The position numbers and the translations under genes were made by a program. This document shows positions 1-64,000 of a stretch of DNA of 64,000 nt, in pieces (positions within the stretch are counted from its first letter, which is position 1; each line of letters opens with the position of its first letter). Source of the DNA: Halothiobacillus sp. GTDB lineage: Bacteria > Pseudomonadota > Gammaproteobacteria > Halothiobacillales > Halothiobacillaceae. A model generated the notes under the pieces. The model was not told the DNA's origin. It ran no database searches and was given only the letters and a program-made list of their open reading frames with translations. The stretch lies in assembly GCA_020061705.1 (NCBI GenBank), contig JAGUXT010000038.1, positions 62,001 to 126,000 of the forward strand, written 5' to 3'.

Positions 1-407
1 CAAAGCGTGGCGATGCCTGCCTGTGGAAACTGCACCAGATTGGCCGCCAGACAATCAAGCAAGGACGCTGGAATCAGCGGTTCATCACCCTGCAAATTAA
101 CGACCACGGCATCGTCCGCCCAGCCCATGCTCTGCACCACCTCGGCCAGTCGATCGGTGCCGGTGGCGTGATTGGGCGAAGTCATGACCACCTGGATGCC
201 TAGTGATTCGCCAACTTCGGCAATGCGCGCATCATCGGTCGCCAGCACAATCTGCTCGGCATTGGCACGCTGCGCGGCCTCAATCACATGCTGCACCAAG
301 GGCTTGCCGCCAATATCGAGCAAGGGTTTGCCAGGCAGTCGGGTGGAGGCATAACGTGCCGGAATGACCAATTTATAGGCCAGTCTGTAGGAAGGCCGGG
401 CTGACAT
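1..407 (-). CDS. kdsB: 3-deoxy-manno-octulosonate cytidylyltransferase, 5' part (runs off window start)
   Basis: CMP-Kdo synthetase activates Kdo with CTP for attachment to lipid A in the cytoplasm. The visible 135 codons carry the family N-terminus: [16 protein letters not shown] near residue 13, the nucleotide-binding start, then ATDD and later NLQGDEPLI, the metal/nucleotide motif. The ATG at 407-405 directly follows the TGA of ycaR (TGAATG), so the two are probably translationally coupled. The usual protein is about 250 residues, so roughly half lies beyond the window edge. It is the last visible gene of the exbB-exbD-msbA-lpxK-ycaR-kdsB run, a sensible lipid A/Kdo operon. Recognition is secure; only the missing C-terminus is unseen. 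Confidence 0.95.
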
Positions 408-617
408 TCAGGCCGCCGCCGGATGCTTGGCACGCAATGCTTCGGCTTCCTCTTCGCCCAGGGTGCGCGCTTCTTCAGGCAACATGACCGGAATGCCGTC
501 ACGAATCGGATACGCCAGGCGTGCAGCGATCGAAATCAGCTCCTGAGCGTTCTGATCGTACACCAGCGGGCCTTTGGTCAACGGGCAGGCCAGAATTTCA
601 AGCAGTCGTTTGTCCAT
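408..617 (-). CDS. ycaR: YcaR/Trm112-family small protein
   Basis: A 69-residue protein beginning [18 protein letters not shown]. The family is the small Trm112-like zinc-ribbon group that sits between lpxK and kdsB in many proteobacteria; its role there is not well defined. The usual N-terminal CPxC pair is reduced to a single Cys (CPLT), so metal binding by that knuckle is probably lost. The frame stays open upstream to 656, but I chose the ATG at 617 because it gives the family N-terminus; the longer form would add 13 residues lying inside lpxK. It overlaps the lpxK 3' end by 20 bases and touches kdsB, so it is embedded in the operon. Confidence 0.88.
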
Positions 618-1626
618 CGCGCAAATCCTCCAAACGGGAAAAAATAAACTCTTCAAACCCTTGATCCAACTGAGCCACCACCGGGATATACCAGTGATTG
701 CGCCATTGATGCGCCTGCGCCAAGGCTTTGCATTTTACGGCATCCTTGGCGGTCATAAGCAGTGGGCGCTCACAAAACTGGCGCATTTCATCCGCTGTAA
801 AAACATGGTGATCGCTGGCGAAATCATGTGCATCAATTGTCAAACCCAAGCCGCGCAACATGCTGAAAAAACGCTCAGGATGCCCAATGCCAGCTAGCGC
901 GTCACATTCTTGACCAATAAAGTCTGCCAAGGCACGCCGCGAGCCATCGACAAGATTTACTGCGGCACCAGGCTGCAAATGCATCGCCCATTGATGTTCC
1001 ACCCCATTGCTCACGCCGTCGTGCAACACCAGCGCATCGGCCTCGCCAAGTCGTTGAACCGGCTCACGCAGAGGACCTGCGGGCAAACAGCGCCCACTCC
1101 CCATACCCTTGTTTTGGCCGTGCGCGACATCCAGCACACAAATTTCCAGATCACGCGCCAATTGCATATGCTGTAACCCATCGTCCAGCAGAATAATGTC
1201 CACGCCCTGCTCAATCGCAATCAACCCAGCACGATAACGCACCGGATGCACAATGACCTCAACCTCGGGCAGCGCAAGCTTGAGCATCAGTGGCTCATCA
1301 CCAACCTCGTCGGCGCGACTATCGAGCATGACGCGGCGCGGTTCGCCCGTAATTCGAGCGCCGTGCCCACGACTCAGGATGGCCGGATGCCAGCCACGTG
1401 CTAACAAGCGCTGCGCCAACCAGAGTGTCAGCGGAGTTTTCCCAGTGCCACCGACCGTGATATTGCCAATCACAATCACCGGAACAGGCAAGCGTTTCGC
1501 TGTTTTTTGACCGCTGCGATAGGCGAGCAAACGCCGGCGTGCCAGCGCACACCAGAGCCAGCCCAGCGGGGCGAGCATTAAACTGCGCCAATCATGCGCC
1601 GATTGCCAGAATCCTGGAGCCTTCAT
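598..1626 (-). CDS. lpxK: tetraacyldisaccharide 4'-kinase
   Basis: LpxK phosphorylates the 4' position of the tetraacyl-disaccharide-1-phosphate precursor to give lipid IVA, at the cytoplasmic face of the inner membrane. The 342-residue product matches the usual family length. A hydrophobic N-terminal segment (about 15-30) is followed by the P-loop GGTGKT at 59-64, and [11 protein letters not shown] near 145-155 matches the conserved DDGxQH motif. It starts 9 bases after msbA ends and overlaps ycaR, in the order msbA-lpxK-ycaR-kdsB: the kinase, the flippase of its product and the CMP-Kdo synthetase are made together. Nothing looks damaged. Confidence 0.96.
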
Positions 1627-1635
1627 GCGCGAAAA

Positions 1636-3420
1636 CTATGCCGCATTAAATTGCAGATGATAGAGCCGCGCATACGCCCCATTGAGAGCCAGCAACTCGT
1701 CGTGCCGCCCCTGCTCCACAATTTGCCCGGCGTGCATCACCACAATCACATCGGCCTTTTGAATCGTGGACAATCGATGCGCCACCACAAAGGTCGTACA
1801 GCGGTGCAGCAGGCTATCCAGTGCAGTTTGTATCAACCGCTCCGATGCCGTATCCAAAGCCGAAGTGGCCTCATCCAAAAGCAGAATGGGCGCCTGTTTC
1901 AACAGAGCACGCGCAATCGCAATGCGTTGACGCTGCCCCCCGGAAAGCAACACGCCGCGCTCCCCGACACGGGTATCAAAACCTTGCGGCAAAGCTTCAA
2001 TAAACTCACGTGCCTGAGCTTGTTCGGCCGCCGCTATAATCGCCTCACGTGATGCCCCCTGCATCGTGCCATAGGCAATATTGTTGGCAACGCTGTCATC
2101 GAACAGCGTGACCTCCTGCCCCACCCAGGCGAACTGGGCACGCAAATGATTCAACTCAAGGCTTTGAATATCCACGCCATCCAGCAGAATCCGTCCCTGA
2201 TTTGGCTCATAAAAACGGGTCAGCAGGTTGAGTAAAGTGCTTTTACCGCTTCCAGACTGCCCTACAATCGCCACGGTACTTCCCGCAGGAACGTCCAGAT
2301 CTATGCCATGCAGCACCGTTGGTGCCTCGCCCTTATCGGCTGCGGTGCGATAACTGAAGCCGATCTGTTCAAACTGCACTCGACGCCCCGGCGCATGTGT
2401 TGGGGGCAAGGTCCCACTGGCGCAATTGCGTTCTTCGGCCTCGTCCAGCGTCTGGAAAAGCTGCTCACTGGCTGCAATGCCCTTTTGCAGCATGGCGTTC
2501 AGATTGGTGAGGCGCTTGATCGGCTCAAGAATCATGGCCAGTGCCGTCAAAAAGGAAATGAATGTACCAACGGTTAGTTCTTCCAGACGCTCGCCGCTGG
2601 TGGCAAACGCCACCAGCGCCGCCACGGACAGGGCGACCAGCAATTGCACAAAAGGCGTGGAGGTGGCACTGACCGCTTCCATTTTCATCACGGACATACG
2701 ATTGCGCTCATTAACCTCGGCAAAGCGCGCCTGTTCATAGGCTTCACCGCCATAGAGCTTGACCAGTTTATGCCCGCCGACCACTTCATCCGACACCTGA
2801 GCCAGCTCGCCCACCGAGGTTTGAATGCGGCGACTGTAACGCCGGAAGTGACGGCTAATCATGCTGACCAACAGCCCCACAATCGGTGCCAGCACCAGAA
2901 TGAACAATGCAAGCTGCGGGCTGAGCCAGAACATCCATGCCAGCAAGCCGATCACCGACAAGCCATCACGGACGAGCACGGTCAGAGCTTCGGTGGCCGC
3001 TGCCGCCACCTGTTCCACGGTGTAGGTCAAACGCGCCAGCAAATCGCCGGATTGCGCATGGTCAAAAAAACGACTGGGCAGACGCATGAACTTTTCAAAC
3101 ACCTGCTGGCGCAGCGTCGAAATCACCTGCCGCGCTACCCAGGTCATGCCGTATTTGGCAGCAAACTCACTGACTCCGCGCAGCAGAAAAGTGCCGATAA
3201 TTGCCCACGGAATCCATGCACTCACGGCCATGTCGCGTGCTACAAAGCTGCCATCCAGCAAGGGCTTAATCAGCGCGGCAAAAGCCACATCGGTCAGTGA
3301 CGCGCCGATCATGCCGACAATGGCCAGTGCGAACACCAGACGGTGTGGGCGCACATAACCTAGCAGCCGGCGGTAAGTGTCCAAGCCACTTACCACTGTG
3401 GAGGAGGTTTTTTTATTCAT
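1636..3420 (-). CDS. msbA: lipid A export ABC transporter ATP-binding/permease protein
   Basis: MsbA flips lipid A-core across the inner membrane as a homodimer. With the start at 3420 the protein is 594 residues, close to the family norm. Residues about 25-300 form the transmembrane domain; the nucleotide-binding domain has Walker A GQSGSGKST (387-395), signature LSGGQRQRIA (492-501), Walker B ILLLDEATS (512-520) and the H-loop His548. The frame continues 20 codons upstream, but the ATG at 3420 overlaps the exbD stop by 8 bases, a typical operon junction, and gives a normal N-terminus. Placement between exbD and lpxK supports MsbA over a generic exporter. Confidence 0.94.
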   Translation of the reverse strand: MNKKTSSTVVSGLDTYRRLLGYVRPHRLVFALAIVGMIGASLTDVAFAALIKPLLDGSFVARDMAVSAWIPWAIIGTFLLRGVSEFAAKYGMTWVARQVISTLRQQVFEKFMRLPSRFFDHAQSGDLLARLTYTVEQVAAAATEALTVLVRDGLSVIGLLAWMFWLSPQLALFILVLAPIVGLLVSMISRHFRRYSRRIQTSVGELAQVSDEVVGGHKLVKLYGGEAYEQARFAEVNERNRMSVMKMEAVSATSTPFVQLLVALSVAALVAFATSGERLEELTVGTFISFLTALAMILEPIKRLTNLNAMLQKGIAASEQLFQTLDEAEERNCASGTLPPTHAPGRRVQFEQIGFSYRTAADKGEAPTVLHGIDLDVPAGSTVAIVGQSGSGKSTLLNLLTRFYEPNQGRILLDGVDIQSLELNHLRAQFAWVGQEVTLFDDSVANNIAYGTMQGASREAIIAAAEQAQAREFIEALPQGFDTRVGERGVLLSGGQRQRIAIARALLKQAPILLLDEATSALDTASERLIQTALDSLLHRCTTFVVAHRLSTIQKADVIVVMHAGQIVEQGRHDELLALNGAYARLYHLQFNAA

Positions 3421-3832
3421 TTTGCGAACTTGGGTCTGTCGCCAGTCCAATATGCAGCAAGCCCGCGGCCTTGGCTGCACTCAAAGCCTGCACCACGGCT
3501 TGATGCTCGGCCTTGGCATCCGCGCGAATCAATACCACGGTTTCCTCCGTGCGCTCAGGCAGCTCACGCAAGCGCGACTCAAGTTGCTCGGGTGCAAGCG
3601 CCTCTCCGTTCAGCGCATAGTTGCCCCGGGCATCAATTTCTATCGTCCAGTCCTTGCTTTTATCCTGCAAAGATTCACCTTGCTCGGCCTTGGGCAAGTC
3701 AACTTTCAGACGCTGCGCCTGAGTAAAACTCGCCGTGAGCATGAAAAAAATCAGCAGCAAAAACACCACATCGATCAGTGGTGTCATGTCCAGACTGACT
3801 TCATCGCGACGTTGATGCCCCTTGAAATTCAT
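3413..3832 (-). CDS. exbD: ExbD/TolR-family biopolymer transport protein
   Basis: A 139-residue ExbD/TolR protein: short cytoplasmic N-terminus, one membrane segment at about 17-35 containing MTPLIDVVFLLLIFF with the conserved proton-path Asp (D21), and a periplasmic domain. ExbD works with ExbB as a proton-driven motor energising TonB or a relative. It lies two bases downstream of exbB and overlaps msbA. In many proteobacteria an exbBD pair precedes the lpxK cluster, and its partner is not always TonB; no tonB gene is visible here. Whether it serves iron uptake or another envelope task cannot be decided from the sequence. Confidence 0.92.
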   Translation of the reverse strand: MNFKGHQRRDEVSLDMTPLIDVVFLLLIFFMLTASFTQAQRLKVDLPKAEQGESLQDKSKDWTIEIDARGNYALNGEALAPEQLESRLRELPERTEETVVLIRADAKAEHQAVVQALSAAKAAGLLHIGLATDPSSQNE

Positions 3833-3834
3833 GC

Positions 3835-4470
3835 TTAAGCCTCGCCCTGGACTTTTTTCTGTGTCACATCACGAGTGTACAACGCATCCAACAGGCGCAT
3901 GGCCTCGCGTTCCATGTCGATCACCAGACGATCGACCTGCGCACGCAGCGCACGGTAGGCAACCAAGGCAGGCAGCGCAACAATCAGACCCGCAGCGGTG
4001 GTGATGAGTGCAGTAGAAATACCGCCTGCCAGCTCATTCGGCTTGGCAATGCCCTGGGTGGTCAAGACCTCGAAGGTCAAAATCATACCGACCACGGTAC
4101 CCAGCAAGCCGAGCAGCGGGCTAATCATGGCGATCGTACCCAACGTGGGCAGGCAACATTCCAATTCATGCGCCACATGCCGTCCGGCATCCTCGATACG
4201 TGCCTTCATTTCTTCACGGCTAATCACAAACGGCACCAGCCCGGCGGACAACACCCGACCCAACGGCGAGCGCTGGGCGATGCCACGCAAACGCTCCGTA
4301 GTCAGCTCACGGTTTTGCACCAGTTTTTCCAACTCTTCGACTACGCCAGTCGGCAACACGCGCGAGCGCCGCAGCGCCCAACTGCGTTCAAGGATAATCC
4401 CCAAGGCAATGACTGATGCCAGCACAATGGGCGCCATCCACCAACCACCCATAACGATTAAATCAAACAT
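3835..4470 (-). CDS. exbB: ExbB/TolQ/MotA-family proton channel protein
   Basis: A 211-residue ExbB/TolQ protein with three hydrophobic segments: about 5-25, 105-135 and 150-175. The region PLLGLLGTVVGMILTF, followed by ITTAAGLIVALPAL, is the conserved MotA/TolQ/ExbB signature lining the proton path. It forms the pentameric channel around ExbD. It opens the six-gene envelope operon that runs down to kdsB; the aroG-like gene lies only 37 bases upstream on the same strand, so transcription may begin even earlier. The C-terminal tail is short and charged. Confidence 0.92.
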   Translation of the reverse strand: MFDLIVMGGWWMAPIVLASVIALGIILERSWALRRSRVLPTGVVEELEKLVQNRELTTERLRGIAQRSPLGRVLSAGLVPFVISREEMKARIEDAGRHVAHELECCLPTLGTIAMISPLLGLLGTVVGMILTFEVLTTQGIAKPNELAGGISTALITTAAGLIVALPALVAYRALRAQVDRLVIDMEREAMRLLDALYTRDVTQKKVQGEA

Positions 4471-4507
4471 TTACCGTACTCCGCTGAACTGATGTGTCGT
4501 GCAATGA

Positions 4508-5566
4508 TCAAGCCGCCCGCCGCGCACGCACCGCCTGGGCCAGCATATGCACAATGGCCGCACCATCATCCCAGCCTACACAAGCATCGGTAATGCTTTG
4601 GCCATAGGTCAAGCCTTGCACGTCCTGTACATCTTGACGCCCACCCACAATGTGGCTCTCGACCATTGCACCGATAATCGCCTTGTTGCCTGCCGCCACT
4701 TGCGCGGCGACATCCTTGGCGACTTCAACTTGAAGCATGTGCTGCTTGCGGCTGTTGGCATGGGAAAAGTCGATCATGATGCGTGCAGGTAGCTTGGCTT
4801 TTTCCAGAGCCGCCGCCGCTGCAGCAACATGTGCCGCATCGAAGTTCGGCTCGTGCCCGCCACGCAGAATAATGTGGCAGTCTTCGTTGCCGCGCGTGGA
4901 AAAAATCGCCGAATGACCTTCCTTGGTGACCGACAAGAAGTGATGCGGACGCTCGGCGGCACGGATGGCATCAATGGCCACCTGCAAACCGCCGTCGGTG
5001 CCGTTTTTGAAGCCCACCGGGCAGGAAAGCCCGGAAGCCAGCTCGCGATGCACCTGGCTTTCTGTCGTGCGTGCGCCAATCGCGCCCCAGCTAATCAAAT
5101 CGGCCACGTACTGCGGGCTAATCAAATCAAGGTACTCAGTCGCCGTAGGCATACCCATATCGGCCAGATCAGCCAACAAATGCCGTGCTAACAGCAAACC
5201 TTCGTTAATGCGGTAGCTACCATCAAGGTGCGGGTCATTAATCAAACCCTTCCAGCCCACAGTGGTACGCGGTTTTTCAAAGTACACGCGCATAACCAGC
5301 AGAATGTCATCCGCAACCTCCTCCGCCAACGTCTTCAAGCGCGCCGCATAATCGCGCGCGGCCTGCACATCGTGAATCGAACACGGCCCCATAACGACGA
5401 GCAAGCGGTCATCTTCACCGCTGAGCACCTTATGAATCGCCTGGCGTGCAGCAAAAACTGTTTCAGCGCCGCGCTCGGTGAGTGGATGCTTACTGCGCAC
5501 GGTGACGGGAGGAACAACTTCCTCAATGCCCACAATGCGTAAATCGTCGGTCAAATGAATGGTCAC
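4508..5566 (-). CDS. aroG: 3-deoxy-7-phosphoheptulonate synthase (class I, AroG/F/H type)
   Basis: DAHP synthase condenses phosphoenolpyruvate with erythrose-4-phosphate, the first step of the shikimate pathway, in the cytoplasm. The 352 residues match E. coli AroG length. Conserved motifs are visible: VVMGPCSIHD (metal-binding Cys), RVYFEKPRTTVGWKG, GARTTESQVHRELASGLS, and IMIDFSHANSRKQ (metal His). The start appears to be GTG at 5566, about 10 bases after a CAGG Shine-Dalgarno; no in-frame ATG gives a better N-terminus. Which aromatic amino acid inhibits this isozyme cannot be read safely, so the symbol indicates the type rather than the isozyme. Confidence 0.93.
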   Translation of the reverse strand: MTIHLTDDLRIVGIEEVVPPVTVRSKHPLTERGAETVFAARQAIHKVLSGEDDRLLVVMGPCSIHDVQAARDYAARLKTLAEEVADDILLVMRVYFEKPRTTVGWKGLINDPHLDGSYRINEGLLLARHLLADLADMGMPTATEYLDLISPQYVADLISWGAIGARTTESQVHRELASGLSCPVGFKNGTDGGLQVAIDAIRAAERPHHFLSVTKEGHSAIFSTRGNEDCHIILRGGHEPNFDAAHVAAAAAALEKAKLPARIMIDFSHANSRKQHMLQVEVAKDVAAQVAAGNKAIIGAMVESHIVGGRQDVQDVQGLTYGQSITDACVGWDDGAAIVHMLAQAVRARRAA

Positions 5567-5743
5567 AATATCAAACCTGCAACATAAAATTGAATTAAGC
5601 CGTGATATTAACAGAGCGCACCGATGATGGCTGCGCTTGGGGGCTGTTTACGAATTTGTAACAGTCACTGACAACTGCGCGGATTTGGATTTCCTCTCCC
5701 CTTTTGATGCTGCTGTGAACTGACCTGTGGAGGCCGGGTAAAA

Positions 5744-6302
5744 GCGCCATGGATGGCGCATTTAGTCTCTCCGCGACAGGATGTCGCGTTGAGACACCCC
5801 TGCTTGCGCAGGTCAGTTCACGGCTTGCCCGCAGGGCGGCATTAGTGGGGTGCATTTCTTCGGTGACATTCTTTGTGCAAGCAAAGAAAGTTACTCGCCC
5901 GTATCAAACATGCTTTGTGCGAAGTCGCACCATGGAGACGGGCGAAACAATGCCACCGGCATTGAACGGTTAGTGGATTATTTCGCCCGTCTTGACGGAA
6001 CCACTCCATAGCAGATTTACGTGGTCACGGGCGAGTAACTTTTCTTGTTGCTGAAGGCATCCGTGCCTTCAAGCCCTTCGGGTGATGCTGCGCATCCCAG
6101 CGCCGCTCCGAGCGGCGCTTGTCGTGCAAGCAAAGTAACCAAAAGAACACGCCCCAAGGGGTAAAAGCAGCGCTTGGAGCGCTGCTGGGTCGCGTAGCGA
6201 CATCCGAAGGACGGAATACATGGATGTATTCCGCCGCCCTGCGGGCAAGCCGTGAACGCAGTGCCTACGGCAAGGCCGTCCCGACGCAACATCCATGTTG
6301 CG
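5744..6302. repeat. dense array of small perfect hairpins in an 880-bp gene-free gap
   Basis: The gap 5567-6448 contains no convincing gene. It holds a run of short perfect inverted repeats: 5744-5759, 5765-5795 (two nested arm pairs), 5799-5812, 5827-5837, 5917-5930, 5937-5991 (11-bp arms) enclosing 5948-5964, 6053-6070, 6084-6096, 6100-6118, 6152-6161, 6168-6184, 6189-6201, 6213-6232 and 6285-6302. Larger inverted pairs also link 5889-5901 with 6028-6040 (13 bp) and 5816-5840 with 6233-6257 (25 bp). Open frames in all directions are by-products of the symmetry and resemble no protein I know. No promoter or transposase is visible. The function is unknown. Confidence 0.8.
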
Positions 6303-6377
6303 ACGGAACAAAACAGGTCAGTTATGGTCTGTTTACCTAGCCTCCGGCACTCCATTCACGGCGACCCCACACGGGGG

Positions 6378-6408
6378 AATAAAAAGCCGCGCAGTCGGCA
6401 GAGACTGC
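6378..6408 (-). terminator. putative rho-independent terminator of nhaD
   Basis: Read on the minus strand, GCAGTC and GACTGC (6403-6408 and 6391-6396) form a 6-bp stem followed by GCGGC and a TTTTTATT tract, 40-70 bases after the nhaD stop. The stem is short, so the call is tentative. Confidence 0.45.
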
Positions 6409-6448
6409 AATAAAACCAGCGCCTTCGGCTCAGACCGTAAACTAGCTC

Positions 6449-7900
6449 TTACATCAGTGAAGCATTAACCACAAGATGCGTGAGAATGCTGGCTACGTAA
6501 CCAAGCGCAATCGCCCAACTCCAGCGCAGATGCGCCATGAAAGTGTACACGCCACGCGCTTGCCCCATTAAAGCCACCCCTGCGGCTGAGCCGACGGAAA
6601 GCAGAGAACCACCCACACCGGCGGTCAGGGTGACCAGCAACCATTGTCCCAGCGACATTTCGGGGTTCATGCTCAATACGGCATACATCACTGGAATATT
6701 GTCCACCACCGCCGAGAGCAACCCAACAAGGATATTCGCCGAAGTCGCACCCAAGCCGTCGTACATCAGGCCGGATAATCCTGCCAGATAACCCAGCGCC
6801 CCCAGACCGCCCACGCCCAAAACCACGCCGTAGAAGAAAAGCAGGGTGTCCCATTCGGCACGCTTCATGGAAATGAAAATATCAAACGGCTTGTCGCGGG
6901 GTTTAAACAGGCGCGGATCAATCCCAGCATCCGGAAAATGTAAATCAGAGCTCTTATCCCCCTCCACGCGGCGGATAAAGTAGCCCTGCACCATTAATAA
7001 GCCCAAGCCCGTCATCATGCCGAGCATAGGTGGCAAATGCAGTTGATTGTGCATTACAACAGCCAGGGCAATGCTGAAGGCAAAAATGCCCATGGCAACA
7101 AATCCACCCGTTTTGACTTTGGGTTGCTCGTGCAAAGGCTCTGGGCGCAGCTTGGGCACCGCCAGCGACAAAATGAAGGCTGGCACCAGCCAGTTAACCA
7201 GGGATGGTAAAAACAAGGCAAAAAACTCATGAAACTGCACCATGCCCTTTTGCCACACCATCAGTGTCGTAATGTCGCCAAACGGACTGAATGCTCCGCC
7301 CGCATTGGCGGCCACCACAATACTAATCGAAGCGGGAACCACGAAACCACGCTGGGCACCAGCCACCGCCATAACCACCGCGCCCATAATCAGCGCCGTC
7401 GTTAGATTGTCTGCCACCGGCGAGATGAAAAAAGCCAGCAGGCCGGTCAGCCAGAAAATGGTGCGCAATGAAAATCCGCGCGAAACCAGCCAAGCGCGCA
7501 GGGCATCAAACAGGCCGCGTTCTTGCAAGGTATTGATGAAGGTCATGGCGGCGAGCAAAAACAGCAGCAGCTCGCCGTATTCAAGGATGACCTCTTTAAT
7601 GAGGTCGCCAGCGGCAGCAGGTTGCCCTGCACCGGCATAGGCTAAAGAAACCAGAATCCAGATCACACCCGCAGCCACCACCATCGGCTTGGATTTGCGC
7701 AGATGAATATTTTCCTCGGCAATCACCAATCCATACGCCAATACAAACACACCAAGCGCCAGCATTCCCCAAAAACTGCCAGTCAGGGACAACGTCGCTG
7801 TCACGCTTGACGCTTCGCTCGCAAGGGCAGGCACCATGACCATGCCGCAAAGCAGCGTCATCCATCCGCTGATAATCAATCCGAATTTGAATTTGCACAT
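6449..7900 (-). CDS. nhaD: NhaD-type Na+/H+ antiporter
   Basis: An inner-membrane antiporter of the NhaD/ion-transporter superfamily exporting Na+ in exchange for H+. The 483 residues begin with a signal-like hydrophobic segment (about 8-27), then some dozen membrane segments. Typical stretches are FISPVADNLTTALIMGAVVMAV, NAGGAFSPFGDITTLMVWQKG and, in the second half, LLSAVVDNIPVMYAVLSM: two inverted copies of the SP/DN-type ion-binding motif. It is transcribed divergently from nhaA across 228 bases, and the Shine-Dalgarno is weak (GAGAG). NhaD is frequent in marine, halophilic and alkaliphilic bacteria. A general arsenite/citrate permease is the alternative, but the motifs favour NhaD. Confidence 0.88.
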   Translation of the reverse strand: MCKFKFGLIISGWMTLLCGMVMVPALASEASSVTATLSLTGSFWGMLALGVFVLAYGLVIAEENIHLRKSKPMVVAAGVIWILVSLAYAGAGQPAAAGDLIKEVILEYGELLLFLLAAMTFINTLQERGLFDALRAWLVSRGFSLRTIFWLTGLLAFFISPVADNLTTALIMGAVVMAVAGAQRGFVVPASISIVVAANAGGAFSPFGDITTLMVWQKGMVQFHEFFALFLPSLVNWLVPAFILSLAVPKLRPEPLHEQPKVKTGGFVAMGIFAFSIALAVVMHNQLHLPPMLGMMTGLGLLMVQGYFIRRVEGDKSSDLHFPDAGIDPRLFKPRDKPFDIFISMKRAEWDTLLFFYGVVLGVGGLGALGYLAGLSGLMYDGLGATSANILVGLLSAVVDNIPVMYAVLSMNPEMSLGQWLLVTLTAGVGGSLLSVGSAAGVALMGQARGVYTFMAHLRWSWAIALGYVASILTHLVVNASLM

Positions 7901-7970
7901 GGGTAAATACTCTCACTGTTAAAATGAAACGGCTGTAATAGCAAAAGATACGCCACTCACGCGCGAACCC

Positions 7971-8009
7971 GCTAGCAGCCAGATCGTCTCAGGTCCGACA
8001 GGCTGCTGA
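7971..8009. repeat. REP-like palindromic repeat, copy 1
   Basis: An imperfect palindrome with GCAGCC and GGCTGC arms in the divergent nhaD/nhaA gap. Its reverse complement matches 31058-31090 at 31 of 33 positions (core AGCAGCCTG then TGAGACGATCTGGCTGC). Two such copies 23 kb apart, both intergenic, suggest a dispersed extragenic palindromic family. Confidence 0.65.
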
Positions 8010-8128
8010 AGCCGCGACTGCATCATCACAGAGCCCGCGTCTGTGCTCATTCATACACATGAACGGTACTTTCTTGTAGTCTTCGTGTAGATTTTGCAAC
8101 AAAACTCACCATTCAAGCCGGACATTTC

Positions 8129-9514
8129 ATGCCTTCCTCCTCCCTGCAACAGACGACCGACAACGCGCTGGAACGCATTTTTCGCCAGGCGCTTTCGCCG
8201 TTCGAGCGCTTCATTCAATGGGAAAGCGCCAGCGGATTGATGCTGATGGCTGCCGCTGTCATTGCCATGGTGCTGGCCAATAGTGCCTTGGCACATAGTT
8301 TTCATCACCTCTGGGAAACCCCACTCTCGCTAAGTGTGGGCGATTGGCAGCTGCAAAAATCTCTGCACCACTGGATTAACGATGGCCTGATGGCGCTGTT
8401 TTTTTTCCTGGTCGGCTTGGAAATCAAAAACGAAGTCATGGCAGGTGACTTGGCTACCCCGCGTCAGGCGGCGCTGCCGATGATTGCTGCGCTGGGCGGC
8501 ATGGTTGTTCCCGCCGCCCTGTTTTTCGCTGTCAACCAGGGCAGCGAATTTGCCGTCGGCTGGGGCATTCCCATGGCTACGGACATCGCCTTTGCCGTAG
8601 GCGTCATGACCCTGCTGGGCTCGCGCGTGCCCAAAGCGCTACTGATGTTTCTGGTCGCGCTGGCCATTGTCGATGACTTGGGTGCCGTGGTGGTGATTGC
8701 CTTGTTCTATACCGAAAACCTGCAAACCGATGCGCTGCTGGTCGCCAGCGCCCTTCTGGCCGTTATGGCGCTGCTGAATGTGGCCAATGTGCGCTCGCCC
8801 TTCCCTTACTTCATTCTGGGCGGGCTGTTGTGGTACGCGGTACTGCAATCCGGAGTGCATGCCACGGTGGCGGGCGTGCTGACCGCCCTCATGATTCCGA
8901 CCTCCTCGCGCTATACGCAAGCCGGTTTCAGTCAGCACGTGCGTCAGCTCATGGATCGATTCGACAAGGATGGACAAAACGGCTCATCCAGACAGTCGCT
9001 GCTGGAAAACAAATCCCAGCTACACCTGCTGGAAACCCTGCAAAGCGGCCTTCATGCCATCCAGCCCCCCCTGGTGCGCCTGGAACATACGCTGGCCATG
9101 CCGGTGGCTTTCATTATCGTGCCGCTGTTTGCACTGGCGAATGCGGGCGTGGCGGTACAACTTGGTGATCTGGCGACCACATTCAGCCATCCGGTGGTTA
9201 TCGGCATCATCCTCGGCCTGGTGATCGGCAAGCCGCTTGGAATCACCTTGTTCAGCTGGCTGGCAGTGCGTTCTGGGCTGGCGCGCCTGCCTGATGGCGT
9301 GAATATGGGGCATGTATTTGGAGCCGGGCTGATTGCCGGCATCGGCTTTACCATGTCGATTTTTATCGACCAGCTCAGCTTTGAGAACAATCCACAGGTG
9401 CTTGACCTGGCCAAAACGGCGATTCTCTCAGCTTCAGTGCTTGCCGCTATGCTTGGGGCAGCCTGGTTTATGCTGACCTCGCCGTCGTCTCGCAAGACTT
9501 CGGTGCAGACTTAA
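8129..9514 (+). CDS. nhaA: NhaA-type Na+/H+ antiporter
   Basis: The electrogenic, pH-regulated 2H+/Na+ antiporter of the inner membrane. At 461 residues it is longer than E. coli NhaA (388); the extra length is a longer N-terminus and a hydrophilic loop around 275-320. The ion-binding site is intact: ATDIAFAVG at 150-158 and the paired aspartates VDDLGAVVV (D182, D183). The C-terminal GAGLIAGIGFTMSIFI is also conserved. I see no strong Shine-Dalgarno before the ATG. It diverges from nhaD, and its 3' end overlaps the convergent symporter gene by 47 bases. Two antiporters of different families together suggest specialised sodium handling. Confidence 0.93.
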   Translation: MPSSSLQQTTDNALERIFRQALSPFERFIQWESASGLMLMAAAVIAMVLANSALAHSFHHLWETPLSLSVGDWQLQKSLHHWINDGLMALFFFLVGLEIKNEVMAGDLATPRQAALPMIAALGGMVVPAALFFAVNQGSEFAVGWGIPMATDIAFAVGVMTLLGSRVPKALLMFLVALAIVDDLGAVVVIALFYTENLQTDALLVASALLAVMALLNVANVRSPFPYFILGGLLWYAVLQSGVHATVAGVLTALMIPTSSRYTQAGFSQHVRQLMDRFDKDGQNGSSRQSLLENKSQLHLLETLQSGLHAIQPPLVRLEHTLAMPVAFIIVPLFALANAGVAVQLGDLATTFSHPVVIGIILGLVIGKPLGITLFSWLAVRSGLARLPDGVNMGHVFGAGLIAGIGFTMSIFIDQLSFENNPQVLDLAKTAILSASVLAAMLGAAWFMLTSPSSRKTSVQT

Positions 9515-10910
9515 GATATGAACCAACAATCATGCCGACAATACTGGCCAGAAACCCCCAGAAATGCGGAGAAATCTCGGCCTCGGGCATGATGAATTCC
9601 AGCGGAATCCACACCAGTACGCCCATACCAATCGACAGAGAGGCGCCAAGTGTGCTGGCACGCGACCAGTACAAGCCAGCCACCAGCGGCACAAAAGCCA
9701 CCACCAGCGTGACCTTGTAAGCCGCCTCAACCATGGCATGAATGCCGGTTTCATGGCTGAGCGACCACAGGGTGTACACCACCACCAAAATTGTGAAAAC
9801 TGTAATCACGCCGCGAATCAACCACAACATTTGCCGATCACTCGGCTGCTTGATAAGCCAGCCCTTGAACACGTTTTCCGCCAGCGTGACCGAGGGTGCA
9901 AGCAAAGTGCCGGAAGCCGTACTCATAATGACGGCGAGCAGAGCGCCATAAAAAATCACCTGCGCATAAAATGGCATATGCCCCTTGATGAGTTCGGGCA
10001 GAATACTATCGCCGTTTTCGGGCAGCAGCCGCGCCACCAGCTCCGGGTTGATCAACTGTGCCGAATAGCTCAGAAATAGCGGAACTACGGCGAAGGCCAG
10101 ATAGATCACCCCGCCGATCACCGTCGCCCACACCGCGATATTCGCACTTTTGGAGGCGTTGGCACGCTGAAACACATCCTGCTGCGGAATCGAGCCGAAG
10201 GCCAGGGTCAGAAAGGACGACAAAAAGCTCAACATGGCTACCGCATTCAGTTCGGGCCAGAAATTGAACTTGTCATGCTGCACCGCATGTTCAACCACCG
10301 GCATCACACCGCCAGTCATCGTGCTGGCGATAAAGGCAATGAAAATCAGCCCGGCAACAATCACCACCATCTGGAAGGCGGTGGTCAACGCCACCGACCA
10401 CATGCCACCGACCACGGTATAGAAAAACACCACGCCCGCGCCGATCAAAATGCCTTGCTCGGTTGACAGCGCGCCATCCGAAAGCACGTTGAACACCACG
10501 CCCAAGGCCATGACCTGCGCCGACACCCAGCCAAGGTACGAGAGCGCAATGGCAATTGCTGTAATGACCTCGACCTTGCGCCCGTAACGCTGGCGGTAAA
10601 AATCGCCAATGGTCATCAGGTTCATGGCGTAGAGCTTGCGCGCGAAAAACACACCGAAAAAAATCAGACAGAACGCTGCGCCGAACGGGTCGGAAATCAG
10701 CCCGCCCAAGTCTTCGCTCATAAACGTGGCGGGCGTGCCCAGCACCGCCTCGGCGCCGAACCAGGTGGCAAACACCATCGCCACGACGATAAAAAACGGC
10801 AAACTGCGCCCGGCCGTGACGAAATCGCCCGCACTATGCACATGCCGCGCCGCAAGCACGCCAATCAGCATTGACAGGGCAAGATAGACAATGACAAATG
10901 TGGTGAGCAT
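9468..10910 (-). CDS. sodium:solute symporter family protein (SSS)
   Basis: A 480-residue member of the sodium:solute symporter family (PutP/PanF type), with about 13 membrane segments. Family features are the N-terminal YLALSMLIGVLAARH, GDFVTAGRSLPFF, IGDFYRQRYGR and the later LAFGSIPQQDVFQRANASKSA. The substrate cannot be named with confidence; candidates include amino acids, pantothenate or other organic acids. The Shine-Dalgarno GAGGG lies 9 bases before the start. The 3' end overlaps nhaA by 47 bases tail to tail. Using Na+ as coupling ion, it would draw on the gradient made by the neighbouring antiporters, but co-function is inferred from position. Confidence 0.85.
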   Translation of the reverse strand: MLTTFVIVYLALSMLIGVLAARHVHSAGDFVTAGRSLPFFIVVAMVFATWFGAEAVLGTPATFMSEDLGGLISDPFGAAFCLIFFGVFFARKLYAMNLMTIGDFYRQRYGRKVEVITAIAIALSYLGWVSAQVMALGVVFNVLSDGALSTEQGILIGAGVVFFYTVVGGMWSVALTTAFQMVVIVAGLIFIAFIASTMTGGVMPVVEHAVQHDKFNFWPELNAVAMLSFLSSFLTLAFGSIPQQDVFQRANASKSANIAVWATVIGGVIYLAFAVVPLFLSYSAQLINPELVARLLPENGDSILPELIKGHMPFYAQVIFYGALLAVIMSTASGTLLAPSVTLAENVFKGWLIKQPSDRQMLWLIRGVITVFTILVVVYTLWSLSHETGIHAMVEAAYKVTLVVAFVPLVAGLYWSRASTLGASLSIGMGVLVWIPLEFIMPEAEISPHFWGFLASIVGMIVGSYLKSAPKSCETTARSA

Positions 10911-11036
10911 GACCTAATCCCTCAAGAAATCTTGAAAAACCTCTGCAGCCGAGGTCTTTCAGGATCAACCTGAGTCGCAAGCCATTGCTTGCGTGCTACG
11001 CCAAAAATTGTCAGCAAGTTATACGCCATAACATGC

Positions 11037-11069
11037 AAAAAAAAAGCCATCGTGTAGCACGATAGCTTT
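11037..11069 (-). terminator. rho-independent terminator of tRNA-Ser
   Basis: On the minus strand a 12-bp stem (one G-U pair, 3-nt loop, 11043-11069) is followed by nine T residues, starting 13 bases after the tRNA-Ser CCA end. This is a clear intrinsic terminator. Confidence 0.85.
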
Positions 11070-11081
11070 AGATTTTTTGTT

Positions 11082-11171
11082 TGGCGGAAGCGGTGAGATT
11101 CGAACTCACGGAAGGCTCACACCTTCGACGGTTTTCAAGACCGTTGCATTCAACCGCTCTGCCACGCTTCC
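11082..11171 (-). tRNA. tRNA-Ser (anticodon TGA)
   Basis: Reverse strand GGAAGCG...CGCTTCC acceptor stem with encoded CCA. The anticodon stem ACGGT/ACCGT encloses loop CTTGAAA, giving anticodon TGA (reads UCA and related Ser codons). It has the long variable arm typical of class II tRNAs (AAGGTGTGAGCCTT) and a T-loop TTCGAAT. Length is 90 nt including CCA, and all stems pair. Confidence 0.97.
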
Positions 11172-11181
11172 AAGGCCGCGC

Positions 11182-11210
11182 ATGATGATTTTGTGAAGGC
11201 TGAATGTCAA
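11182..11210 (-). promoter_or_regulatory. sigma-70-type promoter of tRNA-Ser
   Basis: On the minus strand a consensus -35 TTGACA (11210-11205), a 17-base spacer and a weaker -10 CATCAT (11187-11182) end about 10 bases before the tRNA. The discriminator is GC-rich (GCGCGGCC), as in stringently controlled stable-RNA promoters. Confidence 0.6.
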
Positions 11211-11314
11211 GCATTTTTAGCACACGTTAACCAAAAGGCCGGTACAGCAAAAACATCTCAACCTGCTGTTAGAATGCGAATCCAATTTTCTCGCGCGAAT
11301 CATCCACCCCAAGC

Positions 11315-12109
11315 ATGAATATCATTCTGAAAACCCCCGAAGACATTGCCAAGATGCGTATTGCAGGACGGCTAGCAGCCGAGGTACTCGATTACCTTGC
11401 CCCGTTTGTGCAGCCGGGAGTAACGACGGGCGAACTCGATCGCTTGGCGCATGATTACATGATCAATGTACAGGGGACGACCCCCGCGACCTTGGGTTAT
11501 CACGGTTTTCCAAAATCAATTTGCACCTCGATCAATCATCAGATTTGCCACGGCATCCCCGGAGATAAGGTGCTTAAGCGCGGTGACATTATCAATATCG
11601 ACGTGACGGTGATCAAAGACGGTTATTTTGGCGACACCAGTCGCATGTACGAGCTTGGCGAGGTGTCAATTTTGGCACGCCGTCTGATTCGCGTGACGCG
11701 TGAGTGCATGGATATGGCGATCGAGACGATCAAGCCGGGAATGCACTTGGGCATGATTGGCGAGGTGATTCAAAAGCACGCCGAGAAAAATGGCTTTTCC
11801 GTGGTGCGCGAATACTGCGGACATGGCATTGGCCAAGCCTTCCACGAAGACCCACAGGTGCTGCATTACGGTCAGGCACATGAAGGTCCGGTGCTGGAGG
11901 CCGGCATGACTTTCACCATTGAGCCGATGATTAACGCTGGCAAGCGTCAGGTTAAGGTGCTCAACGATGGCTGGACAGTGGTCACCAAGGATCATTCGCT
12001 TTCAGCGCAGTGGGAACACACTGTGTATTTAAGCGATCAGGGCTGTGAAATTCTCACTCTGACACAACCCTTGGCGCAATCCTTGGCGCAAGGCCAGTCC
12101 GCGAACTGA
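11315..12109 (+). CDS. map: methionine aminopeptidase, type I
   Basis: Removes the N-terminal methionine from nascent proteins in the cytoplasm. The 264 residues match the type I length. The pita-bread metal ligands are visible in NIDVTVIKDGYFGDTSRMY (two Asp), the His in EYCGHGIGQAFHEDP, TFTIEPM (Glu) and SAQWEHTVYL (Glu). It is followed after a single base by glnD, an arrangement also common elsewhere. The start at MNIILKTPEDI agrees with the family N-terminus. Confidence 0.96.
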   Translation: MNIILKTPEDIAKMRIAGRLAAEVLDYLAPFVQPGVTTGELDRLAHDYMINVQGTTPATLGYHGFPKSICTSINHQICHGIPGDKVLKRGDIINIDVTVIKDGYFGDTSRMYELGEVSILARRLIRVTRECMDMAIETIKPGMHLGMIGEVIQKHAEKNGFSVVREYCGHGIGQAFHEDPQVLHYGQAHEGPVLEAGMTFTIEPMINAGKRQVKVLNDGWTVVTKDHSLSAQWEHTVYLSDQGCEILTLTQPLAQSLAQGQSAN

Positions 12110-12110
12110 T

Positions 12111-14756
12111 ATGTTTGAGATACCGGCAACAGGCGGTCATGCCCTGCCCCGCTTGAAGGATGCGTTGCACGCTCTGTGCGAGCGTGAACTTGAACAGTTA
12201 CGCCAGGGCGTACCTCTGGAGGAGCTTTTCCGCGTTCGCACTGGGCTGGTGGATGCGTTAATCACGGCGACCTGGGCGGACACGGGTTTGCATGATGCTC
12301 ATGCCAGCCTGGTCGCGGTCGGTGGTTATGGGCGCGGCGAGCTCTTTCCTCATTCGGATATCGACATTCTCGTGCTGCTGTCTAAAGACGCACCCACTAC
12401 GGTGGCGTCGCAGGTTGAATCGTTCATTAGCCAGCTGTGGGATGCGGGCCTGCATCTTGGGCATAGCACGCGCACACCTGAGGAGTGCCTGACTCTTGCC
12501 GCTTCTGATTTGAGTATCATGACCAGCCTTCTGGAAGCTCGCTTGCTGACGGGTTCTAGTAGATTGTGGCATGCCGTGATTGTCCCTTTATTCACCCCCG
12601 CAAGCGACATTTGGCCGCCCCAAGCCTTCTTTCGTGGCAAACAAGCCGAACAGCAGGCCAGGCACCATCGCTTTGATGATTCGGCCTACAAAATCGAACC
12701 CAATATCAAGGAAAGCCCTGGTGGGCTGCGCGACTGGCACACCCTGCGCTGGTTGAGTTGCCGTATTTTTCATCACGATGCCACCCCGCAACTCGTTACC
12801 GAAGGGCTACTGACCGACCTGGAACAGACGGCCTTGCTGGAGCGCATAGAATTCCTGTCGCGTCTGCGTTTTACCCTGCATCTTTTGACCGAACGGCATG
12901 AAGACCGCCTGTTGTTGATCCACCAGAAGGCCTTGGCAGCCATGTATTCGGAAGCGCCTGTCCCAGGGTCTCTGGCCGATGAGCCTGATACGCGCAACCA
13001 GCACGTCGAAGCCTTCATGCAGCGTTATTTCCGTGCTGTGTTGGGATTGGAGCGCATCAATCAGCTCGTGATGCAGCAGTTCGAGGAGCGCCTGTTTCCA
13101 CCCGAGGGCGAGCCTGTTGCGCTTAATCCGCGCTTCAATCTCCGGGGAAAATTAATCGAAACCGCCCATGCGCAGGTATTTTTACGCACGCCTAGCGCCA
13201 TGCTGGAAATATTTCTATTGCTGCAACAGCACCACGAGCCGCTGCATATTCGTGCCAGCACACTGCGTCAACTCCAAAGCCATGTGCCCTTAATGCGGGC
13301 AGAAATGCGCCACAACCCCAACGCGCGCGCCCTGTTTATCGAAATTCTGCGTCAACCACGCGGCGTATTCGATGCGCTAAAACAGATGAATCGTCTCGGC
13401 CTGCTGGCTGCGTATCTACCTGACTTCGAAAACATTGTCGGGCGGATGCAATTCGACTTATTTCATCTTTACACCGTTGATGCTCACACGCTTTTGGTCA
13501 TTCGGAATTTACGCCGATTTTCCACCCCTCTCGGGCAGACAGAAAGTCCACTGGCTCACAAGCTGTTCAATCGTTTTGATAAACCCGAACTCCTGATTCT
13601 GGCGGCCTTGTTTCATGACATTGCCAAAGGCATGGGCGGACAGCACGAAATTCTTGGAGCGGAAAAAGCAAAGAGATTCTGTAAGTTACACAACCTACCT
13701 CAAGAAGATATTGAATTGGTTGAATGGCTGGTGCGTGAACATTTGCATCTGTCCTTTGTAGCGCAAAGGCGTGATTTGGATGACTCGCAAGTGATTGAGG
13801 ACTTTAGTCGCTGGGTAGGTACACAACGCCAGCTTGATGCACTTTATTTGCTTACTGTGGCGGATATTCATGCCACCAACCCCACTTTGTGGAGCGACTG
13901 GCGCGCTGCCCTGCTGCGTGATTTGTACACCAAAACCCGCAACGCCTTGAAAAAAGGACACGAAATCATTGACGTGCAAAGTCGGCGCGCCGAGGCGCTG
14001 ACTGAGCTTGCCAAAACCTGTGCCCTGAAAGATGAAACTCACTGGCATAAGGCTCGCGCCTTGCTCGACAGCTTCCCTGGCCGCTACCTTCGACGCCATC
14101 AGGCCAGTGATCTGGCATGGCGGGTATGCGGCATCCTGCACTCCACCGAGCCAGGCTGGCTGGCCTTGCGTGAGGATCAAACGCGTCAGGTCAGCGAGTT
14201 ATTCATCTATACCCATGACCAACCGCAGCTGTTTTCCACCATTGCAGCCACCCTTGATCGTCTCAACCTGAGCATTCAAAGCGCCTATTTGACTTCAAGT
14301 GATCAAGGCATGGTGGTGGACGATATTCTTTTTCTCGATGCTGATGGCCACCCCCTGCGCGATGCCTGGATGCAGACCGACCTGCTGCATCAATTGCATA
14401 TCGCCATGACCCAGGGCACGACCGCCCCGCGTCCTTTGCGCCGCGCCTCCCCGCTGCTGCGCCACTTCGACTGCCCCACGCACATAGATATGGAAACGTC
14501 AGAACACGGCGGCAACACACGGGTGCAAATTGAAACCGTCGATCGCCCCGGCCTTTTGGCGTTGATTAGCGGGGTACTCGCCGAACTCGGCATGAACCTG
14601 CAAGGTGCCACCATCAACACCTTGGGCGAAAAGGCACATGACACCTTGTATGTCTCCGTGCGCGAGCCGCAGAACGGAACATTAATTCCCTTGAATGATG
14701 AACAAAAACAACAACTTGAACAACATTTGTCAAGTGCTTTGCGCAATACGGATTGA
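12111..14756 (+). CDS. glnD: bifunctional uridylyltransferase/uridylyl-removing enzyme (PII sensor)
   Basis: GlnD uridylylates and deuridylylates PII proteins according to glutamine level, at the top of the nitrogen-control cascade. The 881 residues show the full architecture: a nucleotidyltransferase domain with GGYGRGELFPHSDIDIL near 65-85, the PII-UTase helical region, an HD hydrolase domain with LFHDIAKGMGGQHE (about 500-515), and two C-terminal ACT domains (about 700-780 and 805-880) that sense glutamine. It starts one base after map ends, so translation is probably coupled. The targets glnB/glnK and glutamine synthetase are outside the window. Confidence 0.96.
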   Translation: MFEIPATGGHALPRLKDALHALCERELEQLRQGVPLEELFRVRTGLVDALITATWADTGLHDAHASLVAVGGYGRGELFPHSDIDILVLLSKDAPTTVASQVESFISQLWDAGLHLGHSTRTPEECLTLAASDLSIMTSLLEARLLTGSSRLWHAVIVPLFTPASDIWPPQAFFRGKQAEQQARHHRFDDSAYKIEPNIKESPGGLRDWHTLRWLSCRIFHHDATPQLVTEGLLTDLEQTALLERIEFLSRLRFTLHLLTERHEDRLLLIHQKALAAMYSEAPVPGSLADEPDTRNQHVEAFMQRYFRAVLGLERINQLVMQQFEERLFPPEGEPVALNPRFNLRGKLIETAHAQVFLRTPSAMLEIFLLLQQHHEPLHIRASTLRQLQSHVPLMRAEMRHNPNARALFIEILRQPRGVFDALKQMNRLGLLAAYLPDFENIVGRMQFDLFHLYTVDAHTLLVIRNLRRFSTPLGQTESPLAHKLFNRFDKPELLILAALFHDIAKGMGGQHEILGAEKAKRFCKLHNLPQEDIELVEWLVREHLHLSFVAQRRDLDDSQVIEDFSRWVGTQRQLDALYLLTVADIHATNPTLWSDWRAALLRDLYTKTRNALKKGHEIIDVQSRRAEALTELAKTCALKDETHWHKARALLDSFPGRYLRRHQASDLAWRVCGILHSTEPGWLALREDQTRQVSELFIYTHDQPQLFSTIAATLDRLNLSIQSAYLTSSDQGMVVDDILFLDADGHPLRDAWMQTDLLHQLHIAMTQGTTAPRPLRRASPLLRHFDCPTHIDMETSEHGGNTRVQIETVDRPGLLALISGVLAELGMNLQGATINTLGEKAHDTLYVSVREPQNGTLIPLNDEQKQQLEQHLSSALRNTD

Positions 14757-14762
14757 GTTTTG

Positions 14763-15404
14763 ATGTCTCGCCTATGCCCGTTATCCGACTACCGCATCAT
14801 CCATGCCGATGACGAGCTGCTGGTGGTGGAAAAACCCACACGCATGTTGAGCCAGCCCGGCGTGGGCGCGGACAAAAAAGACAGCCTGATTACCCGCCTA
14901 AACCTTGTGTATCCCACTGCGCGCATCGTGCACCGCCTCGACTGGGAAACCTCCGGCCTGATGGTGATTGCACTCAATGCGGCCAGCCACCGCGCCTTGT
15001 CGATCCAGTTTCAGGAGCGGCAAACCGAAAAAACCTACATCGCCGTGGTGCATGGGCATCTAGCCGCCGAACATGGCAGCGTCGATGCGCCGCTGGCCGC
15101 CGACTGGAACGACAAGCCGCGCCAAATCGTCACCCCGGACGGACGGCCTTCCCTGACCCATTGGCGCTGTCTGGGTTTTGCAGGCGACACCAGCCGGGTT
15201 GAACTCAAACCCGTCACCGGACGTTCGCACCAACTGCGTGTTCACATGCTGCATATCGGCCACCCCATGCTGGGTGACGGCCTGTATGCCCCGCCCGCCG
15301 TGCTGGCCGCCGCGCAGCGCCTGTTGCTGCATGCCGCCGAGCTGGGCTTTACCCATCCGGGCAGCGGTGAGCGTATGCTTCATCGCAGTGAGGTTCCGTT
15401 TTAG
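14763..15404 (+). CDS. rluA: RluA-family pseudouridine synthase
   Basis: A 213-residue RNA pseudouridine synthase. The catalytic motif is HRLDWETSGLMVIA (Asp in HRLD), followed by YIAVVHGH and the C-terminal GRSHQLRVHMLHIGHPMLGD, all closely like E. coli RluA, which modifies 23S rRNA U746 and U32 of some tRNAs. There is no N-terminal S4 domain, again as in RluA rather than RluC or RluD. I chose the ATG at 14763; a TTG just upstream at 14760 is in frame. It lies 6 bases after glnD and 14 bases before the secretin-domain gene. Specificity is inferred from similarity alone. Confidence 0.85.
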   Translation: MSRLCPLSDYRIIHADDELLVVEKPTRMLSQPGVGADKKDSLITRLNLVYPTARIVHRLDWETSGLMVIALNAASHRALSIQFQERQTEKTYIAVVHGHLAAEHGSVDAPLAADWNDKPRQIVTPDGRPSLTHWRCLGFAGDTSRVELKPVTGRSHQLRVHMLHIGHPMLGDGLYAPPAVLAAAQRLLLHAAELGFTHPGSGERMLHRSEVPF

Positions 15405-15418
15405 GAGGTCATAACCGC

Positions 15419-16201
15419 ATGCAACGCCGCCTTCCCCTGCTTTGGCTCGCTTTCATCGTGCTGGCCCCTGTGCATGTTCAAGCCGACAGCATCGAACTCA
15501 TCACCCTGCAACACCGCATGGCCGAAGACATCATGCCGCTGATTCAGCCTGTGCTCCAGCCCGGCGATGCCATCAGCGGCAGCGGTTCACAGCTTATTCT
15601 GCGCGCCTCGCCCGCCACGCAGGCGCAGGTGCAACGCCTGTTGCAGGAGCTGGATCGCACCCCGCGCAATCTGGTGACCAGCGTGCGCAGCGACGATGAA
15701 ATGCGCGCCGCGCGTGAAGGCGTACAGGGGCGTGTGATCGTGCACCCCGAAGGCGTGAGCGTGAACGGACGCATCGAATCCAGCCGCAGCAGCCTGGACA
15801 ACAACGCCACACAACAGATTCGCGTGCTGGAAGGCAGCCCGGCACGCCTGCGCGTGGGGCGGGAAACCCCGTATGCGCAACCAGTATGGGTTGAAACCCC
15901 CAACGGCATGCAACGCGTCCCCACCACCGCCATCCGCGAAACCGGACGTTGGCTGAATGTCGCGCCAACACTTCAGGGCGAGCAGGTGCTGCTGGATATC
16001 CAGCCGGAATCCGCACAGATCAACCCGCAACACCCACGCAGCACCGATGTGCAAAGCCTGTCCACCCGCGTGCGCGTGCCCCTGGGGCAGTGGGTTCCGC
16101 TAGGCGGCGTGGATAGCCGGGAGCAGCAACAGATCAACGGCAGAACCAACGCACAAAGCCAATCCAATCAAACCTGGGTCAAGGTTGAGTTGGCCGATTA
16201 G
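15419..16201 (+). CDS. exported protein with secretin short-domain (N-domain) features
   Basis: A 260-residue protein with a signal peptide (about 1-22, cleavage after VQA). Residues 25-85 (IELITLQHRMAEDIMPLIQPVL ending in LLQELDRTPRNLV, split here by a loop) resemble the NolW-type short domain of type II/III secretion secretins, and the C-terminal half (LNVAPTLQGEQVLLDI ending WVKVEL) is like a fragment of a secretin core. Full secretins are much longer, so this is a short orphan form, periplasmic or outer-membrane associated. An AGGAGG ribosome site overlaps the stop of the preceding gene, indicating coupling. No type II secretion or pilus genes are nearby. The function is unknown. Confidence 0.6.
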   Translation: MQRRLPLLWLAFIVLAPVHVQADSIELITLQHRMAEDIMPLIQPVLQPGDAISGSGSQLILRASPATQAQVQRLLQELDRTPRNLVTSVRSDDEMRAAREGVQGRVIVHPEGVSVNGRIESSRSSLDNNATQQIRVLEGSPARLRVGRETPYAQPVWVETPNGMQRVPTTAIRETGRWLNVAPTLQGEQVLLDIQPESAQINPQHPRSTDVQSLSTRVRVPLGQWVPLGGVDSREQQQINGRTNAQSQSNQTWVKVELAD

Positions 16202-16356
16202 GGTCGGTGTGGGGTGGGTTTTGTGCAGCTTTTAGCCCTGTGGATGACCAAGCAGGACGGGGGTAACGTACCTTGGGATGGGCTTGTCGATTTGTGGGAA
16301 GCGAAGGGTAGCGGCTAGGGGAAAGGAATTGATTGAGTATGCCCCCAATGCCACAG

Positions 16357-17082
16357 CTAGCCCTTACCAACATGCCCCCCTAACCCGCGCAGACACAAAA
16401 CACACAGCGCCAAGGCAGCCAGCAAGGAAGGCAGGGTTTGTGCCGATATTTCGCCCGCAAACTTGGGGAATAGCCCCAGGCTGGTCAATACAGACACGAG
16501 CAGCAACATCGAAAAAGCCAGTGCAACAACCCGTTCTGCCCCCTCCCCTCGCCTGGATACCCAAGCCAGCCAAGCGACCACCGCCGTGACAAGAACAAAC
16601 ATACCCCACTGCAACAGATCAACCGGCTCACTCTCAAAGCTCTTTAGAAAACGAGGAAATGCAGGCCAACGCATCAGCAATACCACCCAAATCAGCGTCC
16701 AAAATACAGCCGCCAGTGCCGCAACTCGCCGTAGTGGCGAGAACCCCTGCATGAAAGAAATAACAGCAAGCAAAACCACCCATAACAATGTAAATACACC
16801 GAAATAGGCCGAAAACCAGAATGCAGGAATCAATACAAAGGCCAGCAAAACAGAAAGCCCGGTGCGAAGATCGATTGGCTGCTTGAAAGCCGATTGCGCC
16901 AAGTCCCACCCCGCAACCCCGAGCGCCACGAAGGACAGCATTACAAGGGTATGTAAATACCACGGCTGCACCAGCTCCAGCTCCGACGCAAGATCCAAGG
17001 CATTGTGCACACCCAATGCACCAAGTGACAAAATGAACGAAACAAGTATCAGGCCAAAGGCGGCTTTACGAGTGCTCAACAT
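16357..17082 (-). CDS. hypothetical membrane protein (about seven segments)
   Basis: A 241-residue hydrophobic protein I do not recognise. About seven membrane segments can be seen (starting near residues 8, 40, 75, 95, 120, 160 and 190), linked by short charged loops. Translation probably starts at the ATG at 17082, which has a GGAG five bases upstream; a longer frame to 17109 lacks one. It converges with the secretin-domain gene across 155 bases holding nothing recognisable. The next gene upstream, on the same strand, encodes another small membrane protein. Confidence 0.55.
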   Translation of the reverse strand: MLSTRKAAFGLILVSFILSLGALGVHNALDLASELELVQPWYLHTLVMLSFVALGVAGWDLAQSAFKQPIDLRTGLSVLLAFVLIPAFWFSAYFGVFTLLWVVLLAVISFMQGFSPLRRVAALAAVFWTLIWVVLLMRWPAFPRFLKSFESEPVDLLQWGMFVLVTAVVAWLAWVSRRGEGAERVVALAFSMLLLVSVLTSLGLFPKFAGEISAQTLPSLLAALALCVLCLRGLGGHVGKG

Positions 17083-17172
17083 AAAAACTCCGGTGAATAA
17101 ATCGAACAACGTTCAAGAATGGATAAAATTTATCAGGATACTCTGAAAGCCCCAGGATAATCAGCAATCCAT

Positions 17173-17775
17173 TCATGCGAGAGCCTGAGCTCGTTTAGTT
17201 GAATCATGGACATAATAAACAAACCCCAGCGTAAGCAGAATCGACACAAGACGAAATACACGCACAACCCCCCACATCTCAGCAAAAAGCACATGATTAG
17301 CCACAGAATCCACGTCATTATCAACAACAAGAAAAATCGTGAAAAGGATTAACAGCCATGCAAACCAATACAATAACCACCACAGCCAAAGCAAAACCAT
17401 TGGCAACACCCGATTGGATTCGCACGATGCACGCAGAACGCCATTCATCAAAAAGAACAAACCAACAACATTAACCAGCGGCGTGAGTGCAAGCACCCAA
17501 ACCATCAACGGGCGCACAGGCATCACATCCTTATGCATCTTCACAAAAGTAAACAGCCAGAATACAAAAGCCAAAGGGGTTAAAAACATCAATAAAAAAT
17601 CAATGTTTGCCACAATATCAAAAGCATGCGTATTAAAATAAGCCAAGGAAGTCGAATTAAATGCCTCGTCATCAAGTATGGAAACATACTGCCACTGCAC
17701 TGCAAAATGGAGAAAAACCACAAAAAATGACAGCCATAGCATAAAGCGCAAAAAATCAGCTTGATTACGGTGCAT
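17173..17775 (-). CDS. hypothetical membrane protein, possibly DUF4328-like
   Basis: A 200-residue membrane protein with about five segments (10-28, 55-78, 88-110, 120-145, 170-190). The pattern FVKMHKDV followed by ALTPLVNVVGLFFLMNGVLRAS recalls DUF4328-type proteins, but the match is from memory and weak. The base composition is more AT-rich than its neighbours. It sits between another unknown membrane protein gene and the DUF1566 gene, all on the minus strand but with gaps of about 90 and 313 bases, so they need not be one operon. No function can be given. Confidence 0.5.
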   Translation of the reverse strand: MHRNQADFLRFMLWLSFFVVFLHFAVQWQYVSILDDEAFNSTSLAYFNTHAFDIVANIDFLLMFLTPLAFVFWLFTFVKMHKDVMPVRPLMVWVLALTPLVNVVGLFFLMNGVLRASCESNRVLPMVLLWLWWLLYWFAWLLILFTIFLVVDNDVDSVANHVLFAEMWGVVRVFRLVSILLTLGFVYYVHDSTKRAQALA

Positions 17776-18088
17776 CTATAAACCTAACGATTACTAAGCA
17801 TTGCATGTTTGTTGATGACAGAGAACAGGACGCAAAATACGAGGATCAAATGAAACGGTCTGCGCAAAACAACGTGGTTCTTGCGTGTTCGAGCACGCAC
17901 ATCAAGCCTAATATTGGGCATCTCGAAAACCCTTGTTTCGTCGCTTTAACGCAGGCATACGTTCTGTGACTTCTTACCCTTGAATTCACGCATATCTGGG
18001 AATGACGGTTTTATTTGTACCCCACGTTTTCGCCTTGAAAACATGCCCACCGATTGGCGAAACCAAAGGCCACGTTGTGGCCTGCCAA
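17776..18088. other. 313-bp intergenic stretch without a gene
   Basis: No coding sequence is convincing here. Two small hairpins are visible: TGCGTG/CACGCA arms near 17883-17901, and GGCCACGTTGTGGCC at 18070-18084 enclosed by ATTGGC/GCCAAT arms. The second lies just downstream of the DUF1566 stop and might end that transcript, but it lacks a T tract. Confidence 0.5.
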
Positions 18089-18709
18089 TTACTGACCGCG
18101 AACAAGACGAACCGGGACGCTGCCGTCCTTAACGACCCAGTAGTCGTTGCCGTTGTAGAAGTGGACACCCCTCGCGAGGGCGGAGTTGGCCGCATCCGGC
18201 GAAGCCGACCAAAAGAAACTTTCAGGTGTATTGGGGAAGGCTTGTGTATCAATGGTAGGGGACTGGTAATCGCCTCGCGTATCACTACCGCAGCCATGGC
18301 GACCTTCATGCTTTACTTCCGAATAGCCATTCTCATCGAACTTACGCTGCTTGCCATTGCTGCAATAGACCAAGGTGTTGAGTTCTGCAATGGTGGGTAA
18401 ACGCCAGTCGCTATAGCCTGCAAACTCGCTGCGCAGTTTCATGGCCTCTGCCCATCTGAATGTTTCTGCTTCGCCCGTGCAGGTGCGGCCATTCCAGCTT
18501 TGTCCTTCGCTGCAACGCTTCCATTGCAGCTTGGTTTTGGTATCGGTAATGGTGCCGTCTTTATTATCTTTATAGCCTCTGACAATCATCGATTGCAATA
18601 TTGCGGATTTATCATCCAACCATTCGATACCATCCTTGATAGGGCCTGCGTTAACTGACGTTACGCCTGCTGCCATTAGACACATTATCCAAATCAATTT
18701 TGAACGCAT
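18089..18709 (-). CDS. exported DUF1566 (Lcl C-terminal-like) domain protein
   Basis: A 206-residue protein with a signal peptide (MRSKLIWIMCLMAAGVTSVNA, cleavage near residue 21). The mature part carries the DUF1566/Lcl_C pattern: DGTITDTKTKLQWKRC, then SDWRLPTIAELNTLVYC and FFWSASP...VPVRLVRG. Such domains occur in secreted or surface proteins of uncertain, often adhesive, role. The start at 18709 is supported by a strong GAGGAGG eight bases upstream; the frame extends to 18748 without a ribosome site. Cysteines at the domain's ends may pair in the periplasm. It follows dnaE by 63 bases but is probably transcribed independently. Confidence 0.7.
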   Translation of the reverse strand: MRSKLIWIMCLMAAGVTSVNAGPIKDGIEWLDDKSAILQSMIVRGYKDNKDGTITDTKTKLQWKRCSEGQSWNGRTCTGEAETFRWAEAMKLRSEFAGYSDWRLPTIAELNTLVYCSNGKQRKFDENGYSEVKHEGRHGCGSDTRGDYQSPTIDTQAFPNTPESFFWSASPDAANSALARGVHFYNGNDYWVVKDGSVPVRLVRGQ

Positions 18710-18772
18710 AATTTTCCTCCTCAGTAAATCAATCGAGCCTGTTCCCACTGCCTTCCCAGATAATATCCTAGA

Positions 18773-21700
18773 CTAACGCTGGTGAAAAATCTGAATCTTT
18801 TCAATGCCCTGCACGCCACGCAAGCTGCGCAGCAAGTCATCGCACACCCGCACGCGCCAGCGTCCGCCTACGTTCACTCGCCCGCTGGCCATGTGATTGC
18901 GGATATCCAGATTCACGCTGCAACCCCCGGCACAATACGGCTCAAGCGCGGCGAATAATGCGCCCAGGTGCGCGGGCTTAAGCGTCGGACGGAGGGTGAT
19001 GCGCAATTCACGCGCAAGCTGGGCGCGTGCCTGATCCATGCTCATCAGGCTTTTTATGCGCAAACGCACGCCATTGGAAAAGTTGTCATAGCTTGCGCCA
19101 CCTTCCAGCACCAGCACCTGATCGAGGCTGAGTTGGTCGCCCCAGCGCTTTAAATCTTCCGGATACAGGCGAGCTTCAATGCGTCCACTGCCATCATCGA
19201 GCAGCAAAAAGGCCTCTTTTTCGCCCTGTTTGGTGATGCGTGGGCGCACGGCAAGCAGCAATCCGGCCACATTGACCTGGCGTTCCTGCGGTTTGCGGTA
19301 GCCGCCTTTGTCATCCCCGCCGGAGGGGGCGGCGGACTGTGCGGCCCCAAGATGTGCGTGTTCGAGTTGCGCCGTCAGCTCGGCAAAGCGCAGGTCGCAG
19401 AACTGGGTGATCTCGCTCATCACGCTGTCCATCGGGTGCCCGGTCAGGTACAGACCCAGCACCTCTTTTTCTTGCGCCAGTCGCTCAAAATCATCCCACT
19501 CCGGCAGCTCAACCCGAGGCAAGGGCGCGCTGTCCGCGCTTGCGGTGTCGGCAAACATGGCGAACATATCCGCCTGCCCTGCCGCGTCCTGTTCGGCCTG
19601 GTGTTCAGCCAGACGCAAGGCATCCGGCAAGGCAGCCATGAGCGAGGCGCGGTTGGCACCCAAACCATCCAGCGCACCGGCACGGATCATGGCTTCCAGC
19701 ACGCGGCGATTAAGACGACCACGATCCACGCGGCGCAGGAAATCATGCAAATCGATAAATGCCCCGCCCTGTTGCCGCGCAAACAGAATCGACTCAATCG
19801 CGCCCTCGCCCACGCCCTTGATGGCACCCAGACCGTAAATCACCGTGGCGTCGTCGCGGATGGTAAAGCGGTAGACCGAATCATTCACACGCGGCGGCTC
19901 GACTTTCAGCCCCATGCTGCGGCATTCTTCGATCAGCACCACCACTTTGTCGGTGTTGTCCATGTCCGCCGACAACACCGCCGCCATGAAGGCCGCCGGG
20001 TAATGTGCCTTCAGCCAAGCGGTTTGCACGGAGAGCAAGGCATAGGCCGCCGAGTGCGATTTGTTGAAGCCGTAACCGGCGAATTTTTCCATCAAATCAA
20101 AGATATATCCGGCAACCCCGGCATCCACATCGCGCCCCGTCGCACCGGCGATAAAAATCGCGCGCTGCTCAGCCATTTCCTCGGCCTTTTTCTTGCCCAT
20201 CGCCCGGCGCAGTAGGTCGGCACCCCCGAGGGTGTAACAGGCCAGCACCTGCGAAATCTGCATCACCTGTTCCTGATACACAATCACCCCGTAGGTGGGC
20301 TTGAGGATCGGTTCCAGATCAGGATGCGGGTATTCAATCGCCGCACGGCCATGTTTACGCGCAATAAAATCGTCCACCATGCCGGATTCCAGCGGGCCGG
20401 GGCGGAACAAGGCCACCAGCGCGATCACGTCTTCAAAACAATCAGGCTGCAAGCGGCGCACCAGGTCTTTCATGCCGCGTGATTCAAGCTGGAATACGGC
20501 GGTGGTTTCGCAACGCTTAAGCAACTCGAACGCCTTGCGGTCGGTCAGGTCGATATGTTCAATCGCAATCGGCGCAAGATTTGTGCGCGCACGCACTGCG
20601 TTAACGGTTTTCACCGCCCAGTCGATGATGGTCAGGGTGCGCAGGCCAAGGAAGTCGAACTTGACCAGACCAATGGCCTCCACATCGTCCTTGTCGAGCT
20701 GGCTGACAATGCCTTCTTCGCCTTCGGCGCGATACAGCGGCGTGAAATCGGTCAAGGCACCGGGCGCAATCACCACACCGCCCGCGTGCTTGCCCGCATT
20801 GCGCGACAAGCCTTCGAGTTGCAGCCCCATGTCCAGAATGGCTTTTACTTCGTCGTCATGGTCATAACGCTCTTTAAGCTCTTCCGTCTTGTCGATGGCA
20901 TCCTGCAAACCGATGCCCAGCTCCAGCGGAATCAGCTTGGCAATGCCATCGACAAAGCCATAGCCATTGCCCAGCACACGCCCCACATCACGCACCACCG
21001 CCTTGGCCGCCATGCTGCCGTAGGTGATGATCTGCGACACGCTCTCGCGCCCGTAGGTACGCGCCACGTAATCAATCACCTCGTCGCGGCGCTCCATGCA
21101 GAAATCCACGTCGAAGTCCGGCATGGATACCCGCTCCGGGTTCAGGAAGCGCTCGAAAAGCAGATCATAAGGAATCGGGTCTAAATCCGTGATTTTTAAT
21201 GAATAAGCCACCAGCGAACCCGCTCCGGAACCGCGCCCGGGACCGACTGGAATATCGTTACGCTTCGCCCACTGGATAAAGTCGGCCACGATCAAAAAAT
21301 AACCGGGGAAGCCCATTTGCAGGATGGTGTTCAGCTCAAAGCGCAGGCGTTCGAAATACTGGATGCGCTTGGCCTCGGGATCGGGGTCGTCGGCCTTGAT
21401 AATGCTTTGCAGGCGCTCTTCCAGCCCCTTTTCGGCCTCCTGCGTAATGAATTCCGCTTCCGTCATGCCTTCTGGAATGGGGAATTTGGGCAATACCGGC
21501 TTGCCCAGGGTCAGGCTTACCGAGCAGCGCTTGGCGATTTCAACCGTGTTTTCAATGGCCTCGGGCAGGTCTTTAAATAACTCGATCATCTCCTCCGGCG
21601 AGCGCAAATACTGCTGCTCGCTGTAGATGCGTGGGCGCTTCGGGTCATCGAGGGTGTAGCCGTCGTGGATGCACACCCGTACCTCATGCGCGTCAAAATC

Positions 21701-22333
21701 ATCCTGCGCCAGAAAACGCACATCATTGGTGGCAACGATTGGCGCGTTGAGCCGGGTCGCCAGTTCCACACTGCGATGCAGCACCTCTTCCTCGCCCGCC
21801 CGCCCGGTGCGGCTGACTTCCAGATAAAAGCGCTCAGGAAAAACCTGCATCCAGTGCTCAAGCAACGGCACGGCGCGTTCAGGTTGCTGACTCTGCAAGG
21901 CTTGCCCAATCTCACCCGAACGCCCACCGGACAAGGCAATAATGCCCTCGCAGGCTTCCACCGTGAGCCATTCACGCGCCAGCGTGGCCACGCCCGCGCT
22001 GAGACCTTCCATATAGCCGCGTGACACCAGCCGGGTCAGGTTGCGAAAACCTTCGTTATTTTGCGCCAACAGCACCAGGCGGGTTGGTTCCTTGCCTGTC
22101 TGTCCTTGCAGCACCACATCCACGCCCAAAATCGGCTTGATCCCCGCGCACTGCGCCGCTTTGTAAAACTTCACAAAGGCGAACAGATTGCACTGATCGG
22201 TCAGCGCCAAAGCCGGGATGCCCAACGCAGCCGCACGCTTCATCAAGGGCTTGATGCGCACCAATCCATCCACCAGCGAGTATTCGGTGTGCAAACGCAA
22301 GTTAACGAATTTTTGTGGCGACATCTCACTCAT
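18773..22333 (-). CDS. dnaE: DNA polymerase III alpha subunit
   Basis: The replicative polymerase subunit (1186 residues; E. coli 1160). The order is the usual one: an N-terminal PHP domain (NLRLHTEYSLVDGL, residues 11-24), the C-family polymerase core with the catalytic aspartates in PDFDVDFCMERRDEVI near 410, then YGFNKSHSAAYA, a helix-hairpin-helix region (GLGAIKGVGEGAIE) and an OB fold (VNVAGLLLAVRPRITKQG) near 1000-1090. Its start overlaps the end of the DUF455 gene by four bases (ATGA), so the two are co-transcribed. No proofreading domain is present, as expected for DnaE. Confidence 0.97.
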   Translation of the reverse strand: MSEMSPQKFVNLRLHTEYSLVDGLVRIKPLMKRAAALGIPALALTDQCNLFAFVKFYKAAQCAGIKPILGVDVVLQGQTGKEPTRLVLLAQNNEGFRNLTRLVSRGYMEGLSAGVATLAREWLTVEACEGIIALSGGRSGEIGQALQSQQPERAVPLLEHWMQVFPERFYLEVSRTGRAGEEEVLHRSVELATRLNAPIVATNDVRFLAQDDFDAHEVRVCIHDGYTLDDPKRPRIYSEQQYLRSPEEMIELFKDLPEAIENTVEIAKRCSVSLTLGKPVLPKFPIPEGMTEAEFITQEAEKGLEERLQSIIKADDPDPEAKRIQYFERLRFELNTILQMGFPGYFLIVADFIQWAKRNDIPVGPGRGSGAGSLVAYSLKITDLDPIPYDLLFERFLNPERVSMPDFDVDFCMERRDEVIDYVARTYGRESVSQIITYGSMAAKAVVRDVGRVLGNGYGFVDGIAKLIPLELGIGLQDAIDKTEELKERYDHDDEVKAILDMGLQLEGLSRNAGKHAGGVVIAPGALTDFTPLYRAEGEEGIVSQLDKDDVEAIGLVKFDFLGLRTLTIIDWAVKTVNAVRARTNLAPIAIEHIDLTDRKAFELLKRCETTAVFQLESRGMKDLVRRLQPDCFEDVIALVALFRPGPLESGMVDDFIARKHGRAAIEYPHPDLEPILKPTYGVIVYQEQVMQISQVLACYTLGGADLLRRAMGKKKAEEMAEQRAIFIAGATGRDVDAGVAGYIFDLMEKFAGYGFNKSHSAAYALLSVQTAWLKAHYPAAFMAAVLSADMDNTDKVVVLIEECRSMGLKVEPPRVNDSVYRFTIRDDATVIYGLGAIKGVGEGAIESILFARQQGGAFIDLHDFLRRVDRGRLNRRVLEAMIRAGALDGLGANRASLMAALPDALRLAEHQAEQDAAGQADMFAMFADTASADSAPLPRVELPEWDDFERLAQEKEVLGLYLTGHPMDSVMSEITQFCDLRFAELTAQLEHAHLGAAQSAAPSGGDDKGGYRKPQERQVNVAGLLLAVRPRITKQGEKEAFLLLDDGSGRIEARLYPEDLKRWGDQLSLDQVLVLEGGASYDNFSNGVRLRIKSLMSMDQARAQLARELRITLRPTLKPAHLGALFAALEPYCAGGCSVNLDIRNHMASGRVNVGGRWRVRVCDDLLRSLRGVQGIEKIQIFHQR

Positions 22334-23160
22334 GCCAACAGCCCCAGGGTTTCTTTCTCCATGGCACGTAAATCGTCCATTTCTTCTTCGGTAAATCCGG
22401 CGTGCATACGTCCCATCTCATCGTAGGGTCCGCGTATGCGTCCGCTCATGTATTGATTCAATAGCTCGCGGAACGTTATGCGTGCATCCAAATCACGTTC
22501 CGCACAAAGATGACGAAACCAGTGCGTCCCGATACGCACATGCCCCATTTCCTCGCGGTAAATCACATCCAGAATCTCCACCAGCCGGGTTTCACCCACG
22601 GCACGCAAACGCCGTTGCAGCCCCGGTGTGACATCCAGCCCTCGCGCTTCTAGCACACGCGGCACCAGCGCCATGCGGATCAGCACATCGTCATCCGTGC
22701 GCCGCACCATTTCCCAGAGATCATCATGCGCCGGATAGTCACCGTAATCCTTGCCGTGGTCGTTCAGGTAGGCGCGCAACAAAGCAAAATGCGCCGCCTC
22801 TTCAACCGCGACCTGCAGCCAATCGGCATAGAATTCACGTGGCATGCCGCGAAATCGATACACCGCATCCAGACCGATATTGATGGCGTTGAACTCGATA
22901 TGTGCCAGGGCGTGTGCAAGTGCCAGGCGGCCTTCAAGCGAGCCCAGTCCGCGCGTGGCCAATTGATTGCGCGGCACCAACTTTGGATTCGACGGCCGGC
23001 CAGGATCGGGTATGGGTTGAATGCCTGCACCATCGTGCAGCGGCAAGAGTCCCGCCGCAAAGTCCTGTTGCACACAGCGCACGCAGATAGCTTTTTGGCC
23101 GGGATCAGCCTCCATCAAACACGCCAGCGCGGATTGATGGATGTTATTAACATCAGTCAT
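22330..23160 (-). CDS. DUF455 family ferritin-like protein
   Basis: A 276-residue ferritin-like protein of the DUF455 family. Helical carboxylate/His pairs typical of di-iron proteins are seen: LAHIEFNAINIGLD (E, H), VAVEEAAHFALL (EExxH) and YREEMGHVRIGTHWF (EExxH). The family is widespread in proteobacteria and resembles MiaE-like tRNA hydroxylases and ferritins in fold, but its substrate is not established to my knowledge. It overlaps the dnaE start by four bases and follows the ModE-like regulator gene by five bases, so the three read as one transcript. An oxygen-dependent enzyme role is only an inference from the motifs. Confidence 0.8.
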   Translation of the reverse strand: MTDVNNIHQSALACLMEADPGQKAICVRCVQQDFAAGLLPLHDGAGIQPIPDPGRPSNPKLVPRNQLATRGLGSLEGRLALAHALAHIEFNAINIGLDAVYRFRGMPREFYADWLQVAVEEAAHFALLRAYLNDHGKDYGDYPAHDDLWEMVRRTDDDVLIRMALVPRVLEARGLDVTPGLQRRLRAVGETRLVEILDVIYREEMGHVRIGTHWFRHLCAERDLDARITFRELLNQYMSGRIRGPYDEMGRMHAGFTEEEMDDLRAMEKETLGLLA

Positions 23161-23165
23161 AAATC

Positions 23166-23528
23166 TTAAATATCAAAGGATTGGGACGAATTCTGAATAA
23201 ATAACTTGAATTCATTTTCCAGGCGGTGGTAGGTTTGGATGGCGCGTGCGCCGCGTTCGGTCAGGCGGGTGCCGCCACCATGCGCCCCGCCGGTTTCAGT
23301 AATTACCATCGGCGTATCGGTCAAGGCATTCATGTCTTCCACCAGCTGCCAAGCGCGTTTATACGACATGCCAATGGCCTTCGCGGCCTGGCTGATCGAG
23401 CCCTTTTCAGCGATCGCCTCCAGTAAACACACTTTGCCGATCCCCAAATATCCCGCGTTCGGGCCTTCAATCCACAGACGTGCGCGTACTGATTGACCAA
23501 AAGGCGTGCCGGGGAGTTTTTTCTGCAT
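23166..23528 (-). CDS. ModE-like winged-helix DNA-binding protein, no molybdate domain
   Basis: A 120-residue protein with a LysR/ModE-type winged helix: LLEAIAEKGSISQAAKAIGMSYKRAWQLVEDMN forms the helix-turn-helix and ETGGAHGGGTRLTERG the wing, as in ModE. The C-terminal molbindin domains of full-length ModE (about 260 residues) are absent, so it belongs to the short MolR/ModE-N group and probably does not sense molybdate with its own domain. I start it at ATG 23528; the frame extends 15 codons upstream. It heads the ModE-like/DUF455/dnaE strand and lies about 60 bases from the MITE-like element. Confidence 0.75.
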   Translation of the reverse strand: MQKKLPGTPFGQSVRARLWIEGPNAGYLGIGKVCLLEAIAEKGSISQAAKAIGMSYKRAWQLVEDMNALTDTPMVITETGGAHGGGTRLTERGARAIQTYHRLENEFKLFIQNSSQSFDI

Positions 23529-23587
23529 GATGGCCGTGGATACATTTGCAAGGGTGGGTTCGCAGTATACCATCCGTAAATCTTAGC

Positions 23588-23693
23588 TAGGACTTACGCA
23601 AAAGTGTTCCAGCAAGGCAAAGCTTTGATGCCAGTACAACTCAAGTACGGCGAGGTGCTTGAACGCCGATGGGGCGGTTTTGCGTAAGTCCTA
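23588..23693. mobile_element. MITE-like element with TA flanks (102 bp)
   Basis: Perfect 14-bp terminal inverted repeats GGACTTACGCAAAA (23590-23603) and TTTTGCGTAAGTCC (23678-23691) bound a 102-bp unit without coding capacity, flanked on both sides by the dinucleotide TA. This is the form of a miniature inverted-repeat transposable element or a solo deletion derivative of an insertion sequence with TA target duplication. No transposase gene is in the window. Its right end is 12 bases from the roxA ribosome site. Confidence 0.7.
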
Positions 23694-23720
23694 TTGGTAT
23701 TCATGGAGGGCTTATTCGAT

Positions 23721-24896
23721 ATGTGGAGCACAGAGCAAGTTTTAGGCGGCCTCTCGGCTGAGACCTTTTTACGCGACTATTGGCAGAAAAAGCCTTTGCT
23801 GATTCGTCAGGCATTCCCTCAATTCGAGGCCCCGGTCACGCCGGAGGAACTGGCGGGTTTAGCCTGCGAAGAAGGTGTACACAGCCGCATGGTGCTGGAA
23901 AGTTGCGGTAGCAAGCCGTGGGAATTGCGCTACGGCCCATTCAGCGAGGACGACTTCAACGCCCTGCCCGCCGAGGGTTGGTCAATCCTGGTATCCGATG
24001 TCGAAAAAGCCCTGCCGGAAATCATGGCGGTCGTTGAGCCATTTCGCTTTATCCCCGATTGGCGCATTGATGACTTGATGATGAGCTATGCACCGCCCGG
24101 CGGCTCGGTGGGGGCGCATGTCGATCAATATGATGTATTCCTGCTGCAAGCGCATGGTCGCCGCCGCTGGATGATCGAAACCCAGCCGCGTGATGACGAA
24201 AATGCATACATTGATGGCCTGGATTTGCGCATTCTCAAGGATTTCACCCCCGACCAAAGCTGGGATCTGGAACCCGGGGATTTGCTTTATCTTCCCCCCG
24301 GTGTGCCGCATCACGGCATCGCACTCACCGAGTGCATGACCTGGTCGATTGGTTTCCGCGCCCCGGCACATAGCGACATGGTTAGCGCGGTTTGCGATGC
24401 CTTGATTGATCGCATGAATCCGCGTATTCGTTACACCGACCCGGAGCTGGTCGAGCAAGACAATCCGGGTGAAATCAGTGCCCCGGCTCTCGCCAAGCTG
24501 AGTAAAATCGTGCGTGAGGCCATCACCCCGGATGATGCGGCCTTACAACGCATCTTTGGCGAGTGGCTTACTGAGCGCAATCTGAATCTTTCCGCGATGT
24601 ATCCAGAGAACGAGCCACTGGACACAGATGAATTGCGTGAAATGGTGAATGATGGTGCTGTACTGCAACGAGTTCCGGCAGCACGTATCGCCTTTATTCA
24701 GCAAGCCGATGCGCTATTGTTTTTTATTGATGGCGAATGTGTTGAGCTGGATAGGGGTGAACGCGCCACAGTCGAGCTACTTTGCCGCGAGCAACATTTC
24801 AATGCCAGCATGCTCGCGCCATATGCCGACCATGTATGGCCATTACTGCATCGTATGTTTGCACGCGGTGTGATTATGCTAACTGAGGACGAGTGA
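23721..24896 (+). CDS. roxA: ribosomal protein uL16 Arg hydroxylase-like JmjC oxygenase
   Basis: A 391-residue JmjC/cupin 2-oxoglutarate and Fe(II) dependent oxygenase resembling E. coli YcfD (RoxA), which hydroxylates an arginine of ribosomal protein L16. The metal triad is visible: H133 and D135 (GAHVDQYDVFLLQ), and a His in LPPGVPHHG (197 or 198). A C-terminal winged-helix-like dimerisation region follows (about 250-391). The ATG at 23721 is chosen because GGAGGG lies 10 bases upstream; the frame continues into the mobile element to 23694, which is unlikely to be translated. The next gene begins one base after its stop. L16 as substrate is inferred from family membership. Confidence 0.85.
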   Translation: MWSTEQVLGGLSAETFLRDYWQKKPLLIRQAFPQFEAPVTPEELAGLACEEGVHSRMVLESCGSKPWELRYGPFSEDDFNALPAEGWSILVSDVEKALPEIMAVVEPFRFIPDWRIDDLMMSYAPPGGSVGAHVDQYDVFLLQAHGRRRWMIETQPRDDENAYIDGLDLRILKDFTPDQSWDLEPGDLLYLPPGVPHHGIALTECMTWSIGFRAPAHSDMVSAVCDALIDRMNPRIRYTDPELVEQDNPGEISAPALAKLSKIVREAITPDDAALQRIFGEWLTERNLNLSAMYPENEPLDTDELREMVNDGAVLQRVPAARIAFIQQADALLFFIDGECVELDRGERATVELLCREQHFNASMLAPYADHVWPLLHRMFARGVIMLTEDE

Positions 24897-24897
24897 G

Positions 24898-25671
24898 ATG
24901 AACGATCCCATCATCATCATCGGCATGGGTGAAATAGGTAGCGTACTCGCGCGCGGGCTGCTGCGTGCTGGTCATCCTGTCTACCCAGTCACTCGCAGCA
25001 TGGCGCTGAGTGATGCACATCGCATCAATCCGGAGCCGATGGCGGTGATTTTGGCAGTGGGTGAAGCGCAGCTGCACGCTTGTCTGCACGAGATGCCCAT
25101 ACCCTGGCGTGACAAATTGGTACTTTTGCAAAACGAGCTCTTGCCGCGTGACTGGCAAGAGCATGAGCTGCAATCCCCAACCGTGATGTCCGTATGGTTC
25201 GAAAAGAAGAAAGGCACGGACAGCAAACCCTTGCTGTCATCGCCGGTGTTTGGGAATCACGCGGGTCTCATCTGCTCGGCCATGCAAACCCTGGAGCTCC
25301 CGGCACACGAGGTGCTCACCATGGATGCCATGACTTGGGAGCTGGTGCGCAAGAATGTTTACATCCTTACCACCAATATTGCCGGGCTTGCCGTCGGGGG
25401 CACAGTGGACGAACTGTGGCAAAAAAACGAAACTTTAGCGCGTGATATTGCCCATGAGGTGATTCAATTGCAGGAGGCCTTGACGGGATTAACCTTTGAA
25501 CGCGAAGGCCTGATTCAGGGCATGTTGGCAGGCTTTCATGGTGACCCTGCCCACAAGTGTATGGGTCGCACCGCGCCCGCACGCTTGGAACGCGCCTTGA
25601 GTATTATGCAAAACCACGGCATTTCAGCGCCGACGATGCAAAAAATTGCATCAAATTTCGCCTCAAGTTGA
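24898..25671 (+). CDS. NAD(P)-binding Rossmann protein, distantly like ketopantoate reductase
   Basis: A 257-residue protein starting with a Rossmann dinucleotide-binding motif (IIIIGMGEIGSVLARGLLRAG, split: GMGEIG at about 9-14), followed by a helical C-terminal region as in the 6-phosphogluconate dehydrogenase-like/PanE superfamily. It lacks clear PanE catalytic sequence, so I do not assign ketopantoate reductase. It starts one base after roxA stops with a GAG-type ribosome site inside the roxA end, so the pair is co-translated. Substrate and pathway are unknown; proximity to roxA may just be operon sharing. Confidence 0.6.
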   Translation: MNDPIIIIGMGEIGSVLARGLLRAGHPVYPVTRSMALSDAHRINPEPMAVILAVGEAQLHACLHEMPIPWRDKLVLLQNELLPRDWQEHELQSPTVMSVWFEKKKGTDSKPLLSSPVFGNHAGLICSAMQTLELPAHEVLTMDAMTWELVRKNVYILTTNIAGLAVGGTVDELWQKNETLARDIAHEVIQLQEALTGLTFEREGLIQGMLAGFHGDPAHKCMGRTAPARLERALSIMQNHGISAPTMQKIASNFASS

Positions 25672-25750
25672 TACAGACGTATTTTTTTCATAAAAGCACT
25701 AAAACTACCGTCTACACTAGTCTTAAAATATAGCCGTGAGATTACCCCAC

Positions 25751-27283
25751 ATGAAAACCATCCTGGTCGTTGACGATTCGAAAACCGCACGTTTGACCCT
25801 TAAAAGAAAACTTGACCTTATTCAGGACGTGCAGGTGGAAATGGCCGATTCGGGTGAATCCGCCGTTGAGTTACTAAGCCATAGCGCGCCACCAGATCTG
25901 ATTTTCATGGACGTGCTAATGGGCAATATGAGCGGCTACGAGGCGGCTGCGACGATACTCAAAAACCCTGCCATGGCAGATGTGCCCATTGTGATGTGTA
26001 CCTCCAAGGATGCGCAGGAAGATCGTGATGAAGCCGCTCGCAACGGCGCCAAAGGCTTCATTATCAAGCCAATCACCGATGAGGCATTCAATGAAGTTTG
26101 GCGTGATCTTGTACAGAATCGCGTTCGTCCCGAGCCAACTGAAGTGCAGGCCTCGCCCGTTACTCCCCCAGCAGTCACCGCCCCCACTGTCACAGAGGTT
26201 CCTGAAGCCATGCCGCAATTTGTTATTACCGCTGAACTGGAAGCCTTGGTACGTCAGATGGTCGAACAGTCCAATCTGCAACGCGCCGAAGAAGCCGCAG
26301 GCCAAGTGGTTCATGCCGCGCTGGGCGAGCATTTACATCAGGTCGAAGATATTCTGGAAGGAAAAATCAGCATTCTGACTTCGAGTCTGGCGGCACTGCA
26401 TTCCGCACAGGAGCAAGCACAAGCTGAATACCTAAGCGCTCTGGCCACCATGCCATCAGCAGAAAACCCTGTCGATAACGAGCGTATCTCGCAGCTTGTC
26501 ACACAGCAGCTCAAGGACTTTGAAGCTGAGGAACACTCCAAACGCGCCATTCATGAACTTGATTTTCAAACCAGACTTGAACAAAGCCTGCCACAACTTG
26601 CCGAGCAATATGCACAAAGCGTTGCAGAACGCATGGTTAATCAGGCTTTAGGCTCACACTTCGCCATGATGGAAGATCGGTTAAACGCTATCAATGTCGA
26701 GCTTGCCGCACTTAAATCCAACCCCGCTGTAGAATCCAAGGCAGCCGTATATGACGAGCACGCTGTACTTGCAGCGCTTGAAGCGCAACTTGAGCGCCGC
26801 ATGCATGAAACCTTACCCTCGCTGGTTGCGGCGCAAGCTGATACACACCTAAAGGCTCACATCCAAGCAAGTGATGAGAAATTCCAGAGCATTAAGCACG
26901 AGTTAAGTGCAGGTATCCAAGCTGTCTCGGATGCCCTTTCGTCCCAAAACATGCAGTATTCGCCAACCGCCATGCCGCAAACCTTACCAGATGAATGGAT
27001 GCAACAACTGCTGTCCAAACAGGATGAAATGCTGGAGCAACGCTTCAACGCCTGGAATGCGCAAATGGATGCTCACATCGCGCAGCAGGAGCACGCCATG
27101 TTCGAGCGCATTGACGAGAAATTGAACGAGATTTCACTACAGAGCACAGCAGCGCAGATTGCAGCCGAAAAACCTCACGCACACGCCGCCGTTGCACAAA
27201 AGCAAGACACGTCCAATTTCAAACTCGCTCTTGGCCTGGCTGCCTTGGGTGTGGTGCTTGCGCTGATTGCCCTGTTTAACTGA
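25751..27283 (+). CDS. response-regulator receiver with long coiled coil and C-terminal membrane anchor
   Basis: A 510-residue protein of unusual layout. Residues 1-120 are a CheY-like receiver with all key residues: acidic pair D8/D9, phospho-acceptor D54 (LIFMDVLMG), T84 and K106 (FIIKPI). A Pro/Thr/Val-rich linker (about 120-160) leads to some 320 residues of helical, Glu/Gln/Ala-rich sequence with heptad-like periodicity (about 165-480), and the protein ends with one hydrophobic segment (about 490-508), a tail anchor. There is no DNA-binding or enzymatic output domain. The start is ATG 25751; six bases of leader frame upstream are not needed. No histidine kinase gene is adjacent. It could be a phosphorylation-controlled membrane scaffold, which is inference. 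Confidence 0.75.
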   Translation: MKTILVVDDSKTARLTLKRKLDLIQDVQVEMADSGESAVELLSHSAPPDLIFMDVLMGNMSGYEAAATILKNPAMADVPIVMCTSKDAQEDRDEAARNGAKGFIIKPITDEAFNEVWRDLVQNRVRPEPTEVQASPVTPPAVTAPTVTEVPEAMPQFVITAELEALVRQMVEQSNLQRAEEAAGQVVHAALGEHLHQVEDILEGKISILTSSLAALHSAQEQAQAEYLSALATMPSAENPVDNERISQLVTQQLKDFEAEEHSKRAIHELDFQTRLEQSLPQLAEQYAQSVAERMVNQALGSHFAMMEDRLNAINVELAALKSNPAVESKAAVYDEHAVLAALEAQLERRMHETLPSLVAAQADTHLKAHIQASDEKFQSIKHELSAGIQAVSDALSSQNMQYSPTAMPQTLPDEWMQQLLSKQDEMLEQRFNAWNAQMDAHIAQQEHAMFERIDEKLNEISLQSTAAQIAAEKPHAHAAVAQKQDTSNFKLALGLAALGVVLALIALFN

Positions 27284-27436
27284 TTCAATATTGGCCAAGG
27301 ATGGCCATGGCGTTGGAGTAAGCTCCAATTACAGCACTCAAAACCACCGAAAATGCTAGCACAGCTCGCCTATGCTGGGCATTCACGGTTGTTTTCGTTT
27401 GCACTGTAGCCGTTGATTTGGATTTCGAACGCATTC

Positions 27437-28201
27437 TTAACGCGTAGAACGTTGCTCCAACACCTGTTGAATCAGACTTCGCACCTTGCGCATTCCGTCT
27501 TTCAATGTGGCATCAATCTCATCCATGGTGATGATTTTATCGTCATTTTTTCCTGCGGCCCAGTTAGCAATCACTGTCAGGTGGGCATATTCCACACCCA
27601 ACTCGCGCGCCAAACTAGCTTCAGGCATACCAGTCATACCCACGATGTCGCAACCGTCGCGCTCCAGGCGCATGATTTCGGCCTTGGACTCCAAACGCGG
27701 CCCTTGGGTACAGGCATAGACACCGCCCTCAACCACGTCCAGCGACAACACATTAGCCGCATGAGCCAGTTCATGACGTAAAGACTCACTGTATGGGTAA
27801 GTAAAATCGATATGCGTTACAGAATCCAGCGTTCCTTCGAAAAAGGTGTGCTCACGTCCATAGGAATAATCAATTACCTGATCGGGGATACAGAGTACCG
27901 ACGGCCCCATGTGCGACGTTATTCCACCCACCGCAGCCACAGCAATAATCTGACTTACACCCGCTTCCCTAAGCGCCCATAGATTGGCCCGATAATTGAT
28001 CTGGTGGGGCGGTATACGGTGTGAATGCCCATGACGTGCGAAAAATACAACCTCACTACCACCTAATAAACCAAATGTAAGAGGTGCGGATGGCTCGCCA
28101 AAGGGCGTATTCACTACCTGATGGCGAGTGATTTCAAGATTTTTCAAATTCCCCAAACCGGTGCCACCGATAATCGCCAGCAGATTCTTATTATTCGTCA
28201 T
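27437..28201 (-). CDS. S-methyl-5'-thioinosine / methylthioadenosine phosphorylase
   Basis: A 254-residue nucleoside phosphorylase of the MTAP/PNP class II family: AIIGGTGL near residues 9-16 binds phosphate, with FFARHGHSHRIPPHQINYRANLWAL and the late IVGMTGMPEASLARELGVEYAHL. In Pseudomonas the homologue next to nagZ (PA3004) acts on methylthioinosine; here too the gene follows hpt and nagZ on the same strand, so that activity is plausible. It recycles the by-product of polyamine synthesis, giving hypoxanthine that the neighbouring Hpt can salvage. The adenine-specific alternative (MTAP) cannot be excluded without the substrate-site residues compared. Confidence 0.85.
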   Translation of the reverse strand: MTNNKNLLAIIGGTGLGNLKNLEITRHQVVNTPFGEPSAPLTFGLLGGSEVVFFARHGHSHRIPPHQINYRANLWALREAGVSQIIAVAAVGGITSHMGPSVLCIPDQVIDYSYGREHTFFEGTLDSVTHIDFTYPYSESLRHELAHAANVLSLDVVEGGVYACTQGPRLESKAEIMRLERDGCDIVGMTGMPEASLARELGVEYAHLTVIANWAAGKNDDKIITMDEIDATLKDGMRKVRSLIQQVLEQRSTR

Positions 28202-28243
28202 CTAAGTTATTCCTTCATTCAACCTGCTTGAGACCCAACCCGT

Positions 28244-28810
28244 TCAATCCAGTGTTTCGGTCAGCGCATAAATACCGTTCAAATTACGAAAATAACCACG
28301 ATAATCCATACCCTCGCCGACCAAAAACCGATCTTCCACAATCACTCCCACATAATCCGGCCTAAAGTCACTCACCTTACGTGCATGATTTTTGTCCACC
28401 GCAACCACACTACGCACCGAGGCGGCTCCATCACGCAAACATGACTCGGTAATTTCTTTTAAAGTGATTCCTTCGTCATAAATATCATCGACGATCAGAA
28501 CATGCCGCTTGGCAAGTGAGTGACGTGGACGCACCAACCAATGCAACACCCCGCCCTGCGTCGCCTCGCCGTAGCGTGAAACATGCAGGTAATCCAGCTC
28601 CATTGGGTAATGCAGACGACTCAATAATTTACCCGCTGCCACCAAACCACCGCTCATCACCACCAACACCAGCGGCACCTGATCCTGGATCTGCGCCAAC
28701 CAGTCCTGCTCAATGGCAGCCGCCAATCGCGCATATGCCGCATTCATCGACTCGCTGCTCACCAGGCAATCAGCACTCGCCAAAAGCGCGTTTAATTGTG
28801 AAGCCTGCAT
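28244..28810 (-). CDS. hpt: hypoxanthine/guanine phosphoribosyltransferase-like
   Basis: A 188-residue type I phosphoribosyltransferase. The PRPP-binding loop VLIVDDIYDEGITLKEI (about 101-117) is intact, with an N-terminal VVMSGGLVAAGKLLSRL and C-terminal FLVGEGMDYRGYFRNL, as in hypoxanthine-guanine PRTases. It would convert hypoxanthine or guanine with PRPP to IMP or GMP. A longer frame runs to 29062 inside nagZ, but the ATG at 28810, 14 bases after nagZ ends, gives the family N-terminus. It lies 42 bases before the thioinosine phosphorylase gene, whose product, hypoxanthine, would be its substrate. Confidence 0.85.
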   Translation of the reverse strand: MQASQLNALLASADCLVSSESMNAAYARLAAAIEQDWLAQIQDQVPLVLVVMSGGLVAAGKLLSRLHYPMELDYLHVSRYGEATQGGVLHWLVRPRHSLAKRHVLIVDDIYDEGITLKEITESCLRDGAASVRSVVAVDKNHARKVSDFRPDYVGVIVEDRFLVGEGMDYRGYFRNLNGIYALTETLD

Positions 28811-28823
28811 CTTAAAACCTCTC

Positions 28824-29843
28824 TCAGGCAAGCGCCTGCATACGCGCCCACGTGGACTGATAGCGTGCCGACGCACGCAATTCGTGCAGCGGGACAAGGC
28901 GAGTCGTCGCACGCATGGCAAGTAAACGCACCTCACGTTCTGCATCATGAGGCGCTTCCAAAACCTCCAAAACATCAGCCACATCCTGTGGACGATTACA
29001 CAGTAGCAGCATGTCACAACCTGCCTCAAGCGCCATATTGACCCGAGCCACTGGCTCGGCAATGCGGGTGGCGGCCACCATGCTCAAATCGTCAGTAAAC
29101 ACTGCACCCGCAAAACCATAACGCTCACGCAGCAACTCGCGCACCCACGCACGGGAAAAACCTGCGGGAAGTTCATCCACCGCCGGATAAATCACATGCG
29201 CCATCATCATGCCGGGCATACCTGCGTCAATCAGCTGGCGAAACGGTTGCAAATCACGGGCTTCAATCTCATGCAGTGCGCGCGCATCGACCGGAAACTC
29301 AAGATGAGAGTCCTCGGCCACCGAGCCATGCCCCGGAAAATGTTTGCCCACCGCCGCCATGCCCGCATCACGCATCCCCAGCATCCACGCCTCACCCAAA
29401 GCTGCAATAGCCTCGGGTGCTTCATGCAGCGCACGATTACCAATCACCCGGCTCAGCGGCCCGCCCAAATCAAGCACGGGCGCAAAACTCAAATCAATAT
29501 CAAAGGCACGCAATTCCGCCGCCAGCAGCCACGCCCAATCGCGGGCAAGCAGCAAGGCATCCGCACGATCCTGATCGTAAAGTTCGCCCAAACGCGCCGC
29601 TGGCGGTATCTGCGTAAACCCTTCGCGGAAACGCTGCACACGCCCGCCTTCATGATCGACACTAATCAGTAACTCCGGGCGAAGCGCACGCACCTCGGTA
29701 ATCAGCGCAAGCAACTGCGCGGGACTCTGATAATTACGTGCAAACAGAATCAGACCACCCACTTGAGGATGCAGCAGGCGCTCGGCCTCATCATCCTGTA
29801 TTTGCAGTCCCTGGATGTCGATCATCAAGCAACCCAGTGCCAT
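28824..29843 (-). CDS. nagZ: beta-N-acetylhexosaminidase (muropeptide recycling)
   Basis: NagZ is a cytoplasmic glycoside hydrolase family 3 enzyme that removes N-acetylglucosamine from anhydro-muropeptides during peptidoglycan recycling. The 339 residues match the family; motifs are LISVDHEGGRVQRFREGFTQIP (split), AVGKHFPGHGSV (catalytic His loop) and FAGAVFTDDLSM with the nucleophile Asp. There is no signal peptide, as expected. The ATG shares one base with the stop of the PDC-sensor gene (TAATG), so the pair is coupled. The order nagZ-hpt-phosphorylase is known from pseudomonads. Confidence 0.94.
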   Translation of the reverse strand: MALGCLMIDIQGLQIQDDEAERLLHPQVGGLILFARNYQSPAQLLALITEVRALRPELLISVDHEGGRVQRFREGFTQIPPAARLGELYDQDRADALLLARDWAWLLAAELRAFDIDLSFAPVLDLGGPLSRVIGNRALHEAPEAIAALGEAWMLGMRDAGMAAVGKHFPGHGSVAEDSHLEFPVDARALHEIEARDLQPFRQLIDAGMPGMMMAHVIYPAVDELPAGFSRAWVRELLRERYGFAGAVFTDDLSMVAATRIAEPVARVNMALEAGCDMLLLCNRPQDVADVLEVLEAPHDAEREVRLLAMRATTRLVPLHELRASARYQSTWARMQALA

Positions 29844-30832
29844 TAGCGCTCAATCTCCATATGATTCTTTTCTGCCTGGGTTATTTTACGTGCACTCACC
29901 AAATTTGCCTCGGCACGCGCACCCAAGTAAACGTATACACCCAAGGCAATCGTCAAGAGCGCCGCAGAAAACATTACAAACGATGCCTCATACAGATGAT
30001 CGGCCGCTCCCATGGCAGATTTAAACATCAGCAATAACCCTTCAATCGAGACCGCAATAATGATCGAAGCCAAAAAGCGCGTGGTGGTGCGCCGGGTTGC
30101 GCTGTGTCGGAACACATCCTTGTGCATCAGTACTTCTTCTTCCAGCGTTGTCTTGGCCAAATCAAAAATCGCCATCGCCAAGGTAATCACGATAATGATG
30201 CTAAACGGGCGCAACTTGTCGGTTTCAGTTTCAATTGGATGAATCAAGGCCTGCGCCAAATCAGACAGCGCATTGAACATCAACACCGCCACCACCCCCA
30301 GTAAGCTCAAACCCAACAAGGCATACATACCTTTGAATAACGGCTCAAACCGGCGGCGCTGGGTATCGCCCATTAAAAAGCTTACCAAGGCTTCCAGGCT
30401 AGCATCCAAAACCAGATAACAACTCACACCCTCTGCGCAATGGATTGGCATCGCCGTCGTTAGACACAAGCTGCTATCCGCGCTAGACAAATAGGGTTCG
30501 GTAACAATGACCCCTTGATGCGCGTGAACCTGCTGAAAATACGGACGGTGACGGCGATCACGCCCCAAGCCAACGTCATGCTCACTACTAACCTCGCCAC
30601 CTTTCATGGTGGAGAATTCACTGATTTGCATACCCTGGTCATTCAACATATACAGAACTTTAACGAAAGGATAACGCTCGCAAATCGAAACCATCGTTTG
30701 ACGTTGCCCGTCCTGATCGTGGATTAAATCAATGTCGGCAATGCCGGTCACAATCGACTTCAAAAGCTCACGAATGGGCGTGCGGAATTCGTGATATCGC
30801 TCAATCACCGAGAGATAGCTCATTTCGGTCAT
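29843..30832 (-). CDS. PDC/Cache-type sensor protein with C-terminal membrane segments, no output domain
   Basis: A 329-residue protein with an N-terminal PDC-like (Cache) sensory domain (about 1-165: IVTGIADIDLIHDQDG, FVKVLYMLNDQGMQIS, RHRPYFQQVHAHQGVIVTEPYLSS, TTAMPI), followed by about four membrane segments (about 170-195, 210-230, 260-280, 290-315). Unusually the sensory domain precedes all membrane segments, with no N-terminal anchor or signal visible, so its side of the membrane is unclear. There is no kinase, GGDEF or methyl-accepting domain. The start ATG 30832 has GAGG eight bases upstream. The stop overlaps nagZ by one base. Function is unknown. Confidence 0.65.
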   Translation of the reverse strand: MTEMSYLSVIERYHEFRTPIRELLKSIVTGIADIDLIHDQDGQRQTMVSICERYPFVKVLYMLNDQGMQISEFSTMKGGEVSSEHDVGLGRDRRHRPYFQQVHAHQGVIVTEPYLSSADSSLCLTTAMPIHCAEGVSCYLVLDASLEALVSFLMGDTQRRRFEPLFKGMYALLGLSLLGVVAVLMFNALSDLAQALIHPIETETDKLRPFSIIIVITLAMAIFDLAKTTLEEEVLMHKDVFRHSATRRTTTRFLASIIIAVSIEGLLLMFKSAMGAADHLYEASFVMFSAALLTIALGVYVYLGARAEANLVSARKITQAEKNHMEIER

Positions 30833-31053
30833 GATATTTACCTCATTCAACAAAAAAGGCGCACCAAGCGGCGCGCCAAACAGGAGGAGTCAACGGCACC
30901 CACGCAGGAGAGACACTGTATGGGCAATTTGTGATATGCAAAATACGTTCCACATAATAAATAACCTTTTTAATCAGAATGTTAGATTAAAAGCATAGGT
31001 TGAAACATCACAAAAAATCACACACGCGCACATCTTTGATGCAAGAAAGATCG

Positions 31054-31090
31054 GCTAGCAGCCTGACGGACTTGAGACGATCTGGCTGCA
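31054..31090. repeat. REP-like palindromic repeat, copy 2
   Basis: GCTAGCAGCC... to ...TGGCTGCA lies in the 275-bp gap between the ispF stop and the PDC-sensor gene. It matches the reverse complement of 7974-8006 at 31 of 33 positions. The remainder of the gap shows no gene; the region next to it is AT-rich. Confidence 0.65.
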
Positions 31091-31107
31091 TAATGACAAA
31101 CAGGTTC

Positions 31108-31614
31108 TTAGGCATTAGCTGCAAGCAACACCACAGCCTGCGCCACGATGCCCTCCTCGCGCCCGACAAATCCCAGACGCTCACTCGTCGTCGCCTTGAT
31201 ACTGAGCTGATTCACACCCACACCCATATCATCGGCCAGACAGGCCAACATCTGCGGAATATGCACCGCCACGCGCGGCGCCTGTGCCAACAAGGTCATG
31301 TCCGCATTGACCACCACCCACGCGCGCCCCGCCAAAAGCTGCATCACATGGCGCAACAGGACACGACTATCGACTCCGCGATAGACCGGGTCGGTATCAG
31401 GAAAATGATGGCCAATATCCCCAAGCCCCGCTGCACCAAGTAAAGCATCACACAGCGCGTGAATCAGTACGTCACCATCGGAATGTGCCAATAGCCCCTG
31501 CGTGTGTGGAATACGCACACCACCAAGCACGACATGGTCGCCCGCAGTGAACGCGTGCACATCGACGCCTTGTCCAATGCGCAATTTGGGCAATGAATGA
31601 ATCACTGGATTCAT
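31108..31614 (-). CDS. ispF: 2-C-methyl-D-erythritol 2,4-cyclodiphosphate synthase
   Basis: IspF forms the cyclodiphosphate in the non-mevalonate isoprenoid pathway. The 168 residues include RIGQGVDVHAF (zinc-binding Asp/His), LLAHSDGDVLIHALCDALLGA (zinc His and substrate loop), HFPDTDPVYRGVDS, and a C-terminal SIKATTSERLGFVGREEGI. All family motifs are intact. It overlaps ispD by four bases, the usual ispDF coupling, and closes the operon pyrG-kdsA-eno-ftsB-ispD-ispF. A trimer with zinc is expected from the family. Confidence 0.96.
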   Translation of the reverse strand: MNPVIHSLPKLRIGQGVDVHAFTAGDHVVLGGVRIPHTQGLLAHSDGDVLIHALCDALLGAAGLGDIGHHFPDTDPVYRGVDSRVLLRHVMQLLAGRAWVVVNADMTLLAQAPRVAVHIPQMLACLADDMGVGVNQLSIKATTSERLGFVGREEGIVAQAVVLLAANA

Positions 31615-32330
31615 AGCGCGACCTCACGTTGTTGCAAATAAAATTCAGCCAAGGCCAAATCTTCCGGGCGCGTTATTTTGATGTTGTCAGCATGCCCTTC
31701 AATCAAACGTGGCACACGCCCCGCAAACTCAATGGCCGAGGATTCGTCGGTGACTGACACCCCTTGATCCAAAGCACGCTGCAAACTTGACTGCAGGTGC
31801 TGAAGACGAAACATCTGCGGCGTAAGTGCATGCCACAAACCCGCGCGTGGCTCTGTACGCACAATCAGGCCGACATCATCCGCACGCTTCATGGTGTCGC
31901 GCACAGGCACGCCAAGCAAACCACCCACAGGATCATCGTGCAAGCGTGCAAGAAGCAGATCGATGTCCTCACGACGAACACAAGGCCGCGCCGCGTCATG
32001 CACCAGAACCCAAGGGTCGTGGGCCCCAATTTGCATCAATGCAGCAAGAAAATTCAGCGCGTTTAGGACAGAATGCGCGCGATCCTCACCACCTGGCACA
32101 CAATGCAGCGGAACACTGGATTGCAGCTCAAGCTCTGGCCAGTAGGCATCCTCCAGCGCCACAGCGACGACAATGCCGCACACCAATGGATGATGCGAAA
32201 AGCTGTTCACACTGTGCTCCAACACCGTGCGTCCTGCGAGTGAAAGGTATTGCTTCGGGCGGTCGGCCACCATACGAGCGCCTACACCTGCTGCCGGAAT
32301 GACGACCCAAACCGGCTCCATCTCAGTCAT
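31611..32330 (-). CDS. ispD: 2-C-methyl-D-erythritol 4-phosphate cytidylyltransferase
   Basis: IspD couples MEP to CTP in the isoprenoid pathway. In 239 residues one sees VVIPAAGVGARMVADRPKQYL (nucleotide loop), the VHDAARPCV motif, and the C-terminal TRPEDLALAEFYL. The gene overlaps ftsB by eight bases upstream and ispF by four downstream. Gene order ftsB-ispD-ispF is widely conserved in Gammaproteobacteria. No unusual residue was noticed. Confidence 0.95.
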   Translation of the reverse strand: MTEMEPVWVVIPAAGVGARMVADRPKQYLSLAGRTVLEHSVNSFSHHPLVCGIVVAVALEDAYWPELELQSSVPLHCVPGGEDRAHSVLNALNFLAALMQIGAHDPWVLVHDAARPCVRREDIDLLLARLHDDPVGGLLGVPVRDTMKRADDVGLIVRTEPRAGLWHALTPQMFRLQHLQSSLQRALDQGVSVTDESSAIEFAGRVPRLIEGHADNIKITRPEDLALAEFYLQQREVAL

Positions 32331-32688
32331 TTATGGCATTTCCAGATGGCTTGCTCACAGCAGGTGGGGCATCGTTGGTTGGCTGAAGGGACGCGGGGGC
32401 TGGTTTAAACTTATCCGGCTGAATAATTTGAAAATACACATCCCCCTGACGCACTAGACCCAAATCGACGCGCGCCCGCTCCTCAATTGCATCCAAACCC
32501 GTTTTCAAGTCGAGCACTTCGGCCTCCATCGTGGCATTCGATTGCTGTAATTTTTCGTTTTCGCTCATTTGCAGTTCAAATTTTTCACGCACTGCTTGCG
32601 CACGCGGCCAGCTGCCTTCTCCAAACCACAGGTGGTATTGCAGGGCAGCAAACAACAGTGCAAGCAGGACAATAACGATTTTCAGCAT
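32323..32688 (-). CDS. ftsB: cell division protein FtsB
   Basis: A small bitopic divisome protein, 121 residues: N-terminal membrane helix (about 2-20, VIVLLALLFAALQYHLWFG), then a leucine-zipper coiled coil (about 28-70), and a C-terminal region with LVRQGDVYFQII. FtsB pairs with FtsL and FtsQ in the periplasm. The sequence fits the family well, though the Pro-rich tail (after about 95) is longer than in E. coli (103 residues). It lies 131 bases downstream of eno and overlaps ispD. Confidence 0.92.
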   Translation of the reverse strand: MLKIVIVLLALLFAALQYHLWFGEGSWPRAQAVREKFELQMSENEKLQQSNATMEAEVLDLKTGLDAIEERARVDLGLVRQGDVYFQIIQPDKFKPAPASLQPTNDAPPAVSKPSGNAIND

Positions 32689-32819
32689 GGATGCATCAAA
32701 CGCGGCGAATCTCTTAAAAGGTCAAGGCCGAAGTACCAGGGTGGTATTCGGCCTTGAAGTACAAAGCTAAGACCTTGTATCAGGAACGAAGATTTGACTC
32801 AACTCAAACCTTTCGCGGA

Positions 32820-34112
<1,293 letters not shown>

Positions 34113-34176
34113 TCAAAAATAAGCGTAATCGCGGATTAGGTGTGCAAATGGATTGAAACATGCACACATCAAATGG

Positions 34177-36741
<2,565 letters not shown>

Positions 36742-36876
36742 GGCGTGACTGCTACTGGAAAGGCTTTGGAGGATACATGAAAACCCCTATGCCCCTCAAA
36801 TCATACGTCTGTTTTAGTGGGCTAACGGCTGATAGGATGCGCGCCTACGCATTCATTACGTCACGAGGATTTGAGC

Positions 36877-38388
36877 ATGGATTTCAGCATTCACCATACC
36901 GCGAGCCCCCTGACTGAAGCCTTCGCAGACTTACGTTCAGACTGCCTCGTCGTGGGTGTCTACCCAAACGGTGAGTTCACGCCTTCGGCAGCGGCCTTGG
37001 ATCATTTAAGCGGTGGGCTGCTTACCCGCTTAACCCAACGTGGTGATCTTGAAATGACGGCAGGCAAAACCCTGCTCATCCCATCTGTGTCGGGCTTGGT
37101 TAAAGCCGAGCGCGTCCTGCTGGTCTGCGTGGGCGCGGCGGAAGAGCTCAAACCGAAGCGTTGGAAGAGCCTGTTTTCCGAGAGCATGAACGCCCTGCAA
37201 CAACGCGGAATTCAGCGCGTTGATTTCACCCTGCTTGAAGCCGCGCCCCAAGGCATGAGCAAGGATCAGGCTCTGCGTCATGCCGTCCTTGCCCTGGATG
37301 AAGCCAGTTATCGCTTTTTGGACTTCAAAAGCGACAAAACCAGCGGACTGCCCAGCGTGCAACATGCCGCGTTCCTCGCACCTGCTGATGACGAAAACAC
37401 ATTGGAACAGGCACTTCAACAAGCCCAAGCCATCGCTTCCGGCATTGAACTGACCAAAAACCTCGCCAATACGCCGGGCAATGTATGTACACCAAGCTTC
37501 TTGGCTGAAACTGCGCAGCAACTCGCCGCGCAGAGCAGCCTGCTTGATGTCGAAATTCTTGAACGCGAAACCATGCAGCAACTCGGCATGGGCTCGCTGC
37601 TTTCCGTCGCCCAAGGCAGCGACCAGCCGCCGAAATTCATCATTCTTAACTACCGCAATGCAGCCGACGATACTGCGACGGTGGTGCTGGTCGGCAAGGG
37701 CGTGACCTTCGACTCCGGCGGCATTTCGCTCAAGCCGGGCGAAAAAATGGACGAAATGAAATACGACATGGGCGGAGCCGCCGCTGTGCTCGGCATCTTC
37801 AAGGCTGTGGCGGCCATGCGCCTGCCGATCAACCTGGTCGGCCTGATTCCCAGTGTGGAAAACATGCCCTCCGGCGGCGCGCTCAAACCGGGCGACATCG
37901 TCACCTCCATGTCCGGCCAGACGATCGAAGTACTTAACACCGATGCAGAAGGTCGTCTGATTTTGTGTGATGCACTGACCTATGCCGAACGTTTCAACCC
38001 TGCGGCGGTCATTGATATGGCCACCCTCACCGGAGCAGTCATTATCGCCTTGGCGCGCGCGCCTTCCGGACTGTTGGGCAACAACGCCGAATTGCTGCAA
38101 TCCATCCTCCAGGCGGGCGAAACCAGCGGTGACCGCGCATGGGAACTGCCCTTGTGGGACGACTACCAAGACCTGCTCAAGTCCAACTTCGCCGACATGG
38201 CCAATATCGGCGGACGCGAAGGCGGCACAATCACCGCAGCAGCCTTCCTGTCACGCTTTACCAAAGCCTACCCCTGGGCGCATCTGGATATCGCCGGAAC
38301 GGCGTGGAATAGCGGCGATAAAAAAGGCGCGACCGGCCGACCTGTGCCACTTGTCATGGAGTGGTTGATGACGCGGGTTAACAATTAA
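36877..38388 (+). CDS. pepA: leucyl aminopeptidase (PepA)
   Basis: A 503-residue M17 metallo-aminopeptidase. The two-metal active site is visible: VGKGVTFDSGGISLKPGEKM (Lys/Asp), MGGAAAVLG, and NTDAEGRLILCDAL (Asp, Glu and Arg). The C-terminus GTAWNSGDKKGATGRPVPLV is also typical. In E. coli PepA is also a DNA-binding factor in cer and carAB regulation. The ATG at 36877 follows GAGGA; an in-frame TTG two codons earlier is less likely. In many relatives holC and valS follow pepA; here the restriction-modification genes intervene. Confidence 0.96.
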   Translation: MDFSIHHTASPLTEAFADLRSDCLVVGVYPNGEFTPSAAALDHLSGGLLTRLTQRGDLEMTAGKTLLIPSVSGLVKAERVLLVCVGAAEELKPKRWKSLFSESMNALQQRGIQRVDFTLLEAAPQGMSKDQALRHAVLALDEASYRFLDFKSDKTSGLPSVQHAAFLAPADDENTLEQALQQAQAIASGIELTKNLANTPGNVCTPSFLAETAQQLAAQSSLLDVEILERETMQQLGMGSLLSVAQGSDQPPKFIILNYRNAADDTATVVLVGKGVTFDSGGISLKPGEKMDEMKYDMGGAAAVLGIFKAVAAMRLPINLVGLIPSVENMPSGGALKPGDIVTSMSGQTIEVLNTDAEGRLILCDALTYAERFNPAAVIDMATLTGAVIIALARAPSGLLGNNAELLQSILQAGETSGDRAWELPLWDDYQDLLKSNFADMANIGGREGGTITAAAFLSRFTKAYPWAHLDIAGTAWNSGDKKGATGRPVPLVMEWLMTRVNN

Positions 38389-38519
38389 GGTACAACCGGG
38401 TCGATATTTTCATAATCTTCGCGAAAGTTTCTTATCGTGAAAATCTATAAAGTGAACAATTAATTATTTTTAGCACGTTAACAATCATCCTTACCCAGCG
38501 GCAATGTCACATTAAATTT

Positions 38520-39392
38520 ATGCAAAACAACCCTCTCGCAGAAGTTTTTGGTCATCTGACAACTGATTTGTCAGACCGTGCTCAACGCTTTAGGAAAAAT
38601 AGACTTTGCCCTTTTAACAACAAAGTACCGAGTTGCACCAAGGATAAGGCAAAAGATCCACTTGGTGTTTGCAGCGTCTACCATGGAAAGAATGCCATTA
38701 TAACCTGCCCAATACGGTTTAGAGAAGACTGGTTAATTGCCGACGATGCCGCAGCTTTTTTCTTTCCCGAAAGTACAAAATGGACATCCCTAACGGAAGT
38801 TAGACTGGCAGATGGTGACGGAAAATCAGCAGGTAACATTGATGTGGTCTTAGTCGCATATGATCAAAATGGTAGGGTTGTAGATTTTGGATCACTTGAA
38901 ATCCAAGCTGTTTACATTTCTGGCAATGTACGTGATCCATTTGCCCACTATATGTCTGACTGCGCTGCGCACATGAATATGGATTGGCGAAGTGAGGCAA
39001 ATTATCCACGCCCTGATTTCTTATCCTCATCACGAAAGCGCCTTGCGCCCCAATTAATGTTCAAAGGCGGCATACTCAACGCTTGGGGAAAGAAAATGGC
39101 TGTAGCTATTGATTATCCATTTTTCAATACCCTTCCTAGCTTAAAACAGGTGTCGAAAGAGCAAGCTGATGTTGCGTGGCTTGTCTATGAATTAGAATCG
39201 AACCCCAATAATTCATTTAAGCTTTGCAAGAAGGAAATAGTTTATACTGAGTTTTCCGAAGCATTAAACGCCATTTCCAGACCGAAGATTGGAAAGATTG
39301 ATGAATTTCTAAAAATACTTCAATCCAAAGTCGATGAAAAGCTTGACACACCACCAGTAAACCAAATCTTAGAAAACCCGTTTATCTCGTGA
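38520..39392 (+). CDS. NotI-family type II restriction endonuclease
   Basis: A 290-residue protein I recognise as NotI-like. It carries a four-cysteine metal site (C30 in LCPF, C39 in PSCTKDK, C51 in GVCSVY and C63 in ITCP) as in NotI, and a PD-(D/E)XK-type catalytic core: D108 in NIDVVLV and E127-I-Q129 in FGSLEIQAVY. The adjacent methylase supports the call. The region is visibly more AT-rich than pepA, suggesting transfer. No Shine-Dalgarno precedes the ATG (ATTAAATTT), so translation may be weak or leaderless. Its stop overlaps the methylase ATG by one base. The recognition site is unknown. Confidence 0.78.
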   Translation: MQNNPLAEVFGHLTTDLSDRAQRFRKNRLCPFNNKVPSCTKDKAKDPLGVCSVYHGKNAIITCPIRFREDWLIADDAAAFFFPESTKWTSLTEVRLADGDGKSAGNIDVVLVAYDQNGRVVDFGSLEIQAVYISGNVRDPFAHYMSDCAAHMNMDWRSEANYPRPDFLSSSRKRLAPQLMFKGGILNAWGKKMAVAIDYPFFNTLPSLKQVSKEQADVAWLVYELESNPNNSFKLCKKEIVYTEFSEALNAISRPKIGKIDEFLKILQSKVDEKLDTPPVNQILENPFIS

Positions 39393-40297
39393 TGGAAGTT
39401 CAGAAAGACCTTTTTGGCCATGAGTTGCCCCCAAATGCGTACAAGCCGGTAAATGTTGCGTCAGTCCCCCAACGTAGTCTTTTCAGATATCCGGGAGGGA
39501 AGACTTGGTTCATCCCAAGATTTAGACAATGGATTCAAAGCAAAAAATCCAAGCCAAATATCCTTATAGAGCCTTTTGTTGGCGGTGGGATTGTCTCATT
39601 GACTGCGGCATTTGAAAATCTGGTAGATTCAGTATTAATGGTTGAATTGGATTCAGAAATTGCTGCGGTATGGGAAACATTAATTTCAGGGGATGGTGAA
39701 TGGCTTGCACAGCGTATTCAGGACTTTGAAATGTCGAAAGAAAATGCTGTTCATGAGCTTTCTCGAGAATCTAAAAGCCGTAGGGATAAAGCATTTCAAA
39801 CTATAATCAAGAACAGAACTTTCCATGGTGGGATACTTGCCGCTGGTTCTGGTTTCTTGAAAAATGGAGAAGCAGGTAAAGGTATATCATCACGCTGGTA
39901 TCCAGCGACCCTTGCCAAGAGAATCAGTGACATTAATCTTGTTTTGGGAAAGTTACGCTTCTTACACGGTAACGCATTTGAAGTTCTTGAAGAATACACT
40001 CATGACTCTGATGCTGTCTTTTTTGTGGATCCTCCTTACACGGCAGGGGGAAAAAACGCAGGTAATCGACTCTACACGCATTTCAAGATTGATCACGATA
40101 TGCTCTTTCAGAAATGTTCTAAATTAGCAGGTGACTTCATAATGACGTATGACAATTCAGATGAAGTGAAGAATCTTGCAAGTAAGTACGCTTTGCAAGC
40201 CAAGCCAATACCGATGAAGAATACACATCATGCGAAAATGACTGAATTGGTAATAGGAAAGGATTTATCTTGGATGGATGACATAGAGAGGGTGTGA
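39392..40297 (+). CDS. D12-class N6-adenine DNA methyltransferase (Dam-like)
   Basis: A 301-residue alpha-class adenine methyltransferase. Motif X is FRYPGGK (31-37), motif I EPFVGGG (60-66, S-adenosylmethionine binding) and motif IV DPPY (213-216, catalytic). Length and order match the D12/Dam group. The ATG shares its A with the endonuclease TGA stop (TGATG); a GTG one codon upstream is possible. Beside a restriction enzyme gene it is most simply the cognate protective methylase, meaning the target must contain an adenine. Base composition is AT-rich like its partner, unlike the flanking genes. An orphan Dam-like role is the alternative. Confidence 0.88.
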   Translation: MEVQKDLFGHELPPNAYKPVNVASVPQRSLFRYPGGKTWFIPRFRQWIQSKKSKPNILIEPFVGGGIVSLTAAFENLVDSVLMVELDSEIAAVWETLISGDGEWLAQRIQDFEMSKENAVHELSRESKSRRDKAFQTIIKNRTFHGGILAAGSGFLKNGEAGKGISSRWYPATLAKRISDINLVLGKLRFLHGNAFEVLEEYTHDSDAVFFVDPPYTAGGKNAGNRLYTHFKIDHDMLFQKCSKLAGDFIMTYDNSDEVKNLASKYALQAKPIPMKNTHHAKMTELVIGKDLSWMDDIERV

Positions 40298-40410
40298 GAA
40301 TCTGTAACTCCATACAAAACTAAAAAACCCAACAAGACGGTAGAATCAATGCGCTAACGCGCACGAAACCAATTGAGTTTGTCTCGATTGAAATAAATCT
40401 AGATGTAACA

Positions 40411-41880
40411 TCAACCACGAAATCCCTTGAACCAATACACCTTGTAATTCAAAGCCCAGTCCTTGTGAATTTGAACATGCAGCGGTTCAAGGACTTCGAC
40501 GGCGTCAAAGCGTGAAATCAGCGCTTCGGGCAAAGGCTCGTTGCTCACCATCAACATGTCATGGCCGATATGCGGCTGACCGAGTGGGTGCATCAAGTCA
40601 TATTGATGGCGGATGCCCTGCCCCGCATTCCAGCTGACAATGTGCTCAGGGCGCAAGTGCAGGTGGTAGCCCAGTTGGGCGAGTAGGTCTCGATCCCCGC
40701 TCATCAGTAAGGCATGTGGAGCAAGTGCCTGGCGCGCGGTGTATTGCTCTGCGAGCTGATCCCAGCCGCGTACGCGCTTGAATGGGTCGGTTTTGCCTGT
40801 CATTTCCACGCCAAACCATTGCGCGCCCTGGGTGTAGTGGTAGGCCCCCAACATGACGATAACGTTCAGCAGGATGGCGGCAATCAGCCAGCGCCGATGA
40901 TGTACACCCTGCTGAACCCCCCAGGCCGCAAGCAGCACACTGGCAGCCACGAACGCGGGCGCTGCCCAGTTGGCATTGGCGCGTCCGAGCAGTGCCTGTG
41001 CCGAAATCGCCAGCAGGAACACCAGTGAAAACACAGCAAGCAGGGATTTTTGTCGTGATGCGGGCAACGTGAACAGGGCGACCAGCCAGAGAATCAGACT
41101 GATCGGGCCAAACACGGCAAGCTGTCCGGAGATAAATTCGCCCAACTCATCCCAGTGCAGTCCGGCATGTTCAAGATTGGAAATTTCTGCCGTGTGCTGA
41201 AAAGTCGGCCAACCATGCTGTGCATTCCAAACAATATTTGGCGCAATAATCAGCACAGCCACAAATGCCGCCACCCACAAACGCGGGTTCAAAAGCTGCC
41301 CGCGCCACGCCGGAACCAGTAACAGCGCCAGCAATACCGACGGTGCGAACAACGCCATGGTGTACTTGCTCAACAAGCCCAAGCCACAGGCCACGCCCAG
41401 CATCAACCAATGTCGCCAGGCATTGGTTTGCAACGCCAATACCAAGGCCAGCATCGCCCATGCCCAAAACAGCAGCAGCAAGACATCGGTGGAAATAATC
41501 AGGTTGGACAAGGCCACGCCCGGCATCAACAGAAACACCGCCGCCGCCCATAACCCGGTGCGGGCATCGAAAAAGACCTGCCCCAAGCGAAACACCAGCC
41601 AAGTCGTGACGGGATACACCAAAAGCGCACCCGACTTGACGCAAAAAACACCATCGCCACACAAACTGGTGGTGAACGCAATCAAAGCCGCAATCATTGG
41701 CGGTTTGGAGTAATAACCCCAATCCAGTTGCTGCGCCCAGCCCCAGTAATAGGCCTCGTCAACATACAAACCAATATCCGCCGTGGCCAAAACCAGGGCA
41801 CGGTAGGCGGTCAAAACGGCCATGAGCAAAAACAGCCCTAAATAGGCGCGCAGTTCTGATAGGGGCTTAAAATTCAGCAC
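40411..41880 (-). CDS. glycosyltransferase family 39 (ArnT/PMT-like) membrane protein
   Basis: A 489-residue polytopic protein with about 11 membrane segments followed by a soluble C-terminal domain (about 365-489). The first periplasmic loop has the family signature DIGLYVDEAYYWGWAQQLDWGYYSKPPM, where the DE pair is catalytic in GT39/GT83 enzymes using undecaprenyl-phosphate sugars. Substrate may be lipid A, a lipid or protein; it cannot be fixed. It stands alone between the restriction-modification genes and tRNA-Val. I see no linked sugar-synthesis operon. Confidence 0.82.
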   Translation of the reverse strand: MLNFKPLSELRAYLGLFLLMAVLTAYRALVLATADIGLYVDEAYYWGWAQQLDWGYYSKPPMIAALIAFTTSLCGDGVFCVKSGALLVYPVTTWLVFRLGQVFFDARTGLWAAAVFLLMPGVALSNLIISTDVLLLLFWAWAMLALVLALQTNAWRHWLMLGVACGLGLLSKYTMALFAPSVLLALLLVPAWRGQLLNPRLWVAAFVAVLIIAPNIVWNAQHGWPTFQHTAEISNLEHAGLHWDELGEFISGQLAVFGPISLILWLVALFTLPASRQKSLLAVFSLVFLLAISAQALLGRANANWAAPAFVAASVLLAAWGVQQGVHHRRWLIAAILLNVIVMLGAYHYTQGAQWFGVEMTGKTDPFKRVRGWDQLAEQYTARQALAPHALLMSGDRDLLAQLGYHLHLRPEHIVSWNAGQGIRHQYDLMHPLGQPHIGHDMLMVSNEPLPEALISRFDAVEVLEPLHVQIHKDWALNYKVYWFKGFRG

Positions 41881-42098
41881 GGAGCATCCGAAGATTCAGA
41901 AAGAATGTGGCATAGCCTACCCGAAGACCTCGCGCATCTGTACTCGTGCATCTGTAAGTGAGCACCTTTAAAAGGCCTTGAAGGCCATGATTGAGCCAAA
42001 GAACTTTCTAGAACATTTAAATGGGAACTTTGACGAAATAACGAATTGTATAGCGACAAGCTTTTACAAATCAGCGCAAAGTGCGGCAGAACAATGCC

Positions 42099-42127
42099 TT
42101 GACGTTAATGCGAGTGCTATGTAAGAT
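42099..42127 (+). promoter_or_regulatory. sigma-70-type promoter of tRNA-Val
   Basis: TTGACG at 42099-42104, a 17-base spacer and TAAGAT at 42122-42127 lie just upstream of tRNA-Val. The GC-rich discriminator GCGCGTCC is typical of stringently controlled stable-RNA promoters. Confidence 0.75.
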
Positions 42128-42144
42128 GCGCGTCCTGTTTATAC

Positions 42145-42221
42145 AGGCGCGTAGCTCAGCTGGTTAGAGCACCACCTTGACATGGTGGGGGTCGTTGGTT
42201 CGATTCCAATCGCGCCTACCA
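42145..42221 (+). tRNA. tRNA-Val (anticodon GAC)
   Basis: Acceptor AGGCGCG/CGCGCCT, anticodon stem CCACC/GGTGG with loop TTGACAT (anticodon GAC), T-loop TTCGATT, CCA encoded. All stems pair. It lies immediately upstream of thrS, as in many proteobacteria. Confidence 0.97.
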
Positions 42222-42228
42222 ATTCCTA

Positions 42229-42254
42229 GGGTACAGCCACGGCTGTGCCCTTTT
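42229..42254 (+). terminator. putative rho-independent terminator after tRNA-Val
   Basis: GGGTACAGCC (42229-42238) and GGCTGTGCCC (42241-42250) form a stem with one U-G pair, followed by TTTT then CGTTTG. The T tract is short, so some read-through into thrS is possible. Confidence 0.65.
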
Positions 42255-42294
42255 CGTTTGTGCGTCATTGCGCATTGCAACCTTTGTGTATTAC

Positions 42295-42315
42295 GCGACC
42301 CGTGGTAGGGGTCGC
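42295..42315 (+). promoter_or_regulatory. thrS leader hairpin resembling a tRNA-Thr anticodon arm (putative operator)
   Basis: GCGACCC (42295-42301) and GGGTCGC (42309-42315) form a perfect 7-bp stem with a 7-nt loop GUGGUAG. The loop places U at position 33, GGU (the tRNA-Thr anticodon) at 34-36 and A at 37. It ends 9 bases before the GAGGA ribosome site of thrS (42325-42329). In E. coli ThrS represses its own mRNA by binding such an anticodon-like leader hairpin; conservation here is inferred. Confidence 0.6.
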
Positions 42316-42336
42316 CACTGAACCGAGGAACTTTTC

Positions 42337-44244
42337 ATGCCGAATATCACCCTTCCCGACGGCTCGCAGCGTCATTTCGATCATCCCGTCAGCCTGCTCG
42401 ACATTGCCAACAACATTGGCTCACGTTTAGCCAAGGCCTGCCTTGCCGCCAAAGTGGACGGACATATGATGGATATGAGTCGCACGCTTTCGCACGATGC
42501 GACCGTGCAGTTCATGACCACCAAGGATGCCGAAGGGGTGGATGTGATTCGTCATTCCACAGCACACTTGCTGGCGCAGGCGGTCAAGCAGCTTTATCCG
42601 CAGGCGCAGGTGACCATTGGCCCTGTGATCGACAATGGCTTCTACTACGACTTTGCCGTCGAGCCAGCCTTCACTACTGACGATCTGGAAAAAATCGAAA
42701 TCCGGATGCGCGAGCTGGCCAAGGCCGATCAACCGCTGTCGCGCCAGGTGATGAGCCGTGATCAGGCAGTAACCTATTTCAAAGGCTTGGACGAGGCCTA
42801 CAAGGCCGAAATCATCGAATCAATCCCGACCAATGAAGAGTTGTCGCTGTACACCCAGGGCGACTTTACCGACCTGTGCCGTGGCCCGCACGTACCGTCC
42901 ACCGGGCATATCAAGGCCTTCAAGCTAACCAAAGTGGCGGGCGCGTATTGGCGCGGCGACAGCAAGAACGCCATGCTCTCGCGCATTTACGGCGTGGCCT
43001 TTGCCACCCAGACCGAGCTGGATGAATACCTGCACCGCATGGAAGAAGCCGAAAAGCGCGACCACCGCCGTATCGGCAAGCAGCTTGACCTGTTCCATTT
43101 CCAGGAAGAAGCACCGGGCATGGTGTTCTGGCACGACAAGGGCTGGCGCCTATTCCGTCAGGTCGAAGGCTATATGCGCACGCATCTTGGCAAATACGAC
43201 TACCTCGAAGTGAATACCCCGCAGATTCTCGACCGCTCGCTGTGGGAAAAGTCGGGGCACTGGGGCAAGTTTTCGGGCGGTATGTTCACCACCAACCTGG
43301 ACGATCATGAATACGCCATCAAGCCAATGAACTGCCCTGGGCATATTCAGGTGTACAACCAAGGCTTGAAAAGCTACCGCGACCTGCCCTTCCGCATCGC
43401 CGAATTTGGCACTGTCCACCGCAACGAACCCTCCGGCACCCTGCACGGCATTATGCGCGCCCGTCGTTTCACCCAGGATGATGCGCACGTTTTCTGCACC
43501 GAGGAGCAGTTGCAAGCCGAGGTCGCCTCGCTGATCGAGCAGACTTTTGACGTCTACACCACCTTCGGCTTTACCGATGTGACCCTCGCGCTGTCCACCC
43601 GCCCGGAAAGCCGCGTTGGCGCGGATGAGCTGTGGGACAAGGCGGAAGATGCGTTGGCCAAATCGCTCGAAGCACGCGGTCTGGATTACCGTCTGCAACC
43701 CGGCGAAGGTGCGTTTTATGGCCCAAAAATCGAATTCACCCTGAAGGACTGCATTGGCCGTAACTGGCAGTGCGGTACCATTCAGGTGGACTTTTCCATG
43801 CCGGGTCGCCTGGATGCGGAATATGTCGGTGAAGATGGCCAGCGCAAGACCCCGGTGATGATTCACCGCGCCATTCTCGGCAGCTTGGAGCGTTTTGTCG
43901 GTATTCTGATCGAACATTACGCCGGTCATTTCCCACTTTGGCTTGCGCCGCAGCAAGTTGCCGTGATGGGAATTACCGACAAACACGCCCCATTTGTGCA
44001 GGAAGTGGAAAAAATACTGAAAAATGCCGGCTTCCGTGCCGCTGCGGATTTGCGCAATGAGAAGATCGGGTTTAAAATCCGCGAGTTAACTCTACAGCGC
44101 ATTCCTTATCTGATTGTGATCGGGGATCGCGAAGTAGAACAGCGTCAGGTGAGTGTTCGCACCCGTAACGGCGAAGACCTTGGCAGCATGGGCTTGGACG
44201 AGTTTCTTGCCAAACTTAACGAGCAAGTTATCCAACGAGCCTGA
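42337..44244 (+). CDS. thrS: threonyl-tRNA synthetase
   Basis: Charges tRNA-Thr. The 635 residues contain the N-terminal TGS domain ([19 protein letters not shown]), the editing domain with [12 protein letters not shown] and [10 protein letters not shown], the class II catalytic core ([10 protein letters not shown] with zinc Cys, [14 protein letters not shown]) and a C-terminal anticodon-binding domain ([13 protein letters not shown]...[13 protein letters not shown]). GAGGA lies seven bases before the ATG. It heads the thrS-infC-rpmI-rplT-pheST-ihfA cluster, the same order as in E. coli. Confidence 0.97.
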
Positions 44245-44293
44245 CTCTTGAAAAAGAGCCCCACCACGTTGATTTGAATGGATTTTTGAGGAT

Positions 44294-44842
44294 ATTAAGA
44301 TCGCTTTAGCACCCCAAACGCGCGAAAAGAAAGACGACGAACCGCGCCTGAATACTGAAATTACCGCTCGTGAATTGCGCCTGATTGATGCCGAAGGCAA
44401 TCAGGTCGGCGTTGTATCCCGCTATGACGCACTTCGCATGGCGGAAGAAGCTGAACTTGATCTGGTTGAAATCTCGCCACAGGCCGTACCACCTGTGTGC
44501 AAGATCATGAACTATGGCAAGTTCCGCTATCAGCAACAAAAGAAAGCCAACGAAGCCAAGAAAAATCAGAAAGTGATCGAGGTCAAGGAAGTCAAATTCC
44601 GTCCCGGCACCGAAGAAGCCGACTATCAAGTAAAATTGCGCAACGTGATTCGCTTCCTGGAAGACGGCGATAAAGTCAAAATCACTCTGCGCTTCCGTGG
44701 ACGTGAAATGGCTCACCAAAACATCGGCATGCTGGTTTACGACCGCATTGAAAAAGAGTTGGGTGAGCAAATTGTGATTGAACAACGTCCCAAGCTTGAA
44801 GGGCGGCAAATGGTTATGGTCATCTCCCCGCGCAAGCATTAA
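44294..44842 (+). CDS. infC: translation initiation factor IF-3 (start at AUU, or AUC at 44300)
   Basis: IF3 discriminates start codons and keeps ribosomal subunits apart. The frame with [35 protein letters not shown] and the C-terminal [38 protein letters not shown] is unmistakable. The first ATG (44375 frame start region) would delete the conserved start of the N-domain. No ATG, GTG or TTG precedes it; the frame has ATT at 44294 (182 residues) and ATC at 44300 (180, the E. coli length). GAGG at 44288-44291 is 2 bases from ATT but 8 from ATC, so ATC fits spacing better. A rare start codon is the classic IF3 autoregulation device. Confidence 0.9.
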
Positions 44843-44939
44843 TGCCCAAACATTAAGACCTGCGCACACGAATGACCAAAGCAAGTCCTCGTTAACAAAG
44901 AGGCATTTTGGAAAACTCTGAATTTATTCATTGCTTTCC

Positions 44940-45010
44940 TCGGGGCGGAAACGCCCCTCACGACCCTGCAGCGCTGACACTCCGGCGCCACGGGATTCTC
45001 GAACGAAACA
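44940..45010 (+). promoter_or_regulatory. candidate L20-type leader structure before rpmI
   Basis: The 187-base gap between infC and rpmI contains GGGGCG-GAAA-CGCCCC (44942-44957), a stem capped by a GNRA tetraloop, and further GC-rich pairing possibilities up to 45005. In E. coli the rpmI-rplT leader binds L20. A pseudoknot was not modelled, so this is a suggestion only. Confidence 0.35.
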
Positions 45011-45029
45011 GAAACTGGAGTCGAAATCG

Positions 45030-45224
45030 ATGCCCAAGATCAGAAGTAACAGTGGAGCGTCCAAGCGCTTCAAGAAGACCAAACATGGCTTCAAACGTGG
45101 AGCGGCGTTTATGCGCCACATCCTGACCAAGAAGAGTAGCAAAACCAAGCGTCAGCTGGGTTCGCCCGCTTATGTCCACGCGAGCGACCTCAGAGGTATC
45201 GTTCGTTTGCTGCCCTACGCCTAA
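45030..45224 (+). CDS. rpmI: 50S ribosomal protein L35
   Basis: A 64-residue basic protein: [20 protein letters not shown], then [22 protein letters not shown]-like sequence and the end VRLLPYA, all typical L35. The ATG at 45030 is chosen by family length; upstream codons in frame are leader. A GGAG (in CTGGAGTCG) lies about 8 bases before it. Followed 28 bases later by rplT, as usual. Confidence 0.95.
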
Positions 45225-45252
45225 TTCCAGGCCTTAGTTAAGGAGATCCATC

Positions 45253-45612
45253 ATGGCAAGAGTTAAACGCGGTGTTACCGCACGTGCCCGTCACAAGAAA
45301 ATCCTCGCCAAAGCCAAAGGCTATTACGGCGCCCGTTCACGCACCTACCGCGTCGCCAAGCAGGCCGTCATCAAAGCCGGTCAATATGCTTACCGCGACC
45401 GCCGCCAGAAGAAGCGCCAGTTCCGCGCCCTCTGGATCGTGCGTATCAACGCCGAAGCACGCAACAATGGCTTGTCCTACAGCAAGTTGATGAACGGCCT
45501 GAAAAAAGCCGCCATCACTATCGACCGCAAGGTTCTGGCTGACATCGCCATGCACGACAAGGCTGCGTTTGCTGCCATCGCTGCACAGGCAATAACTGCT
45601 CTCGCGGCTTAA
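45253..45612 (+). CDS. rplT: 50S ribosomal protein L20
   Basis: A 119-residue basic L20: [51 protein letters not shown] (split), [24 protein letters not shown]20 is an early 23S rRNA assembly protein and, in E. coli, the translational repressor of rpmI-rplT. A strong AAGGAG ribosome site precedes the ATG. A terminator-like hairpin lies about 20 bases after the stop. Confidence 0.97.
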
Positions 45613-45613
45613 T

Positions 45614-46786
<1,173 letters not shown>

Positions 46787-46803
46787 TTTTAAGGAATACG
46801 ATC

Positions 46804-49185
46804 ATGCGCTTTTCTGAACAATGGCTACGCGAATGGGTCAATCCCGCGCTCTCTTCCGAACAACTCGGTGCCCAGCTCACCATGGCCGGGCTGGAACTGG
46901 ATGCACTTGAGCTTGCTGCACCCGCCTTTTCCGGCGTGGTGGTAGCGCGCATTCTTGAAGCTGTCCAACATCCCGATGCCGACAAGCTGCGTGTCTGCCA
47001 GGTGGATGATGGCTCCGGCCAGCCGGTGCAAGTCGTCTGTGGCGCACCCAATGCCCGCGCCGGACTGATGGCGGTATTCGCCCGCGTGGGCGCCGAGCTT
47101 CCGGGCAACTTGAGCATCAAGCAAGCCAAGCTGCGTGGCGTCGAATCCTTCGGCATGTTGTGCGGCGCCTCTGAATTGGGGCTGGATGGCTACAACGATG
47201 GCCTGTTGGAGATGCCCGCCGATGCCCCGGTCGGGGTCGATTTCCGTGCTTTTCTCAAGCTTGATGACCACATTTTTGAGCTCGGCATCACCCCCAACCG
47301 TGGCGACTGCCTGAGCATTCTCGGTCTCGCACGCGAGACTGCCGCCCAAAACAACCTGGCGCTGGGTGGCCCCGAGCTGGTCGTCATACCACCGGCCAGC
47401 ACAGCACAAATCAGCGTCAACGTAAGCGCCCCATCCGCCTGTCCGCGTTATTGCGTGCGCGTGATCGAAGGTTTGAACGCGGAGGCGGTCACCCCGCTTT
47501 GGCTCACTGAAAACCTGCGTCGCTCAGGTCTGCGTCCAATTCATCCAATTGTTGATGTCGCCAACTACGTGATGCTGGAGCTTGGTCAACCGCTACATGC
47601 CTTCGATCTCGACCGGCTACATGGCGGCCTTGACGTGCGCATGGCCAAAGCCGAAGAGAGCATGGTTGGACTGGATGGAAAAACACTCAAGCTTGACGCG
47701 GACATGCTGGTCATTGCCGATGCCAGTGGCGCGGTGGCTATGGCCGGAGTGATCGGAGGTCAGGATTCCGGCGTTGAAAGCGGCACCACCCGCATCGTGC
47801 TGGAAAGCGCCTATTTCGCCCCAAACGCGATTGCGGGACGCGCACGCCGCCTAGGGTTGCACACCGATGCCGCACATCGCTTCGAACGTGGCACCGATCC
47901 AGAGTTGCCGCGTATTGCCATAGAGCGCGCCACCGAATTGTTATGCAGCTTGTACGGCGGAGCCCCTGGCGTAGTGAATGAAATTGTCAGTGCAGAACAT
48001 ATGCCACAGCACACACCCATTCTGCTGCGTCGCACGCGCATCGAACGCATTCTTGGCTTCCCGGTCGCCGACGACGATGTGACTGGTATCCTGCAACGCC
48101 TCGGCATCCTGCTCGAACCCATGGAAGAAGGCTGGTACGCTACCCCGCCAAGTCATCGTCACGACCTCAACATAGAGGTTGACTTGATTGAAGAGCTCGC
48201 GCGGCTGCATGGCTATGACCAACTTCCCGCCCGTTTACCCTTTGCCGATCTCACCATTGCACAACGTCCGGAAAATCGTCTTGGTTTGAACCAGCTCAAA
48301 GAGCGCATGGTCAGCCTCGGCTACCGTGAAGTTATCAGTTACAGTTTTGTCGACGCACCTTTGCTCGAAAAGCTCACCCCCGATCAAGCCCCGCTGATTC
48401 TGGCCAACCCCATTTCGTCTGAAATGGCCGCCATGCGCACCACGCTGTGGGCGGGGCTCATCAGCACGCTCAAGTACAACCTCAATCGCCAACAAACCCG
48501 TGCCCGCCTCTTCGAAACCGGCTTGCGTTTTGTGCCGCACAACAGCGGTTTGAAGCAAGAAGCCATGTTTGCCGGGCTGATTTTTGGTGAGATACGCACC
48601 GAGCAATGGGCTGACAAATCCCGCAAGGTCGATTTCTTTGACCTCAAGGGCGATATTGAAGCACTGCTTGCGCACGGCGGCCTAGGCTCTCAGGTGCAAT
48701 GGCAGCGCATCTTCCAGCACCCCGCCCTGCACCCTGGCGTGTCGGCGCGACTGATGCTGGGTGGCGAAGAGCTTGGTTGGGCTGGCTTACTGCACCCCAG
48801 CCTGGAAAATGTGCTTGATCTTCCTGGGCAGGTTTTTGTATTTGAATTGCACCAAGAGCTGCTGCTGCGTCGCCGAGTCCCGCGCTTCCAGCCCGTATCG
48901 CGTTTCCCGATTATCCGCCGCGACCTGGCACTGCTGGTACCCGATAGCGTGAGCAGCGCAGAGCTGTTGAACTGCGTGACGGAGGGTGCACCCGCCTTCC
49001 TGCGCGAAACCGAAGTGTTCGACGTGTACCGTGGCCAAGGCGTACCTGATACATTCGCAAGTATTGCTATCCGCTTGATTTTGCAAGATAACGAGCGCAC
49101 TCTAAGCGATGCGGACGTGGATGCATTTATCACCGCCGCGCTGACACGACTCCATACCCAATTTGGCATTACCTTAAGGACATAA
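46804..49185 (+). CDS. pheT: phenylalanyl-tRNA synthetase beta subunit
   Basis: The 793-residue beta subunit that recognises and edits tRNA-Phe. It starts [21 protein letters not shown], carries a tRNA-binding (EMAP-like) domain near 40-150 ([22 protein letters not shown]), the B3/B4 editing region with [21 protein letters not shown], the B5 domain, and a C-terminal ferredoxin-fold anticodon domain ([12 protein letters not shown]...). It has the normal length and lies six bases upstream of ihfA. Confidence 0.97.
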
Positions 49186-49190
49186 TAACA

Positions 49191-49493
49191 ATGGCGCTTA
49201 CCAAGGCCGATATGGTCGAACGTCTTTACGATGAACTGGGACTCAATAAACGTGAAGCGAAGGACATCGTAGAAATGTTTTTCGACGAAGTACGCAGCGC
49301 GCTTGCACAGGGCGAAGAAGTCAAACTTTCCGGCTTCGGCAACTTCCAACTTAGAGACAAGAGTGAGCGCCCAGGGCGCAACCCCAAAACCGGCCTGGTA
49401 ATTCCTGTGAGCGCACGTCGTGTAGTCACCTTCCGCGCAGGTCAAAAACTCAAATCGCTGGTTGAAGGTTATGAACCTACCGAAACCAACTGA
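49191..49493 (+). CDS. ihfA: integration host factor alpha subunit
   Basis: A 100-residue DNA-bending protein: [20 protein letters not shown], then [21 protein letters not shown], with the intercalating Pro in RPGRNPKTG, and [17 protein letters not shown]. It forms a heterodimer with IhfB. Six bases after pheT it ends the translation operon as in E. coli. The next gene starts inside its 3' end. Confidence 0.97.
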
Positions 49494-49863
49494 ATACAGC
49501 GAGGATTTGCCTGAAATTCCCAATAAACGCTATTTCACTATTGGCGAAGCCAGTGAGTTATGCGCTGTAAAATCGCATGTATTACGTTATTGGGAACAGG
49601 AATTTATTCAGCTTGCCCCGGTCAAGCGTCGTGGTAACCGCCGTTATTATCAACGTGAAGATATTGAGCTGATTCGTCATATTCGCGACCTGCTTTATGG
49701 CCAGGGCTTCACTATCAGTGGTGCGCGTCAACAGCTTGAAACCACGCTTAATGGCGCACCTCAAAGTGTATCTATTCAAGACATTGCACAGCAGCTTCAA
49801 AGTATCATTACCTCACTGCGTGATGGCATCAAACGTATTGACAGCGCGGATAGAGGCCGGTAA
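49471..49863 (+). CDS. MerR-family transcriptional regulator
   Basis: A 130-residue MerR-family protein: [50 protein letters not shown] is the winged helix, followed by a coiled-coil dimerisation helix. There is no C-terminal Cys cluster or ligand domain. A MerR-like gene after ihfA and before tRNA-Pro is common in proteobacteria; its targets are not known to me. I start at ATG 49471 (AAGG just upstream), overlapping ihfA by 23 bases; an in-frame TTG is at 49462. Confidence 0.85.
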
Positions 49864-49907
49864 TATGCCGACCTCTTAAGCAACCCGCCTAGGTTTGCTT
49901 AGTTTCT

Positions 49908-49984
49908 CGGAGTGTAGCGCAGTCTGGTAGCGCACCTGGTTTGGGACCAGGTGGTCGTGGGTTCAAATCCCTCCTCTCCGACCA
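49908..49984 (+). tRNA. tRNA-Pro (anticodon TGG) with two U-U mismatches
   Basis: Acceptor CGGAGTG/CTCTCCG, anticodon stem CCTGG/CCAGG with loop TTTGGGA (anticodon TGG), CCA encoded. Two positions oppose T to T: 6-67 in the acceptor stem and 50-64 in the T stem; related tRNAs have T-A there. The rest pairs well. It is 77 nt. Confidence 0.92.
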
Positions 49985-50004
49985 TATTTTTAAAAACCCT
50001 ATCT

Positions 50005-50081
50005 GTGCCCGTAGCTCATCTGGATAGAGCATCGGCCTTCTAAGCCGAGGGTAGCGGGTTCGAGTCCTGCCGGGCACACCA
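50005..50081 (+). tRNA. tRNA-Arg (anticodon TCT)
   Basis: GTGCCCG/CGGGCAC acceptor, anticodon stem TCGGC/GCCGA with loop CTTCTAA (anticodon TCT), T-loop TTCGAGT, CCA encoded. It reads AGA/AGG codons. It lies 20 bases after tRNA-Pro, in the same transcript. Confidence 0.96.
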
Positions 50082-50125
50082 GTTGTGCTGTAGGTCTTTC
50101 TCGTAGATGGTTGCATACGTTTTAT

Positions 50126-50202
50126 GGTGGTCGTAGCTCAGTTGGTAGAGCCCTGGATTGTGATTCCAGTTGTCGTGGGTTCGAGCCCCATCGATCACCC
50201 CA
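50126..50202 (+). tRNA. tRNA-His (anticodon GTG)
   Basis: Sequence closely like E. coli tRNA-His, including the extra 5' G (50126) facing the discriminator C. Anticodon loop ATTGTGA... gives GTG; acceptor GTGGTCG/CGATCAC has one G-U pair. CCA is encoded. Confidence 0.96.
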
Positions 50203-50213
50203 CCTATTCAATT

Positions 50214-50243
50214 AAAAAGCCGCTTTTATTAGCGGCTTTTTTT
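50214..50243 (+). terminator. rho-independent terminator of the tRNA cluster
   Basis: AAAAGCCGCT (50215-50224) and AGCGGCTTTT (50231-50240) form a 10-bp stem followed by Ts to 50243, twelve bases after tRNA-His. The A and T tracts on both sides could make it bidirectional. Confidence 0.9.
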
Positions 50244-50334
50244 GTACCCCAATTATATGAATCTGACCACGTCAGTCGGTTCGACCTTCACTTTAAAATA
50301 GCTCCCCACCAACCCAATGGATGAGGAAAAGCAA

Positions 50335-50700
50335 TTACGGTGTCTTCACGACTCCCGGCGGGCTCCATGTGCCTGCACCCGCGGGAAGAATTGAATACGA
50401 CCCCGCTTTTGGCTCCTTCGGCCAGTACAAGCGCATCACCAGATAGATTGAACCGCTGGGTGCTGGCAGCCAATTCGCTTCCTTATCCTTACCGGGTGAA
50501 TCCTTATGGATGTAAAGCGTGGGTGAGCCGTCTGCATTCATTTTCATAACAGGCAGCATCGGTGAGTTGATGAGATAACGGTTGATCGGGTTTTCAATCA
50601 GCAGCTGCGTCTTGCCGTCGTACATGGTTACCAACCAGAAGGCGTTTACCGGTGGCAATTGATCCGCCGGGAAGGTGTGTGTAGTTCTGCATGCTGCCAT
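50335..50700 (-). pseudogene. C-terminal remnant of a DUF1214 (DUF1254/DUF1214) protein
   Basis: A 121-residue frame matching only the C-terminal DUF1214 domain: FPADQLPPVNAFWLVTMYD, ENPINRYLINSP, then NWLPAPSGSIYLVMRLYWPKEP. Family members are usually over 300-400 residues with an N-terminal DUF1254 or signal region; nothing upstream (50701-50822) continues the protein, and no ribosome site precedes the M. It is therefore best read as a 5'-truncated, probably non-functional copy. It lies next to the tRNA cluster, where insertions and deletions are frequent. A short standalone domain gene is possible but less likely. Confidence 0.65.
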
Positions 50701-50822
50701 AGCACACCGAGTGACCGCTTGCTGGTCGACTTGCGTGAGAAACTCAAACGATCAACGCTGGTGATAAAGTAACTGTCGGTTTTAACCCCCGCCTCTCCCG
50801 CGAGCGAGAGCCTCCATTAACC

Positions 50823-51557
50823 ATGAGCAAAAACATGAACCAAAACGCACAAGAAATTGCCCAATTTGATGCCCTCGCGGGGGAATGGTGGGACGAACAG
50901 GGTGCCTTATGGACCTTGCACGCGATTAATCCGTTACGCATGGACTTTATTCGTACCCACGTCGCACTCGCTGGCAAGCAGGTGTTGGATGTTGGCTGCG
51001 GTGGCGGCATTTTGACCGAAACCTTGGCACGCGAAGCCGCAAACGCAACCGGCATTGACCTTGCTGCAGCAAGCCTGAGCACGGCACGCCTGCATGCTGA
51101 ATCCGAGGGGCTGGATATCAGTTACCGCCTGATGCCGGTCGAGGACCTTGCAGCTGCCGAGCCTGGGAGCTTTGATGTGGTCACCTGCATGGAAATGCTC
51201 GAACACGTTCCCGATCCGGCAGGCATCGTGCAGGCCTGTGCCAACCTGCTCAAACCTGGCGGCTGGCTGTTCCTGTCCACGCTAAATCGCACACCGCAAT
51301 CCTTTGCGCTGGCAATTGTTGCAGCGGAATACCTCACCGGCATGATCCCACGCGGCACGCATGACTGGAATAAATTCATCCGTCCAGCCGAGCTGTCCTC
51401 ATGGCTGCGTGCCTCCGGACTAGAATGGGTCGATCAGCAAGGCCTTCATTACAACCCGCTCAATCGACAGTTCTGGCTTGCTCCCGGCGTTGAGGTGAAT
51501 TTCCTCGTGGCAGCACGCAAGCCAATGACCCAAACCAATGAGTCATCAGACTGCTGA
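50823..51557 (+). CDS. ubiG: ubiquinone biosynthesis O-methyltransferase
   Basis: UbiG carries out both O-methylations in ubiquinone synthesis using S-adenosylmethionine. The 244 residues show FDALAGEWWDEQGALWTLHAINPLR, motif I VLDVGCGGG (54-62), the acidic-end MEMLEHVPDP and a C-terminal GTHDWNKFIRPAEL. E. coli UbiG is 240 residues. The end of the coding sequence forms the left arm of a hairpin at 51547-51577. It shows the organism makes ubiquinone. gph is elsewhere in this window, not adjacent. Confidence 0.95.
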   Translation: MSKNMNQNAQEIAQFDALAGEWWDEQGALWTLHAINPLRMDFIRTHVALAGKQVLDVGCGGGILTETLAREAANATGIDLAAASLSTARLHAESEGLDISYRLMPVEDLAAAEPGSFDVVTCMEMLEHVPDPAGIVQACANLLKPGGWLFLSTLNRTPQSFALAIVAAEYLTGMIPRGTHDWNKFIRPAELSSWLRASGLEWVDQQGLHYNPLNRQFWLAPGVEVNFLVAARKPMTQTNESSDC

Positions 51558-51577
51558 AATACTATGTCAGCAGCCTG
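51547..51577. repeat. hairpin/REP-like repeat overlapping the ubiG stop
   Basis: CAGACTGCTGA (51547-51557, including the ubiG TGA) and TCAGCAGCCTG (51567-51577) pair with one G-U/mismatch. The CAGCAGCCTG core is shared with the REP-like copies at 7971 and 31054. Confidence 0.5.
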
Positions 51578-51671
51578 ATAAGGCGGGCCAAGGATTTCCC
51601 GCACGCAAATCAATAACACAAGTGTTTGATTTGTTGCTATCGAGTTCGGGCGTGTAGCGGATTCGATAGGG

Positions 51672-51697
51672 CTGAAAACTCATGAATGAGTTTTCAG
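51672..51697. terminator. perfect 12-bp hairpin between convergent ubiG and DUF445 genes
   Basis: CTGAAAACTCAT (51672-51683) and ATGAGTTTTCAG (51686-51697) are exact inverses two bases apart, 7 bases past the DUF445 stop. The position suits a bidirectional terminator, although no long T tract follows on either strand. Confidence 0.5.
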
Positions 51698-51704
51698 CAT
51701 CCTG

Positions 51705-53015
51705 TTAGATGCCTCGTAATAACGGAACGCCGTAGGTCAAAAACGCATGCAAACCTAAGCCAATGACACCGCCAACCAGCGTGCCGTTAAATCGGATGTA
51801 TTGCAAATCTCGCCCCACGCTTAGCTCTAACGTTTCAACCAACTGACGATCATCCCAAGCCTTGACCGTTTTGGTGATATGCTCAGTAATTCCGTCGCGA
51901 ACGTCGACGACCAGCTTGTCCGCCGCCGTCAAAACATGCTCATTGATGGCCGCACGTAGACTGGCATCCTCGCGCATCCGCGTTCCAAGCGCCTGCATGG
52001 CCTGCTGTAAATGCAGCGCAATCTGCGAATCCTCACGGCTCAAATCGGCGCGCAACCATGCCTTCAGCTCGGCGGCCAGAGTTTTGGCATAAGCCTGCAA
52101 CTCCGGGCGCTGTAAAAGCTGCATTTTCACGTCCTCAAACGCCGCCTGGATTTTGGCGTCCTCTCCGAGTTTTGCGATATACGCCATGACTTCCGCTTCA
52201 TAACGCAGGCGCAGTAGATGCTCCGGCTGCTGCAACACCGCCACCACATCCATCATCAAGGCCTGCGCCAGCTTGTTGGCCAGTTCATCGGACATGGCAT
52301 CCACCGACTTGAACACATTCAGCACACCAATGATCTTCGGCCACTCGGCACGCGCGTATTCCGCCAGCTTGGCTGACACTTGCGCTTTGACCTCGTCCTG
52401 ATCGAGACATTGCGCTAGTTTCAACAACCCGGCATCCAAAACCGCATGGTGCCGTCCGTCACGGGTCAGGGCGCGCAGCACCTGCGCCGTGGTTTCTGCC
52501 GTATTCCAACGCACTACTGCTTCATGCAGCAGATCACGCAAGGCAAGCTGCAAGCGTGCATCGTCCAGCCAGTCCAAGGCCTGCAAACTCCAGCCACGCA
52601 CGGCATTCACCCAGGTTTGCACTTGGGCAGGCTCAGCCAACCACTGCGCCAGACGCGCTGCCGGGTCAAATACGGCAAGTTTTTCCAGCAAGGTTTTTGG
52701 CTCAAGAAAATGATCACGCACAAACAGAGCCAATTGGTCGCCAATGCGTGCCTTATTGCTGGGAATGATCGCCGTATGCGGAAAAGGCAAACCCAAGGGA
52801 TGACGAAAGAGCGCGACCACCGCGAACCAGTCAGCCAGCGCGCCCACCACGGCCGCCTCGGAAAAAGCCAGCGTCCATGCCCAAACGCCCTGCCCGCCCA
52901 TAACGGAGCTCAGCACCAATCCGGCAAGCGCCCCGAGCAACAAGGCGAGCGCAATCGCCTGCAAATGCCTCAATTCGCGCGCACGTTCAATCCTTGACGC
53001 AACAGCCATGCTCAC
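51705..53015 (-). CDS. DUF445 family membrane-associated protein
   Basis: A 436-residue DUF445 protein. Two N-terminal hydrophobic segments (about 18-40 and 45-70) are followed by the family signature VVGALADWFAVVALFRHPLGLPFPHTAIIPSNKARIGDQL and a long helical region, with a last hydrophobic stretch near the C-terminus (FNGTLVGGVIGLGLHAFLTYG). The biochemical role is unknown to me. Its start overlaps the DUF167 gene end by four bases. The gene converges with ubiG. Confidence 0.82.
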   Translation of the reverse strand: MSMAVASRIERARELRHLQAIALALLLGALAGLVLSSVMGGQGVWAWTLAFSEAAVVGALADWFAVVALFRHPLGLPFPHTAIIPSNKARIGDQLALFVRDHFLEPKTLLEKLAVFDPAARLAQWLAEPAQVQTWVNAVRGWSLQALDWLDDARLQLALRDLLHEAVVRWNTAETTAQVLRALTRDGRHHAVLDAGLLKLAQCLDQDEVKAQVSAKLAEYARAEWPKIIGVLNVFKSVDAMSDELANKLAQALMMDVVAVLQQPEHLLRLRYEAEVMAYIAKLGEDAKIQAAFEDVKMQLLQRPELQAYAKTLAAELKAWLRADLSREDSQIALHLQQAMQALGTRMREDASLRAAINEHVLTAADKLVVDVRDGITEHITKTVKAWDDRQLVETLELSVGRDLQYIRFNGTLVGGVIGLGLHAFLTYGVPLLRGI

Positions 53016-53299
53016 TCTTCATATACGGATGCAAATGCACGCTCACCCGCAAGCTCCTTTTCTACCACCGTCGGCAGGGTTTTGGGTGCGCGTATGCGCA
53101 ACTGCTTGTGAATACTGGTACGGCCAAACACCACCTCGATATCTTTCACGCCCACCCCGAACGACTTGGACAGAAAACGCACCATATGATCGGTCGCCTT
53201 GCCATCTTCTGGTGCGGCTGTCACGCTCACCTTGAGCTGATGACCTTTTGGCTTTCCAATGGCATCGCGTTTGGCTGCAGGCGTGCCTAAAATATTCAC
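53012..53299 (-). CDS. DUF167 (YggU-like) small protein
   Basis: A DUF167 protein: KVSVTAAPEDGKATDHMVRFLSKSFGV followed by IEVVFGRTSIHKQLRI matches the conserved core. The start is uncertain: the frame extends to an ATG at 53416 giving 134 residues with a non-family N-terminus, while a GTG at 53299 gives 95, the usual length; I use the latter. It overlaps the DUF445 gene by four bases. In many bacteria the gene follows yggT; that is not present here. Function is not established. Confidence 0.7.
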   Translation of the reverse strand: MNILGTPAAKRDAIGKPKGHQLKVSVTAAPEDGKATDHMVRFLSKSFGVGVKDIEVVFGRTSIHKQLRIRAPKTLPTVVEKELAGERAFASVYEE

Positions 53300-53500
53300 T
53301 ACAAGAACATCCCTATCCCAGAAACAAAACGACTGTACTGGACAAATTTTATGGCTCACACTAACTGCGCCCCCAACACTTCTTGATGATCCATACGCCC
53401 ATTTACACTGCTCCAACTAATATTCTAAGTAAAATGGTCAGCCACAGATTGTGCCTAGTACTCCATGCTCACTTGAAAAATCAACTACTGGTCGTTTTTG

Positions 53501-54787
53501 ATGCCTGAAACACCCAAGTTCGACATACTATTCGAGCAATTGCCTGATGCGGTCTATCTTATCGACCCAGAGTCATCAAATATCCTTTGGTGCAACCGCG
53601 CCGCATACGAGGATCTAGGTCTTGATGCAGTGGATGTCCTCAATCATTCGGTCATCAGCCTGCAAAAGGATGTGAGAGGCTTGCCGCAATGGACGGATAT
53701 CGCGCAAGTGATACGCAGTGTTCCCGTGTATACCTTCGTTGGCCGTCACAGGCACAGGGAAGGAGGTGAAATCGCTGTCGAGGTTAACACATCCCACTTT
53801 TCCCATGATGGACGTGAGTATTTTCTATCCATCGCTCGCAATATCAACAAACGTGTTGCGACCGAGCAGCGGCTGAATGAGAGCGCGCAGCAAAATTGGT
53901 TTGTATTGAATGAGTCCATGGATGGTCTCTGGGACTGGAAGGTGGCCACGGGTGACGTGTTTTTCAGCCCAAAATTAAAGCAGATTCTCGGCTATGGCCC
54001 TGATGAGATGCAGCCCAAAGTCGAGACCTGGAGCAACAACATTCATCCCGAAGACAAGGATTATGTCCTTGCTGCACTGCAACAGCACATGGACGGTCGG
54101 TGCGGCCGTTATGAAGCGGAATATCGCATCATGAACCGCAACGGCTACTACATGTGGATTTATGATCGGGGCAAAATCACCGAGTACGACCAACATGGGC
54201 AGCCGCAGCGCATTATCGGCATGATGCAAAACATTACCGACCGCAAACTGCTGGAGTTGCATCTTGAGCACCTCGCGCATCTGGACGACTTGACCCAGCT
54301 GGCCAACCGGCGCGCGGGCATGAACCAGCTCAATCAAATGTTGCAGCAAGCCGAAACTCAACAACAACCGTTGTGTGTTGGTGTGATCGACATCGACAAC
54401 TTCAAACACATCAATGATCAGTACGGCCACCCAATGGGTGATGAAGTCATTGCCGGTGTTGCGCAGATGCTCCGTCAGCATTTACGCAAAACCGACTATG
54501 TATTTCGCATGGGGGGTGAGGAATTTGTATTTCTGCTGCCTAATACCAGTACTGACGAGGCACAGCAACTTGAACAGGCGCTGCACGCACGCCTTCGTGA
54601 TATTGACTGGCTTGGCGGCTACAACATCCCCCAAGTCACCTTCAGTATCGGCATAGCCTGCTTTCCAGAAGACACCCAGAACAAGGACCACGTGTTGACG
54701 CTGGCGGACAGCGCTCTTTATCAGGCCAAGGAAAACGGACGAAACAGAACCTGTTTTGTCGCCAACAATGAAGGCGAAATTCCCTGA
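53501..54787 (+). CDS. diguanylate cyclase with two PAS domains
   Basis: A 428-residue cytoplasmic protein with no membrane segment: PAS domain 1 (about 8-115), PAS domain 2 with PAC (about 130-250), and a GGDEF domain (about 260-420). The active-site motif is GGEEF (338-342), with the product-inhibition site RxxD (R329-D332) correctly five residues upstream; IDIDNFKHINDQYGH and SIGIACFPED are also standard. It therefore probably makes cyclic di-GMP in response to a PAS-bound signal. ATG 53501 is used; TTG 53498 is adjacent. No c-di-GMP effector is in the window. Confidence 0.9.
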   Translation: MPETPKFDILFEQLPDAVYLIDPESSNILWCNRAAYEDLGLDAVDVLNHSVISLQKDVRGLPQWTDIAQVIRSVPVYTFVGRHRHREGGEIAVEVNTSHFSHDGREYFLSIARNINKRVATEQRLNESAQQNWFVLNESMDGLWDWKVATGDVFFSPKLKQILGYGPDEMQPKVETWSNNIHPEDKDYVLAALQQHMDGRCGRYEAEYRIMNRNGYYMWIYDRGKITEYDQHGQPQRIIGMMQNITDRKLLELHLEHLAHLDDLTQLANRRAGMNQLNQMLQQAETQQQPLCVGVIDIDNFKHINDQYGHPMGDEVIAGVAQMLRQHLRKTDYVFRMGGEEFVFLLPNTSTDEAQQLEQALHARLRDIDWLGGYNIPQVTFSIGIACFPEDTQNKDHVLTLADSALYQAKENGRNRTCFVANNEGEIP

Positions 54788-54915
54788 GAGAATTCATCAA
54801 GAGTCTGCATTGAGATGAGTCAAAGCACGTCGACATTTCGCAAACAACACGCATTCCACACATTGGATACCCCTGCTACAGTTGCTCAACTGAAAATACC
54901 TTAAGGAGAGCCCAG

Positions 54916-55557
54916 ATGAGAGTGCGTGCCGCATGTGGATATCTCATGGTTGCCATGTCGATACTTACAGTTTCAGGATGCAACCAAAACGATGAAACTG
55001 CATCCGATATGCTCAATATCGTCGATGTCAGGCAGGCAACATCCTATACCTGTGGGGTATCTGCATCCCAGGCGGTGCTCAACCACTACGGCACAGATGC
55101 AAGAGAAGACGAATTGGCTCAGCGATTTGGGACTACTGAAACGTCTGGAACATCCCCAAATCGGATCGTTGCAGGCTTAGAGTCGTTTGGTCTGGTCGCA
55201 ACCATGCAAGAAAATACAACGCTAGATGATCTGCGTTGGAATATTCAGCAAAAAATTCCAACCATGGTCGCCATTCAAGCCTGGTTAGAAAAATATCCAC
55301 CCCAAGATTGGAGCATGGAGTGGGAAAGTGGGCATTGGATCATTGTCATTGGAATGGACGACAGCAATGTTTACTTTGAGGATCCATCAATCCTTGGATC
55401 CCGCGGGTGGTTATCGCATTCCGAATTTCTTGCTCGTTGGCATGATTACACCGGTGAAGCACCGTGCTGCGGTGTAAACAATAAGATATATACCCATTTG
55501 AGTATTTCAGTTAAAGGGGCTCCCGTCGAAAGGGGTCTGTATACTCATATCGATTAG
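54916..55557 (+). CDS. C39-like cysteine peptidase lipoprotein
   Basis: A 213-residue protein with a lipoprotein signal (LTVSGC, Cys22), so it is envelope-anchored. The mature part is a papain-like C39 fold: C46 in SYTCGVSASQAVLNHYG, H140 in ESGHWIIVIG, and D156 in YFEDPS, the catalytic triad. C39 enzymes cleave double-glycine leaders when fused to exporters; a free lipidated form has no such partner here. It has an AGGAGA ribosome site eight bases before the ATG. It stands alone; substrate unknown. Confidence 0.7.
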   Translation: MRVRAACGYLMVAMSILTVSGCNQNDETASDMLNIVDVRQATSYTCGVSASQAVLNHYGTDAREDELAQRFGTTETSGTSPNRIVAGLESFGLVATMQENTTLDDLRWNIQQKIPTMVAIQAWLEKYPPQDWSMEWESGHWIIVIGMDDSNVYFEDPSILGSRGWLSHSEFLARWHDYTGEAPCCGVNNKIYTHLSISVKGAPVERGLYTHID

Positions 55558-55701
55558 CGAACCGTTAAAACTATCTTTTCTGCGGATCCGCTGCCTACAA
55601 AAGCATACGAGAAACAGTTTGCTAGAAAAAAAGCCATATTGCGCAATTAATATTCGGTGATTGCTGCGAAGTTGCGATTCAAAATAGTAAAGTTTTTGAT
55701 C

Positions 55702-55729
55702 CGGAGGATTGCAGCACAACAATCCTCCG
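55702..55729. terminator. 9-bp hairpin between convergent genes
   Basis: CGGAGGATT (55702-55710) and AATCCTCCG (55721-55729) form a perfect stem 14 bases beyond the pgm stop and about 150 bases after the C39-like gene. There is no T tract, so termination is plausible but unproven. Confidence 0.4.
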
Positions 55730-55743
55730 TACAAACTTACCGA

Positions 55744-57393
55744 TTATTTCGCCGCCCCAAGCGCCGCTGCCACAATTGCCTTGGCCTCTTCCTGAATTTC
55801 CTTCAGGTGCGTTTCACCCTTGAAACTTTCGGCGTAGATTTTGTAAATATCTTCGGTACCGGATGGTCGAGCCGCGAACCAGCCATTTTCTGTAGTGACT
55901 TTCAAGCCACCGATTTCAGCGTTATTCCCCGGTGCACGAGTGAGCTTGGCAGTGATTTTCTCTCCTGCGAGAGTTTCAGCCTTTACTTGCTCTGGACTGA
56001 GCTTGGAGAGGATTTGCTTTTGCTCACGGCTTGCAGCTGCATCGACGCGGTCGAAGATTGGATTGCCATGGCGCTCGGTGAGTTTTTTATAATAAACGCT
56101 GGGGTCCTCGCCCGTTTTGGCAGTAATTTCGGCGGCCAGCAGGTTCACGATAATGCCATCCTTGTCCGTACTCCATGCGCTACCATCCATGCGCAGGAAG
56201 GATGCGCCCGCAGACTCTTCGCCGCCAAAACCGCAATGACCGTTGACCAGGCCGTCCACAAACCATTTGAAGCCAACCGGTACTTCACGCAGGCCACGAT
56301 GCAGGTCGTGCGCCACGCGGTCGATCATGGAGCTGGAGACCAGGGTTTTGCCAATGTAGGCATTCGCCGACCAATGCGGACGGTTGCGGAACAGGTAATC
56401 GATGCACACGCTTAGGAAGTGGTTGGAGTTCATCAGCCCACCGCTGGGCGTGACGATGCCGTGACGATCTGCATCGGTGTCATTGCCAAAAGCGATGTCG
56501 TACTGATCCTTCAGACGAATCAGCCCGGCCATGGCATAGGGTGAGGAGCAATCCATGCGAATTTTGCCGTCGTGATCCAGCGTCATGAAAGCAAAACGCG
56601 GGTCGATCTCCTTGTTTACCACGTCGATATTCAAGCCATAAGTTTCGGCAATCGGCTCCCAGTAGGGCAAACCTGCGCCACCCATAGGGTCAACGCCGAT
56701 TTTGAGTCCGGCGGCGCGGATGGCCTCCATATCAACTACATTTTTCAGATCATCAACATAGGGTTTGATGAACTCATAGGTCTGCGTGCTGGGTAGCGCG
56801 AGTGCTTTGGCCAGCGAAATACGCTTCACGCCTTTCAGGTCATGATTGAGCAAATCATTGGCGCGCGCCTGAATCACGCGTGTGGCATCCACATCCGCCG
56901 GCCCACCATTGGTAGCGTTGTACTTGAAGCCGCCATCACTCGGTGGATTATGCGACGGGGTAATGACCACGCCATCAGCCAGGTGTGAGGTGCGTCCCTT
57001 GTTGTGAGTCAAAATCGCGTGCGAAATCACTGGGGTAGGTACGAGCGGTTCTCCCGCGGGAATACGCAGCTCAATACCATGTGCTGCAAATACTTCAATC
57101 GCGGTGTAGAAGGCAGGAGTGGATAGCGCATGCGAATCAAGTCCGATAAACAGCGGACCAGTGATGTCATTGTCCTTGCGGTATTCGGCAAGGGCCTGGC
57201 AGGTCGCCAGAATATGATCTTCATTGAAACTGTGTTTGGTACTGCATCCGCGGTGTCCAGAGGTACCGAATGCAACCCACTGCGCCAGATTGTTGGGGTC
57301 GGGGTGTTGGGTATAGTAAGCAGAAACGAGGTCAGGAATATTGGTCAATACGTCGCGTGGGGCGGGAAATCCTGCGAGTGGATGCAGTGCCAT
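55744..57393 (-). CDS. pgm: phosphoglucomutase (alpha-D-glucose phosphate-specific)
   Basis: Interconverts glucose-1- and glucose-6-phosphate, linking glycolysis with polysaccharide synthesis. The 549 residues match E. coli Pgm. The phosphoserine loop is [15 protein letters not shown] (about 142-156), metal site [12 protein letters not shown] near 300, sugar loop [13 protein letters not shown], and phosphate loop [13 protein letters not shown] near the C-terminus. It stands alone. Upstream, 57394-57614, no gene is present but an 11-bp inverted pair flanks 57519-57600. Confidence 0.95.
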
Positions 57394-57518
57394 GGTTTCG
57401 TTCCTCGTTGATAAACTTTAATAGAAAGACCGCAGTTGAGTTCAGGTTAATGCGCCAAGATTACATGGCGTTGAACGGCTTGCACAGGTGGCACGTGAAT
57501 ATTCAAAGCCACATAGCA

Positions 57519-57600
57519 CACAGAGGACATCAGGCACGTAGGGGAAGGGGATTTACACGGCGTTGAATACCTTGCCTCGCTGGCCTCCGTGTCCTCTGTG
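57519..57600. repeat. inverted repeat in the gap between pgm and scpB
   Basis: CACAGAGGACA (57519-57529) and TGTCCTCTGTG (57590-57600) are exact inverses about 60 bases apart in a 221-bp gap. No coding sequence lies between. CACAGAGGACA-type repeats occur widely in environmental bacteria. Confidence 0.45.
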
Positions 57601-57614
57601 ACTGAAATTATGCT

Positions 57615-58139
57615 TCACTCTACTTTTTCATCCAATTTAAATAGGTGTTGCGCCAAATGATCCAGGTTTTTTAAGCCAAAATCATCCAAAAACTGCCGCG
57701 TCGTTCCCAAAAGCTCCGGTCTACCTGGGGTTTCGCGTTTACCCACACTTTGAATCCAGCCGCGTTCGGACAATGTCTTGAGAATTTGCGGGTTAATCGA
57801 CACACCGCGTATGGCTTCGATTTCGGCACGGGTGATGGGTTGCTTCCAGGCGATCAAGGCCAGCGTTTCCAGCACTGCACGCGAGTAACGTGGCGGACGT
57901 TGAGGCTGGAGCTTGGCTAGCCATGGCGCAAATCGGCCAGTGGCTTGCAGGCGGAAGCCACTGGCAACTTCAATCAATTCAATGCCGCGTTCGGCATAGC
58001 TGGCCGCAAGCATGCTCAATCCCTGATCGAGCATGGCAGCATCCACCTCGTCGCCAAGAATCTCTGCCAAACGCGCACGCGAAAGCGGTTCGCCTGCTGC
58101 GAGCAACAACGCTTCGAGCAAAGCGGGCAGATTATTCAT
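57615..58139 (-). CDS. scpB: segregation and condensation protein B
   Basis: ScpB is the winged-helix kite subunit of the SMC-ScpAB condensin. The 174 residues include LEALLLAAGEPLSRARLAEIL, AVLETLALIAWKQPITRAEIEAIRGVSINPQILKTL and GRPELLGTTRQFLDDFGL, the standard family motifs. It overlaps scpA by four bases. Presence of ScpAB implies an SMC rather than only MukB; smc is not in the window. Confidence 0.94.
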   Translation of the reverse strand: MNNLPALLEALLLAAGEPLSRARLAEILGDEVDAAMLDQGLSMLAASYAERGIELIEVASGFRLQATGRFAPWLAKLQPQRPPRYSRAVLETLALIAWKQPITRAEIEAIRGVSINPQILKTLSERGWIQSVGKRETPGRPELLGTTRQFLDDFGLKNLDHLAQHLFKLDEKVE

Positions 58140-58939
58140 GCGGGCTGTGCCGCTGCAATTAAAAACAAACCCATTTCTTCACGCTCGACCTCAATCTGAC
58201 CGATTTTTAATAGCTCGAGCACGGCTAAAAAACTTATCACCACGCCGCGCCGGCCCTCTTCAGGACGCAAGATCTCAAGCAGGTAAACCACACCCTCGGC
58301 AACTCGCTGCACAATGAAACTCATACGCTCTCGCAAGCTGATGGCCTCACGCTGAATATAATGATGCTCCGCCAACGCGGCACGCTGTAAAACACTGCCC
58401 AATGCCGCCAATAACTCATCCATGCTGACCTTGGGCGGCGCAGGGCAATGCTCTACTGTCGGCAACGCTGCAGCCAGGGCGAATACATCACGATCGATGC
58501 GCGACAGCGCATCCAGACGCTCGCTGGCCTCGCGCAATTGTTCGTAGTCCTGCAAGCGACGCACCAACGCCATACGCGGGTCAGCCTCTTCATCACTCAT
58601 GTGCTGCGGTCGCGGCAGCAACATGCGCGATTTAATCTCCGCCAGCCACGCCGCCATCGCCAGATATTCAGCAGCCAATTCCAGCTTCAATCCCTGCATG
58701 GTTTCGATATAGCGAAGATACTGGCGGGTAACTTCGGCAATGGGAATATCCAGAATATTGATGTTCTGCTTTCGAATAAGGTAGAGCAACAAATCCAGCG
58801 GCCCCTGAAATGACTCCAACATAATCGCCAGCGCGTCTGGAGGAATATATAAGTCCTTGGGAAAATCCAGTAAAAGCTGCTCGCCAATGCGCGCTACGCT
58901 CTCGAATTCTGTCCCAATCAACGAAGAGCCCAAGGCCAT
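58136..58939 (-). CDS. scpA: segregation and condensation protein A
   Basis: The kleisin subunit bridging SMC heads. The core FQGPLDLLLYLIRKQNINILDIPIAEVTRQYLRYI begins the conserved region, followed by ELAAEYLAMAAWLAEIKSRMLLPRP and a winged-helix C-terminus (VVISFLAVLELLKIGQI). I start at ATG 58939 (267 residues), which avoids overlap with the peptidase gene; the frame is open to 59026 and an ATG at 58987 is possible. Relatives have an N-terminal extension like the one here (LPKDLYIPPDAL type). Confidence 0.9.
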   Translation of the reverse strand: MALGSSLIGTEFESVARIGEQLLLDFPKDLYIPPDALAIMLESFQGPLDLLLYLIRKQNINILDIPIAEVTRQYLRYIETMQGLKLELAAEYLAMAAWLAEIKSRMLLPRPQHMSDEEADPRMALVRRLQDYEQLREASERLDALSRIDRDVFALAAALPTVEHCPAPPKVSMDELLAALGSVLQRAALAEHHYIQREAISLRERMSFIVQRVAEGVVYLLEILRPEEGRRGVVISFLAVLELLKIGQIEVEREEMGLFLIAAAQPA

Positions 58940-58959
58940 AGAATTCAAGGCCGAACCAA

Positions 58960-59613
58960 TCAAGGTAATACAAACCCCGTCAGCCATTGCGTCATGCCGC
59001 TCAAAATCGGCCCCAGCACCGTCCACAGCACACCGCTAAACATTAACGCCAGCAAAATCACGAAGCCAAACGGTTCGACGCGTGAAACCTGCATCCCCAT
59101 TTTTGGGGGCAGCAGACTGACCAGTACCCGCCCACCATCCAGCGGTGGAATTGGCAATAAATTGAATAGCATGAGCAAAAGATTAATAAACACGCCAGCC
59201 TGCCCCATCAATACCAGTGGCAGCGCCCAGTCACCCATGCCCTGCCCGGCCATCCATTGCCCCAGCGCCATCATCAAGGCCCAAAACACGGCCATTGCAA
59301 AATTGGATGCTGGCCCGGCCATGGCCACCCAAGCCATATCAAAACGCGGATTGCGCAGGTTTCGCATATCCACCGGAACTGGCTTTGCCCAGCCAAACAC
59401 AAAGCCGCCCAGAAAAAAGGTCGCAATCGGCAAAACCACCGTACCCACCGGGTCGATATGTTTAAACGGATTGAGTGACAAACGCCCAAGGCTTGCCGCT
59501 GTGTGGTCACCAAAAAAACGTGCCGCATAACCGTGCGCGGCTTCATGCACGGTAATCGCAAACAATACCGGCAAAATCCAGACACTGAACTTCTGAATTA
59601 AATTAAAATCCAT
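58960..59613 (-). CDS. site-2 protease family membrane metallopeptidase (M50)
   Basis: A 217-residue integral membrane zinc peptidase. The HExxH-type motif is TVHEAAHGYAARFFGD, near residues 22-37, and the second metal site is NLLPIPPLDGGRVL (about 150-163). There is no PDZ domain, unlike RseP, so this is the short YwhC/FtsH-independent class. About six membrane segments are seen. It lies between scpA and yciO, an arrangement found elsewhere in proteobacteria. The substrate is unknown. Confidence 0.88.
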   Translation of the reverse strand: MDFNLIQKFSVWILPVLFAITVHEAAHGYAARFFGDHTAASLGRLSLNPFKHIDPVGTVVLPIATFFLGGFVFGWAKPVPVDMRNLRNPRFDMAWVAMAGPASNFAMAVFWALMMALGQWMAGQGMGDWALPLVLMGQAGVFINLLLMLFNLLPIPPLDGGRVLVSLLPPKMGMQVSRVEPFGFVILLALMFSGVLWTVLGPILSGMTQWLTGFVLP

Positions 59614-59631
59614 TGCACTGCCTTTTTATAA

Positions 59632-60264
59632 TTAAACATTCTCAATAACACCCACCGGAACCTCGCCCAAACCACGACGCACGAGCAGCATATCGTCCCC
59701 GGCCATATCAATCACCGTGGTGGGCTGGTCGGCACAAAAGCCCACATCAAGAATCAAATCCAATCGCTTGCCAATCCGAGATTTAATTTCTTCGGGATCA
59801 CACAAAGGCTCGGTATCTCCGGCCAGAATCAGGGTACTGGAAAGCAACGGCTCACCCAAAACCTGCAACAACGCCTGCGTGAGTGGATGTTCAGGCACGC
59901 GCACGCCCACGGTTTTACGCTTGGGGTGCTGCAAACGACGCGGTGCTTCGCTGCTGGCGGGCAGGATAAAGGTATACGCCCCTGGCGTGTACTGACGCAG
60001 GAAACGGTAGGCGATATTGTCTACCCGCGCATACACCGAAATCTCGGACAGGTCGCGCACCATGAGGGTAAAAAAATGCTTGTCATCCAGCCCGCGTATG
60101 GAACGGATGCGCTCCATGGCATCTTTATCGCCCAGCGCACAACCAAGCGCGTAGCCCGAATCGGTGGGCAATGCGATCACACCGCCACGTTGAATGGTTT
60201 CAACTGCTTGGGTGATTAAGCGCGTCTGCGGGTTATCTGGGTGAAGGTTTAGAATGCGTGGCAT
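59632..60264 (-). CDS. yciO: YciO/YrdC-family Sua5-like protein
   Basis: A 210-residue YrdC-domain protein. Motifs are GGVIALPTDSGYALGCAL, RIRSIRGLDDKHFFTLM, and GVRVPEHPLTQALL with SSTLILAGDTEP. TsaC/Sua5 relatives form threonylcarbamoyl-AMP for tRNA t6A; YciO is a related family whose separate role is less clear. The start is ATG 60264, giving a family N-terminus (MPRILNLHPDNPQ); the frame is open to 60363. It lies 18 bases before the site-2 protease gene on the same strand. Confidence 0.85.
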   Translation of the reverse strand: MPRILNLHPDNPQTRLITQAVETIQRGGVIALPTDSGYALGCALGDKDAMERIRSIRGLDDKHFFTLMVRDLSEISVYARVDNIAYRFLRQYTPGAYTFILPASSEAPRRLQHPKRKTVGVRVPEHPLTQALLQVLGEPLLSSTLILAGDTEPLCDPEEIKSRIGKRLDLILDVGFCADQPTTVIDMAGDDMLLVRRGLGEVPVGVIENV

Positions 60265-60392
60265 GGTCACTACTGTCTGGTCGTGGATAGGGCTTATAAA
60301 GGCAGGACATAGTATGAGGGAAAGATGACCGTAGCGCCCACTGCGTTTACCATAGCGCACCATTTAACAACACCGTGTGCTTACTACTTTCC

Positions 60393-60974
60393 ATGAAATT
60401 ATTTTTCGATTTTTTGCCCATCCTGCTGTTTTTTGTTGCCTACAAGACTTCGGGCATTTATGTAGCCACTGCCGTTGCCATCGCCGCCAGCCTGATTCTT
60501 GTTGCTTACACATGGCTACGCACCCGCAAGGTAGAACCCATGCAGCTCGTATCGCTGGGCCTGATTGTCGTCTTTGGTGGTGCCACGCTGTGGTTGCAAA
60601 ATCCGCTGTTCATCATGTGGAAGCCAAGTATTCTCTACGTTTTGTTCGCAGCCACGTTTCTGGGCAGTCAGTTTATTGGTGACAAAACACTCGTTGAACG
60701 CATGATGGGAAGCTTGATGAGCGCGCCCAAGGCCATCTGGCAACGGGTCAATATCGCTTGGGTTAGTTTTTTTATCGTCCTTGCCGGGCTCAATTTATAT
60801 GTCGCCTACAACTTTGATGAAGCCACTTGGGTAAACTTCAAACTATTCGGGCTGATGGGCATTACGCTGGTATTCATGCTTGCTCAGGGCTTGTGGCTTG
60901 CCAAACACGCCACCATGATCGACAACGCAGCCGAGCCCGTTGCGGAGACACCCGCACCCAACAAAGAGCCGTAA
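60393..60974 (+). CDS. yciB: inner membrane-spanning protein YciB (septation protein A)
   Basis: A 193-residue protein with five membrane segments (about 5-20, 25-45, 52-68, 80-95, 125-165). MKLFFDFLPILLFFVAYKTSGIYVATA is the family N-terminus and RVNIAWVSFFIVLAGLNLYVAY the conserved middle. YciB affects envelope and septum integrity. It diverges from yciO; yciI follows 17 bases downstream. Six codons upstream of this ATG are open (60375) but do not match the family. Confidence 0.93.
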   Translation: MKLFFDFLPILLFFVAYKTSGIYVATAVAIAASLILVAYTWLRTRKVEPMQLVSLGLIVVFGGATLWLQNPLFIMWKPSILYVLFAATFLGSQFIGDKTLVERMMGSLMSAPKAIWQRVNIAWVSFFIVLAGLNLYVAYNFDEATWVNFKLFGLMGITLVFMLAQGLWLAKHATMIDNAAEPVAETPAPNKEP

Positions 60975-60991
60975 ACTTAAGGGCAATAACG

Positions 60992-61321
60992 ATGTGGTAT
61001 ATGATTTACGCTGTTGATGCTGTCGAAAGCGGTGAAAAACGCAGCAAGGCTCGCCCTGCGCACTTGGCGCGTTTACAGGCTCTGCGTGATACAGGGCGAT
61101 TGCTCCTTGCCGGGCCTTTGCCTGATGAGACGGAACCTGGCGCAACGCGCATGGTCGGAAGTCTGATCCTTGCGGATTTTACTTCACTCGATGAAGCGCG
61201 TGCGTGGGCAGCGGATGACCCATATGCCCATGCGGGCGTCTATCGAGAAACACACATCCATCCTTGGAAGGGTGTGTTTATGCCGTCCACTGATAGCAAC
61301 CCAACTCAACCAACCCTTTAA
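60992..61321 (+). CDS. yciI: YciI-like protein
   Basis: A 109-residue ferredoxin-fold YciI protein: MWYMIYAVDAVESGEKRSKARPAHLARLQAL (in parts), GRLLLAGPLPDE, GSLILADFTSLDEARAWAADDPYAHAGVY. The conserved His/Asp pair (H26 in PAHL and D in ADDPY) is present. Its reaction is unclear. It is followed 41 bases later by the parvulin lipoprotein gene; yciB-yciI pairs are common. Confidence 0.9.
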   Translation: MWYMIYAVDAVESGEKRSKARPAHLARLQALRDTGRLLLAGPLPDETEPGATRMVGSLILADFTSLDEARAWAADDPYAHAGVYRETHIHPWKGVFMPSTDSNPTQPTL

Positions 61322-61362
61322 CTTCAAGCTCCGACCTCACTTCAACCTAAGGATGTAACTGC

Positions 61363-62262
61363 ATGAACCTGCTGAAAAAACCGTTGATTCTTGCCATGAC
61401 CGCCACCCTGCTGCTTGCAGGCTGTGGCCAAAACTCAACCCCGGAAAAAGCAGCCAGCACCACGGCAGCCCCCGTAGAGCAAAAGGATGTTCTGGCGATT
61501 GTGAATGGTGACACCATCACAGTTGAGGAATTCAACGCCATCAAGCTGCAACTGCCACCACAAGCTCAAGCCAGCGACGACCAGGTTTTGCAACAACTCA
61601 TCGAACTCAAGGCCTTGGCGCAAAAAGCCGAAGCCGATGGCCTGGCCAAGGAAGCCGCCATTCAAGCTGAAATCGAACGCGCCAAGGAAAGCATCCTGGC
61701 CAACCATCTGGTCAAGCGTATGATGAAAGACATGAAGTTCACCGACGAGCAACTCAAGAAAGAGTACGACGAGCTGGTCACCAAGCTGCCGAAAAAGCAC
61801 GAAATGAAAGCCGCGCACATCCTGATTGAAAACGAAGACCAGGCCAAAGAAATCCAGAAAAAGGTTAACGACGGCGGCAATTTTGCCGAACTCGCCAAAG
61901 CTTACTCCATCGATCCAGGCTCCAAGGATCAGGGCGGTGACTTGGGTTGGTTTGAAGCCGGCATGATGGTTCCTGAGTTCTCTGCTGCGGCCAGCGCGCT
62001 CAAGCCGGGCGAAACTACCAAGGAACTCGTCAAGTCACAGTTCGGCTGGCACATCATCAAGCTGGAAGAAACTCGTGATGTACCACCACCGGCATTTGAA
62101 TCAGTCAAACCCCAAGTCGAAAACATGATGCAGCAAAAAGCGGTAGAAAAGCTGGTGAACGACACCCGTGCTGCCGCCAAGGTTGAAATCAAGAAAGCCG
62201 CAGAGCCTGCCGCCAAGCCTGCTGAAACTGCCCCAGCTGCTGCTCCTGCAGCAGCCAAGTAA
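61363..62262 (+). CDS. parvulin-type peptidyl-prolyl isomerase lipoprotein
   Basis: A 299-residue exported folding factor. Its signal ends with the lipobox LLLAGC (Cys21), so the mature protein is lipid-anchored. An N-terminal SurA-like helical region (about 45-140, VLAIVNGDTITVEEFNAIKLQLP) precedes a parvulin domain (about 145-240, KAAHILIENEDQAKEIQ, GGDLGWFEAGMMVPEFSAAA, FGWHIIKLEE) and an Ala/Pro-rich tail. Probably helps outer membrane or periplasmic proteins fold. The related PrsA/PpiC family is often found downstream of yciB-bolA; here yciI takes that position. Confidence 0.9.
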   Translation: MNLLKKPLILAMTATLLLAGCGQNSTPEKAASTTAAPVEQKDVLAIVNGDTITVEEFNAIKLQLPPQAQASDDQVLQQLIELKALAQKAEADGLAKEAAIQAEIERAKESILANHLVKRMMKDMKFTDEQLKKEYDELVTKLPKKHEMKAAHILIENEDQAKEIQKKVNDGGNFAELAKAYSIDPGSKDQGGDLGWFEAGMMVPEFSAAASALKPGETTKELVKSQFGWHIIKLEETRDVPPPAFESVKPQVENMMQQKAVEKLVNDTRAAAKVEIKKAAEPAAKPAETAPAAAPAAAK

Positions 62263-62374
62263 TTGGTAACTTCTGAAAATTAGATCGGTATGCATAACGT
62301 GCCTACCGGTCGCGTTCGGCAAGGATGCTGACTTATTCGTGTATTTCAAACCAATCCCATTGAAGGTGACGCCC

Positions 62375-62857
62375 ATGCAGCTCCCCATTACCAGTAACGA
62401 TCTTCGCAAAACCCTTCTCGGTGCCGAACTGACCGAACTGGAATGCAATACCCTCGCGCAGGTTTGCACGGTGCGCCATATTGCCAGCGGCGAAGTGTTA
62501 TTCCGCGAAGGCGAGTCGCACCACGAGCTGTACGTCATTCTCGATGGTCGTCTAGCCGTCAACAAGGACAGCGGGCGCGGCTTTGCCGACACCTTGCACA
62601 TCCTCAGTCAGGGCGATCTGGCGGGCGAGTCCGGCTTTCTCGATGGCAAGCCGCATTCCGCCACCCTGCGCGCCGTGGGTGATGCGACCGTACTTGCCCT
62701 GCATCGCGAGAACCTTGAACGTTTGATCAAGGATCATCCATTCATGGTCTACCACGTCATGCGCGCCATCGTGCGCAGCATTCGAGGCATCATGGTGCGC
62801 ATGAACAACCAATGCACCCAAATGAACCAGTACATTCAAAGCGGCAGTCGTTTCTAG
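62375..62857 (+). CDS. stand-alone cyclic nucleotide-binding-domain protein
   Basis: A 160-residue cNMP-binding domain (about 20-135) with nothing else: GEVLFREGESHHELYVILDGRLAV and GDLAGESGFLDGKPHSATLRA. In cAMP receptors the phosphate cassette has an Arg (RSAT); here it is His (HSAT), so cAMP may not bind in the usual way. No helix-turn-helix follows, just a helix with Cys. The ATG at 62375 follows GAAGGTGA; the frame reaches GTG 62339. It precedes gph by seven bases, so the pair may be co-transcribed. Confidence 0.75.
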   Translation: MQLPITSNDLRKTLLGAELTELECNTLAQVCTVRHIASGEVLFREGESHHELYVILDGRLAVNKDSGRGFADTLHILSQGDLAGESGFLDGKPHSATLRAVGDATVLALHRENLERLIKDHPFMVYHVMRAIVRSIRGIMVRMNNQCTQMNQYIQSGSRF

Positions 62858-62864
62858 ACAAGGC

Positions 62865-63509
62865 ATGAAACCCGCTGCCTTCCTCTTCGACCTCGACGGC
62901 ACGCTGGTTGATACCGCGCCGGACATGGCGGGGGCTCTCAACCTCTTGCGTGCAGAATACAACCTGCCTGAGCTGCCGTTTGATCATATCCGCCCCTGGG
63001 TGTCGCATGGTGCGGGCGCATTGGTCAGGCTGGGCTTTGGCAATACGCTTGATCCTGCACACCAAGAAGTCCTGCGCCGCCGTTACATTGAGATTTACGC
63101 TGCAAATCTTTGTGTGGACAGCGTGCTTTTCCCCGGCATGGCGGGGGTGCTTGACGCGCTACGCCAGCAAGGTCGCAGCTGGGGCATCGTAACCAATAAG
63201 CCCTCCTTTTTGACCGAGCCCTTGCTGGCGGGCATGGGCTTGTATTCACCCTGCATTGTCAGCGGCGACACCCTGCCTGTGAACAAGCCCGACCCTGCAC
63301 CTGTGCGCCATGCCTGCGCCTTGCTGGGTTTGTCGGTCAGCGAATGCATCATGGTGGGCGATCACAAACGCGATATTGAAGCCGCACGAGCTGCGGGTAG
63401 TCCGTCAATTGCCGCCGCGTTTGGTTACATTCAAAGCGACGACAATCCGCACGACTGGGGCGCAGATGCGGTGGTACACCACGCCGAGGAATTGCACGCT
63501 TGGATTTGA
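62865..63509 (+). CDS. gph: phosphoglycolate phosphatase-like HAD hydrolase
   Basis: A 214-residue HAD-family phosphatase. Motif I FLFDLDGTLVDTAPD (nucleophile D9), motif II (IVTNKP), motif III Lys (NKPDPAP) and motif IV MVGDHKRDIEAA are all present, with an alpha-helical cap between 20 and 85. Sequence and length resemble Gph, which removes 2-phosphoglycolate from DNA repair or photorespiration-like reactions. A closely related pyrophosphatase (PpaX) or other phosphatase is possible. It overlaps rmuC slightly. Confidence 0.85.
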   Translation: MKPAAFLFDLDGTLVDTAPDMAGALNLLRAEYNLPELPFDHIRPWVSHGAGALVRLGFGNTLDPAHQEVLRRRYIEIYAANLCVDSVLFPGMAGVLDALRQQGRSWGIVTNKPSFLTEPLLAGMGLYSPCIVSGDTLPVNKPDPAPVRHACALLGLSVSECIMVGDHKRDIEAARAAGSPSIAAAFGYIQSDDNPHDWGADAVVHHAEELHAWI

Positions 63510-64000
63510 ACCTCAGCCCCGACCAGCAACTGTTGCTCGTCGCCCTCGCTGCCTTTTTGCTGGGCGAATTACTCACATGGCTGATTTTGCGCGCCAGCAG
63601 TAAAGCACTTGAAGCACGCCTTTCCGAGCGTCTGTTCGCCGCCGAAGCAGAAATCGCCGAACAACTGGCAGAACGTCAGACGTTAAGCCACGACAACCAA
63701 CACCTGCGCGATGCACTCAACCAAGCCAGCAATGAACGCGCCATGCTGCATGAGCGTGCCAGCCGAATTGCGCCCCTGGAGCACGAAACGGCCACCCTGC
63801 GCAGCCAACTCGACGCACTCGAACATGAGCGCCGCACCCAGGGTGAGCGTGCAGCGGCCTTGCTGGCCGAGCTTGAACCGCTACGCCTGCGCATGGAAGG
63901 CACCGAGCGTACCCTGCTGGAAACCACGCACGAGCGCGACCGTAGCCGCGAAAACCTCACCCAGGTGCAAACCCAACTCGCCGCCGAACGTGAGCAAGCG
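63500..64000 (+). CDS. rmuC: DNA recombination protein RmuC-like, N-terminal part (runs off window end)
   Basis: The open frame after gph encodes an N-terminal membrane helix (LLLVALAAFLLGELLTWLIL) followed by a long Glu/Gln/Arg-rich coiled coil (from about residue 35 to the window end, 167 codons), as in RmuC, which limits sequence inversion at repeats. The conserved RmuC nuclease domain is not yet reached, so the name rests on layout and position. The start is probably TTG at 63500 or 63506, overlapping the gph TGA; no ATG fits. Confidence 0.65.
   Translation, partial: MDLNLSPDQQLLLVALAAFLLGELLTWLILRASSKALEARLSERLFAAEAEIAEQLAERQTLSHDNQHLRDALNQASNERAMLHERASRIAPLEHETATLRSQLDALEHERRTQGERAAALLAELEPLRLRMEGTERTLLETTHERDRSRENLTQVQTQLAAEREQA

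Follow-up and report, generated by a model that had tools for sequence, protein, structure and literature searches.

A composite, dispersed palindromic repeat with loops near the CsrA consensus in an intergenic gap of Halothiobacillus

Why should a single gap between two genes be built almost entirely of hairpins? The question is raised by positions 5744-6302 of a 64,000-nucleotide stretch of Halothiobacillus sp. DNA (the window, i.e., the whole stretch analysed), which an earlier note had described as a gene-free array of at least fifteen perfect hairpins. Perfect inverted repeats that do not overlap (loop 2-8) number 15, 10, 9 and 5 for arms of at least 5, 6, 7 and 8 bp respectively, while 500 dinucleotide shuffles of the same region gave means of 3.5 (± 1.7 for the first class), 1.0, 0.28 and 0.08, and the description of a dense array is upheld. 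None of the 500 shuffles reached the observed counts, the shuffle maximum being 9 for arms of at least 5 bp, and every 559-bp stretch of the window outside the region is far less dense in hairpins. A list of local hairpins omits the larger fold, for example a 25-bp perfect long-range stem joining 5816-5840 to 6233-6257, and the minimum free energy of 5650-6420 is -402.5 compared with -277 ± 9 in 40 shuffles (z = -13.7). A DAHP-synthase-like gene (4508-5566, minus strand) and a transporter gene (6449-7900, minus strand), both named from their translations, border the gap, which was rightly called free of genes, as the ORFs within it, such as 5595-5855 and 6017-6355, are read-through of the repeat described below. 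Annotators should be aware that ORFs called in such gaps may be repeat translations.

The gap is, near certainly, occupied by a single composite copy of a palindromic repeat that is dispersed, modular and non-coding. The 641 bases of 5700-6340 gave 116 BLAST matches in the 2.27-Mb genome of the same organism, about 25 of them long, which together with the copies in relatives lends strong support to the earlier suggestion of a repeat family. Of the genus, 4 other genomes were searched and all gave matches; several other members of the family did so too, mostly with weaker ones. One of its modules is TwoAYGGAY (RF01731), an Rfam motif listed as a probable RNA with no function assigned (PMC2864571). 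Hits to eukaryotic miRNA families of Rfam scored far below gathering and were put down to chance. The own genome has 43 matches to TwoAYGGAY, 41 of which are over the cut-off, while 14 control genomes have none; in the class the motif was found in 24 of 369 genomes, several of them with 6-7 matches among the seven candidates scored per genome. The idea that the array consists of chance hairpins or is an assembly artefact has practically no probability left and is already refuted. Many copies do lie at contig ends, as an artefact would have it, but the copy in the window is internal to a 140-kb contig and homologous copies exist in the genomes of other species, two of them single-contig; chance is opposed by the shuffles.

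The hairpin array as first delimited was slightly narrow, because the repeat runs from the terminal GCGCGGATTTGGATTT at about 5677 to about 6400. The parts of this copy, read with the help of an alignment of 16 own copies (the window copy and 15 others), are as follows.

5677-6400, no strand: whole composite copy of two inverted units, aligned with 15 other own copies; outer ends degenerate on both sides
5677-5692, plus: left terminal inverted repeat GCGCGGATTTGGATTT, from genome matches at copy ends
5691-5845, plus: unit A, scoring 45.3 bits as a TwoAYGGAY module (Rfam RF01731; gathering score 43), with covariation in 44 units
5744-5759, plus: GGA hairpin 1, GCGCC-ATGGAT-GGCGC, from the inverted-repeat count and loop tally
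5772-5788, plus: GGA hairpin 2, CGCGACA-GGA-TGTCGCG, with the CsrA-consensus-like ACA-GGA-UGU, from the inverted-repeat count and loop tally
5816-5840, plus: 5' arm of the 25-bp perfect long-range stem (partner 6233-6257), from the inverted-repeat list and consensus fold
5863-5894, plus: hairpin of module M, GTGACATTCTTTG-TGCAAG-CAAAGAAAGTTAC, with its sequence conserved in different families
5895-5945, plus: tail stem of unit A, TCGCCCGT...ACGGGCGA, from the consensus fold
5983-6034, minus: tail stem of unit C, TCGCCCGT...ACGGGCGA, with the tail-to-tail junction near 5946-5982, from the alignment and consensus fold
6034-6047, minus: one arm of the module M hairpin of unit C, separated by insert A from its partner at about 6127-6140, from the alignment and consensus fold
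6048-6117, minus: insert A, a three-hairpin repeat type with minus-strand CA-C-GGA-T-G in its distal hairpin, from the alignment
6163-6234, plus: insert B, three hairpins with loops including TTGGA and ACATGGATGT, whole in the window copy only
6233-6257, plus: 3' arm of the 25-bp long-range stem, from the inverted-repeat list
6235-6377, minus: unit C, inverted TwoAYGGAY-type, with hairpin 6285-6302 carrying ACATGGATGT on the minus strand, from the alignment
6382-6408, minus: right outer end, degenerate terminal inverted repeat AAAGCCGCGC and hairpin GCAGTCGGCAGAGACTGC, from the alignment

From the 16-copy alignment, a standard copy has about 560-600 bp and consists of unit A, a tail-to-tail junction and the inverted unit C. 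Each unit is polar, with an outer inverted repeat followed by the branched arm of two GGA hairpins (TwoAYGGAY), GCCCGnAGGGC, GGGGTG with the conserved TTTCTTTG...CAAAGAAA hairpin (module M), and a CTCGCCCG...CGGGCGAAA tail. Shorter solo copies have one unit flanked by two ends. The copy forms are solo, composite and alternating array, the last seen as + - + - runs of units in genome G005. In the own genus a pair of units meets tail to tail, in a sister genus (g4) of the same family head to head. The terminal GCGCGGATTTGGATTT has 38 genome matches with at most 2 mismatches, nearly all at copy ends, compared with 1 in the control; the outer ends often extend outward to AACGAAGGTTTG...CTTGCGCCAAAGGCG, and many copies carry GCGCGGATTTGGATTT together with an outer AACGAAGG...GCGCC part, so that terminal inverted repeats are present. 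At copy ends, including 5680-5692 of the window, there are also tandem hexamers GGATTT/GGCTTT in varying number, a possible slippage tract.

The window copy departs from the standard by its two extra three-hairpin inserts, of which 6048-6117 is common to one other copy (L018) and has a partial stand-alone match in L209. The reverse complement of this insert shares its layout with 6163-6234; the stems differ. The second hairpin of unit C (about 6308-6333) is mutated here. In unit A the loop ATGGAT of hairpin 1 fits AYGGAY and the ACA-GGA-TGT of hairpin 2 is one base short, while many sister copies have ACATGGATGT as the hairpin 2 loop.

When compared to known systems, the family is comparable to BIMEs with a unit 5-10 times the size of a REP. 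REP/BIME and REPIN sequences are tagged by GTAG or CGTC, and RAYT is the proposed mobiliser of the GTAG types (PMC3733652, PMC3116915). The repeat resembles them in being palindromic, intergenic and enriched between convergent genes, and in forming dimers and alternating arrays. However, its unit has about 100-300 bp compared with 20-40 bp, our alignments contain no GTAG or CGTC tag at the hairpin feet, and the RAYT-type genes of this genome are not flanked by units. It shares with MITEs the non-coding character, the outer inverted repeats and a length of several hundred bp, but neither a target-site duplication nor a parent transposase was found, and it has many internal hairpins with covarying stems. 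Unlike in CRISPR, the direct repeats here are short, imperfect and in two or three copies, with no identical repeats separated by spacers. The statement that this is neither a classic REP nor a CRISPR design was correct.

The repeat very likely is or was mobile. Five occupied sites of the own genome, the window's included, are empty of the element in the relative G003; one G003 copy has no counterpart at window 15408-15479, and at one shared site the own genome has a solo copy where G003 has a composite. Such presence and absence at orthologous sites argues against inheritance of all copies at fixed sites. No target-site duplication was seen at copy flanks or in the comparison of own-genome and G003 sites. 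Few precise empty sites are available, because the sites of relatives are often filled by other repeats: the G003 counterparts of occupied sites often hold another palindromic repeat, and one of these, TTAGCCACAGAGG...CTCTGTGGCTAA, fills the orthologous G003 gaps at C60:33680-33900, C60:41130-41340 and C41:23320-23610. As for an attachment or recombination target, which had also been proposed, we found no evidence for such a role.

A mobilising gene was sought among the Y1 transposase genes, the inserted IS and a stretch between copies in G009, and was found in none of them. The own genome has two near-alike adjacent Y1_Tnp (RAYT-like) genes at C61:22026-22943 (L044), with short AGTCTGACCCCATTGAT repeats between them; a Y1/RAYT transposase was rejected as the mobiliser since the flanks read of both genes contain no units. 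A transposase-carrying parent was rejected as well, the sole cargo being an IS with an integrase-type transposase in copy L019 (about 150-1420, ends TGTACAGACCGGACACCTAGGTGACA), which is inserted in the module M hairpin loop and was judged a passenger. In G009, the 3.4 kb that separate two broken copies read as ordinary genes and were not accepted as cargo. There were no phage matches to the repeat and none to viral contigs, and a phage or plasmid origin was dismissed on this ground and because plasmid matches are restricted to the module M part.

We then consider what is conserved. In 44 units from several genera, 85% of the structure cells are paired compared with 70% after shuffling, and there are 307 double changes compared with 110, with slid controls far lower. 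The consensus fold of 11 whole copies is a single branched structure of 164 pairs. Across genera the stems covary strongly while the loops hold CA-N-GGA-N-G, near the binding consensus of CsrA/RsmA, a global RNA-binding regulator. Every one of the 44 units has CA-N-GGA-N-G in hairpin 1. In hairpin 2 six units carry CGA and the others GGA, mostly as ACA(N)GGA; this loop conservation is open to search bias, because part of the 44-unit set was picked by an Rfam model that expects AYGGAY loops. The own copies were recovered by plain BLAST and not by the Rfam model, and units of genome G210 that were located via module M alone likewise show GGA hairpins. The earlier view that symmetry and not sequence is selected thus holds for the stems, kept by compensatory change, and fails for the loops and module M, which are conserved in sequence. 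In the same way, the arms differ among the hairpins inside a single copy, as had been said, but identical arms recur in other copies.

Covariation and the above-gathering TwoAYGGAY match support the structured part of the earlier structured-RNA suggestion, in that a single strand is folded; RNA and single-stranded DNA both fit. The outer stems of the own copies contain 60 G-U and 8 A-C cells, which favours RNA of the GGA strand, although the excess falls to 18 against 13 when tallied as column-level events. Hairpin 1 is almost without G-U in spite of many double changes, which would be the pattern if DNA hairpins, or both strands, were important. The latter observation speaks for a selfish-DNA reading, in which the hairpins are single-stranded or cruciform substrates of a transposase or recombinase, as in REPINs, the GGA loop is the mark of the enzyme, and the enzyme, along with template-switch correction, maintains the symmetry, RNA playing no part. 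We regard this as a possible but somewhat doubtful explanation. It would account for dispersed copies with outer inverted repeats, for their presence and absence among relatives, for the BIME-like alternating arrays, and for GGA loops on either strand inside one composite. It sits poorly with the missing target-site duplication and with two Y1 transposase genes that have no adjoining units, and one transposase would have to serve several unrelated repeat types bearing the same loop.

The copies are mostly downstream of genes or in convergent gaps. Convergent gaps account for 10 of the 19 own copies and for 40 of the 185 gaps of 50 bp or longer used as background (p = 0.009, with genes called by ORF length only). 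This excess, the nearness to stop codons and the different palindromic repeats that often occur in orthologous gaps lacking this one would all suit an element of mRNA 3' ends, i.e., a terminator or 3' stabiliser between convergent genes whose loop sequence is incidental. We consider it improbable. Terminator-like sites are at the shuffled level (2 found, 1.4 expected), the repeat occurs in divergent gaps too (4 of 35), and conserved loops on freely varying stems would be left unexplained. Promoters in the repeat are likewise not above the shuffled level.

We rate CsrA binding as the most economical account of loops that stay invariant on variable stems and recur in unrelated repeats. The SELEX consensus of CsrA is RUACARGGAUGU, in which ACA and GGA are fully conserved and GGA is preferentially placed in a hairpin loop (PMC4347634), and TwoAYGGAY was put forward as a CsrA ligand in 2014 (PMC4333381). 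The repeat has GGA in the loop in an ACA-N-GGA-UGU-like context, the sequence criterion for CsrA-binding RNA, and a csrA gene is present in the genome. From these sequence features, read-through RNA of the repeat probably binds CsrA. In the mechanism we propose, copies would be spread by a mobilising activity and by recombination between units, and transcripts from flanking genes would enter the repeat and fold into the branched array. The array may then present paired CA-N-GGA-N-G loops to the CsrA/RsmA dimer, and we infer with moderate confidence that it is the RNA loop which is conserved as the functional part. Each copy could thus add a CsrA-binding 3' end, and jointly the copies could act as a distributed CsrA sink. 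The whole account, a BIME-like mobile repeat whose read-through RNA presents CsrA-binding loops, stands in our judgment at about an even chance.

The account differs from the known CsrA-sequestering type of RNA. As in CsrB/C and RsmX/Y/Z, several hairpins carry GGA loops near the CsrA consensus, but here the copies are dispersed, no promoter of their own was seen, the loops are on both strands of a composite, and there are extra conserved modules without GGA. Since the units are inverted within the composite, only about half of the loops read GGA in any one transcript, which argues against a dedicated sponge, as this would keep its loops on one strand. With respect to TwoAYGGAY, the window unit is above the gathering score and has two GGA-loop hairpins on a common stem, but the motif is here one module of a larger repeat with at least 40 copies per genome, other conserved modules and inverted pairs. 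In the literature searched we found no description of TwoAYGGAY as a multi-copy modular element and nothing relevant on CsrA with dispersed repeats. An orphan motif of Rfam is recast as one building block of a palindromic repeat that is widespread and multi-copy, and a concrete, testable connection of repetitive DNA with the CsrA/Rsm regulon is put forward. If transcribed, the 43 TwoAYGGAY units and the other GGA-loop repeats could amount to an estimated hundred or so CsrA-type hairpins in one genome of this genus.

The second module TTTCTTTGGTnACTTTCTTTG..CAAGCAAAGAAAGTnAC lies 3' of the arm in unchanged orientation in distant families as well, and also occurs on plasmids of Ilyobacter, Comamonas and Caballeronia. 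Module M was seen in Fusobacteriota, on the Ilyobacter polytropus plasmid pILYOP01 (L237) at 701-749 with about 90% identity over 48 nt, and at six places on this plasmid alone. Its near-unchanged sequence there suggests either transfer across phyla or strong sequence constraint.

The loop is also found outside the family. Long hairpins that do not belong to the family were collected from 0.44 Mb of the own genome and about as much of G003; of these 201, 17 carry CA(N)GGA(N)G, and ten control motifs occur 0-11 times each (mean 3.1). Copies of a repeat are not independent of one another, which makes this comparison informal, and the control with the most matches, CA(N)CCA(N)G, also lacks independence, since CATGGATG fits it in reverse complement. 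At least two other types of hairpin repeat in these genomes bear the CA-N-GGA-N-G loop. It is conceivable, though we think it rather unlikely, that several unrelated mobile hairpin repeats share a loop recognised by CsrA, or arrived at it by convergence, and form a genome-wide CsrA-binding network of selfish elements that titrate this regulator or are protected or controlled by it. Many of the 17 hairpins belong to one unrelated five-hairpin repeat. This second dispersed repeat has about 200 nt and about five hairpins, some with CATGGATG loops. In G003 it was seen at C17:45950-46300, C17:73050-73350 and C47:33831-34130, and in the own genome at C24:84000-84300 (L204), C24:30250-30500 (L201) and C13:65900-66150 (L209).
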